Below are positions 1-30,223 of a stretch of DNA of 30,223 nt, in pieces (within the stretch, counting starts at the first letter, position 1; each line of letters begins with the position of its first letter). A program made the translations under genes and the position numbers. The stretch comes from a virus, in IMG/VR virus record IMGVR_UViG_3300048592_000628, positions 1 to 30,223 of that record, one strand, 5' to 3'. The notes under the pieces were generated by a model. The model made no database searches, was not told the DNA's origin, and saw only the letters and a list, made by a program, of their open reading frames with translations.

Positions 1-2
1 AA

Positions 3-269
3 TGGCTTTTTGACAATGCCGCGACCGCGATCAACCCGAGCAAGGCGAACGTGAGGGCCGGCATCGCCGAGACGTGGAAGGGCACCGCCGCGGACAATGC
101 CGTGCGTCTCGCGGTGTTCCAGCATTGCCAGCAGCGCGCCACGCGGGCGCAAAAGCTCTTCGCCGCCGGGGCGGGCAACGCCACCGACCAGGATGGCGTC
201 GGGCCGGCGACGATGGCGGTCGAGTCGCTCACGCTCGCCGACGTCGAGGCGGCGAGGGCGCTGCCGTGA
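3..269 (+). CDS. Partial phage protein, C-terminal 88 residues
   Basis: The frame is open from the window edge (first full codon at base 3) to a TGA at 267-269, so this is the C-terminal part of a gene that starts upstream. The visible part is Ala-rich and probably helical, with no signal peptide or membrane segment, and I recognise no family. Its stop overlaps the GTG start of the next gene by four bases. Its place ahead of the connector and head-closure genes suggests a head-region protein (inference). An internal GTG at 51 could start a shorter product, but the frame reads well through the edge. Confidence 0.7.
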   Translation, partial: WLFDNAATAINPSKANVRAGIAETWKGTAADNAVRLAVFQHCQQRATRAQKLFAAGAGNATDQDGVGPATMAVESLTLADVEAARALP

Positions 270-475
270 GCGCCGAGCGGATCGAGCGCCTGGTCGCGCA
301 GTTCAACGGCGCGATCAAGTACACGCCAATGCTCGCCGATCATCCCGACTGGACCGACGAGGCGTGCCTCGAGTTCGCGCGCAAGTGGGACGCGGTCGCG
401 CGGGCGCGCTACCGGGCCAGTGATCCGAAGTGGAACAACGGTATCCCGTACTGCCGGAACGTCTGGAAGGGGTGA
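266..475 (+). CDS. Small hypothetical phage protein, 69 aa
   Basis: The GTG start at 266 overlaps the previous TGA (GTGA), implying translational coupling. The protein is acidic in the middle (DHPDWTDEACLEFARKWD) and ends in PYCRNVWKG. It has Trp and two Cys, and no signal peptide or TM segment. I do not recognise the family. It lies four bases before the next gene in a compact + strand cluster, so co-expression with the head and neck genes is likely. Longer reading frames across this stretch on other frames are G+C artefacts. Confidence 0.65.
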   Translation: MSAERIERLVAQFNGAIKYTPMLADHPDWTDEACLEFARKWDAVARARYRASDPKWNNGIPYCRNVWKG

Positions 476-479
476 CCGG

Positions 480-1067
480 ATGCGTGCCTGGCTGATCTCG
501 CTGCTCGAGCCGCTGCATCGAGGGCTGCTGCTCTATCTGTGGAGGTGCGGGCTTCTGCTGCGCGCGGGCGACATTCTCCACGAATGGGGTTCGAGCGCGG
601 CCTACACCATCACGCTCACCGGGCTCGCGAGCTCGAGCACCAAGGTCGCGGGGCGCGAGTCGACGGCGATCTCGCACACCACCGCCGACGCGCTCGATTA
701 CCTGGTCGGCGGCAAGATCACGACCGGCACCTCGCCGACGGCGAACAAGACGATCGACGTGTGGGTGTACGCCTCGATCGACGACACCCCGACCTACCCG
801 GACGTTTTTGACGGGACCGACAGCGCCGAGACGGTGACGAGCGAGAACGTGCGGAACAGCGCGCTCAAGCTGCTCGCGAGCATCCTCATTGATAACACGA
901 GCGACCGCACCTACTGGTTCGGGCCGACCGGGATCGCGCAACTTTTCGGCGGCGGACTGCCGAAGAATCACGGGCTGTTCGTCACGCACGACACCGCGGT
1001 CAACCTGAACGCGACGGCGAGCAATCACGCGCTGAGCTACACGCCGATCTACGCGCGGTATACCTGA
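480..1067 (+). CDS. Putative virion structural protein, 195 aa
   Basis: The ATG at 480 follows a purine-rich stretch (GGAAGGGG) at SD-like distance. The first 25 residues are hydrophobic (MRAWLISLLEPLHRGLLLYL), which could be a membrane-like segment or a misplaced start. The rest is Ser/Thr-rich and beta-like (SSAAYTITLTGLASSSTKV), with conserved-looking runs TTADALDYLVGGKITTG and DVWVYASIDDTPTYPD. This type of sequence occurs in phage virion proteins of unknown function; I infer a minor capsid or decoration role from its position. An internal start near the GDILHEWG segment would remove the odd hydrophobic N-terminus. Confidence 0.6.
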   Translation: MRAWLISLLEPLHRGLLLYLWRCGLLLRAGDILHEWGSSAAYTITLTGLASSSTKVAGRESTAISHTTADALDYLVGGKITTGTSPTANKTIDVWVYASIDDTPTYPDVFDGTDSAETVTSENVRNSALKLLASILIDNTSDRTYWFGPTGIAQLFGGGLPKNHGLFVTHDTAVNLNATASNHALSYTPIYARYT

Positions 1068-1267
1068 TGATCGTGTTCTGGCATCGCGGAGGCCCTGGGG
1101 CGTGCAATGGCCCGGCGGTGGGGCTGCGCGCGCCGGCGCCGAACCGCTACGAGATCCCCGCAGAGCTCGCGCTGAAACTTGACGGCAGCACGCCGGCGCG
1201 CGGCGAGCCGATGGTGTGCGGGACGTGCGGGCGCGGGGTACACCCGCAGTGGCTGAGGGCTGAATAG
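1067..1267 (+). CDS. Small hypothetical protein with CxxC motif, 66 aa
   Basis: The ATG at 1067 overlaps the previous stop by one base (TGATG). No SD is visible, so translation is probably coupled. The protein has a Pro/Ala-rich middle and ends with VCGTCGRGVHPQWLRAE. The CGTCG pair plus a nearby His resembles half of a zinc knuckle, but a complete four-ligand site is not evident; the third Cys, in the N-terminal quarter, could contribute. It sits five bases before the LamG-repeat gene. Function unknown. Confidence 0.5.
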   Translation: MIVFWHRGGPGACNGPAVGLRAPAPNRYEIPAELALKLDGSTPARGEPMVCGTCGRGVHPQWLRAE

Positions 1268-1271
1268 TCCA

Positions 1272-2870
1272 ATGTGGATCTTCAGCGGAACGCAGCGCCA
1301 CAATCCGAGCTCGCCCGCGCTGCTCAGAATTGATCGGTCAAACGCGCTGGGAGCGCTCCTCGAATTCGGGTTATTCGGGGCGGTCAATCGCGACATTGTG
1401 CGCGGAACTTTTAATGCTAACGGGGAAGGCGTTGCGTCTATCGCGCCGTTGCACGGGAACGCTATCGGCGTGTCGTCCGCGGGCGGCGAGGCCTATGATG
1501 TGGCGGCGTTCGCGGGCTTTCCGACGACTCTCCAGAACGACGCGCCTAAGACAGTATACATTCTGGCGCAGTGGTCGGTTTCGGGTTCTCACGTCGAGAA
1601 CTTGTGCGTCGTCGACAACGGCTACGGGTGGAGGTTCGACCAGTTCAATAACACGAGCGTCACCTTCGATTTGAAGTGGGGCGGCGTGTGGTCCGGTGGT
1701 GGCGGTACGGCGCAAACCGTCAGCATGAGCAACGGCGAGATTGCATCAATAACGGCCGCGCACAATGGCACTCAGACGAACGGCGTTCGTTACTTCAAGA
1801 ATGGCGTTCTACTCGCCGAAGTTGGCGCCCTGGTTGACCCCGGGAACTGGTCAGCGTCTCCGCGCGTCCGGGTGGGGAATCACTCCGGGGGCAGCGGGTT
1901 ACAGGGCAATCGCTATTTTGCGGTCCTAGTTTTTCGTGGTCAGCTTGGGGACGCGCTGGTCAAACGGGTCCACGACAACCCGTTTCAGGTCCTCGCCCCC
2001 CTCCGCCGCCGCCTCTACTTCTTCGGCACGGCGGGCGGCCAGATCATCTCCGTCGGCCAGGCGCTCGAGACCGACCTCGCCCAGGCGATCGCGCTTGCGC
2101 CGCAGCGCCGCCTCGTCGCACAGGCGGCCGAGACCGACACCGCCCAGGCGATCACCCGCCACAAGGCGCTGGCGATCGGCCAGGCGCTCGAGACCGACCT
2201 CGCCCAGGCGGTCACCCACGCGAAGGGAAAGCTCCTCGGGCAGGCGACGGAAACTGACACCGCGCAGACGATCACCAGCGCGAAGGCGAAGCTCCTCGGC
2301 CAGACGACCGAGACCGACGCCGCCCAGGCGATCACCGTCAGCGGGAACAAGATCATCGCGGTCGGCCAAGTGACCGAGACCGACGCCGCGCAGGCGCTCA
2401 CCGCGCGGAAGAGCAAGACGCTCGGCCAGACGACCGAGACCGACCTCGCCCAGGCGGTCGCGCACGCGAAGGCGAAGCTCCTCGGCCAGGTGACGGAGAC
2501 CGACGTCGCCCAGGCGATCACCGCCAGCATCCCGAACCAGGTCGGCCAGGTGCTCGAGGCCGACCTCGCGCAACCGTTGAGCGCTCGCAAGGCGAAAGCC
2601 CTCGGCCAGGTCGCGGAGTCCGACGTCGCGCAGGCCGTCACCGCCGCCAAGACCAGGGGCCTCGGCCTCGCGCTCGAGATCGACCTCGGCCAGCCGATCA
2701 CCTTCGCGCCGATGCACCGCCTGGTCGCCCAGGCGACCGAGACCGACCTCGCCCAGGCGATCACCGCGCACCTGTCGAGCGTGCAGCTTCCGCAGGGCAA
2801 GCGCTACGCCGTCGGCCCGCGCCTCGGTTACCGCGTCGGGCCGCGGAACAACTTCCGCGTGGACGAGTGA
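1272..2870 (+). CDS. LamG-like protein with 12 x 20-aa ETD-AQ repeats, 532 aa
   Basis: Residues about 40-235 are Gly/Asn/Ser-rich and beta-like with a concanavalin/LamG flavour (YILAQWSVSG, WRFDQFNN, RYFKNGVLLAEVG, FAVLVFRGQL). Residues 261-504 hold twelve tandem units of 20-22 residues with consensus (L/V)GQxxETDxAQAIT. The end is a short basic/aromatic tail (RYAVGPRLGYRVGPRNNFR). No signal peptide. LamG-like folds often bind glycans, so an adhesion or decoration role is plausible, but the repeat has no function known to me. It lies in the head/neck cluster rather than with the tail fibres. Bases 1290-1990 look less G+C-rich and use A/T-ending codons more than the repeat part, suggesting a mosaic gene with a grafted N-terminal domain. 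Confidence 0.8.
   Translation: MWIFSGTQRHNPSSPALLRIDRSNALGALLEFGLFGAVNRDIVRGTFNANGEGVASIAPLHGNAIGVSSAGGEAYDVAAFAGFPTTLQNDAPKTVYILAQWSVSGSHVENLCVVDNGYGWRFDQFNNTSVTFDLKWGGVWSGGGGTAQTVSMSNGEIASITAAHNGTQTNGVRYFKNGVLLAEVGALVDPGNWSASPRVRVGNHSGGSGLQGNRYFAVLVFRGQLGDALVKRVHDNPFQVLAPLRRRLYFFGTAGGQIISVGQALETDLAQAIALAPQRRLVAQAAETDTAQAITRHKALAIGQALETDLAQAVTHAKGKLLGQATETDTAQTITSAKAKLLGQTTETDAAQAITVSGNKIIAVGQVTETDAAQALTARKSKTLGQTTETDLAQAVAHAKAKLLGQVTETDVAQAITASIPNQVGQVLEADLAQPLSARKAKALGQVAESDVAQAVTAAKTRGLGLALEIDLGQPITFAPMHRLVAQATETDLAQAITAHLSSVQLPQGKRYAVGPRLGYRVGPRNNFRVDE
2052..2783 (+). repeat. 12 tandem coding repeats of about 60 bp
   Basis: These twelve units encode residues 261-504 of the LamG-like protein. 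Ten are exactly or nearly 60 bp, and units 1, 5 and 11 carry one or two extra codons, always in frame. Invariant or near-invariant positions are GQ, E(T)D, AQ and a following small hydrophobic. The variable part is a basic stretch such as THAKGKL or TARKSKT. The DNA is similar between units, so slippage or unequal recombination could change copy number without breaking the frame. Confidence 0.85.
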
Positions 2871-2880
2871 GGAGGAACCC

Positions 2881-3156
2881 GTGAGCCTCGGCCTCGCGCT
2901 CCAGGACCCCGACGAGACCGCGCCCTACCGCGAGGACTGGACCGACTACCTCTCGGGCGGCTCGATCGCCTCGAGCACCTGGTCGATCTCGCCCACCGGC
3001 CCGACGATCAGCGACGCGGCGATCGCCGGCGCGATCACGAGCTGCAACCTCGCCGGCGTGGTCGAGGGGCGCATCTACCTCCTCACCAACCGGATGACCC
3101 CGACCGGCGGCCAGCCGGCCGAGCGCTCGATCACGATCCGCGGAGGCACGCGGTGA
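2881..3156 (+). CDS. Fibre-tail adaptor-like phage protein, 91 aa
   Basis: A GTG start at 2881 follows GAGGAGGAA. The protein begins with the pattern LALQDPDETAPYREDWTDYL, then SGGSIASSTWSI, and later GRIYLLTNRMT and ERSITIRGG. That layout (a DPD motif near the start, YxxDWxxYL, and a closing YxxTNxxxT...RSI) matches small neck proteins annotated in phages as fibre-tail adaptor or hypothetical. It is a compact beta-rich protein. It is followed at a four-base overlap by the head-tail connector, supporting a neck role. The assignment is by remembered pattern only. Confidence 0.65.
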   Translation: MSLGLALQDPDETAPYREDWTDYLSGGSIASSTWSISPTGPTISDAAIAGAITSCNLAGVVEGRIYLLTNRMTPTGGQPAERSITIRGGTR

Positions 3157-3761
3157 GCACCGCCCCGCAGTGGACGCTCGTCACCCCGCCGGCGAAGCTC
3201 GCCGTGACCCTCGGCGAGCTCAAGAGCCACGCGCGGATCGACCACGACCTGCAGGACGCGAACCTCTACGGGTGGCTGCTCGCCGCGATCGAACTGGCGC
3301 AGAAGGAAACCGGCCGCCAACTGATCAATGCCACCTATGACGAGACCTTCAACGCCTGGCCGTGCGCGGACGGCTGGGGCGATCGCGCCTTCCGTCTGTA
3401 CTGGTCGCCGCTCGTATCCATCAGCTCGGTCAAGTACCTCGACACCGCCGGCGTGCAGCAGACCCTCGACCCGGCGAACTACCGCGCCGACCTGGTGCGC
3501 TCGCCGGGGCGGGTCGTCTTCAAGCGCTCGACGAGCTTCCCGAGCCTGTACGACGACTCCCAGACGATCACCGTGCGCTACGTCGCCGGCTACGGCCCCG
3601 AGATGCACGACGTGCCGGAGATGATCCGGCAATGGATCATCGTGCAGGTCGTCACGCGCGACGCCTTCCGCGAGGCCTTCACCGACCGCCCGGCGCACGA
3701 GCTGCCGGGGCGCTTCGTCGACCGGCTGCTCGACGACTACCGCATCGTGAGGGTGGTATGA
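3153..3761 (+). CDS. Head-tail connector protein, gp6-like, 202 aa
   Basis: The family forms a ring beneath the portal that connects the packaged head to the tail. Recognisable features are VTLGELKSHARIDHDLQDANL near residues 20-40, AAIELAQKETGRQLINATYDE at about 45-65, a PLVSISSVKYLDTAG turn, and ITVRYVAGYG at about 128-137 followed by PEMIRQWI. This is the usual order in phage gp6-like connectors, and about 200 residues is normal for proteobacterial members. The GTG start at 3153 overlaps the previous stop. It is followed by head closure and tail completion genes, the standard neck order. Confidence 0.88.
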   Translation: MSTAPQWTLVTPPAKLAVTLGELKSHARIDHDLQDANLYGWLLAAIELAQKETGRQLINATYDETFNAWPCADGWGDRAFRLYWSPLVSISSVKYLDTAGVQQTLDPANYRADLVRSPGRVVFKRSTSFPSLYDDSQTITVRYVAGYGPEMHDVPEMIRQWIIVQVVTRDAFREAFTDRPAHELPGRFVDRLLDDYRIVRVV

Positions 3762-3961
3762 GCTGGCCGGACATCGAGATCCAGATCCCGGAGAGCGCGG
3801 GCGGCGTGCAGATCGCGCGCGGCGCGAAGGTGCTCCTCGACGGCCTCGCGCTTCCCGGCGTGCGCGACGTCGGCATCCGCTACGAGCAGCAGAGCCAGGC
3901 GCTCGTCACCGTCACCTTCCTCGCTCGCCAGGTGCGCATCGTCCCGGCGGAGGGCAAGTGA
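3758..3961 (+). CDS. Small hypothetical neck-region protein, 67 aa
   Basis: The ATG at 3758 overlaps the connector stop (ATGA), and its own stop overlaps the GTG of the head closure gene, so it is coupled on both sides. The sequence begins MSWPDIEIQIPESAGG and contains ARGAKVLLDGLALPGVRDVG and ALVTVTFLARQVRI. It looks like a small beta barrel. Short genes of this kind are common at this position in phage neck clusters, but I cannot name a family. Codon use matches its neighbours. Confidence 0.65.
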   Translation: MSWPDIEIQIPESAGGVQIARGAKVLLDGLALPGVRDVGIRYEQQSQALVTVTFLARQVRIVPAEGK

Positions 3962-4293
3962 TCGCCGCCGGCCAGTTGAACGAGCGCGTCACCCTGCAGC
4001 GGCCGGTGGTGTCGAGCCGCGACGCGATGGGCGGGGAGGTCGTCGCCTGGACGGCGGTGGCCGACGTGTGGGCGAAGGCGGTGCCCGCCACCGGGCGCGA
4101 GATCTTCCGCGCCGACCAGGTGCACGCCGAGAAGACGGTCAACTTCACCATCCGCCGCCGCACCGACGTGACCGCGGCCTGGCGCCTGGTGTGGCGCGGC
4201 GAGGCCTACGACATCAAGCACGTCCTGCCGTCGGGGCACGGGCTCGAGGAGGCCCTCGAGCTCGTCGGCATCACCGGGGTCAAGAATGGCTGA
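3958..4293 (+). CDS. Head closure / head-tail adaptor protein, 111 aa
   Basis: Belongs to the Phage_H_T_join / SPP1 gp16-like family, which closes the head after packaging and makes the tail docking surface. Diagnostic features are GQLNERVTLQRPV at residues 5-17, DAMGGEVVAWTAVADVWAKA at 22-41 and the central IFRADQVHAEKTVNFTIRRR, followed by WRGEAYDIKHVLP. The length of 111 residues is typical. The GTG at 3958 overlaps the previous stop, and the end overlaps the start of the next gene by eight bases. Confidence 0.9.
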   Translation: MIAAGQLNERVTLQRPVVSSRDAMGGEVVAWTAVADVWAKAVPATGREIFRADQVHAEKTVNFTIRRRTDVTAAWRLVWRGEAYDIKHVLPSGHGLEEALELVGITGVKNG

Positions 4294-4777
4294 CGTGACC
4301 GTCCGCGTCGACGGGCTGAAGCAGCTCGAGCAGGCGATCGACGAGCTCACCGTCGACCTCGCCAAGCGCGTCGTGCGCGGCGCGCTGCGGGATGCGGCGC
4401 GGCCGATCGTCGCCGGCGCCCGCACCCGGGCGCCGGTGCTCGCGAGCCCGCACCCCTACCGCGTGCCCGGCACCGTGCGGCGGAACATCGGTGTCTTCAA
4501 CTCAAAGCAGGCCCGCCGCGAGGGCATGGTCGGGGTCTACGTGCGCGTCCGGCGGCTGTCGAAGGGCGCGATCACCGCGTTCAAGCGCGCCACGGGCAAG
4601 GCGGGACGGCAGAACCCGTTCGACCCGTTTTACTGGTGGTTCCTCGAGTTCGGCACCAAGCACATCGCGCCGCGCCGGTACCTGTCGGGCGCGTTCCAGG
4701 CCGCCCAGGCGCAGACGCTCGCGATCTTCGAGCGCCGCATCGGCGAGCGCATCGCGAAGGCGAACAGGAGGAAGTGA
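4286..4777 (+). CDS. HK97-gp10-like tail completion protein, 163 aa
   Basis: The family caps or joins the tail to the neck. The protein opens with DVTVRVDGLKQLEQAIDEL and has a basic helical part LAKRVVRGALRDAARPIVAGAR, the usual gp10 start. The typical aromatic motif follows: DPFYWWFLEFGTKHIAPRRYL at about 112-133 (YWWFLEFGT). The C-terminus is helical and basic. The ATG at 4286 overlaps the head closure gene, and its TGA overlaps the next ATG. Family assignment is firm because of the W-x-E-F-G-T core and gene order. Confidence 0.88.
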   Translation: MADVTVRVDGLKQLEQAIDELTVDLAKRVVRGALRDAARPIVAGARTRAPVLASPHPYRVPGTVRRNIGVFNSKQARREGMVGVYVRVRRLSKGAITAFKRATGKAGRQNPFDPFYWWFLEFGTKHIAPRRYLSGAFQAAQAQTLAIFERRIGERIAKANRRK

Positions 4778-5130
4778 TGAGCCCCGAGGAGCTCGTGGTC
4801 GCCACCCTCAACGCCGCCGCGCCGGTGACCGCGCTCGTCGGCGACCGGATCTTTCCCGACGAGATCCCGCAGGAGCGTGCGCTCCCGGCGATCGTCTACC
4901 GGCGCGCGGCCACCGATCCGCGCTTCACCCTCAACGACACGCTCGCCGCGACGCGCGCGCTGATGCGCCTGTCGTGCTGGGCGACCTCGCGCCTGCAGGC
5001 CGAGACGATCGGCGACGCGGCGGTCGCCGCGCTCGTCGCGCAGAAGATCATGCCCGTCGGCCGCGACGGGTTCAGCGACCCGGAGACGGGCGAGGAAGCA
5101 GCGCTCCTCGAGGTCGAAGTCTGGCTCTAA
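4777..5130 (+). CDS. DUF3168 tail terminator-like protein, 117 aa
   Basis: The N-terminus SPEELVVATLNAAAPVTALVGDRIFPDEIPQERALPAIVYRR is the standard DUF3168 opening: a short helix, the LVGDRI(F/Y)P turn, then a beta strand with PAIVY. DUF3168 proteins fold like lambda gpU and SPP1 gp17 and are thought to terminate the tail tube. The length is normal. The ATG at 4777 overlaps the previous stop by one base, with GGAGGAAG just upstream. It precedes the tail tube gene by 19 bases, as in many siphophages. Confidence 0.85.
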   Translation: MSPEELVVATLNAAAPVTALVGDRIFPDEIPQERALPAIVYRRAATDPRFTLNDTLAATRALMRLSCWATSRLQAETIGDAAVAALVAQKIMPVGRDGFSDPETGEEAALLEVEVWL

Positions 5131-5149
5131 ACCTGAAAGGAGAACGGCG

Positions 5150-5788
5150 ATGACTGCCGAAGTTGCACGCAATTCCAAGCTCGAAGTCCAGGCGACGATC
5201 GATACCGCGAAGACGATCAGCGCCATCACGAAAGCGAACCCGGCCGTGGCGTCGAGCACCGCGCACGGCTACTCGAACGGCGACGTCGTCGTGCTCGCGA
5301 TCGAGGGCATGACCGAGCTCGACGGCCTGGTGGTGCGGGTGGCGAACGTCGCCGCGAACACCTTCGAGCTCGAGGGCATCGACTCGACCAACTTCGGGAC
5401 CTTCACCTCGGGGACGGCGAGGGAAATCCTCACCTGGCTGACCGTCGCCGAGGCGACGCAGGTCAACTTCGGCGCCGGCTCGGCCGACCAGCTCGAGAAG
5501 ACCCGCCTCATCGACCGCACCAAGCGCTTCGAGGCGGGCCTGCCCGACCAGCCGAACGTCACGGTGAACGTCTTCAGCGACGTGACCGACAGCGCGCAGG
5601 TCGCTGTCGAGGGCTACGGGCGCGCCGGCACCGCGGTCGCGTGGCGCTACACGAGGAAGAGCGGGAAGTTGAGCTACTTCGGCGGCACGCCCTCGACGGT
5701 GGGCGAGGACAACAACGTCGGCCAGCTCGTCACCGGCAGCTTCACGATCACCCAGAGCTCGCCGCGGCTCGTGCACTACGCGAGCTGA
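5150..5788 (+). CDS. Major tail tube protein with inserted beta-barrel module, 212 aa
   Basis: A strong SD (AAAGGAGAACGGCG) precedes the ATG at 5150, fitting a highly expressed structural gene. Residues 1-20 and 93-212 carry the tube-protein pattern (TWLTVAEATQVNFG, RTKRFEAGLPDQPNVTVNVF, LVTGSFTITQSSP). Residues about 23-92 look like an added barrel of the E1-FCCH-like kind found in phage tail proteins: ITKANPAVASSTAHGYSNGD, then VANVAANTFELEGID and TSG. The module would decorate the outside of the tube (inference). It is followed by the chaperone pair and tape measure, which supports the call. Confidence 0.85.
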   Translation: MTAEVARNSKLEVQATIDTAKTISAITKANPAVASSTAHGYSNGDVVVLAIEGMTELDGLVVRVANVAANTFELEGIDSTNFGTFTSGTAREILTWLTVAEATQVNFGAGSADQLEKTRLIDRTKRFEAGLPDQPNVTVNVFSDVTDSAQVAVEGYGRAGTAVAWRYTRKSGKLSYFGGTPSTVGEDNNVGQLVTGSFTITQSSPRLVHYAS

Positions 5789-5791
5789 CCG

Positions 5792-6148
5792 ATGGCGGAC
5801 CTGTTGGCGAAGATCCTCGCCGCGCGGCGGCGCTGGGTCGAGGCCGGGGGCTACGGCTTCGAGATCCAGCGCCCGACCGAGTACGACCTCGCGGAGCTGC
5901 GCGCCCGCCGGCCGAAGGACAAGGTCCTCGGCATGGTCGAGCTCGTCAAGGCGCACGTCGTCGGCTGGCGGGGGATCAAGGAATCGGACCTGGTGCCGGG
6001 CGGGAGCGAGGACGCCCCGGCGTTCGGCGCGGAGCTCTTCGCCGCGTTCATCGAGGACCGGCCGAAGCTCTGGGCGCCGCTCGCCCAGGCGATCTGGGAC
6101 AGCGTCCAGGAGCACGAGCGTGAGCTGGAGAAACTCCGGGGAAACTGA
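5792..6148 (+). CDS. Tail assembly chaperone, gpG-like (zero frame), 118 aa
   Basis: In tailed phages the gene pair between tube and tape measure encodes two chaperones that coat the tape measure before tube assembly; the second is made by frameshifting. This ORF has YGFEIQRPTEYDLAELRARRP and is helical and charged. It ends at TGA 6146-6148 directly after the heptamer G GGA AAC, with a continuous -1 frame beyond it. It starts three bases after the tube gene. The family is too divergent to call from sequence alone; the location and slip site make the role convincing. Confidence 0.82.
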   Translation: MADLLAKILAARRRWVEAGGYGFEIQRPTEYDLAELRARRPKDKVLGMVELVKAHVVGWRGIKESDLVPGGSEDAPAFGAELFAAFIEDRPKLWAPLAQAIWDSVQEHERELEKLRGN

Positions 6149-6429
6149 CCGGGTTCCTCCGCGCGCAGGACGAGGTGGAAGCCGAGCGCGCCGAGGGACT
6201 GCCGACCGCACTGCCCACCCTGCCGCCCGAGGCGCGCATCGTCCGCGACGCCTGGCACCTCATGGGCGGGCTCGACTGGGCGGCTTTCCCGCAGGCGTGC
6301 GAGCTGCTCGGGGTGCGCGACCCGGAGTGGCTGCTCGCCGGCCTGGTCGCGATGCGCGACTGGTTCGCCGAGCGGCAGCGCCGCAGGGACGAGGAGCGCG
6401 GGCGGCTCAACCAGCAGGGGCGGGCCTAG
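5792..6429 (+). CDS. Tail assembly chaperone fusion, gpGT-like, made by -1 frameshift
   Basis: Reading shifts by -1 at 6139-6145 and continues as CTG ACC GGG TTC CTC..., giving about 94 further residues to a TAG at 6427-6429, for roughly 212 in total. The T-like part contains ALPTLPPEARIVRDAWHLMG, LDWAAFPQACELLGVRDPEW and a basic end QRRRDEERGRLNQQG. No SD or good start lies at the head of this second frame; the first possible start is a GTG at 6175. Lambda uses the near-identical G GGA AAG heptamer for gpG/gpGT at the same genome position. The stop abuts the tape measure ATG. Confidence 0.8.
6139..6145 (+). promoter_or_regulatory. -1 programmed frameshift slippery heptamer G GGA AAC
   Basis: The bases GGGAAAC sit so that zero-frame codons are GGA AAC followed at once by TGA. 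Both tRNAs can re-pair in the -1 frame as GGG AAA, satisfying the X XXY YYZ rule. It joins the gpG-like and gpT-like chaperone frames. Confidence 0.85.
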
Positions 6430-8490
6430 ATGGCGTTTGAATCGCTCACGATCGACCTGAACGCGCGGCTCGCGAAGTTCGAGACCGAGCTGCGCAAGGT
6501 CGGCACGTCGGTCGAGCGCCACGCGAAGCAGACCGAGCGCGCCTACAAGCAGGCCTTCGACAACATGGAGGCGGCCGCGCACCGGCTCGCCGGCGTGCTC
6601 GGGGTCGGGCTCACGATCGGCGGCCTGGCCGCCTTCGCGCGCGACTCGGTCTCGGCGATCGCCGCGCTTGACGACCTGTCGGAGAAGACCGGCCTCACCG
6701 TCGAGCTGCTCGACCAGCTCGGCCAGGTCGCGACTATCGGCGGGCACTCGCTCGACGACGTCGCCGGGCTCGCCTCGAAGTTCGCGAAGAACGTGGCGCT
6801 CGCCGCGGGCGGGAACAAGGAGCTCCTCAAGACCTTCGAGGAGCTGGGGATCTCGCAGGAGCAGCTCCAGCGCCAGGCCTTCGACGAGACCTTCCTGCAG
6901 TTCGCGCGCGCGGTCGCCACCGCCGAGAACCAGGTCAACGCGATCGCCCGGGCGCAGGTCCTCGCCGGCAAGGCGGCCGCCGAGCAGATCCCCTTCTTCC
7001 GCGACCTCGCCGAGGAAGGCCTGCGCGGTGCGCGCGTCACCGAGGAGCAGGCCGCCGCGGCGGACAAGTTCGAGAAGAACCTCAAGCGGCTGTCGCTCGC
7101 GGTCGACTCGCTCAAGATCGCGATCGGCAACGAGCTCGTCGAGCAGTTGAACCGCGTCGCCGACGCGATGATCGAGGCGGCGAAGCAGGGCGGCGTCCTC
7201 CACGGCGTGTGGCAAGGCCTCATCTCCTCGATGTCGGAGTCCTTCGGCTCGAAGGCGGCGAACGACCTCGGCCGCGTGGTGACGCAGCTCGAGGGCGCCG
7301 AGCGGGTGCTCGCGAACCTGCAGGCGCAGGCCGCCGCCGCCCGCCCGAGCGCCTTCGCCGGCGCGATCGCGCAGCAGGAGGCGCTCGTCAAGCGCCTGCG
7401 CGCGGAGCGGGCGCAGCTCCAGGCGCTGGTCGACATCGAGACCCCGGGCCGGGTGTTCGGCACTGACAACAAGCCGGCGGCGGCGCGACGGCGCGCGGGT
7501 GAGGCGACCGGCATCAGCAGCGGCGGGGGCGCGGCGGCCGCCGAGCGCAAGCTGGCCGACATGTTCGAGCAGCGCCGCGCCCAGCTCGAGCAGGAGCTGC
7601 AGCGCACCCAGCAGCTCACCGTCGTCGAGCAGCTCCTCGCCGACCTGCAGACCGAGCGCTACGCGCGCGTCACCCCGGCGCAGCGCGACGCGCTGATCGC
7701 GCTCGCCGCCCAGGTGGACCTCACGCGCGAGAACATGCAGGTGCAGAAGGAGGCGACCGAGGCCGCCGAGCGCGCGGCCGCCGCCCAGCAGCAGGCGATC
7801 GAGCGCGAGAACGAGCGCCTCGAGGCCGCCGCGGCGCGCTGGCGGGCACTGATCGACCCGACCGAGGAGTACCGCCGCAAGATCGCCGAAATCGCCGAGC
7901 TCGTGAACCGCGAGAAGCTCACCCCGGAGGAGGGCCAGATCGCGCTCGAGTCCGAGGCGGCGAAGCTGCTCGCGCAGATGAACATCCTCGGCGAGCAGAC
8001 CGAGAAGACGAACGACATCGCGCGCGACCTCGGGCTCACCTTCTCGAGCGCGTTCGAAGACGCGGTGATCAAGGGCGAGAAGTTCTCCGACGTGCTGCGC
8101 GGGATCGAGCAGGACCTGCTGCGGATGCTGGCGCGCGAGCTCGTCACGAAGCCGCTCTTCGAGCAGTTCGACAAGCTCCTGAAGGGCTTCGGCGCCGGCG
8201 CCGCCGGCGGGGATCTCTTCTCGTCGATCTTCAGCGGCATCGGCGGGCTCTTCGGCTTCCAGCACGGCGGCAGCTTCACCGTCGGCGGATCGGGCGGGCC
8301 GGACTCGAAGATCGTCGCCTTCCGCGCCACCCCGGGCGAGCAGGTCACCGTCGCCCCGCCCGGCCAGGGCGGCGGCGTGAACCTCGTCGTCAACTTCAAT
8401 TCGCCGGTCCCGCAGGACCGCCGCTCGCAGCTCCAGGTCGCGGCCGACGTCGGCCGCGCGGCCGCGCGCGCCACCCGCCGCAACGGCTGA
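6430..8490 (+). CDS. Tail tape measure protein, 686 aa
   Basis: This protein sets tail length and is ejected during infection. It has the expected long-helix composition (many Ala, Glu, Gln, Arg) with coiled coil at about 30-60, 380-430 and 440-480. A small hydrophobic stretch (GVLGVGLTIGGLAAFA, about 57-72) and SAIAALDDLSEKTGLTVELL are typical of tape-measure N-termini. The C-terminus holds GLTFSSAFEDAVIKGEKFSDVLRGI and FGFQHGGSFTVGGSGGPDS, as in lambda-type tail-length proteins (COG5281). 686 residues suggest a fairly short tail, about 100 nm if the usual 1.5 angstrom per residue holds. The ATG directly follows the chaperone stop. Confidence 0.92.
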   Translation: MAFESLTIDLNARLAKFETELRKVGTSVERHAKQTERAYKQAFDNMEAAAHRLAGVLGVGLTIGGLAAFARDSVSAIAALDDLSEKTGLTVELLDQLGQVATIGGHSLDDVAGLASKFAKNVALAAGGNKELLKTFEELGISQEQLQRQAFDETFLQFARAVATAENQVNAIARAQVLAGKAAAEQIPFFRDLAEEGLRGARVTEEQAAAADKFEKNLKRLSLAVDSLKIAIGNELVEQLNRVADAMIEAAKQGGVLHGVWQGLISSMSESFGSKAANDLGRVVTQLEGAERVLANLQAQAAAARPSAFAGAIAQQEALVKRLRAERAQLQALVDIETPGRVFGTDNKPAAARRRAGEATGISSGGGAAAAERKLADMFEQRRAQLEQELQRTQQLTVVEQLLADLQTERYARVTPAQRDALIALAAQVDLTRENMQVQKEATEAAERAAAAQQQAIERENERLEAAAARWRALIDPTEEYRRKIAEIAELVNREKLTPEEGQIALESEAAKLLAQMNILGEQTEKTNDIARDLGLTFSSAFEDAVIKGEKFSDVLRGIEQDLLRMLARELVTKPLFEQFDKLLKGFGAGAAGGDLFSSIFSGIGGLFGFQHGGSFTVGGSGGPDSKIVAFRATPGEQVTVAPPGQGGGVNLVVNFNSPVPQDRRSQLQVAADVGRAAARATRRNG

Positions 8491-8493
8491 CCG

Positions 8494-9366
8494 ATGTTCT
8501 TCGAGACCCGCTTCTTCGACAACCTCGCCCCCGGCGCGGTCGGCGGGCCGTCGTGGCTCACCGAGGTGGTGGAGCTCGACAGCGGCGCCGAGCAGCGCAA
8601 CATCGTCTGGGCGGAGCCGCGCCAGCGCTACTCGATCGCGCTCGTGAACCGCCCGCAGGCCGAGCTCGACGCGGTGGGCGCCGCCTTCCGCATCCTGAAG
8701 GGCCGCGCGAACGGATGCCGCTTCCGCGACTGGACCGACTACCTCGTCACCACGGCGAACGGGCGCCTGGGCACCGGGGCGACCGGCACCGGCTATCCGA
8801 CCTACCAGCTCTACAAGCGCTACACCGCCGCGTCGACCAATAGCGACCGGCCGACCAAGAAGCCGACGAGCGGCACGGTGACGGTCTATCGCAACGCCGC
8901 CCCGGTCACCGTCGGCGCCGGCGCCGGACAGATCGCGATCGACTACACGACCGGGATCGTCACCTTCGTCGCCGACGACTCCGACACGGTGACGGCGGTC
9001 ACGCCCGGCGCGACGACCAGCGTGACGCTGACCGCGGCCCTCACCGGCCTGTCGATCGGCGAGCGGCTGTATCTGTCGGGCCTCGGGGGGACGATCGGCG
9101 CGGCGCTGAACGGCATCGCGCACGTCATCACCAACATCGCGACCAACGTCTACACGCTATCGACGAACACGACCGGCCTCGCCTGGACCTCGGGCGGCAG
9201 CGGCTTCGCCTACCCGCAGGACGGCGAGCCGCTCACCTGGGCGGGCGAGTTCGACGTGCCGGTGCGCCTGGACACCGACGCGATGCAGGCCTCGGTGCGC
9301 AACGCCGCGGGCGGGCGGCTCGTCATGTCCTGGGACTCGATCGAGCTGATCGAGCTGCGCGAATGA
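8494..9366 (+). CDS. DUF2460 distal tail protein with inserted domain, 290 aa
   Basis: Matches the TIGR02217/DUF2460 family, the GTA gp12-like distal tail protein. The start FFETRFFDNLAPGAVGGPSW and the central FRILKGRANGCRFRDWTDYL (66-84) are diagnostic, and the end WAGEFDVPVRLDTDAMQASV (249-268) closes the domain. Usual members are about 200-215 residues; here residues about 167-240 are an extra segment (LSIGERLYLSGLGGTIGAAL, then VITNIATNVYTLSTNTTGLA). That segment resembles the barrel module in the tail tube protein. The stop overlaps the next ATG by four bases (ATGA). Confidence 0.9.
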   Translation: MFFETRFFDNLAPGAVGGPSWLTEVVELDSGAEQRNIVWAEPRQRYSIALVNRPQAELDAVGAAFRILKGRANGCRFRDWTDYLVTTANGRLGTGATGTGYPTYQLYKRYTAASTNSDRPTKKPTSGTVTVYRNAAPVTVGAGAGQIAIDYTTGIVTFVADDSDTVTAVTPGATTSVTLTAALTGLSIGERLYLSGLGGTIGAALNGIAHVITNIATNVYTLSTNTTGLAWTSGGSGFAYPQDGEPLTWAGEFDVPVRLDTDAMQASVRNAAGGRLVMSWDSIELIELRE

Positions 9367-10418
9367 AGACCGTCTCCGGCGCCTTCGAGTCGCACATCGC
9401 CGGCGAGACGACGAGCGTCGCGACGATCTACAAGCTCACCCGGCGTGACGGCACGGTCCTCGGGTTCACCAGTCACGACCGCGACCTCGTGCTCGGCGGG
9501 GTGACCTACCACACCGCGGTCGGCGATGCGCCCTCCGAGGTCACCTCCAGCGCGGACCTGGCGGTCGACAACCTCGAGGTCATCGCGCTCATCGACGACG
9601 TGCGGATCGTCGAGTCGGAGCTGCTGGCCGGCCTGTACGACTTCGCCACGATCGAGATCTCGGAGGTCAACCACCAGGACCTCAGCCAGGACCGGATGAT
9701 CCTGCGCGCCGGGGTGCTCGGCGAGCAGACGGTCGCGCGCGGCCGGACGCGCGTCGAGCTGCGGGGGGTGATGCAGTACCTACAGCAGACGATCGGACGA
9801 ATCCACCAGAAGCGCTGCGACGCGGACCTCGGCGATGCGCGCTGCAAGGTGCGGCTGGCCCCGTCGGCGTGGGCAGCGACGACCGGCTACTCGGTGCGCA
9901 GCGCCCGCGACGCGAACACCGGGTCGGTGGTGCGGCCGTCGGTGTTCAACGATCGGCATTTCAAGTGCACGACCGCCGGCACCTCGGGCGGGTCGGAGCC
10001 GTCCTGGAACACCTCGCTCGGCGGCACGACGAACGACGGGTCGGTCGTCTGGACGGCGATCGAGGCGCTCACGGTCGAGAGCTCGGTCGCGACCGTGACG
10101 AGCCGGCGCGTGTTCAGTACCGCGGCGATCAGCCGCGCCGATGGCTGGTTCGACGGTGGGGTGGTGACCTGGCTGACGGGGCTCAACGCCGGCCTCGAGG
10201 GCGAGGTCAAGCGCTGGACGGACAGCTCGAACACGATCGAGCTGCACCAGGCGATGCCGTTCAACATCGCGGCGAGCGACACCTTCACCGTCACCGCCGG
10301 GTGCGACCTGCTGCGCGCCACCTGCAAGACCAAGTTCGACAACATCTACAACTTCCGCGGGTTCCCGGACATGCCGACGCGCGACGCGGTGCTCGCCTAC
10401 CCGGACTCGCCGGTGTGA
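9363..10418 (+). CDS. DUF2163 tail hub protein with inserted module, 351 aa
   Basis: TIGR02218/DUF2163 (GTA gp13-like). Diagnostic stretches are LGFTSHDRDLVLGGVTYHTA (33-52), LLAGLYDFATIEISEVN (88-104) and LRGVMQYLQQTIGRIHQKRC (133-152). Cys152, Cys161, Cys314 and Cys321 are spaced like the Fe-S ligands reported for the GTA hub and lambda gpL-type proteins; cluster binding here is inference. Residues about 168-232 (SAWAATTGYSV... FKCTTAGTSGGSEPSW... NDGSVVWTA) look like an inserted beta module of the carbohydrate-binding type recurrent in phage tails. It falls between the two Cys pairs. The end overlaps the NlpC/P60 start. Confidence 0.88.
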   Translation: MKTVSGAFESHIAGETTSVATIYKLTRRDGTVLGFTSHDRDLVLGGVTYHTAVGDAPSEVTSSADLAVDNLEVIALIDDVRIVESELLAGLYDFATIEISEVNHQDLSQDRMILRAGVLGEQTVARGRTRVELRGVMQYLQQTIGRIHQKRCDADLGDARCKVRLAPSAWAATTGYSVRSARDANTGSVVRPSVFNDRHFKCTTAGTSGGSEPSWNTSLGGTTNDGSVVWTAIEALTVESSVATVTSRRVFSTAAISRADGWFDGGVVTWLTGLNAGLEGEVKRWTDSSNTIELHQAMPFNIAASDTFTVTAGCDLLRATCKTKFDNIYNFRGFPDMPTRDAVLAYPDSPV

Positions 10419-10825
10419 CGACGCGCGAGGCGATCATCGCTGAGGCCCGCACCTGGCTCGCCACGCCGTTCGTCCACCAGGGCCGCGCGCGCGGCCGCGC
10501 GGTCGACTGTCTCGGCGTGGTGGCGATGGTCGGGCGTGCGCTCGGGCTCACCGACTACGATCGCACCGACTACGGCCGCATCCCGAACCCGAAGCGCATG
10601 CGGGACGAGCTCCGCGCGCACCTCGAGGAAATCCCCATCGCCGACGCGCGGCCTGGCGACATCGTGCATATGGCCTGGACGCGGCAGCCGATGCACCTCG
10701 GCATCCTGACCGAGCTCGGCATCCTGCACGCTTACTCGGCGATCCGGGCTGTGGTTGAGCATCCTCTCGACGACACCTGGCGCGGCCGCATCCGGTTCGC
10801 GTATCGGTTCCCCGGGGTCGCCTGA
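10415..10825 (+). CDS. NlpC/P60 tail-tip peptidase, 136 aa
   Basis: Cell-wall endopeptidase of the GTA gp14 type (TIGR02219), thought to open murein under the tail tip. The GTG start at 10415 overlaps the previous TGA. Catalytic Cys32 is in AVDCLGVV, the general-base His94 in MHLGIL, and His105 in ILHAYSAI; spacing and length are typical. An extended HQGRARGRAVDC lead is the family signature. PGDIVHM at 80-86 is the usual strand before the His. It abuts the tip protein gene (TGA then ATG at 10826). Confidence 0.92.
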   Translation: MTTREAIIAEARTWLATPFVHQGRARGRAVDCLGVVAMVGRALGLTDYDRTDYGRIPNPKRMRDELRAHLEEIPIADARPGDIVHMAWTRQPMHLGILTELGILHAYSAIRAVVEHPLDDTWRGRIRFAYRFPGVA

Positions 10826-13800
10826 ATGGCACAGCTCGCCCTCGGCGTCGGCGGCGCCATCATCGGCTCGTTCTTCGGGCCGCTCGGCACCTCGATCGGC
10901 TTCGCGATCGGCTCGGCGATCGGCGCGTACCTCTTCCGCCCCGACGGGCCGACGTTCGAGGGGCCGCGGCTCGCGGACCTGACGGCCCCCGGCGGTGCGG
11001 AGGGCACCGGCATCGCGTGGGTACGCGGGACGATGCGGGTGAAATGCCCGGTGTTCTGGTCGACCGACATCCTCGAGACCCGCCACGAGGAGGAGGTCGA
11101 GGCCGAGGGCGGCAAGGGCGGCGGCCCGCCCAGCGCGACGCAGGTGACCTACACCTACAGCGTGTCGTTCGCCTGCACGGTGTGCGACGGCTACCCGAAC
11201 GGCATCACCGGCATTCGCCGGATCTGGGCCGACTCGAAGCTGCTCTGGTCGATCGGCGACGGGGCGACACCGGAGACGTTCGCCGCGAACACCGAGCGCG
11301 GCACGATCCGCGTGTACGCGGGCACCGAAACGCAGACGCCCGACCCGCTGCTCGCCGCCACGATCGGCGTCGACGACTGCCCCGCGTTTCGCGGCACGGC
11401 CTATCTCGTATTCGACACGCTGCAGCTCGCCGACTTCGCGAATCATCGGCCGATCATCGAGGCCGAGGTGGTGGTGGCGGGTGCACCGGCCTACCCGGTG
11501 CACACGAAGGCCGAGACGTCCTACGACTGGACGCGCATCGCCGTCGACCGCAAGCGCACGAAAATCCTGCTGACCGAAACGAACATCACCGCCGGAGACT
11601 GGATCTGGCGATGGTCGGGCGGCTCGGATAACCCGGTGCGGTTCGCGCAATACCAGCCCGACACCTCGGCCGCCTCAGAGGTCACCTCGATCGGGCTGAA
11701 CGAAGCGCTCGACGAGCTCGTCGTGTTTCAGAACCCGTCGCCGGTGGCGCTCGGCGTGATCCTGACGCGGTTCGACGCGGCAACCGGCGCTTACATCGGC
11801 CGGTCGCACCCGACGCCGATCGGCCTTGGCACGAGCGGCAGCGCCGAAAACATCCGATTCTCGGTCGGCTGGCACTTCGACCGCGTCAATGCCTGTTTCT
11901 GGACACTCGGCGACGGCGACGGCAGCGGCGAGGCCTTCCTCGTGCGCGCGGTGCCGTCGGCGGGCCAGTCGGCGATTCAGTCGGCGGTCAACCTCGGCCA
12001 GGTGATCGGTGCCCCGCTGAACCACACGCCGATGGTCGACGGCGACGGCGTGGTGTGGCTCTGCGGCGACGATTACCTCGTGAAAACCGGCGCGGTGCCG
12101 GAAATTTTCTCGATCGGCGCCACGGTCGGGTCCGAAAAGGCTTTCCTCTGGTCCGCACGCGGCGAGGTGTGGATACCGCGCACCTCGAGTCACAGCACCC
12201 TCGGATGGCGCGTGTTCAACATCGCCGCCGAGACGTGGTCGAACTCGGTCGACCTTGGCCTCGGCACCTGGACGGTCAGCTATACCCTCGGCATCGAGAA
12301 CGACGTCGGCCAGGCGTGGTTCGGCGGCGGGGCGATGCCGCCAGATTGGGCGACGCTGCGCTCGACCGACGGGACGCAAATGGCCTCGCACAACCAGAGC
12401 ACCGTCGGCGGGTTGTCCTGGTTCTACGCGCCTGGGGTGATCATCGCCGAGCAGTCGGTGACCGACGTGCGCTCGTTTTTCGAGCGCAGCCTCGCCGTTG
12501 CGGGCATCCCGCTCGACGACCTGGTCGACGACATCAGCACGCTTGCCGGCGCGCCGTCGCTCGACGCCGGCTCGCTCTCGAGCGACACGGTGCGCGGCTA
12601 TCTGATGGCGCGGCCGATGACGGCGCGCGGGGCGCTCGAGCCGCTGATGGGTGCGTTCAGCTTCGATGCCGTCGAGCACGATGGAGAGCTGACTTACGTC
12701 AAGCGGGGCGGGGCGGTGGCCGCGACGCTGACCGCCGCGGACCTGGTGACGCCGGTCACCATCAACCGCGCGCTCGAAAGCGAGCTGCCGGCGACGATCT
12801 ACCTGCTCTTCGCCAACCAGGACCTCGACTACAACATCGGGGTGGCGCGCGCCCGGCGCCAGGTGACCGAGGCGCGGAACGTCAGTCAGGTCGATTTTCC
12901 GATCGCGTTCAATTCGAGCGAAGCACACCAGGCGGTCGACCGCATCATGCGGTATGCCTGGCTCGAGCGGGAGCGGTTCGAGTTCAGCGTGCGCCCGCGC
13001 TGGCGGGTGCTCGAGCCGACCGACGTCGTGACCCTACCCGACGGGCAGCGGGTGCGGCTGACGCGCGTCGAGTACACCTCGAACGGCCCGGTGAAGTGCC
13101 AGGCGGTGAGCGACGACGATGGTGCGCTCACGAGCTACGCGGTGGGCAACGCTACCGAGACCGGCACCGGGGTCAACCTCGGGGCAAACGGGCCGACGAC
13201 CGGCATCGTGCTCGACCTGCCCCTGCTCGTGGACAGTCACGACGACGAGGGCGTGTACGTCGCCGCCACGGGGGAAAGCGCCAACTGGTCCGGCGCGGTG
13301 ATTTTCTATTCGCGCGACAACGGGGCGAGCTGGCAGGGCGCCGCGCCGACCTCGACGCCGGCGCGGATCGGCGCGGTGACGAGCGGCAAGATGCGCGCCG
13401 GGCCAGTGGGGTCGCTCTGGGATCACGAGAGCGTGATTACCGTGCGGCTCGTGCACCCGAGCTCGACCATCAGCGCGCCGGCCTCCCTCGAGACGTTTTA
13501 CAACGGCGCGAACGCGTTCGCGATCGGTTCTGACGGCGAGAACTGGGAAATCGTGCAGGCGTACTCGGTCACCGGCAACGCCGACGGCACCTACACGCTC
13601 AAGGATTTCCTCCGCGGCCGCAAGGGCACCGAGCGCGTCGCGCAGGCCTGGCTGCCCGGCGCAAAGCTCGTCTTTCTCGAGGAGGGCCCGATCAAGCGCG
13701 CGCGGTTCCCGTTCGCCGCGATCGGTACCGACTCGCTCTGGAAAGCCGTGGGATTCGGGTCGAACCTTGCCGACGCGACGCAGGACGCGGAGACGTTCGA

Positions 13801-14716
13801 CGCGGTGAGCGCGATGCCTTATACGCCGACGGCGATCGGCGGGGCGAAGCAGGCCGCCTCGAACGATGTGCAGATTTTCTGGACGCGGCGCGCGCGCAAG
13901 GATCACGAGTGGCGCAACTCGGTCGACGTGCCGCTCGACGAGCCGCTCGAGCAGTACACGCTCGAGGTGTGGGACGAGGGATTCAGCCTGCTCGGGCGCG
14001 AGGTGACCGGGCTGCTCACGCCGGCTTACACGTACACGAGCGCGATGCAGACGGCCGACTTCGGCGGCTCGCAGACGCGCATCGGGGTCAAGGTGCGCCA
14101 GGTGTCAGACCGCGTCGGCGCCGGGTTCCCCGGCGAGGCGGTCGTCGGCACGCCGCGCGAGGCCTTCCAGTTCGACGGGACGATGGTCAATGCCGCGTTT
14201 ACCCGCGGCGAGCTGCCGCTCATGCGCGTCACGCGCACCGGGTCCTCGACGCTGTGGGCGGGGTCGAACTTCACCGCGTCGTTCGGCCGCTGGTACTGGG
14301 AATTCCTGGTCGAGGGCACGGTGACGAGCGATCTGTTCCTCGGGTTGACCGAGAACAACCCGCCGAGCGGGCCGGCGAGCAGCACCTCGAACCGGCTCTG
14401 GCGCGGCAACGGTTCGCTCACCTCCGACGGCGCCGGCCTGACCGGGGTGGCGGCGCCGCTCCCGTTGAGCGGCACCTACAACGTGGTGCGGTTCGCCTGG
14501 GATGCGCGCGCCGGCAAGATCTGGATCGGCAAGAACGAGTCCTGGGGCGACGCGAACCCCGACGAGCAGCTCGCGCACCAGTTCGAGCACACGGCGGGAG
14601 TCAACTGGCGGCCGGCGATCGTGACCGGCTCGGATGGCTCGACCTTCTCGGTCACGCTGTTGAAGCGCGGCAGCCTGCAATACGGCGCACCCGTCGGGTT
14701 CACGCCAATCATCTGA
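10826..14716 (+). CDS. Tail tip / host-specificity protein, 1296 aa
   Basis: Large central tip protein of GTA gp15/lambda gpJ-like type. The N-terminus (LGVGGAIIGSFFGPLGTSIG) is the Gly-rich hydrophobic start usual here, followed by GTGIAWVRGTMRVKCPVFWS and YTYSVSFACTVCDG (to about 120). Residues about 222-540 are an unusual insertion of repeated beta-like blades with WRW, WTLGDGDG and GVVWLCGDD motifs, propeller-like. Residues 545-760 carry the Phage-tail_3 pattern (FFERSLAVAGIPLDDL, ARGALEPLMGAFSFDAVEHD, VTLPDGQRVRLTRVEY). Fibronectin-like repeats follow. Residues about 1112-1290 resemble a SPRY domain (GRWYWEFLVEG, FLGLTENNP, KIWIGKNESWGD). Host receptor binding is inferred. Confidence 0.87.
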   Translation: MAQLALGVGGAIIGSFFGPLGTSIGFAIGSAIGAYLFRPDGPTFEGPRLADLTAPGGAEGTGIAWVRGTMRVKCPVFWSTDILETRHEEEVEAEGGKGGGPPSATQVTYTYSVSFACTVCDGYPNGITGIRRIWADSKLLWSIGDGATPETFAANTERGTIRVYAGTETQTPDPLLAATIGVDDCPAFRGTAYLVFDTLQLADFANHRPIIEAEVVVAGAPAYPVHTKAETSYDWTRIAVDRKRTKILLTETNITAGDWIWRWSGGSDNPVRFAQYQPDTSAASEVTSIGLNEALDELVVFQNPSPVALGVILTRFDAATGAYIGRSHPTPIGLGTSGSAENIRFSVGWHFDRVNACFWTLGDGDGSGEAFLVRAVPSAGQSAIQSAVNLGQVIGAPLNHTPMVDGDGVVWLCGDDYLVKTGAVPEIFSIGATVGSEKAFLWSARGEVWIPRTSSHSTLGWRVFNIAAETWSNSVDLGLGTWTVSYTLGIENDVGQAWFGGGAMPPDWATLRSTDGTQMASHNQSTVGGLSWFYAPGVIIAEQSVTDVRSFFERSLAVAGIPLDDLVDDISTLAGAPSLDAGSLSSDTVRGYLMARPMTARGALEPLMGAFSFDAVEHDGELTYVKRGGAVAATLTAADLVTPVTINRALESELPATIYLLFANQDLDYNIGVARARRQVTEARNVSQVDFPIAFNSSEAHQAVDRIMRYAWLERERFEFSVRPRWRVLEPTDVVTLPDGQRVRLTRVEYTSNGPVKCQAVSDDDGALTSYAVGNATETGTGVNLGANGPTTGIVLDLPLLVDSHDDEGVYVAATGESANWSGAVIFYSRDNGASWQGAAPTSTPARIGAVTSGKMRAGPVGSLWDHESVITVRLVHPSSTISAPASLETFYNGANAFAIGSDGENWEIVQAYSVTGNADGTYTLKDFLRGRKGTERVAQAWLPGAKLVFLEEGPIKRARFPFAAIGTDSLWKAVGFGSNLADATQDAETFDAVSAMPYTPTAIGGAKQAASNDVQIFWTRRARKDHEWRNSVDVPLDEPLEQYTLEVWDEGFSLLGREVTGLLTPAYTYTSAMQTADFGGSQTRIGVKVRQVSDRVGAGFPGEAVVGTPREAFQFDGTMVNAAFTRGELPLMRVTRTGSSTLWAGSNFTASFGRWYWEFLVEGTVTSDLFLGLTENNPPSGPASSTSNRLWRGNGSLTSDGAGLTGVAAPLPLSGTYNVVRFAWDARAGKIWIGKNESWGDANPDEQLAHQFEHTAGVNWRPAIVTGSDGSTFSVTLLKRGSLQYGAPVGFTPII

Positions 14717-14725
14717 GGAGACGCG

Positions 14726-15373
14726 ATGACGACGCTCGCACAGATCGCAAGCGGGGCCTACAACAAGGAAACCGCCGCGAACGAGCTTTTCGGCGCGGTG
14801 TCGCATGCGGGCCTGTTCGGCAAGCGCATCGCGGGCACCTCCGGGCTCACCTTCGGGTTCTACGGCGGCATCATGCTCGTCGACGGGGTGCTCACGAGCA
14901 TCTCGGACGGCACGGTGGCGCTCACCGCGAGCACCACCAACTACATCGAGGCGACGCGCGCCGGCGTCGTGAGCGCGAACACCTCCGGGTTCACCGCCGG
15001 GCGTATCCCGCTCTACACCGCCGCGACGAACGGGAGCGCGATCACCGCGCTCACCGATTACCGCACCTGGGCCGACCCGCCTTCGTGGGTCGGGAGCGTC
15101 CTGGCGAAGACCTGGCCGTCGGACGCGAACTACACGCTCACCGCCGCCGAGGCGCGCGCGCAGTACATCCGCCTCTCGGGCGCGACGCTCACCGCGACGC
15201 GCAACCTGGTCGTGCCGCTCAATGGCCTGTGGATGGTCCACAACAACACCGGCGGCGGGCAGTCCGTCCAGGTCATCGGCGCGACCGGCACCGGCGTCAC
15301 GATCGCCACCGGCAAGACGGCGATCGTCGCCGGCGACGGCACCAACATCAACCGGATCACCGCGGACGTATGA
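14726..15373 (+). CDS. Putative tail fibre / tip-attached protein, 215 aa
   Basis: The ATG at 14726 follows GAGGAGACGCG. The protein is Gly/Thr/Ala-rich and beta-like: LTFGFYGGIMLVDG, TVALTASTTNYIEATRAGVV, AGRIPLYTAATNG, then a C-terminal part SGATLTATRNLVVPLNGLW and GVTIATGKTAIVAGDGTNIN. No enzymatic motif is seen. The C-terminal region resembles the trimeric beta-stranded ends of tail fibres. It is the last gene of the tail module, just before the lysis cassette, where fibre or fibre-associated proteins normally sit. The stop overlaps the next ATG. Confidence 0.7.
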   Translation: MTTLAQIASGAYNKETAANELFGAVSHAGLFGKRIAGTSGLTFGFYGGIMLVDGVLTSISDGTVALTASTTNYIEATRAGVVSANTSGFTAGRIPLYTAATNGSAITALTDYRTWADPPSWVGSVLAKTWPSDANYTLTAAEARAQYIRLSGATLTATRNLVVPLNGLWMVHNNTGGGQSVQVIGATGTGVTIATGKTAIVAGDGTNINRITADV

Positions 15374-15669
15374 CGATGGAAACCTTCCTCTCGTACCTGA
15401 AACTTCCGGTCATCGCGGGGCTCTTCGGCGGCATTGTGAGCCTGCGGTTCTTCGACAAGCTGTCGTTCTGGGGGCGCGTGGTGACCGTGCTTGGCGGCGC
15501 CGGGATCGCGCACTTCACGACGCCGCTCGTCTCCGGCTACTTCGAGGTCGCGCCCCACAACGAGGGCGGAGTCGGCTTCGCCCTGGGCCTCTTCGGCATG
15601 TCGATCGCCGCGGCGGCGTTCGACGCGATCCCCGCCGCGATCCGCAACCGCCTGGGAGGCGGCCAATGA
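15370..15669 (+). CDS. Putative holin, three-TM membrane protein, 99 aa
   Basis: Three hydrophobic segments are visible: about 9-25 (LPVIAGLFGGIVSLRFF), 34-53 (RVVTVLGGAGIAHFTTPLVS) and 66-90 (GGVGFALGLFGMSIAAAAFD). The order P-V-I-A-G-x-x-G-G-I-V-S-L and EGGVGFALGLFGM resembles LydA/Phage_holin_3 type holins. It opens the lysis cassette and overlaps both neighbours (ATGA at 15370 and 15666). Either ATG at 15370 or 15376 could start it; two starts six bases apart recall dual-start holins, but I have no evidence of a working antiholin form. No SD is obvious, so coupling is likely. Confidence 0.7.
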   Translation: MTMETFLSYLKLPVIAGLFGGIVSLRFFDKLSFWGRVVTVLGGAGIAHFTTPLVSGYFEVAPHNEGGVGFALGLFGMSIAAAAFDAIPAAIRNRLGGGQ

Positions 15670-15941
15670 GCGGCTATCTGTTCGTCCTCTCCGCGGCGCT
15701 GATGACCGCGGTCGCGATCCTGTTCGTCTGGCACGAGCAGTACGACGACTGCCTGCTCGGGCGGATCGCCTTGTCGGTCATCGCGGTGAGCGGCCTCATC
15801 ACGGTGGTGCAGTGGTGGCGCGGCTGGCACTGGGACCCGACGCCGAACACGACCGGCCTGGTGGTCGGGGCGGCGGCGTTCATGTGCTGGCTTGCCTTCC
15901 GGTTCCTGCGCCGCGAGCACCGGCGAAAGCGCCGCGAGTGA
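15666..15941 (+). CDS. Small membrane protein of the lysis cassette, 91 aa
   Basis: Three hydrophobic stretches (about 3-21 LSAALMTAVAILFVW, 31-50 GRIALSVIAVSGLITVVQWW, 62-80 NTTGLVVGAAAFMCWLAF) are followed by a basic tail FRFLRREHRRKRRE. Charge distribution predicts the C-terminus in the cytoplasm. The sequence resembles small phage membrane proteins annotated as hypothetical or as second holins. It overlaps its neighbours by four bases on both sides, so its level is tied to the putative holin. A holin partner or antiholin role is inference from position. Confidence 0.65.
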   Translation: MSGYLFVLSAALMTAVAILFVWHEQYDDCLLGRIALSVIAVSGLITVVQWWRGWHWDPTPNTTGLVVGAAAFMCWLAFRFLRREHRRKRRE

Positions 15942-16063
15942 ACGCGATCATGGCCGCGATCCTCCGCGTCTGCTGCCGGGTGCTGGTCGCCGGGGCGATC
16001 GGCTTCGCCTTCACCGCCGGGGCGCTGCACGCGATCGCCGACTGGCTGGAGGCGCCCGAGTGA
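15938..16063 (+). CDS. 41-aa single-pass membrane peptide in lysis cassette
   Basis: The GTG at 15938 overlaps the previous TGA; an ATG four codons later (15950) is an alternative. The peptide has a CC pair (RVCCRVL), one TM segment (LVAGAIGFAFTAGALHAI) and an acidic end DWLEAPE. Its TGA overlaps the GTG of the endolysin gene. It is too short to assign, but its membrane topology, overlaps and G+C-rich wobble positions argue that it is real. It could tune holin activity. Confidence 0.55.
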   Translation: MNAIMAAILRVCCRVLVAGAIGFAFTAGALHAIADWLEAPE

Positions 16064-16608
16064 GCGAGACCCCGTTCGATCGCGCTTTCGCGAAGCTCCT
16101 CGCCGTCGAGGGCGGCTACTCCAACCACGCCGCCGACCGCGGCGGCGCGACGCGCTGGGGCATCACCGAGGCGGTCGCACGCGCGAACGGCTACGTCGGC
16201 GCGATGAGCGCGCTCCCGGTGGAGTGGGCCGCGCGCATCTACAAGGCGCAGTACTGGGACGTCCTGCGCCTGGACGCGGTGGCGCTCGCGAGCCACGAGG
16301 TCGCCGAGAAGCTCTTCGACATCGGCGTGAACATGGGCGTCGCGGCCGCCGGCCGGTTCCTGCAGCGCGCGTTGAACGCGCTCAACCGCGAGGGCCGCGA
16401 TTATCCCGACGTGACGGTCGACGGCGTGATCGGCCCGATGACGGTGTCGGCGCTGCGCACCTTCCTGCAACTGCGCGGACCCGCCGGCGCGACCGTCGTG
16501 CGCCGCGCGCTGAACGGCCAGCAGGCCGCCCGCTACCTCGAGATCGCCGAGAACAACCGCTCGCAGGAGGCCTTCGTGTACGGCTGGCTCCTGCAGCGCG
16601 TCCAATAG
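16060..16608 (+). CDS. Endolysin, GH108 N-acetylmuramidase, 182 aa
   Basis: Cleaves the glycan strands of peptidoglycan at host lysis. The N-terminal part holds the GH108 signature VEGGYSNHAADRGGATRWGIT, with catalytic Glu17. Residues about 60-70 have YKAQYWD, and 85-98 have LFDIGVNMGVAAAG. The C-terminal half is the PG_binding_3 domain (VTVDGVIGPMTVSALRTFL, 118-136). No signal sequence is present, so it relies on the holin. Length is normal. The GTG at 16060 overlaps the previous stop, chosen because it places the helix before EGGY at the usual distance. Confidence 0.93.
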   Translation: MSETPFDRAFAKLLAVEGGYSNHAADRGGATRWGITEAVARANGYVGAMSALPVEWAARIYKAQYWDVLRLDAVALASHEVAEKLFDIGVNMGVAAAGRFLQRALNALNREGRDYPDVTVDGVIGPMTVSALRTFLQLRGPAGATVVRRALNGQQAARYLEIAENNRSQEAFVYGWLLQRVQ

Positions 16609-16617
16609 GAGAAAGCC

Positions 16618-17004
16618 TTGACCCGAACGCAACGCAACCTCTTCGCCTTCGCCGTCGGCTTCGCCATCGGCGGCTATGCCGCGCTCTCGGACGCGACCGG
16701 CGTCCACGCGCCACCGCCGATCGTCTTGAAGCCGCCCGTGCTCGTCGCGCCGGCGACGATCGCCCCAACCGCGCCCCCGCCGCCGTCCGTGGCGGTCACT
16801 CCTCCTCCCGCGTCCGTCGCTGCTCCCGAGCAGCCGGCGGCGGGCGGCCGCGGCCCGGGCGCGCTCGGGTGGTGGGTGATGGCCGGCGTGGCGATCTACT
16901 TCGGCGCGGTGATCCGCGAGCACTGGCTGTGGTGCATCGAGGACGACCGCAAGCCCGAGCGCGAGCGCCGCTGCTACAGGCCGCTCCGCGATGGAATGCC
17001 GTAA
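16618..17004 (+). CDS. Two-TM protein with Pro-rich linker (copy A), 128 aa
   Basis: A TTG start at 16618 follows AGGAGAAAGCC. The N-terminus MTRTQRNLFAFAVGFAIGGY is a short basic head plus TM helix. A Pro/Ala/Val-rich linker follows (residues 30-80), then a second TM (GWWVMAGVAIYFGAVI) and a charged C-terminus with two Cys. The start and layout are shared with the minus-strand gene at 20860-21222; the first 18 codons align clearly even at the DNA level, including the SD region. No family recognised. Position after endolysin and before spanins suggests a role in lysis timing (inference). The function is not known to me. Confidence 0.7.
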   Translation: MTRTQRNLFAFAVGFAIGGYAALSDATGVHAPPPIVLKPPVLVAPATIAPTAPPPPSVAVTPPPASVAAPEQPAAGGRGPGALGWWVMAGVAIYFGAVIREHWLWCIEDDRKPERERRCYRPLRDGMP

Positions 17005-17079
17005 TGCACCAGGGTGCCGACCGTCTCGCATAGTTGCATAGGCCCGATCGACCTTCTCCCCATCCGCAAGGAGCTGCCG

Positions 17080-17499
17080 ATGATCAAGGATCTCGTGACC
17101 ACCACCGCCGGGCGCGTCGATGCCTGGGACGTCGTCTTCGTGATCGCGGTGCTCGCCGCGCTCGCCGGCTGGTACTGGTGGAGCCGCAAGGCGACCAAGC
17201 ACCCCGAGTACGCGGCGCGCCGCGAGTCGGAGATCGACGCGACGCTCGCGAAGACGATGCACCGCCTCGGCTTCAGCGACGAGCAGATCGCCAGAGCGGT
17301 CGGCGTCAACCTGGTCGCCGCCGGCCAGGACACCTACGCGCAGCTCAAGACCGCCCAGGCGAGCTTCCAGGCGCGCTACCAGGCGGCGGTCGAGGAGCTG
17401 CAGGTCAAGGCCGCTGAGTACTCCGCCGCGCAGGAGCTCGTCGCGAAGCTCCGGGCGATCGCCGGCAGCAGCGGGACGCCCCCGCCGCCGGCCGCGTAG
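17080..17499 (+). CDS. Membrane-anchored coiled-coil protein, 139 aa
   Basis: A clear SD (AAGGAG, seven bases before the ATG at 17080) sets the start. One TM segment (DVVFVIAVLAALAGWYWW, residues 17-34) is followed by a cytoplasm-like basic stretch (SRKATKHPEYAARRESE). Then comes a helical part with a small domain (MHRLGFSDEQIARAVGVNLV) and a coiled-coil stretch (TAQASFQARYQAAVEELQVKAAEYSA) ending in a Pro-rich tail. It does not match holin, endolysin or spanin families that I know. Its position three bases before the i-spanin implies lysis-module co-expression. Confidence 0.68.
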   Translation: MIKDLVTTTAGRVDAWDVVFVIAVLAALAGWYWWSRKATKHPEYAARRESEIDATLAKTMHRLGFSDEQIARAVGVNLVAAGQDTYAQLKTAQASFQARYQAAVEELQVKAAEYSAAQELVAKLRAIAGSSGTPPPPAA

Positions 17500-17502
17500 C
17501 CC

Positions 17503-17889
17503 ATGCCCTGGGGCCTCCTCGTCAGCGCGATCCCCTACCTGGTCGCGGCCGCGATCGGGGGGAAGCTCGCCTGGTCGATCCAGGGCCACCGCATCGACGG
17601 ACTGAAGGCCGACGTGACCGCGGCCGAGTCGGCGACCGCCGCCGCCCGCGCCGAGCGCGACAACTGGCGCGAGGTCGCCGCCGAGTGCGGCGCCAGAAGC
17701 CTCGCCCTGGAAGCCGACAGCAACAAGCGCCTCGCCCAGGCCGCCAGACAGGCCCAGGCCGCGCGCGCGGCCGCCCAGGCCGCGGACCAGGCCCTCGAGC
17801 GCCTGCGCGCCCAGCGGGCCGCACAGCCGGCCGGCACGGCGAAAACGTGCGACGAGGCGATCGACGCGTTCAAGGAGGCGATCCGATGA
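17503..17889 (+). CDS. i-spanin, Rz-like inner-membrane subunit, 128 aa
   Basis: Spanins bridge the inner and outer membranes at the last step of lysis. The N-terminal TM (LLVSAIPYLVAAAIGGKLAW) is followed by a long Ala/Arg/Gln-rich coiled coil (ADVTAAESATAAARAERDNW ... AQAARQAQAARAAAQAADQ) and a short end with one Cys (KTCDEAIDAFKEAIR). Length and layout are typical of Rz. The stop overlaps the ATG of the lipoprotein partner, the usual arrangement for Rz/Rz1 that are not embedded. No family-specific motif exists, so the call rests on architecture and pairing. Confidence 0.82.
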   Translation: MPWGLLVSAIPYLVAAAIGGKLAWSIQGHRIDGLKADVTAAESATAAARAERDNWREVAAECGARSLALEADSNKRLAQAARQAQAARAAAQAADQALERLRAQRAAQPAGTAKTCDEAIDAFKEAIR

Positions 17890-18164
17890 CGACCCGACCC
17901 GCGGCGGCGATCGCCGCCCTGGCGTTCGGCCTCGCAGCCTGCGCTACGCCCCCGGCGCCCCGCCCCGAGCTCGTGCAGGTGCCGGTGGCGGTGCCGTGCC
18001 TGCCGCCTGAGCTCCCCGACGCCCCGCCGACGACGCCGACCGGCGCTTTCAACGTGATGACGCGCGGCGAGGTCGCCTCGATCCTGGCCGAGGAGTGGCT
18101 CGCGTACGCCGCCTGGATTCAGCGCGCGCGGCCGTATCTGGAGGCGTGCAGGGTAAAGCCCTGA
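17886..18164 (+). CDS. o-spanin, Rz1-like outer-membrane lipoprotein, 92 aa
   Basis: A lipoprotein signal (MTTRPAAAIAALAFGLAACA) has a lipobox FGLAAC with Cys19, the likely lipidation site. The mature part is Pro-rich near its start (ATPPAPRPELVQVPVAVPCLPPELPD), as expected of an o-spanin, and ends in a helical segment (MTRGEVASILAEEWLAYAAW). It overlaps the i-spanin stop by four bases. It is the last rightward gene before attP. Confidence 0.85.
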   Translation: MTTRPAAAIAALAFGLAACATPPAPRPELVQVPVAVPCLPPELPDAPPTTPTGAFNVMTRGEVASILAEEWLAYAAWIQRARPYLEACRVKP

Positions 18165-18168
18165 GGAG

Positions 18169-18184
18169 CTACCCAATTCGCGGG
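18169..18184 (+). other. Candidate left arm-type integrase site
   Basis: CTACCCAATTCGCGGG resembles the two right-arm repeats at 18370 and 18390 (CTTCCCAATTCGGCG) and lies 103 bases left of the tRNA-like core. Flanking arm sites are expected in attP of tyrosine recombinases. Confidence 0.5.
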
Positions 18185-18219
18185 CGCTCGCTGGGGGCAG
18201 GTGAGGCGCCAGCGGGCGC
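18184..18219. repeat. Inverted repeat after the lysis cassette
   Basis: GCGCTCGCTGG at 18184-18194 pairs with CCAGCGGGCGC at 18209-18219 (10 of 11 bases) around a 14-base loop. It lies 20 bases past the o-spanin stop. No T-run follows, so it is a weak candidate for the late transcript terminator or a structural part of attP. Confidence 0.45.
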
Positions 18220-18286
18220 ACCGATTACCCGCATGTACGCCGCAAAGGTGGTCGAAAAACAGGAAGTTGGGCCGACCGCGCGGCCC

Positions 18287-18333
18287 GATTCGTAATCAGT
18301 AGGTCGGTGGTTCGAGTCCACTCACCAGCACCA
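18287..18333 (+). other. attP core: 3' end of tRNA-Thr(CGT)
   Basis: The bases from GATTCGTAATC to CACCAGCACCA match the 3' part of a tRNA: anticodon loop TTCGTAA (CGT, Thr), variable loop, T-arm GGTGG-TTCGAGT-CCACT, acceptor strand CACCAGC, discriminator A and CCA. The 5' half is missing: there is no GCTGGTG acceptor partner upstream, and the left anticodon stem reads CCCGA instead of the ACTGA needed to pair with TCAGT. So this is the identity segment that restores the host tRNA on integration, not a tRNA gene. It is 74 bases from the integrase stop. Confidence 0.87.
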
Positions 18334-18369
18334 AGAATCAACGACTTAGGCCGGTCAGGATAGCGCCGA

Positions 18370-18404
18370 CTTCCCATTCGGCGCGACGGCTTCCCAATTC
18401 GGCG
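18370..18404 (+). repeat. Two direct repeats, candidate right arm-type integrase sites
   Basis: CTTCCCATTCGGCG (18370-18383) and CTTCCCAATTCGGCG (18390-18404) are spaced 20 bases apart, about two helical turns, between the core and the integrase stop. A related sequence lies left of the core at 18169. The first repeat also lies within a 7-bp hairpin (18363-18369 with 18378-18384). Confidence 0.6.
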
Positions 18405-18406
18405 GT

Positions 18407-19576
18407 CTACTCGTTCGGCTTCACGCGCTGAACGCTGCGCAGATAGTGCCGCCGCGTCGTGCGCGGGTCGGTGTGGCCGGCGAAGCGCTGGGCGTCCTCG
18501 CCGCGCTGCTCGGCGCGGTCGATCGCCGCGGCGCGCAGGTCGTGAAAGTGCAGGTCGTCAAGCGGCGGGAGCTTCGCCGCTTCGAGCCAGGGCGCGGCGT
18601 CGACGACGTTGATGTACTCGGCCGCGGCGATCGCCGCGCGCGCGCGCTCGAGCAGGCGCGCCCACATCGATTGGAAACCCTCGACGCTGAGCGGCGCGCC
18701 CTTGGTCTTGCCGAGGCCCTTGGGGAAGACGACAAGGCTGTCCTTCGCGCCGGGGAGCTCGCGCGACGCCTCCCAGATCGCGCGCAGCGCCGGCGTCCAC
18801 TCCCAGAGCTGCTTGCGGCCGCGCTTGGCCTGGCGCAGGCGCACGCCTTCGGGTGTCGCCTGGGTGCGGCTGAGCGTGCGGACGTCACCCTCGCGCCAGC
18901 CGGTGGCGCGCTCCCATAGCACCATGAGCGCCTCGCGCTCGCCGGCGACGGCGAGGATCGCCTCGAGCTCCCATTGCGCGACCTCGCGATCGCGCGGGAT
19001 TTCTTCGTGGCGGCGCACGCCGGTGCAGGGGTTATAGACGGTGAGGCCCCAGCGGCGCGCGTCGCCGAAGACGGTGGAGAGGAGCGCGAGCTCGCGGTTC
19101 GCGCTGATCAGCGCGGCGTGGCCGTCGAGCCAGGCCTGCAGGTCGCGCGTGCCGAGGCACTCACCGCGCGCGGCCTCGGCCTCGGTCTTGGCGTAGCGGC
19201 GCGCGCCCCAGCGTTCGCGCAGGCGCACGAGCTGCCGCGCATACTCGCGGCGGGTGCGCGGGGCGAAGCGCGCTTTGCCGCGCGCGTCGATCGCGGGCAG
19301 CGAGTCCGCCTCGAAGCGGTCGACGAGCTCGGCGAGCGTGCCGGCCGCGGCGTCGGCGCGGTCGAGGTCCCAGCGGCTCTTGTGGAGCTTCGACCAGGTG
19401 CGGCGCATCTGCTCTGGGTCGGCGCCGAGCGGGATCGTCTCGGGGAGGCCTTTGGCGCGGCGCTCGTCGCGCTCGCGGCGCGAGGTCGCGCGGTAGTAGT
19501 AGCGGCCGTCGATCAGGCGGACGCCGGCGGGGAGGTCCAGGCGCGTGCGGCGAGTGCGGCCCATGGGAGGGGGCAC
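18407..19576 (-). CDS. int: Tyrosine integrase, 389 aa
   Basis: Site-specific recombinase for integration at the tRNA-Thr(CGT) site. A basic N-terminal arm-binding part (LPAGVRLIDGRYYYRATSRR, 15-34) precedes a SAM-like core-binding domain (about 78-180, ARFAPRTRREYARQLVRLRE). The catalytic domain shows Arg228 (TGWREGD), Lys251 or Lys255, His345 and Arg348 (HDLR), His368 (GHTD) and nucleophile Tyr378 (RRHYLR), so the set is complete. The GTG at 19576 has a well-spaced GGAG; an ATG at 19564 is possible. It is the last gene of the leftward operon, and its 3' end faces attP. No recognisable excisionase adjoins it. Confidence 0.93.
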   Translation of the reverse strand: MPPPMGRTRRTRLDLPAGVRLIDGRYYYRATSRRERDERRAKGLPETIPLGADPEQMRRTWSKLHKSRWDLDRADAAAGTLAELVDRFEADSLPAIDARGKARFAPRTRREYARQLVRLRERWGARRYAKTEAEAARGECLGTRDLQAWLDGHAALISANRELALLSTVFGDARRWGLTVYNPCTGVRRHEEIPRDREVAQWELEAILAVAGEREALMVLWERATGWREGDVRTLSRTQATPEGVRLRQAKRGRKQLWEWTPALRAIWEASRELPGAKDSLVVFPKGLGKTKGAPLSVEGFQSMWARLLERARAAIAAAEYINVVDAAPWLEAAKLPPLDDLHFHDLRAAAIDRAEQRGEDAQRFAGHTDPRTTRRHYLRSVQRVKPNE

Positions 19577-19579
19577 AGT

Positions 19580-19777
19580 CTACTCCGTGATGGCAGCGGC
19601 GAGCTCGCGCGCGTGCGTCTCGATCGCCCGTAGGCGCTGCAGCTCGGCCTCGGGGATCTCGTGCGTGGTCCAGCGGTGGCCGCACTCGGGGCAGCGCAGG
19701 CGCCGGCGGCCACCCTCGGAGTGGAGGAGCACACCGCGGGCGCGGGCGCAGATTGGGCAGGTGCGGGGCTCGCTCAT
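19580..19777 (-). CDS. NrdR-like zinc-ribbon protein, 65 aa
   Basis: Residues 7-10 (CPIC) and 29-32 (CPEC) form a two-knuckle zinc ribbon. The second knuckle context RRRLRCPECGHRWTTHE is very close to the NrdR N-terminal ribbon (RRR-x-x-C-x-x-CGxRFTTxE). The ATP-cone of NrdR is absent; the rest is one helix (EAELQRLRAIETHARELAA). Small phage zinc ribbons of this kind are probably DNA-binding regulators. Its stop is three bases from the integrase start, making it a candidate for integrase control or recombination directionality (inference only). Confidence 0.75.
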   Translation of the reverse strand: MSEPRTCPICARARGVLLHSEGGRRRLRCPECGHRWTTHEIPEAELQRLRAIETHARELAAAITE

Positions 19778-19788
19778 AAAGCCGGCCC

Positions 19789-20442
19789 CTAGCAGCTAGG
19801 ATTCATTGGCACGGACGACGTGGTCGCGCTCCCTGCGCCTGATGTATCCGTCCGCATGCGCTTGAGCATCTTGGTCCGCGATTCCTTGTTGTATTCCGGC
19901 AGCAACGCGTCAATGAAGTGCCGCTCAATCGCATCTAGCTCTTCGCGTTTGGCGGGCATGTAGCATGCGTAGCGGAACTTTTTGTGGCTGTCCCACAGGT
20001 GATCGTGTACTCGCTGGAAGACGTTGATCGATTGGCCCACGTAGACAACTCGCTTCTTCTCATCGAGAAGAAAGTACACACCGCACCCGAATCGGCGCTT
20101 GTGTATCGGTTGAGCCCGATTCGCGAGCATTGCACGCATCCATTCAATGTTTGGGATATCGAGTGTCTTTACAGCAGCGATCGGGTGGACTCGTAGGGGC
20201 GGGGCATTAATCAAACGAGTCCGAGCCAGACGCACCGCGCTCCGTATAGACCAAGCTGCTTGAACGGCCCGCCGATGTTCTTGCCTGCGCCGTTCTAGGT
20301 GTTGCAACTCCCATGCGAGCTCCCGCCTTTTCGTCTCAAGACGTTGAGCTAGGTCATTTGCGCGGCCAACGCGGCGATCGAGCCGATCGATTTCTGCTTG
20401 AATGAGTTGGGATGCGCGATGGAAATCAGAGGTCGTGCTCAT
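19789..20442 (-). CDS. GIY-YIG nuclease-domain protein with coiled-coil N-terminus, 217 aa
   Basis: Residues 15-65 are a charged coiled coil (RLETKRRELAWELQHLERRR). Residues 118-190 are a GIY-YIG domain: GVY at 121-123, YVG at 134-136, Arg144 (FQRVHDH), Glu173 (AIERHFI) and Asn185 (PEYN), so the catalytic residues look intact. Family members cut DNA as homing, restriction or repair nucleases; the target here is unknown. The gene is clearly less G+C-rich than its neighbours (for example 20100-20200), suggesting recent acquisition as a moron. It starts with ATG at 20442, with GAGG upstream. It could be a free-standing homing nuclease or a phage-competition nuclease. Confidence 0.85.
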   Translation of the reverse strand: MSTTSDFHRASQLIQAEIDRLDRRVGRANDLAQRLETKRRELAWELQHLERRRQEHRRAVQAAWSIRSAVRLARTRLINAPPLRVHPIAAVKTLDIPNIEWMRAMLANRAQPIHKRRFGCGVYFLLDEKKRVVYVGQSINVFQRVHDHLWDSHKKFRYACYMPAKREELDAIERHFIDALLPEYNKESRTKMLKRMRTDTSGAGSATTSSVPMNPSC

Positions 20443-20449
20443 GGTGACC

Positions 20450-20863
20450 TCAGCGCTCGACCGTGATCCCCAGCGCCGCCTGGATCGACGGCCCGCGCTC
20501 GCCGCGCATCGCCGCCTCGATCTTCGGCCGCAGGAGGCCCCGGCGGTCGAGGAAGCGCATCCAGCGGATGGCGCCGGCGACCAGGCGGTCGCGCGAGCTG
20601 CGGTCGAACGTATAGCGCTTTACGAACCGTCGCTGCGCTTCGGTGAGGACCGGGGCCGCTGGGACGAGCGGGCCGATAATGCTGAGTCCGGTCTCATAGT
20701 GGTCGATGCGCCAGTCGCGCGGGCCGTCCTTGCGCACGCAGACGTGCACCCAGCGCAGATCCGGCGGCAGCTCGACGGCGAAACCGTCCACGAGCCAGCC
20801 GGTCGTGTTGTAGACCGCGATGCGGTACTCGAGCGGCGCATAGCGGACTGCGGGACGGGTCAC
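20450..20863 (-). CDS. Hypothetical protein, 137 aa, coupled to the two-TM gene
   Basis: The GTG at 20863 overlaps the TGA of the upstream gene (GTGA), chosen over a longer frame that would run inside it. The sequence MTRPAVRYAPLEYRIAVYNT, DGFAVELPPDLRWVHVCVRK and DWRIDHYETGLSIIGPLVPA looks like a small mixed alpha/beta fold; the C-terminal half is basic and helical (RRFVKRYTFDRSSRDRLVAG). No family is recognised. No signal peptide or TM. Being coupled to a membrane protein suggests they may act together. Confidence 0.65.
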   Translation of the reverse strand: MTRPAVRYAPLEYRIAVYNTTGWLVDGFAVELPPDLRWVHVCVRKDGPRDWRIDHYETGLSIIGPLVPAAPVLTEAQRRFVKRYTFDRSSRDRLVAGAIRWMRFLDRRGLLRPKIEAAMRGERGPSIQAALGITVER

Positions 20864-21222
20864 CTGGGCCACCAGTCTTGCGGCCGGCAGTGCTCGGCGA
20901 ACCAGGTGCCGGGGTTGTTGCCGCGCTCGGCGGTGCAGATCACCGCGTAGAAGTAGGTGAGGACGCCGAGGAACGCGCCGCCACCTTGCACGAGCCAGGA
21001 ATCCGTGCGAGCGCCGGCGGGCGTGGCTGCGGCTGGCGCGGTCGAGGCCGCGGCCGGGGCGGCGGCCTGTGCAGCGGCCGGGGCTGCGACTGTCGCGGCA
21101 GCGGCCGCCTGCTTGGCGACGACCGGCGCGACGACTTCGACGGTGGCGAAGGCGGTCACGGCGATCGCGCCGAGCAGGATGCCGACGGCGAAGGCGGCCA
21201 GGTTGCGTTCGAGGCGGGTCAT
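20860..21222 (-). CDS. Two-TM protein with Ala-rich linker (copy B), 120 aa
   Basis: MTRLERNLAAFAVGILLGAI gives a basic head and TM helix, followed by an Ala/Pro-rich linker (about 30-72), a second TM (GGGAFLGVLTYFYAVI) and a Cys/Trp-rich end (CRPQDWWPR). The start sequence, SD region (GGGAGAAACG) and layout match the plus-strand gene at 16618-17004, so they are paralogues in opposite orientation. Copy A belongs to the lysis cassette and this copy to the leftward operon; one could antagonise the other, like holin and antiholin. That is inference: no functional motif is seen. Confidence 0.7.
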   Translation of the reverse strand: MTRLERNLAAFAVGILLGAIAVTAFATVEVVAPVVAKQAAAAATVAAPAAAQAAAPAAASTAPAAATPAGARTDSWLVQGGGAFLGVLTYFYAVICTAERGNNPGTWFAEHCRPQDWWPR

Positions 21223-21362
21223 CGTTTCTCCCTTGTGCTGTCGCGGCGCCGTTCGATGAACTCAATGATCTCCATGACGACGAGGAATGTCGCGCCGCCG
21301 CAGACGACGAGTAAGGCGATCGAGATCACGCCGAGCGTCACGGCGATCGCGAGCTCGATCAT
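21219..21362 (-). CDS. 47-aa single-pass membrane peptide
   Basis: The ATG at 21362 overlaps the ParB-like stop (ATGA), and the stop overlaps the ATG of copy B. The peptide is one long hydrophobic stretch (LAIAVTLGVISIALLVVCGG, then ATFLVVMEIIEF) with a basic tail ERRRDSTREKR. Function unknown. It is short, but the double overlap and clean start support it. It may form a membrane complex with the next gene product. Confidence 0.6.
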   Translation of the reverse strand: MIELAIAVTLGVISIALLVVCGGATFLVVMEIIEFIERRRDSTREKR

Positions 21363-23041
21363 CGCTTCGCGCTCCGCTTCTTCGGCGTCTTCGCCTTGGC
21401 GGGCTTGGCGGAGGCCTTCGCCGGCGCCGGTTTCGCGTCGGGCTTCTTCTCCGCGGCCGCGGCCTTCGTCTTCGCTTCCGCGTCGATTTCCTTGCGGATC
21501 GAGTCGACGTCGACGCCGTGGCGCTTGCAGGCCTCGCGGATGAGCGCGGTGCACTCCGGGTCGCCGTAGCCGATGTCGCGCGCGAGCGCGCTCTCGAAGA
21601 GCAGGACGCCGAGCTGGTCGGCGGTGAGCTTCTCGACGAGCTTCTTCGCGCCCTCGCGCCCGATGTACTTCGTGATCTCGGGCCCGTACGCCTCGCGAAA
21701 GAGCCCATCGAGGCAGTCGGGCACCTCGATATCGCAGAGGAGCATGTCCATCGTGATCACGCGCAGCTCGGCCAGGCCGAGCTTTGCCTTCGCGAGCTTG
21801 TGGTGGAGCGCGGTGAAGGCGCGCACGAGGAGCTGCTGCTCGCGCTCGCGCTTGCCCTTCGCCGCGCCATCGTCGCCCTCGGTCGCGCGGGTGCGCGAGG
21901 CGCCGCTGCCGGAGGCGGTCTCGCGCTTGATGCCCTTCTCGCGCAGGAGCGGGGTGAGCTGCTTGCGCTCGTAAACCTCGACCAGGGTGCCGTCCTTCGG
22001 GTGCTCGACCAGGACCGGCGGCGGGAGGTCGTCGCCAAGGATCTTCGCGAAGGTCCGGCCCTTCGGGTCCGATTCGCACGCGTGGTCGGCGCGCACGAAG
22101 CCGCCGTGCGGCCGGTCGGCCCAGTCGTATGGGAAGACCTGCTTCGCTTCCTTGCCGGTGATCACGCGCTGGCCCTTCGCCTTGGCCTCCGCGCGCACGC
22201 GCGCGACGTGGGCCTCGCGCTTGGCGCCGAAGCACTTCGGGTCGGTACAGACGTCCGGACTCTTGACGTCGCCGAAGAGCTCCGGCTGGTTGCCGGTGCG
22301 CTTGGGGCAGGCGCCGCACGCGCCGGCGGCGGAGACGAGCGTCGCGTCGGCCGGGTCGAAGGGCGCCTGCTTGAGCGCCAGGCGGTAGTTGCGCACGATG
22401 AAGTCGTGCGCGTCGCGGTAGCTCATCGGCTCGTTGTGCGTGCCGCCGACGATTTCCTTCAGCGCCTGGGCCTGCAGCTCGGGCACCGCGATCGTGGCGA
22501 TGTCGTAGGCGATCGAGGCGCTCACCTTGCCGGCGTAGAAGGCCTCGCGCACCGGCTTGGAGAGCGAGAGCAGTTTCAGGCGCTGGAAGACGTAGCTGCG
22601 GCCCTTGCCGATCTGCGCGGCGATGTCCTCGGCGCGGCAGCGCTTGAGCTGCATGAGCTCCTCGTAGCCTTCGGCCTCCTCGAGCGGGTGCAGGTCCTCG
22701 CGCTGCAGGTTCTCGGTGAGCTGCAGCTCGAGGACGTCGGCGTCGGTGAGCGGGCGCACGATCACCGGCACGGTGGCGAGCTCGGCACGCTGGCCGGCGA
22801 TCCAGCGGCGCTCGCCGGCGACGATCTCGTAGACGGGCTCGCCGCGCGGGTGGAGGCGCGCGACGATCGGCTGCATGATGCCGACGCGGCGCACCGACTC
22901 GGTGAGCTCGTCCAGCGCCTTCACGTCGTAGCGCGAGCGGCGCAGTTGCTGGATGTGGGTGAGCGAGGGCGCGAGCGCCTCGGCCGGCATGAATTGCAGG
23001 GCGGCGGGGGCGGCCGCCGCGGGTTCGAGCGGTGCGTTCAT
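21359..23041 (-). CDS. ParB/Spo0J-like protein, 560 aa
   Basis: The N-terminal ParB domain has YEIVAGERRWIAGQRAEL (71-88, the GERR box) and LQLTENLQREDLHPLEEAEG (106-125, the ENxxR box). A helix-turn-helix part follows (AAQIGKGRSYVFQRLKLL, SKPVREAFYAGKVSASIAYD). The middle has a Cys-rich segment (CGACPKRTGNQPELFG ... VCTDPKCFG) seen in phage and plasmid ParB-like proteins, perhaps metal-binding. The end is a Lys/Ala/Pro tail like histone H1. Usual ParB is about 300 residues, so the C-terminal 300 are extra. No ParA is in the window. An SD (CCGGAG) precedes ATG 23041. The role may be partition, gene control or DNA protection. Confidence 0.85.
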   Translation of the reverse strand: MNAPLEPAAAAPAALQFMPAEALAPSLTHIQQLRRSRYDVKALDELTESVRRVGIMQPIVARLHPRGEPVYEIVAGERRWIAGQRAELATVPVIVRPLTDADVLELQLTENLQREDLHPLEEAEGYEELMQLKRCRAEDIAAQIGKGRSYVFQRLKLLSLSKPVREAFYAGKVSASIAYDIATIAVPELQAQALKEIVGGTHNEPMSYRDAHDFIVRNYRLALKQAPFDPADATLVSAAGACGACPKRTGNQPELFGDVKSPDVCTDPKCFGAKREAHVARVRAEAKAKGQRVITGKEAKQVFPYDWADRPHGGFVRADHACESDPKGRTFAKILGDDLPPPVLVEHPKDGTLVEVYERKQLTPLLREKGIKRETASGSGASRTRATEGDDGAAKGKREREQQLLVRAFTALHHKLAKAKLGLAELRVITMDMLLCDIEVPDCLDGLFREAYGPEITKYIGREGAKKLVEKLTADQLGVLLFESALARDIGYGDPECTALIREACKRHGVDVDSIRKEIDAEAKTKAAAAEKKPDAKPAPAKASAKPAKAKTPKKRSAKR

Positions 23042-23053
23042 GGGGCTCCGGGG

Positions 23054-23585
23054 TCAGGTGACGGTGCGAAAACGCCCGGCGAAGGCCTCGATGCGGGCCT
23101 GCTCCTCGGGCGAGAGGTACATCACCGCCTCACCGCGGCGCAGCGCGAGCATGCCGGCCTCGGTGATCGCGATCTGTAGGTCGGCGTCGACCGACGCGGG
23201 CGCACGTGGCGCCGGCCGAGCCGGGGGGCGCTTTGCCAGGCACCGGCAATGCCACCGAACGGCGTCGACCGCGCGCGTGCGCACGCGGACCGGAGCCGGA
23301 ACCGTTCGGTTTTTCCGAGGGCGTCACCCGCGACGCGCGGGCCTCGGTTGCATCCTGTTCGTCGTCTGGAGCCGCTGGGGGCGGGCTGCCGGCGAGCCGA
23401 TAGCGAAAGCGCCCGCCTTCGGGCGGTTTCTCGCGCGTGATCTCGCCGCGCTCGACCATCGTGTGGCACGCGTTGGCGATCTGGGTGGTGTCCTGCGCCT
23501 CGCTGCACTGCTCGGCGAGCTGGGCGGCGGTCAGCGGCTCGTCGCTCGCGGCGAGGGCGTCGCGGATCTGCTGCGTGATGCTCAT
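23054..23585 (-). CDS. Winged-helix-like regulator, split by an apparent +1 frameshift
   Basis: The ATG at 23585 overlaps the upstream stop. Residues 1-65 look like a small winged helix (QQIRDALAASDEPLTAAQLA, VERGEITREKPPEGGRFRYR). After a Pro/Ala/Arg linker the frame runs into a stop at 23130. In the +1 frame, from the six-C tract (plus-strand G6 at 23223-23228), a protein-like end continues to 23054: ASVDADLQIAITEAGMLALR, then YLSPEEQARIEAFAGRF. One C fewer would join both halves into about 177 residues. The 23054 stop is 12 bases from the ParB start, tighter than 23130, which supports the joined reading. Sequencing error, real mutation or programmed shift cannot be told apart. Confidence 0.55.
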
Positions 23586-23809
23586 GGGCGAAAATGGTTG
23601 ACGATGCCGAGGGACCAGGCGCCGCAGTACCACAGCGCGAGGGCGAACATGCCCCACTGGCGCGCGCGCCAGGTGGCGAGGAGCCACAGCGGCTGGGAGG
23701 CGAGGCCGACGACGTAGCCCCAGCGATGCCAGGGGGCGGGCAGTGCGACGAGCGCGATCGCCGCGGCCGAGAGGACGAGGAGCAGGGCCTGCACCAGGTG
23801 GTCGTTCAC
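23582..23809 (-). CDS. Small multi-TM membrane protein, 75 aa
   Basis: Two or three hydrophobic segments are visible: ALLLVLSAAAIALVALPAPW (9-28), GYVVGLASQPLWLLATW (31-47) and MFALALWYCGAWSLGIV (53-69). The N-terminus is short and polar (MNDHLVQ). Proteins of this shape, Trp-rich with conserved Pro, occur in phage early regions and are unassigned. Both ends overlap neighbours by four bases. Function unknown. Confidence 0.65.
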   Translation of the reverse strand: MNDHLVQALLLVLSAAAIALVALPAPWHRWGYVVGLASQPLWLLATWRARQWGMFALALWYCGAWSLGIVNHFRP

Positions 23810-24021
23810 GGCGCGAGCTCCTGGCCGTTGACGACGAGCGGCTCGAGCTCGTGGGCGCGGTAGATGAGGCCGAGCGGGCGCACCGCCTGGCTGTCGAAGT
23901 CGACCGAGAACCAGCGCGAGCCGCCCAGCATGGCGATGACGCTGAGGACGGTGCCGGCCGCGCCGGTGGCGGTGTGCTGCACGCGGTCGCCGGGGCGGTA
24001 TTCGACGTCGAGCGTCTGCAT
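23806..24021 (-). CDS. Small beta-rich (KOW/SH3-like) protein, 71 aa
   Basis: The sequence MQTLDVEYRPGDRVQHTATG, AAGTVLSVIAMLGGSRWFSV and ELEPLVVNGQEL has the GDxVxHxxTGxxGTV pattern of small SH3/KOW-like barrels. Such proteins are frequent in phage early regions, often of unknown role. Start at ATG 24021 (one-base overlap with the previous stop) is preferred; GTG 24024 adds one Met. No catalytic motif. Confidence 0.62.
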   Translation of the reverse strand: MQTLDVEYRPGDRVQHTATGAAGTVLSVIAMLGGSRWFSVDFDSQAVRPLGLIYRAHELEPLVVNGQELAP

Positions 24022-24263
24022 CACGCGGCCCTCCTGCGCGCGCGCAGGCGGCTCGCGTTGAACGCGTCGGTGTAGTTGCGCACGCAGCGCGCCAGGGCGT
24101 CGTCGGCCATCGCCTGGTCGTAGGTCATGCGCCGCGCGATCGACATGAGCGGGAAGGCCTGCTCGGTCGTGAGCACGTTCGGGTCGCCGGCGAGGAGGTC
24201 GAGCGCGGCCTGCGCGGCCGAGACTTCCTCGACGTGGTAGCCGTCCAGGCGCGGGCGCTTCAC
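24021..24263 (-). CDS. Hypothetical early protein, 80 aa
   Basis: The GTG at 24263 overlaps the previous TGA. Helical protein: YHVEEVSAAQAALDLLAGDP, TTEQAFPLMSIARRMTYDQA and a basic end FNASRLRARRRAA. No recognised domain and no TM segment. Upstream of this GTG the same frame has low-quality Arg/His-rich sequence, so the short form is chosen. It may bind nucleic acid through the basic end (weak inference). Confidence 0.6.
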   Translation of the reverse strand: MKRPRLDGYHVEEVSAAQAALDLLAGDPNVLTTEQAFPLMSIARRMTYDQAMADDALARCVRNYTDAFNASRLRARRRAA

Positions 24264-24574
24264 GGCTTCGCCTTCAGCGTGCGATTGCGATGGACGACGT
24301 TGCTCGCCCGGACGCCACGCGCGCGGCGCACGGCGTCGGGCGTGGGCGGGGGCGCGGCGCCGGCGGTGCCCACGGCCGGAACGACCTCGAGCACCGACAG
24401 CATGCGCTCGCAGTCCTCGAGCGACGGCACCGAGAGCTGCGTGCCGACTTCGCGGCTGAGGTAGTAGACCCGCCACAGGCCATACGGCGGATGCAGGTGC
24501 GCGTGGTAGTGCAGGACGAACGCGCCGGTGTTGCGGCCGTGGCGCTCGAGCACGAGGCGCGTGCCGGGCTTCAC
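24260..24574 (-). CDS. Hypothetical early protein, 104 aa
   Basis: The GTG at 24574 overlaps the previous stop by four bases. The first half (MKPGTRLVLERHGRNTGAFV, then LHYHAHLHPPYGLWRVYYLS) is beta-like and rich in His and Tyr, followed by a helix (VPSLEDCERMLSVLEVV) and a Pro/Arg-rich tail (PPPTPDAVRRARGVRASNVV). I recognise no family. The HYHAHLHP cluster could bind metal, but no known motif is complete. Confidence 0.6.
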   Translation of the reverse strand: MKPGTRLVLERHGRNTGAFVLHYHAHLHPPYGLWRVYYLSREVGTQLSVPSLEDCERMLSVLEVVPAVGTAGAAPPPTPDAVRRARGVRASNVVHRNRTLKAKP

Positions 24575-24762
24575 GCGCGGGCCTTGGCGAGCGGGGTGAC
24601 GACGCGCGCTTGTTCGTCCGCGATCGCGCGGGCTTCGGCGTCGGCCATGCGCTGCTCGCGGCGGATGCGGCGGAAGGTGGCGGCCACGTCGGTGCGGCGC
24701 GCCGGCGTGTACCGGAACGCCGGGTCGAGGAGCGAGCGGTGGCCTTTGGGAAGGCGAGTCAT
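24571..24762 (-). CDS. Small basic protein, 63 aa
   Basis: A good SD (GGAGG) lies seven bases before the ATG at 24762, which also overlaps the previous stop (ATGA). The protein is Arg-rich (TDVAATFRRIRREQRMADAE) and mostly helical, with no motif. Its stop overlaps the next GTG. Function unknown; nucleic-acid binding is plausible only from charge. Confidence 0.6.
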   Translation of the reverse strand: MTRLPKGHRSLLDPAFRYTPARRTDVAATFRRIRREQRMADAEARAIADEQARVVTPLAKARA

Positions 24763-25031
24763 GCGACCTCCGCCACTCGGCGATACACCCGACCAACCGC
24801 GCCGGCGCCGATCCATCGCGCCTTGGCAAGACGCTTGCCGCTCCGTTCGTGGACACACCCAAAGATTCGGAGCTTCACGACGCAATCGGCGTCGTCGGTC
24901 ACGAGTGCGGCCACTTTCGCGGCGTAGACCCCTGGAGTCCCGTTACGTTTCCAGGTGATGCGATCGCCGATGGCGATCGGGGTCGGAATTTTGAGATTGC
25001 CGGACGAATCCCACGCGAGGACGGTGCTCAT
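24759..25031 (-). CDS. Hypothetical beta-rich early protein, 90 aa
   Basis: The sequence MSTVLAWDSSGNLKIPTPIA, IGDRITWKRNGTPGVYAAKV and DDADCVVKLRIFGCVHE suggests a small beta barrel with the GDRITWKRxGTPG turn. A Lys/Arg-rich segment follows (RSGKRLAKARWIGAGAVGRV). Codons here use more A/T than the surrounding genes at 24850-25020. It overlaps both neighbours by four bases. No family recognised. Confidence 0.6.
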   Translation of the reverse strand: MSTVLAWDSSGNLKIPTPIAIGDRITWKRNGTPGVYAAKVAALVTDDADCVVKLRIFGCVHERSGKRLAKARWIGAGAVGRVYRRVAEVA

Positions 25032-25294
25032 CGCGCCACCAGGACGACCGACTGGCCGGTGAGCCAGGCCACGAGATCGGGCGCGGCGAGCTCGGCGAGC
25101 AGCAGCACGCCGATCGCGATGCAGACGTAGAGCACGACGCGATCGGCGAAGGCCGCGGCGAGCAGGCGCTCGTCGCTCTCGGCGTCGAACCAGGGATTGC
25201 GCGGGCTCGGCTCTTCGACCGGGCGGCCGGCGATGACGCGGAAGCGCCGGTGCGGCCGGCGCTGCTCGGCGAGTCGGCGGTGGAAGGTGGTCAT
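25028..25294 (-). CDS. First gene of the leftward operon, C-terminal TM protein, 88 aa
   Basis: The ATG at 25294 has its SD (GGAGGCG) in the right arm of a perfect 10-bp palindrome. The N-terminal half is basic (FHRRLAEQRRPHRRFRVIAG) and the C-terminal half holds one hydrophobic segment (VVLYVCIAIGVLLLAELA). The predicted PL promoter is about 20 bases upstream, so this is the first and probably most strongly made leftward product. Function unknown; a membrane-anchored early protein. Confidence 0.65.
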   Translation of the reverse strand: MTTFHRRLAEQRRPHRRFRVIAGRPVEEPSPRNPWFDAESDERLLAAAFADRVVLYVCIAIGVLLLAELAAPDLVAWLTGQSVVLVAR

Positions 25295-25296
25295 GG

Positions 25297-25320
25297 CGCC
25301 TCCGTCAAACGACGGAGGCG
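25297..25320. promoter_or_regulatory. Perfect 10-bp palindrome over the PL start and first SD
   Basis: CGCCTCCGTC (25297-25306), AAAC, GACGGAGGCG (25311-25320). It lies between the PL -10 box and the first ATG. On the minus strand its second arm holds GGAGG. The likely TSS (about 25314) lies inside the first arm, so only part of the hairpin would be transcribed; a DNA-level operator is therefore as likely as an RNA switch. Confidence 0.7.
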
Positions 25321-25349
25321 ACCATAAAGCGCTACTTGTTGTTTGTCAA
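25321..25349 (-). promoter_or_regulatory. Leftward early promoter PL
   Basis: On the minus strand TTGACA (25349-25344), 17 bases, then TATGGT (25326-25321). This is a full -35 consensus and a 4/6 -10. It points at the leftward operon, and operator O1 overlaps the -35. Confidence 0.8.
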
Positions 25350-25360
25350 GCGCCGCTTGA
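25346..25360. promoter_or_regulatory. Operator O1 (TCAAG-N5-CTTGA)
   Basis: TCAAGCGCCGCTTGA is a palindrome with 7-bp arms around one central base. It overlaps the PL -35 and matches O2 and O3. A further half-site CAAG/CTTG lies at 25335. Confidence 0.75.
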
Positions 25361-25365
25361 TGCGG

Positions 25366-25857
25366 TCAAAAGTCCCGCTTGGCGTCTCTGGCTCGATTCT
25401 GCTCTTCGGCGCGGCGTAGGGCGTCGATGTTCAGGGACCACATCAAGAGCCGGCATTCGCGGCGCTGGGAGCAGTCGAGCGCCACTCGGGCTGCCGCGCC
25501 GTGCCAGAACCAGCGATCGATGTAACGATTCGGCTGTTCTCCGGGACCGAACTGTGAAACGAGCGCGTCGCGCAAATACCGTTGATCCTTTGCGTGAGCA
25601 ATGGCTTGGACCGCCGAAAATTGGTCCTTATAGAAACCGTAGACAAGCTCCGTTAGTGTGGCATCACCGATCGACATCTTGTCGCCGCGCCGACGATAGT
25701 ACTTGGTGAATTTGCCGTCCTCTGCAAGGACGAACTCATCACGCATCGGGGCGAGATCTTGCCCCCACTTCAGGCCCCGAAAGCCCTCCGGCTCTGCGCC
25801 GGATACCGCCCACGCTACCGCGGCGAGTACTAGGACTGCTGCCAGTCGGCGCCGCAT
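25366..25857 (-). CDS. Exported protein coupled to the repressor, 163 aa
   Basis: A clear signal peptide (MRRRLAAVLVLAAVAWAVSG, cleavage near GA-EP) implies periplasmic or cell-surface location. The mature part has FRGLKWGQDLAPMRDEFVL, then YRRRGDKMSIGDATLTELVY, YGFYKDQFSAVQAIAH and WFWHGAAARVALDCSQ, like small exported proteobacterial proteins with an F-R-G-(L/I)-x-W-G motif. Its ATG overlaps the repressor stop by one base (TAATG), so it should be made in lysogens. This fits lysogenic conversion or superinfection exclusion, but the activity is unknown. Codon bias is weaker than in structural genes. Confidence 0.75.
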   Translation of the reverse strand: MRRRLAAVLVLAAVAWAVSGAEPEGFRGLKWGQDLAPMRDEFVLAEDGKFTKYYRRRGDKMSIGDATLTELVYGFYKDQFSAVQAIAHAKDQRYLRDALVSQFGPGEQPNRYIDRWFWHGAAARVALDCSQRRECRLLMWSLNIDALRRAEEQNRARDAKRDF

Positions 25858-26282
25858 TATCGGTTGGCGTCCCTCTTGTTCCCAGTCCGCTCTTGCATGT
25901 CGCGTTTGATGCGATCGATCAGGCTCAGGTAATGCGCTGTGCGCTCGGCCGTGCCCAGCGTTTCGTTTCGCTCGAGCTTGTAGGAGATGAAATCGAGGGC
26001 CTGTTGGCGATCGTCCGGAGGCATGCTGCGGAGGACGTCTTCGAGGGATTCGCGCGCGGGCTCAACACCGAACCCCAACCACATCGCAGACACGCCGAAA
26101 TAGTCGGCGACAGCCTTCAAATTGGGTTCGGTGATCCCACCTCCGTTGGCCCAGAGATGCATTGCCTGGGCACTGATGCTGACGCCGGTCTTCTTGCGGA
26201 TCGCGTCCGACAACGATTGGAAAGACATTCCTGCGCGAAGCTGTTCAAAACGCTCCGCAAACCCGTGACTTGAATCAAGCAT
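25857..26282 (-). CDS. HTH repressor, CI-like, 141 aa
   Basis: XRE-like HTH near residues 20-70: FQSLSDAIRKKTGVSISAQA, MHLWANGGGITEPNLKAVAD, YFGVSAMWLGFG. No S24 peptidase domain, so the usual RecA-induced self-cleavage is not expected. The C-terminal half is helical (DDRQQALDFISYKLERN), perhaps for dimerisation. I choose ATG 26282 (MLDSSHGFAERFEQLRAG) because homologues begin shortly before FAERF; a start at the MDACVETRTIQA Met is possible. It faces the Cro/YdaS-like gene, with operators between. The function as lysogeny repressor is inferred from place. Confidence 0.83.
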   Translation of the reverse strand: MLDSSHGFAERFEQLRAGMSFQSLSDAIRKKTGVSISAQAMHLWANGGGITEPNLKAVADYFGVSAMWLGFGVEPARESLEDVLRSMPPDDRQQALDFISYKLERNETLGTAERTAHYLSLIDRIKRDMQERTGNKRDANR

Positions 26283-26289
26283 CGCTTGA
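26275..26289. promoter_or_regulatory. Operator O2 over the repressor start
   Basis: TCAAGCATCGCTTGA covers the repressor ATG at 26282-26280 and matches O1. An extra CTTGA half-site at 26269 makes a cluster of three half-sites. Binding here would block the repressor's own transcript, as in negative autoregulation. Confidence 0.7.
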
Positions 26290-26328
26290 ATTGTCCGGGT
26301 TTCGACACATGCGTCCATCACGGTGGCC

Positions 26329-26359
26329 TTGACAAACGTCAAGCGCAACTTGATAGAAT
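26329..26359 (+). promoter_or_regulatory. Rightward early promoter PR, possibly leaderless
   Basis: TTGACA (26329-26334) and TAGAAT (26354-26359, 5/6 match) with a long 19-base spacer. Start would fall at about 26366, on or next to the ATG at 26367. Operator O3 lies between the boxes. Confidence 0.65.
26339..26353. promoter_or_regulatory. Operator O3 in PR
   Basis: TCAAGCGCAACTTGA shares TCAAGCG and CTTGA with O1. It overlaps CTTGAC-AAAC-GTCAAG (26328-26343), a second inverted pair that includes the -35. Confidence 0.72.
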
Positions 26360-26366
26360 CGGCAGC

Positions 26367-26606
26367 ATGACGCCCCAAGCGGCTCTCAAATCAGCGATCG
26401 AAATCTCAGGGGGCCCGGCGGCTGTGGCGAGGGCGCTCGGCATTTCGACCCAGGCCGTATCCCAATGGCGAGTTGCACCCGCTGACCGGGTCCGCGCTCT
26501 CGTGTTCCTGGCGAACGGCCGCGTCTCGGAGGCTCAGTTGCGCCCGGATGTTTTTGGCGGTGTTACGCCCGAGAGCGGCGGAGCCGCGGCGGTATCGGTT
26601 GATTGA
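26367..26606 (+). CDS. Cro/YdaS-like HTH protein, 79 aa
   Basis: A YdaS-type HTH: AALKSAIEISGGPAAVARAL (5-24), GISTQAVSQWRVAPADRVRA (25-44), and GRVSEAQLRPDVFGG near the end. YdaS-family proteins work as Cro-like regulators in prophages. ATG 26367 has no SD and lies at the predicted PR start, so a leaderless mRNA is likely. It is divergent from the repressor, the classical cI/cro arrangement. It probably represses PL, PR and the repressor promoter through the TCAAG-N5-CTTGA sites (inference). Confidence 0.82.
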   Translation: MTPQAALKSAIEISGGPAAVARALGISTQAVSQWRVAPADRVRALVFLANGRVSEAQLRPDVFGGVTPESGGAAAVSVD

Positions 26607-26608
26607 TC

Positions 26609-26794
26609 TCATCGCTTCGGGGGCAATCCCCGCTCGAGGAGCTCGTTCGTGCGCCGGACTTCGCCGAGCAGCTCGCGTAGCAGCGACTTGACGCCGAACA
26701 CCGCGAACGGCAGCGCGATCCACAGCACGACCAGAGCGACGCCTAGGAAGAACACCGCCACCAAGAAGGCGTTCGAGAGCGCGAGCGATGCCAT
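26609..26794 (-). CDS. Small membrane protein on the opposite strand, 61 aa
   Basis: Convergent with the cro-like gene (three bases between stops). The SD GGGGAG lies six bases before ATG 26794. One long hydrophobic region (SNAFLVAVFFLGVALVVLWI, ALPFAVFG) is followed by a helical cytoplasmic end with Arg/Glu (SLLRELLGEVRRTNELLERG). High G/C at wobble positions supports coding. No family recognised. A minus-strand gene within a plus-strand early operon suggests its own promoter and possible expression in lysogens; none was clearly seen upstream. Confidence 0.62.
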   Translation of the reverse strand: MASLALSNAFLVAVFFLGVALVVLWIALPFAVFGVKSLLRELLGEVRRTNELLERGLPPKR

Positions 26795-26861
26795 GAATTT
26801 CTCCCCTGCGGCCACCCCGGCCGCCTCTACCGCCGATCGTACCCGGAGGCCCGTCTAGCCG

Positions 26862-27089
26862 ATGTCCCTCGATCTCAAGGCCGTGCACGTCCGTCTCCCG
26901 GAGGAGGCCTACGAGGCCCTCCGCCTCATCGCCGCCGTCGACGAGAAAGACCTCGGCGAGGCCGCCCGCGAGATCCTCACCCGGGCGCTGCTCGGTGAAG
27001 CACATGTCGTAAAGCTGACAGCGGCCCGCTTTGCGCGCGCGACAATCTCCGCCAACCCGCGCAAACGCGGGGGCGAGGAGGGCGCTTGA
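26862..27089 (+). CDS. Ribbon-helix-helix protein, 75 aa
   Basis: The N-terminus LKAVHVRLPEEAYEALRLIA, AVDEKDLGEAAREILTRALL is the Arc/MetJ-type ribbon-helix-helix layout: a strand (VHVRLP), helix A and helix B with A-A-R-E-I-L. The C-terminal 25 residues are basic (TAARFARATISANPRKRGGE). It would dimerise and bind DNA as an early regulator. GGAGG lies 11 bases upstream, slightly far. The stop overlaps a possible TTG start. Confidence 0.75.
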   Translation: MSLDLKAVHVRLPEEAYEALRLIAAVDEKDLGEAAREILTRALLGEAHVVKLTAARFARATISANPRKRGGEEGA

Positions 27090-27283
27090 CTACGAAGAAG
27101 GTCCTCTTCGTCGTCGTCGATCCGCGCACAGGCGAGCTGCGGCATCAATTTCTCGCGACAACCGGGCCAAGGATTCGTGTGGGATCGCCGTCGTCAAGCG
27201 CTCGCCCCCGATCTCCAGGATCACGCCGACCCACTCGCCGTCGTCCGACGGGCAAAGCTGATAGCTCTGCAACCGGCGAGTGA
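27086..27283 (+). CDS. Possible small plus-strand ORF, 65 aa, or relic
   Basis: A TTG at 27086 overlaps the RHH stop. The first 25 codons read like protein (TTKKVLFVVVDPRTGELRHQ), but beyond about 27150 the sequence is Ser/Pro/Arg-rich with no wobble bias. It opposes a better-supported minus-strand gene. Perhaps a truncated gene interrupted by an insertion. Confidence 0.25.
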   Translation: MTTKKVLFVVVDPRTGELRHQFLATTGPRIRVGSPSSSARPRSPGSRRPTRRRPTGKADSSATGE

Positions 27284-27308
27284 GGAACCCGATGAAGTCG
27301 TCTGACAT
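27090..27308 (-). CDS. Hypothetical protein on the opposite strand, 72 aa
   Basis: ATG 27308, with AGGA eight bases upstream. The protein MSDDFIGFLTRRLQSYQLCP, DDGEWVGVILEIGGERLTTA, IPHESLARLSREIDAAARLC has good wobble bias down to about 27150 and an amphipathic end, but its last 12 residues are Arg-rich (ADRRRRRGPSS). No family recognised. Its 3' end coincides with the RHH stop. As a second minus-strand gene in this early region it may be a moron. Confidence 0.55.
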   Translation of the reverse strand: MSDDFIGFLTRRLQSYQLCPSDDGEWVGVILEIGGERLTTAIPHESLARLSREIDAAARLCADRRRRRGPSS

Positions 27309-27353
27309 AGCCGCTGTCCTACTGGGCTGCGCAGTCTGCCACGGAGGTCGGGC

Positions 27354-27710
27354 GTGAAGCTCCCCGCCTTCGGCCGGGCGCTCCTCGAGCTCCGGAAGAG
27401 CGGCCAGCGCCCGAGCGACCCGGTCGTCGTCACCGACGACTGGACGATCGCCGAAGCGGCGCGCCAGGCGCTCGACTGGTATGCGCTGGTCTGCGACCCG
27501 CCGGAGGTGCGCCGCGATCTGTCGATGCTGCTCGGCCTCGACGTCCAGGTCGTGTACTTCGCCCCGCGCGAGCGCATAGCACCGATGGCGGCGGCGGTGC
27601 GCGCCGCACGGCCGCGGCGGGTCACGTTCGTCGATGCGCTCGCCTGGCAGGACTGGCTCATCGGCTTGCTCCGCGAAGTGGAGCGCGAGCGCGAAGCGGC
27701 GTTCGCGTGA
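27354..27710 (+). CDS. Hypothetical early protein, 118 aa
   Basis: A GTG start at 27354 is preceded by GGAGGTCGGGC. The sequence KLPAFGRALLELRKSGQRPS, DPVVVTDDWTIAEAARQALD, LLGLDVQVVYFAPRERIA and VTFVDALAWQDWLIGLLREV alternates helix and strand, suggesting a small alpha/beta fold. No catalytic motif or TM. It lies 12 bases before the primase gene, so a replication-accessory role is plausible. Not recognised. Confidence 0.68.
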   Translation: MKLPAFGRALLELRKSGQRPSDPVVVTDDWTIAEAARQALDWYALVCDPPEVRRDLSMLLGLDVQVVYFAPRERIAPMAAAVRAARPRRVTFVDALAWQDWLIGLLREVEREREAAFA

Positions 27711-27722
27711 CGGCAATGGCCG

Positions 27723-29186
27723 ATGCCCGCCACAACGCCCGACCCGATCGACTTCTCTGCCGCCGCCGCCGAATGGCGCCGGCATCTCATCCTGAAGAAG
27801 AACAACCACGGCGACCTCCTGCCGGTGCCGTGCTGGCAGAACGTGGCGCTGGTGCTGCGCCATCATCCGGCCTGGCAGGGCTGCCTCGCGCTCGACGAGT
27901 TCGCGAACCGCATCGTGTTGCGCAAGTCGCCGGAGATCGAGGCGGGCGAGCTCTTCAAGCCCGGCCCGTGGGAGGCGCATCACGAGTTCGCGCTGGGGCT
28001 CTGGCTTGCGCAGCAGCGTCCGGACGACCGCCTGGTGCTCAAGCCCGACGCGATCGACGCCGGCGTGACGGCGGCCGCGCAGTCGCACACCTTCCACCCG
28101 GTGCGCGAGCACCTGGAGCGCGCGGCCCGCGAGTGGGACGGGCGGCCGCGCCTCAAGATGTGGCTCGTCGAGTACTGCAACGTCCCGCTGTCGATCTACT
28201 CGATGCTCGTCGGGCGCTATTTCCTGCTCGGCATGGTGGCGCGGGTGTTCGAGCCCGGTTGCCAGATGCGTAGCGTGCTGATCCTCGAGGGCGCCCAGGA
28301 CATCGGAAAGTCCGCGGTGCTGCGCGCGCTTGCGCAGCCGTGGTTCAGCGACACGAACCTCGACCTGCACAACAAGGACGCGTTCGGGGCGCTGCGCGGG
28401 ATCTGGCTGCAGGAGTTCGCCGAGCTCGACAGCCTCTCGCGCGCGGACGCGACGCGGGTGAAGTCGTTCATCAGCTCGCGCGTGGACCGCTACCGGGCGC
28501 CGTACGAGCGCGCCACACGCGACTGGCCACGCCAGACGGTGTTCGGCGGCTCGACGAACCTCGCCGAGTATTTCAAGGACCCGAGCGGGAATACGCGCTT
28601 CCTCCCGGTGGCGGTGAGCAAGCCTCGCGACGAGGCGCTCGCAGCGGTACGGGATCAGCTCATGGGCGAGGCGGTCGTCCGTTATCGCCAGCGCAAGCGG
28701 CGCTTTCCGCCGTCGGAGATCGCGCGCAAGCATTTCGCGGTCGAGCAGGAGGCGCGCGAGATCGCCGACCCGTGGGACTCGATCCTCGCCCGCTACGTGG
28801 CGAACCAGGTGAAGGAGCACACGCGCGACGAGCCGCTCCTCCTGCGCATGGATCAGCTCCTTACCGAGGGGCTGAAGATCGAAGCGGGCAAGATCGACGG
28901 CGCCCGCCAGATGGCGACTCGTGTGGGCATCAGCATGCGCAAGCTGGGCTGGCTGAAGCGGCGCTCGATGGCCGCCGGCGATCGCGGTTACCACTACGAG
29001 GAGCCGCCCGAGTCGGTGACGGCGCGCTGCCAGGCGTGGGCGGCAGCGACAGGACGCCCGGTGGTCGTTGCCGCCCCGGCATCGGGGACCGGGACGCCTG
29101 CGCCAGCATCGCGGTCGACCGCGGCTCGCGCCGACCAACCGCCCGAACCTTCCCGTTCACGCCCGCCGGACGGCTCGCCACCGTGA
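27723..29186 (+). CDS. VapE-type primase/helicase (virulence-associated E family), 487 aa
   Basis: Superfamily 3-like ATPase used as replication initiator by phages and satellites. Residues 1-120 are an accessory N-terminal part; EHLERAAREWDGRPRLKMWL (129-148) leads into the ATPase. Walker A is EGAQDIGKS (189-197), Walker B lies in IWLQEFAELD (227-236), a sensor-like GSTN is at 276-279, and RFLPVAV at 292-298. The C-terminal 60 residues are a Pro/Ala-rich, probably disordered tail. An N-terminal primase (toprim) domain is not visible, so a partner primase or host function is needed. The ATG at 27723 was chosen by frame. Iteron-like repeats follow it. Confidence 0.88.
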   Translation: MPATTPDPIDFSAAAAEWRRHLILKKNNHGDLLPVPCWQNVALVLRHHPAWQGCLALDEFANRIVLRKSPEIEAGELFKPGPWEAHHEFALGLWLAQQRPDDRLVLKPDAIDAGVTAAAQSHTFHPVREHLERAAREWDGRPRLKMWLVEYCNVPLSIYSMLVGRYFLLGMVARVFEPGCQMRSVLILEGAQDIGKSAVLRALAQPWFSDTNLDLHNKDAFGALRGIWLQEFAELDSLSRADATRVKSFISSRVDRYRAPYERATRDWPRQTVFGGSTNLAEYFKDPSGNTRFLPVAVSKPRDEALAAVRDQLMGEAVVRYRQRKRRFPPSEIARKHFAVEQEAREIADPWDSILARYVANQVKEHTRDEPLLLRMDQLLTEGLKIEAGKIDGARQMATRVGISMRKLGWLKRRSMAAGDRGYHYEEPPESVTARCQAWAAATGRPVVVAAPASGTGTPAPASRSTAARADQPPEPSRSRPPDGSPP

Positions 29187-29191
29187 GAATT

Positions 29192-29381
29192 TGCCCGACC
29201 TGCCCGACCTGGCGTACCTCGCCCTCGGCGCAAACACTCTTCCAACCGCTTGTTTCTCCTCGCTTTGCCCTACCTGCCCGACCTGCCCTACCCCCTCGCG
29301 CGTACGCGCGCGCGCGGGCGCGATCGCGCGCGTGGGAATCAGGTAGGTCAGGTAGGGCAAAAGGGGTCTATAGGTCAGGCA
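29192..29381. repeat. Candidate replication origin: 9-bp iterons and long inverted repeat
   Basis: Eight 9-bp units TGCCC(G/T)ACC occur: 29192 and 29201 in tandem, then 29266, 29275 and 29284 in tandem, then three inverted at 29342, 29351 and 29373 (the last with one mismatch). Arms 29264-29284 and 29341-29361 form a 21-base inverted repeat with two mismatches, flanking an alternating CG stretch (29297-29316) and a GCGCGATCGCGC palindrome. The stretch 29187-29397 has no convincing gene. Iterons beside the replication initiator are typical of a phage origin; there is no AT-rich unwinding element, which is a weakness. Confidence 0.6.
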
Positions 29382-29397
29382 GCCAGGTCGACGGCGA

Positions 29398-29634
29398 ATG
29401 AGCGAGCCCTTCGACCCGCAGCAGATGATCGTCGACCTGCGCGACGTGTGCGGCATCGACGCCGAGAGCATCGGCGAGCTGATCGGGTTGAGCGGCAGCC
29501 AGGTGCGCAGCCTGGCGCTCGGTCGTCGCACCCGCATGGATTACGAGCACGGCCGGCGCCTGGTGGATCTGCACGCCGAATGCATGGCGCGCACGCCGAC
29601 GAGCTCCTCGGACCCCTCTGCAACATCTACCTGA
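29398..29634 (+). CDS. Small HTH-like protein, 78 aa
   Basis: The middle (MIVDLRDVCGIDAESIGELI, GLSGSQVRSLALGRRTRMDY, EHGRRLVDLHAECMAR) reads as a helix-turn-helix with G-L-S-G-S-Q-V at the turn. The last residues are Ser/Thr/Pro-rich. ATG 29398 has only a weak SD. It is the last gene before an intrinsic terminator, the place of late regulators in lambdoid phages; a Q-like role is possible but no Q signature is seen. Confidence 0.65.
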   Translation: MSEPFDPQQMIVDLRDVCGIDAESIGELIGLSGSQVRSLALGRRTRMDYEHGRRLVDLHAECMARTPTSSSDPSATST

Positions 29635-29668
29635 GCGAACGTGAGAATCGGCGCCCGTCACGTCGCCG

Positions 29669-29684
29669 CGTGTCAATTGACACG
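29669..29684. promoter_or_regulatory. Perfect 16-bp palindrome
   Basis: CGTGTCAATTGACACG is self-complementary over its full length. It contains TTGACA (29677-29682), but no good -10 box follows at 16-18 bases. It differs from the TCAAG-N5-CTTGA operators. Candidate site for another regulator or the ParB-like protein. Confidence 0.55.
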
Positions 29685-29775
29685 ACCACTCCCTTCACTT
29701 CGCTGACGTAGCTCCGTATCTTGCCGACCGCAAGCGGGCCAACTCGCTTGCCATGTCCCACTCCTGGTGTGCGTT

Positions 29776-29809
29776 GAGGGCGTCGCGAGCGATCCGACGC
29801 CCTCTTTTT
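29776..29809 (+). terminator. Intrinsic terminator before the HNH gene
   Basis: GAGGGCGTCG (29776-29785), 9-base loop, CGACGCCCTC (29795-29804), then TTTTT. A perfect 10-bp G+C-rich stem and U-run oriented rightward. It would stop early rightward transcripts before the packaging genes, like lambda tR terminators. Confidence 0.9.
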
Positions 29810-29810
29810 C

Positions 29811-30182
29811 GTGGAGATGCCGCAGCGTGCACCGTCGCCCTGTACGTACCCCGGATGCGGCACCCTCGTGCTCGCCGGCGGGCGATGCCCCAAGCATGCA
29901 GCGCAGGTACGCAGCGAGAGCGACCAGGCGCGCGGCCACAGTCGCAAGAAGTACAACCGGCGGTCATGGCGTGACGGCACCCGGCCGTCCTTCCTGCGCG
30001 AACACCCGCTCTGTGCGGACTGCCTCGACCTCCGCCCGCCGCGCTTCGTGCCGGCGACCGACGTCGACCACGTCGACGGCGACGAGACGAACGACGACTG
30101 GGCGAACCTGCGCGCCCTCTGCCATTCGCATCACTCGCGCAAGACCGCGACCCGCGACGGTGGTTTCGGCAATGCGCGCTGA
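29811..30182 (+). CDS. HNH endonuclease, 123 aa
   Basis: HNH proteins next to terminase are needed for genome cutting in several phages (HK97 gp74 type). The N-terminus has a possible zinc site (CTYPGCG ... GGRCPKHA). The nuclease core is TDVDHVDGDETNDDWANLRA, then LCHSHHSRKTA: Asp86-His87, Asn99 and His108, with Cys68, Cys71 and Cys104 likely binding zinc. The GTG at 29811 or ATG at 29817 could start it; the SD is poor for both, and the terminator is immediately upstream. Terminase should follow beyond the window. The call is firm. Confidence 0.9.
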   Translation: MEMPQRAPSPCTYPGCGTLVLAGGRCPKHAAQVRSESDQARGHSRKKYNRRSWRDGTRPSFLREHPLCADCLDLRPPRFVPATDVDHVDGDETNDDWANLRALCHSHHSRKTATRDGGFGNAR

Positions 30183-30189
30183 CGTAGGG

Positions 30190-30211
30190 GGGCGTCGAAA
30201 GTTTGACGCCC
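30190..30211. repeat. Hairpin after the HNH gene
   Basis: GGGCGTC (30190-30196), loop GAAAGTTT, GACGCCC (30205-30211). No T-run. The stem shares GGGCGTC with the terminator at 29776. It lies in the space where cos or pac or the terminase start would be. Confidence 0.4.
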
Positions 30212-30223
30212 AACGCTGGCGAC

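Follow-up and report, generated by a model that had tools for sequence, protein, structure and literature searches.

Two small genes of the same general plan, each predicted to encode a protein with two transmembrane (TM) segments, lie in opposite orientation around the attachment site and integrase of a temperate phage. The locus raises the question of whether they are copies of one gene and, if so, what a phage would do with one copy beside its lysis genes (A) and another in a leftward operon (B). The window, meaning the whole stretch of DNA that was analyzed, comprises 30,223 bases of the virus record IMGVR_UViG_3300048592_000628. It carries tail genes, a lysis region, the attachment site, the integrase, and a leftward operon extending up to a CI-like repressor, together with a rightward VapE-type primase and an HNH gene. 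The C-terminal half of the protein encoded at 1272-2870 (+) contains about ten near-repeats that follow the pattern GQxxETDxAQAIT. Since none of the genes in the 30,223 bases was recognized as a terminase, portal, or capsid gene, the record is probably incomplete. Within the collection, just two genomes, both metagenome-assembled genomes of Betaproteobacteria, match the attP core exactly, in tRNA-Thr(CGT); this suggests from sequence that the host belongs to this group. The features discussed below are collected in the table.

Table. Features of the lysis region, the attachment site, and the leftward operon (positions in the window).
Feature	Start	End	Strand	Remarks
Holin 1	15370	15669	+	phrog_2359 holin, E 8.8e-22; 44% to PPpW-3 holin gp63
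Holin 2	15666	15941	+	phrog_2508 holin, E 4.3e-7; three hydrophobic segments
One-TM ORF of 41 aa, flanked by holin 2 and endolysin	15938	16063	+	Overlapping start and stop; without profile match
Endolysin	16060	16608	+	GH108 and peptidoglycan-binding domain
Gene A	16618	17004	+	128 aa; TTG start; GGAGAAA Shine-Dalgarno (SD) sequence
Conserved block 1 in A	16618	16671	+	MTRTQRNLFAFAVGFAIG; 12/18 identical to block 1 in B
Conserved block 2 in A (TM2)	16885	16914	+	GVAIYFGAVI
One-TM protein adjoining A	17080	17499	+	Long C-terminal tail
Inner-membrane spanin (Rz) candidate	17503	17889	+	By position and architecture only
Outer-membrane spanin (Rz1-like lipoprotein) candidate	17886	18164	+	phrog_812, E 0.0047; weak match to JC1 Rz1
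attP core	18287	18334	+	48 nt identical to 3' part of host tRNA-Thr(CGT)
Tyrosine integrase	18407	19576	-	
Soluble 137-aa gene	20450	20863	-	GTG start overlaps stop of B (GTGA)
Gene B	20860	21222	-	120 aa; ATG start; GGAGAAA upstream; paralogue of A
Conserved block 2 in B (TM2)	20938	20967	-	GVLTYFYAVI
Conserved block 1 in B	21169	21222	-	MTRLERNLAAFAVGILLG
47-aa one-TM protein	21219	21362	-	Stop overlaps ATG of B (ATGA)
ParB-like protein	21359	23041	-	Upstream of B in leftward operon
Leftward sigma-70-like promoter match	25321	25349	-	TTGACA-17-TATGGT; consensus match only

An earlier, sequence-only reading had described the two genes as an inverted duplication with matching SD regions. Both open reading frames are present at the positions and on the strands it gave, and the 7-mer GGAGAAA precedes the starts of A and B and no other among the 27 starts inspected. 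Their GC content at third codon positions (GC3; 0.90 in A, 0.88 in B) is in line with that of the adjoining genes. In an all-versus-all comparison of the 46 window genes, A and B form the sole significant pair, with phmmer E-values of 1.8e-9 and 1.2e-8 (0.012 for the next-best pair) and a blastp E-value of 7.7e-6; after SEG masking, blastp still aligns residues 1-27 at 2e-4. A likeness confined to generic signal-anchor residues, which that reading had named among the grounds for its own refutation, does not hold up. The first 18 residues are identical at 12 positions, whereas none of 112 SD-preceded signal-anchor N-termini from other loci shares more than 6 of these positions with A or more than 7 with B. 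A second block lies in TM2, where the best 16-mer identity is 8 (shuffle P 0.0013); among 3,273 TM-like segments, 0.03-0.09% do as well. An inverted-repeat search run without guidance recovered the same block in register (as I4), and the two blocks are collinear. The remainder of the proteins is less alike: alignment of the linkers does not exceed that of shuffled sequences (P 0.16), their resemblance being one of composition only, and the C-terminal parts are not significantly similar by gapped shuffles (P 0.08). The tails are weakly similar, each with two Cys residues and, as aligned, a common C-x(0-1)-RP motif. Convergence, in which the likeness is generic to N-terminal signal anchors followed by Ala/Pro linkers, would suit these latter regions, but it is largely refuted by the N-terminal background, the TM2 block, and the masked blastp match, and is considered very improbable. 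Judged by their sequences, A and B are genuine homologues, namely anciently diverged paralogues.

The nucleotide sequences give a different picture from the clear DNA-level similarity claimed earlier over the first codons. Codons 2-18 are identical at 38 of 51 nucleotides (P 0.10 given the protein identity and codon bias) and the TM2 block at 23 of 30 (P 0.16 given the proteins and phage codon usage). Since this is what the proteins and codon usage yield, neither stretch points to a recent duplication or to gene conversion. The genes share identical runs of up to 16 nt, and RecA requires about 20-30 bp of identity for efficient recombination (PMC3071677, PMC8918686). For both reasons, the pair goes back, on sequence grounds, to an ancient duplication, or else to separate acquisition of two related genes, and is not a recombination substrate. 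It had also been proposed that recombination between A and B would invert attP and the integrase. Their inverted arrangement around these elements has the required geometry, but the longest exact run falls short of the length needed for homologous recombination, imperfect inverted pairs are common in the region (61 that are 18 nt or longer), and the inversion itself was not observed; an invertible segment is therefore unsupported and exceedingly improbable. The earlier observation accordingly stands for the reading frames, the SD region, and the protein similarity, and falls for the DNA-level similarity; of its interpretation, homology, the two-TM plan, and placement in opposite transcription units are upheld, the inversion is not, and the label of lysis copy holds for A by position only.

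The TM segments of A span about residues 7-25 and 82-101, separated by a Pro/Ala linker and followed by a charged C-terminal tail with two Cys residues. In B, the corresponding segments occupy about residues 7-26 and 77-97, with an Ala-rich linker and a tail that likewise contains two Cys residues. TM1 of A is weakly hydrophobic (hydropathy peak 1.51), and an AlphaFold model of A contains two helices, 3-27 and 82-102, at low confidence (mean pLDDT 55). From charge and hydropathy, both proteins would fit a membrane hairpin, with an Arg-bearing N-terminus inside, a disordered Pro/Ala loop outside, and the charged C-terminal tail inside.

Searches for further members of the family with A, B, or their alignment returned no relatives in viral contigs, nor were any found among phages and plasmids (tblastn), in contigs of 85,000 genomes, or, for A and B each, in 300 host-order genomes. 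An N-terminal profile of the pair recovered no relative from 74 host-family genomes, and neither protein matched any of the families in PHROGs, Pfam, and NCBIfam. Weak matches to the queries were dismissed as low-complexity Ala/Pro-linker matches or chance matches in non-phage genes. As far as the searched collections go, A and B appear by sequence to constitute their own orphan family.

Gene A lies directly 3' of the endolysin, and together with its one-TM neighbor it separates the endolysin from the spanin candidates. Without these two genes, the cassette follows the common order holin-holin-GH108 endolysin-Rz-Rz1. The phages JC1 and PPpW-3 show the same order, with touching holin, holin, endolysin, and Rz genes in direct succession (the JC1 lysozyme is 48% identical to the window endolysin), but in them neither a counterpart of A nor a one-TM gene separates endolysin from Rz. 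By this comparison, A and its neighbor would be additions inserted into an otherwise complete lysis cassette. It follows that A need not be the holin: two profile-identified holins are already present, and the holin role implied by the label of lysis copy is not warranted. Of two marks of a holin, A has small size with one to three TM segments inside a lysis cassette, B lies outside the cassette, and a profile match is lacking in both. Neither protein has an Rz/Rz1 profile match or a lipobox. A role for A as a pinholin was dropped, as inspection by eye revealed no TM segment at the N-terminus of the GH108 endolysin. Endolysin and tail-protein searches gave relatives with different lysis modules. 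In one contig (L150, 1-5333), the tail protein of the window recurs at 83% identity beside an unrelated lysis module with a LydA-like holin and a different endolysin. The comparison of these sequences presents a clean case of lysis-module exchange, which indicates that such modules move.

Gene B sits in a leftward gene series that runs from the repressor region to the integrase, and it is coupled by overlapping stop and start codons to the 47-aa TM protein before it and the soluble 137-aa gene after it. Operon layout, position, and strand suggest that B is expressed early or in the lysogen. The one-TM neighbors of A and B share no sequence homology. Variovorax phage VarioGold and Acidovorax phage Aval resemble the window in carrying a homologous ParB in the leftward operon, between repressor and integrase, as well as small TM proteins in that operon; they differ in that no homologue of A or B was found in them. 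In viral contigs, neither the ParB nor the gene after B has relatives. The same operon contains a GIY-YIG-type gene (19789-20442, -) with a GC3 of 0.62 compared with about 0.9 in its neighbors, and for this reason it is probably, by its composition, a recent arrival.

Known lysis systems offer two precedents. F1 mycobacteriophages, the experimental precedent for a two-TM and a one-TM protein acting jointly in lysis, encode a holin-like pair, the two-TM LysF1a and the one-TM LysF1b, both of which are needed for efficient lysis (PMC13056207). By its description, this arrangement resembles A and its neighbor in that the lysis cassette pairs a two-TM protein of N-in/C-in topology with an adjacent one-TM protein, and it is, by analogy, the nearest functional precedent for such a pair in lysis. 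LysF1a differs in its length (88 aa) and Gram-positive host, and the abstract describes no early-operon paralogue of it, in contrast to A and B (PMC13056207); the window possesses two other holins in addition. In phage P1, several holin-like genes (LydA, LydB, LydC, and LydD) are spread over separate, unlinked operons (PMC9025707), and this distribution in a temperate phage parallels that of the two-TM genes in the window. P1 differs in having a SAR endolysin and in that its Lyd holin-like products have been shown to act in lysis (PMC9025707); no relation of A or B to the four Lyd proteins was found.

Conservation confined to the helices, the one-TM neighbors, and the LysF1a/LysF1b and P1 precedents together favor, with moderate confidence, a reading in which A and B are orphan two-TM inner-membrane paralogues, A being a lysis-cassette accessory and B a related membrane factor of early infection or lysogeny. 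Under this proposal, A would act late, as an accessory on an already complete holin-holin-endolysin-spanin cassette, and A and its one-TM neighbor would most likely tune the timing or extent of membrane damage. B, translationally coupled to the 47-aa protein, would most likely have a related function at the membrane during early infection or lysogeny. Because only the anchor and TM2 are conserved, the activity common to both is probably self-association or packing through the helices.

The pair had earlier been said to suit a pair of antagonists. Here, B, made early or in the lysogen, would hetero-oligomerize with A through TM1 and TM2 and block its membrane damage, an antiholin role that would guard against lysis that is premature or leaky. 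The conserved blocks are exactly the membrane helices, the parts expected to interact, and the genes belong to opposite transcription units; A, however, is placed in lysis by its position, is not evidently the lethal protein where two other holins exist, and differs from B in tail and linker, so that antagonism seems unlikely. An antiholin of the paralogue type would share its sequence with the holin that it inhibits; B is homologous to A, at most a putative holin. A more elaborate version, in which one duplicated orphan gene yields a two-operon lysis timer, the early copy hetero-oligomerizing with the late one to set the lysis threshold and each copy working with its own one-TM partner, is decidedly improbable. 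A further possibility is that the two genes are xenologues, members of one family that arrived separately by module exchange and took up independent, unlinked roles, that of B being superinfection exclusion or membrane protection. Exchange of the kind seen in L150, where a wholly different cassette accompanies a closely related tail protein, would provide a route, DNA similarity points to no recent duplication, and the left operons of VarioGold and Aval also contain TM proteins; yet no source searched yielded another family member as donor, and separate arrival, including the role it assigns to B, is regarded as doubtful. The preferred reading remains that of a late lysis accessory and a related early or lysogenic membrane factor.

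If A and B do not interact, they would illustrate plainly how a phage can put one orphan membrane-protein family to use at two places in its genome, and would equally warn against calling a gene a holin because it lies in a lysis cassette. If they do interact, the phage would show how an early operon can set lysis timing in advance, by way of a duplicated membrane protein that lies outside the described holin families.
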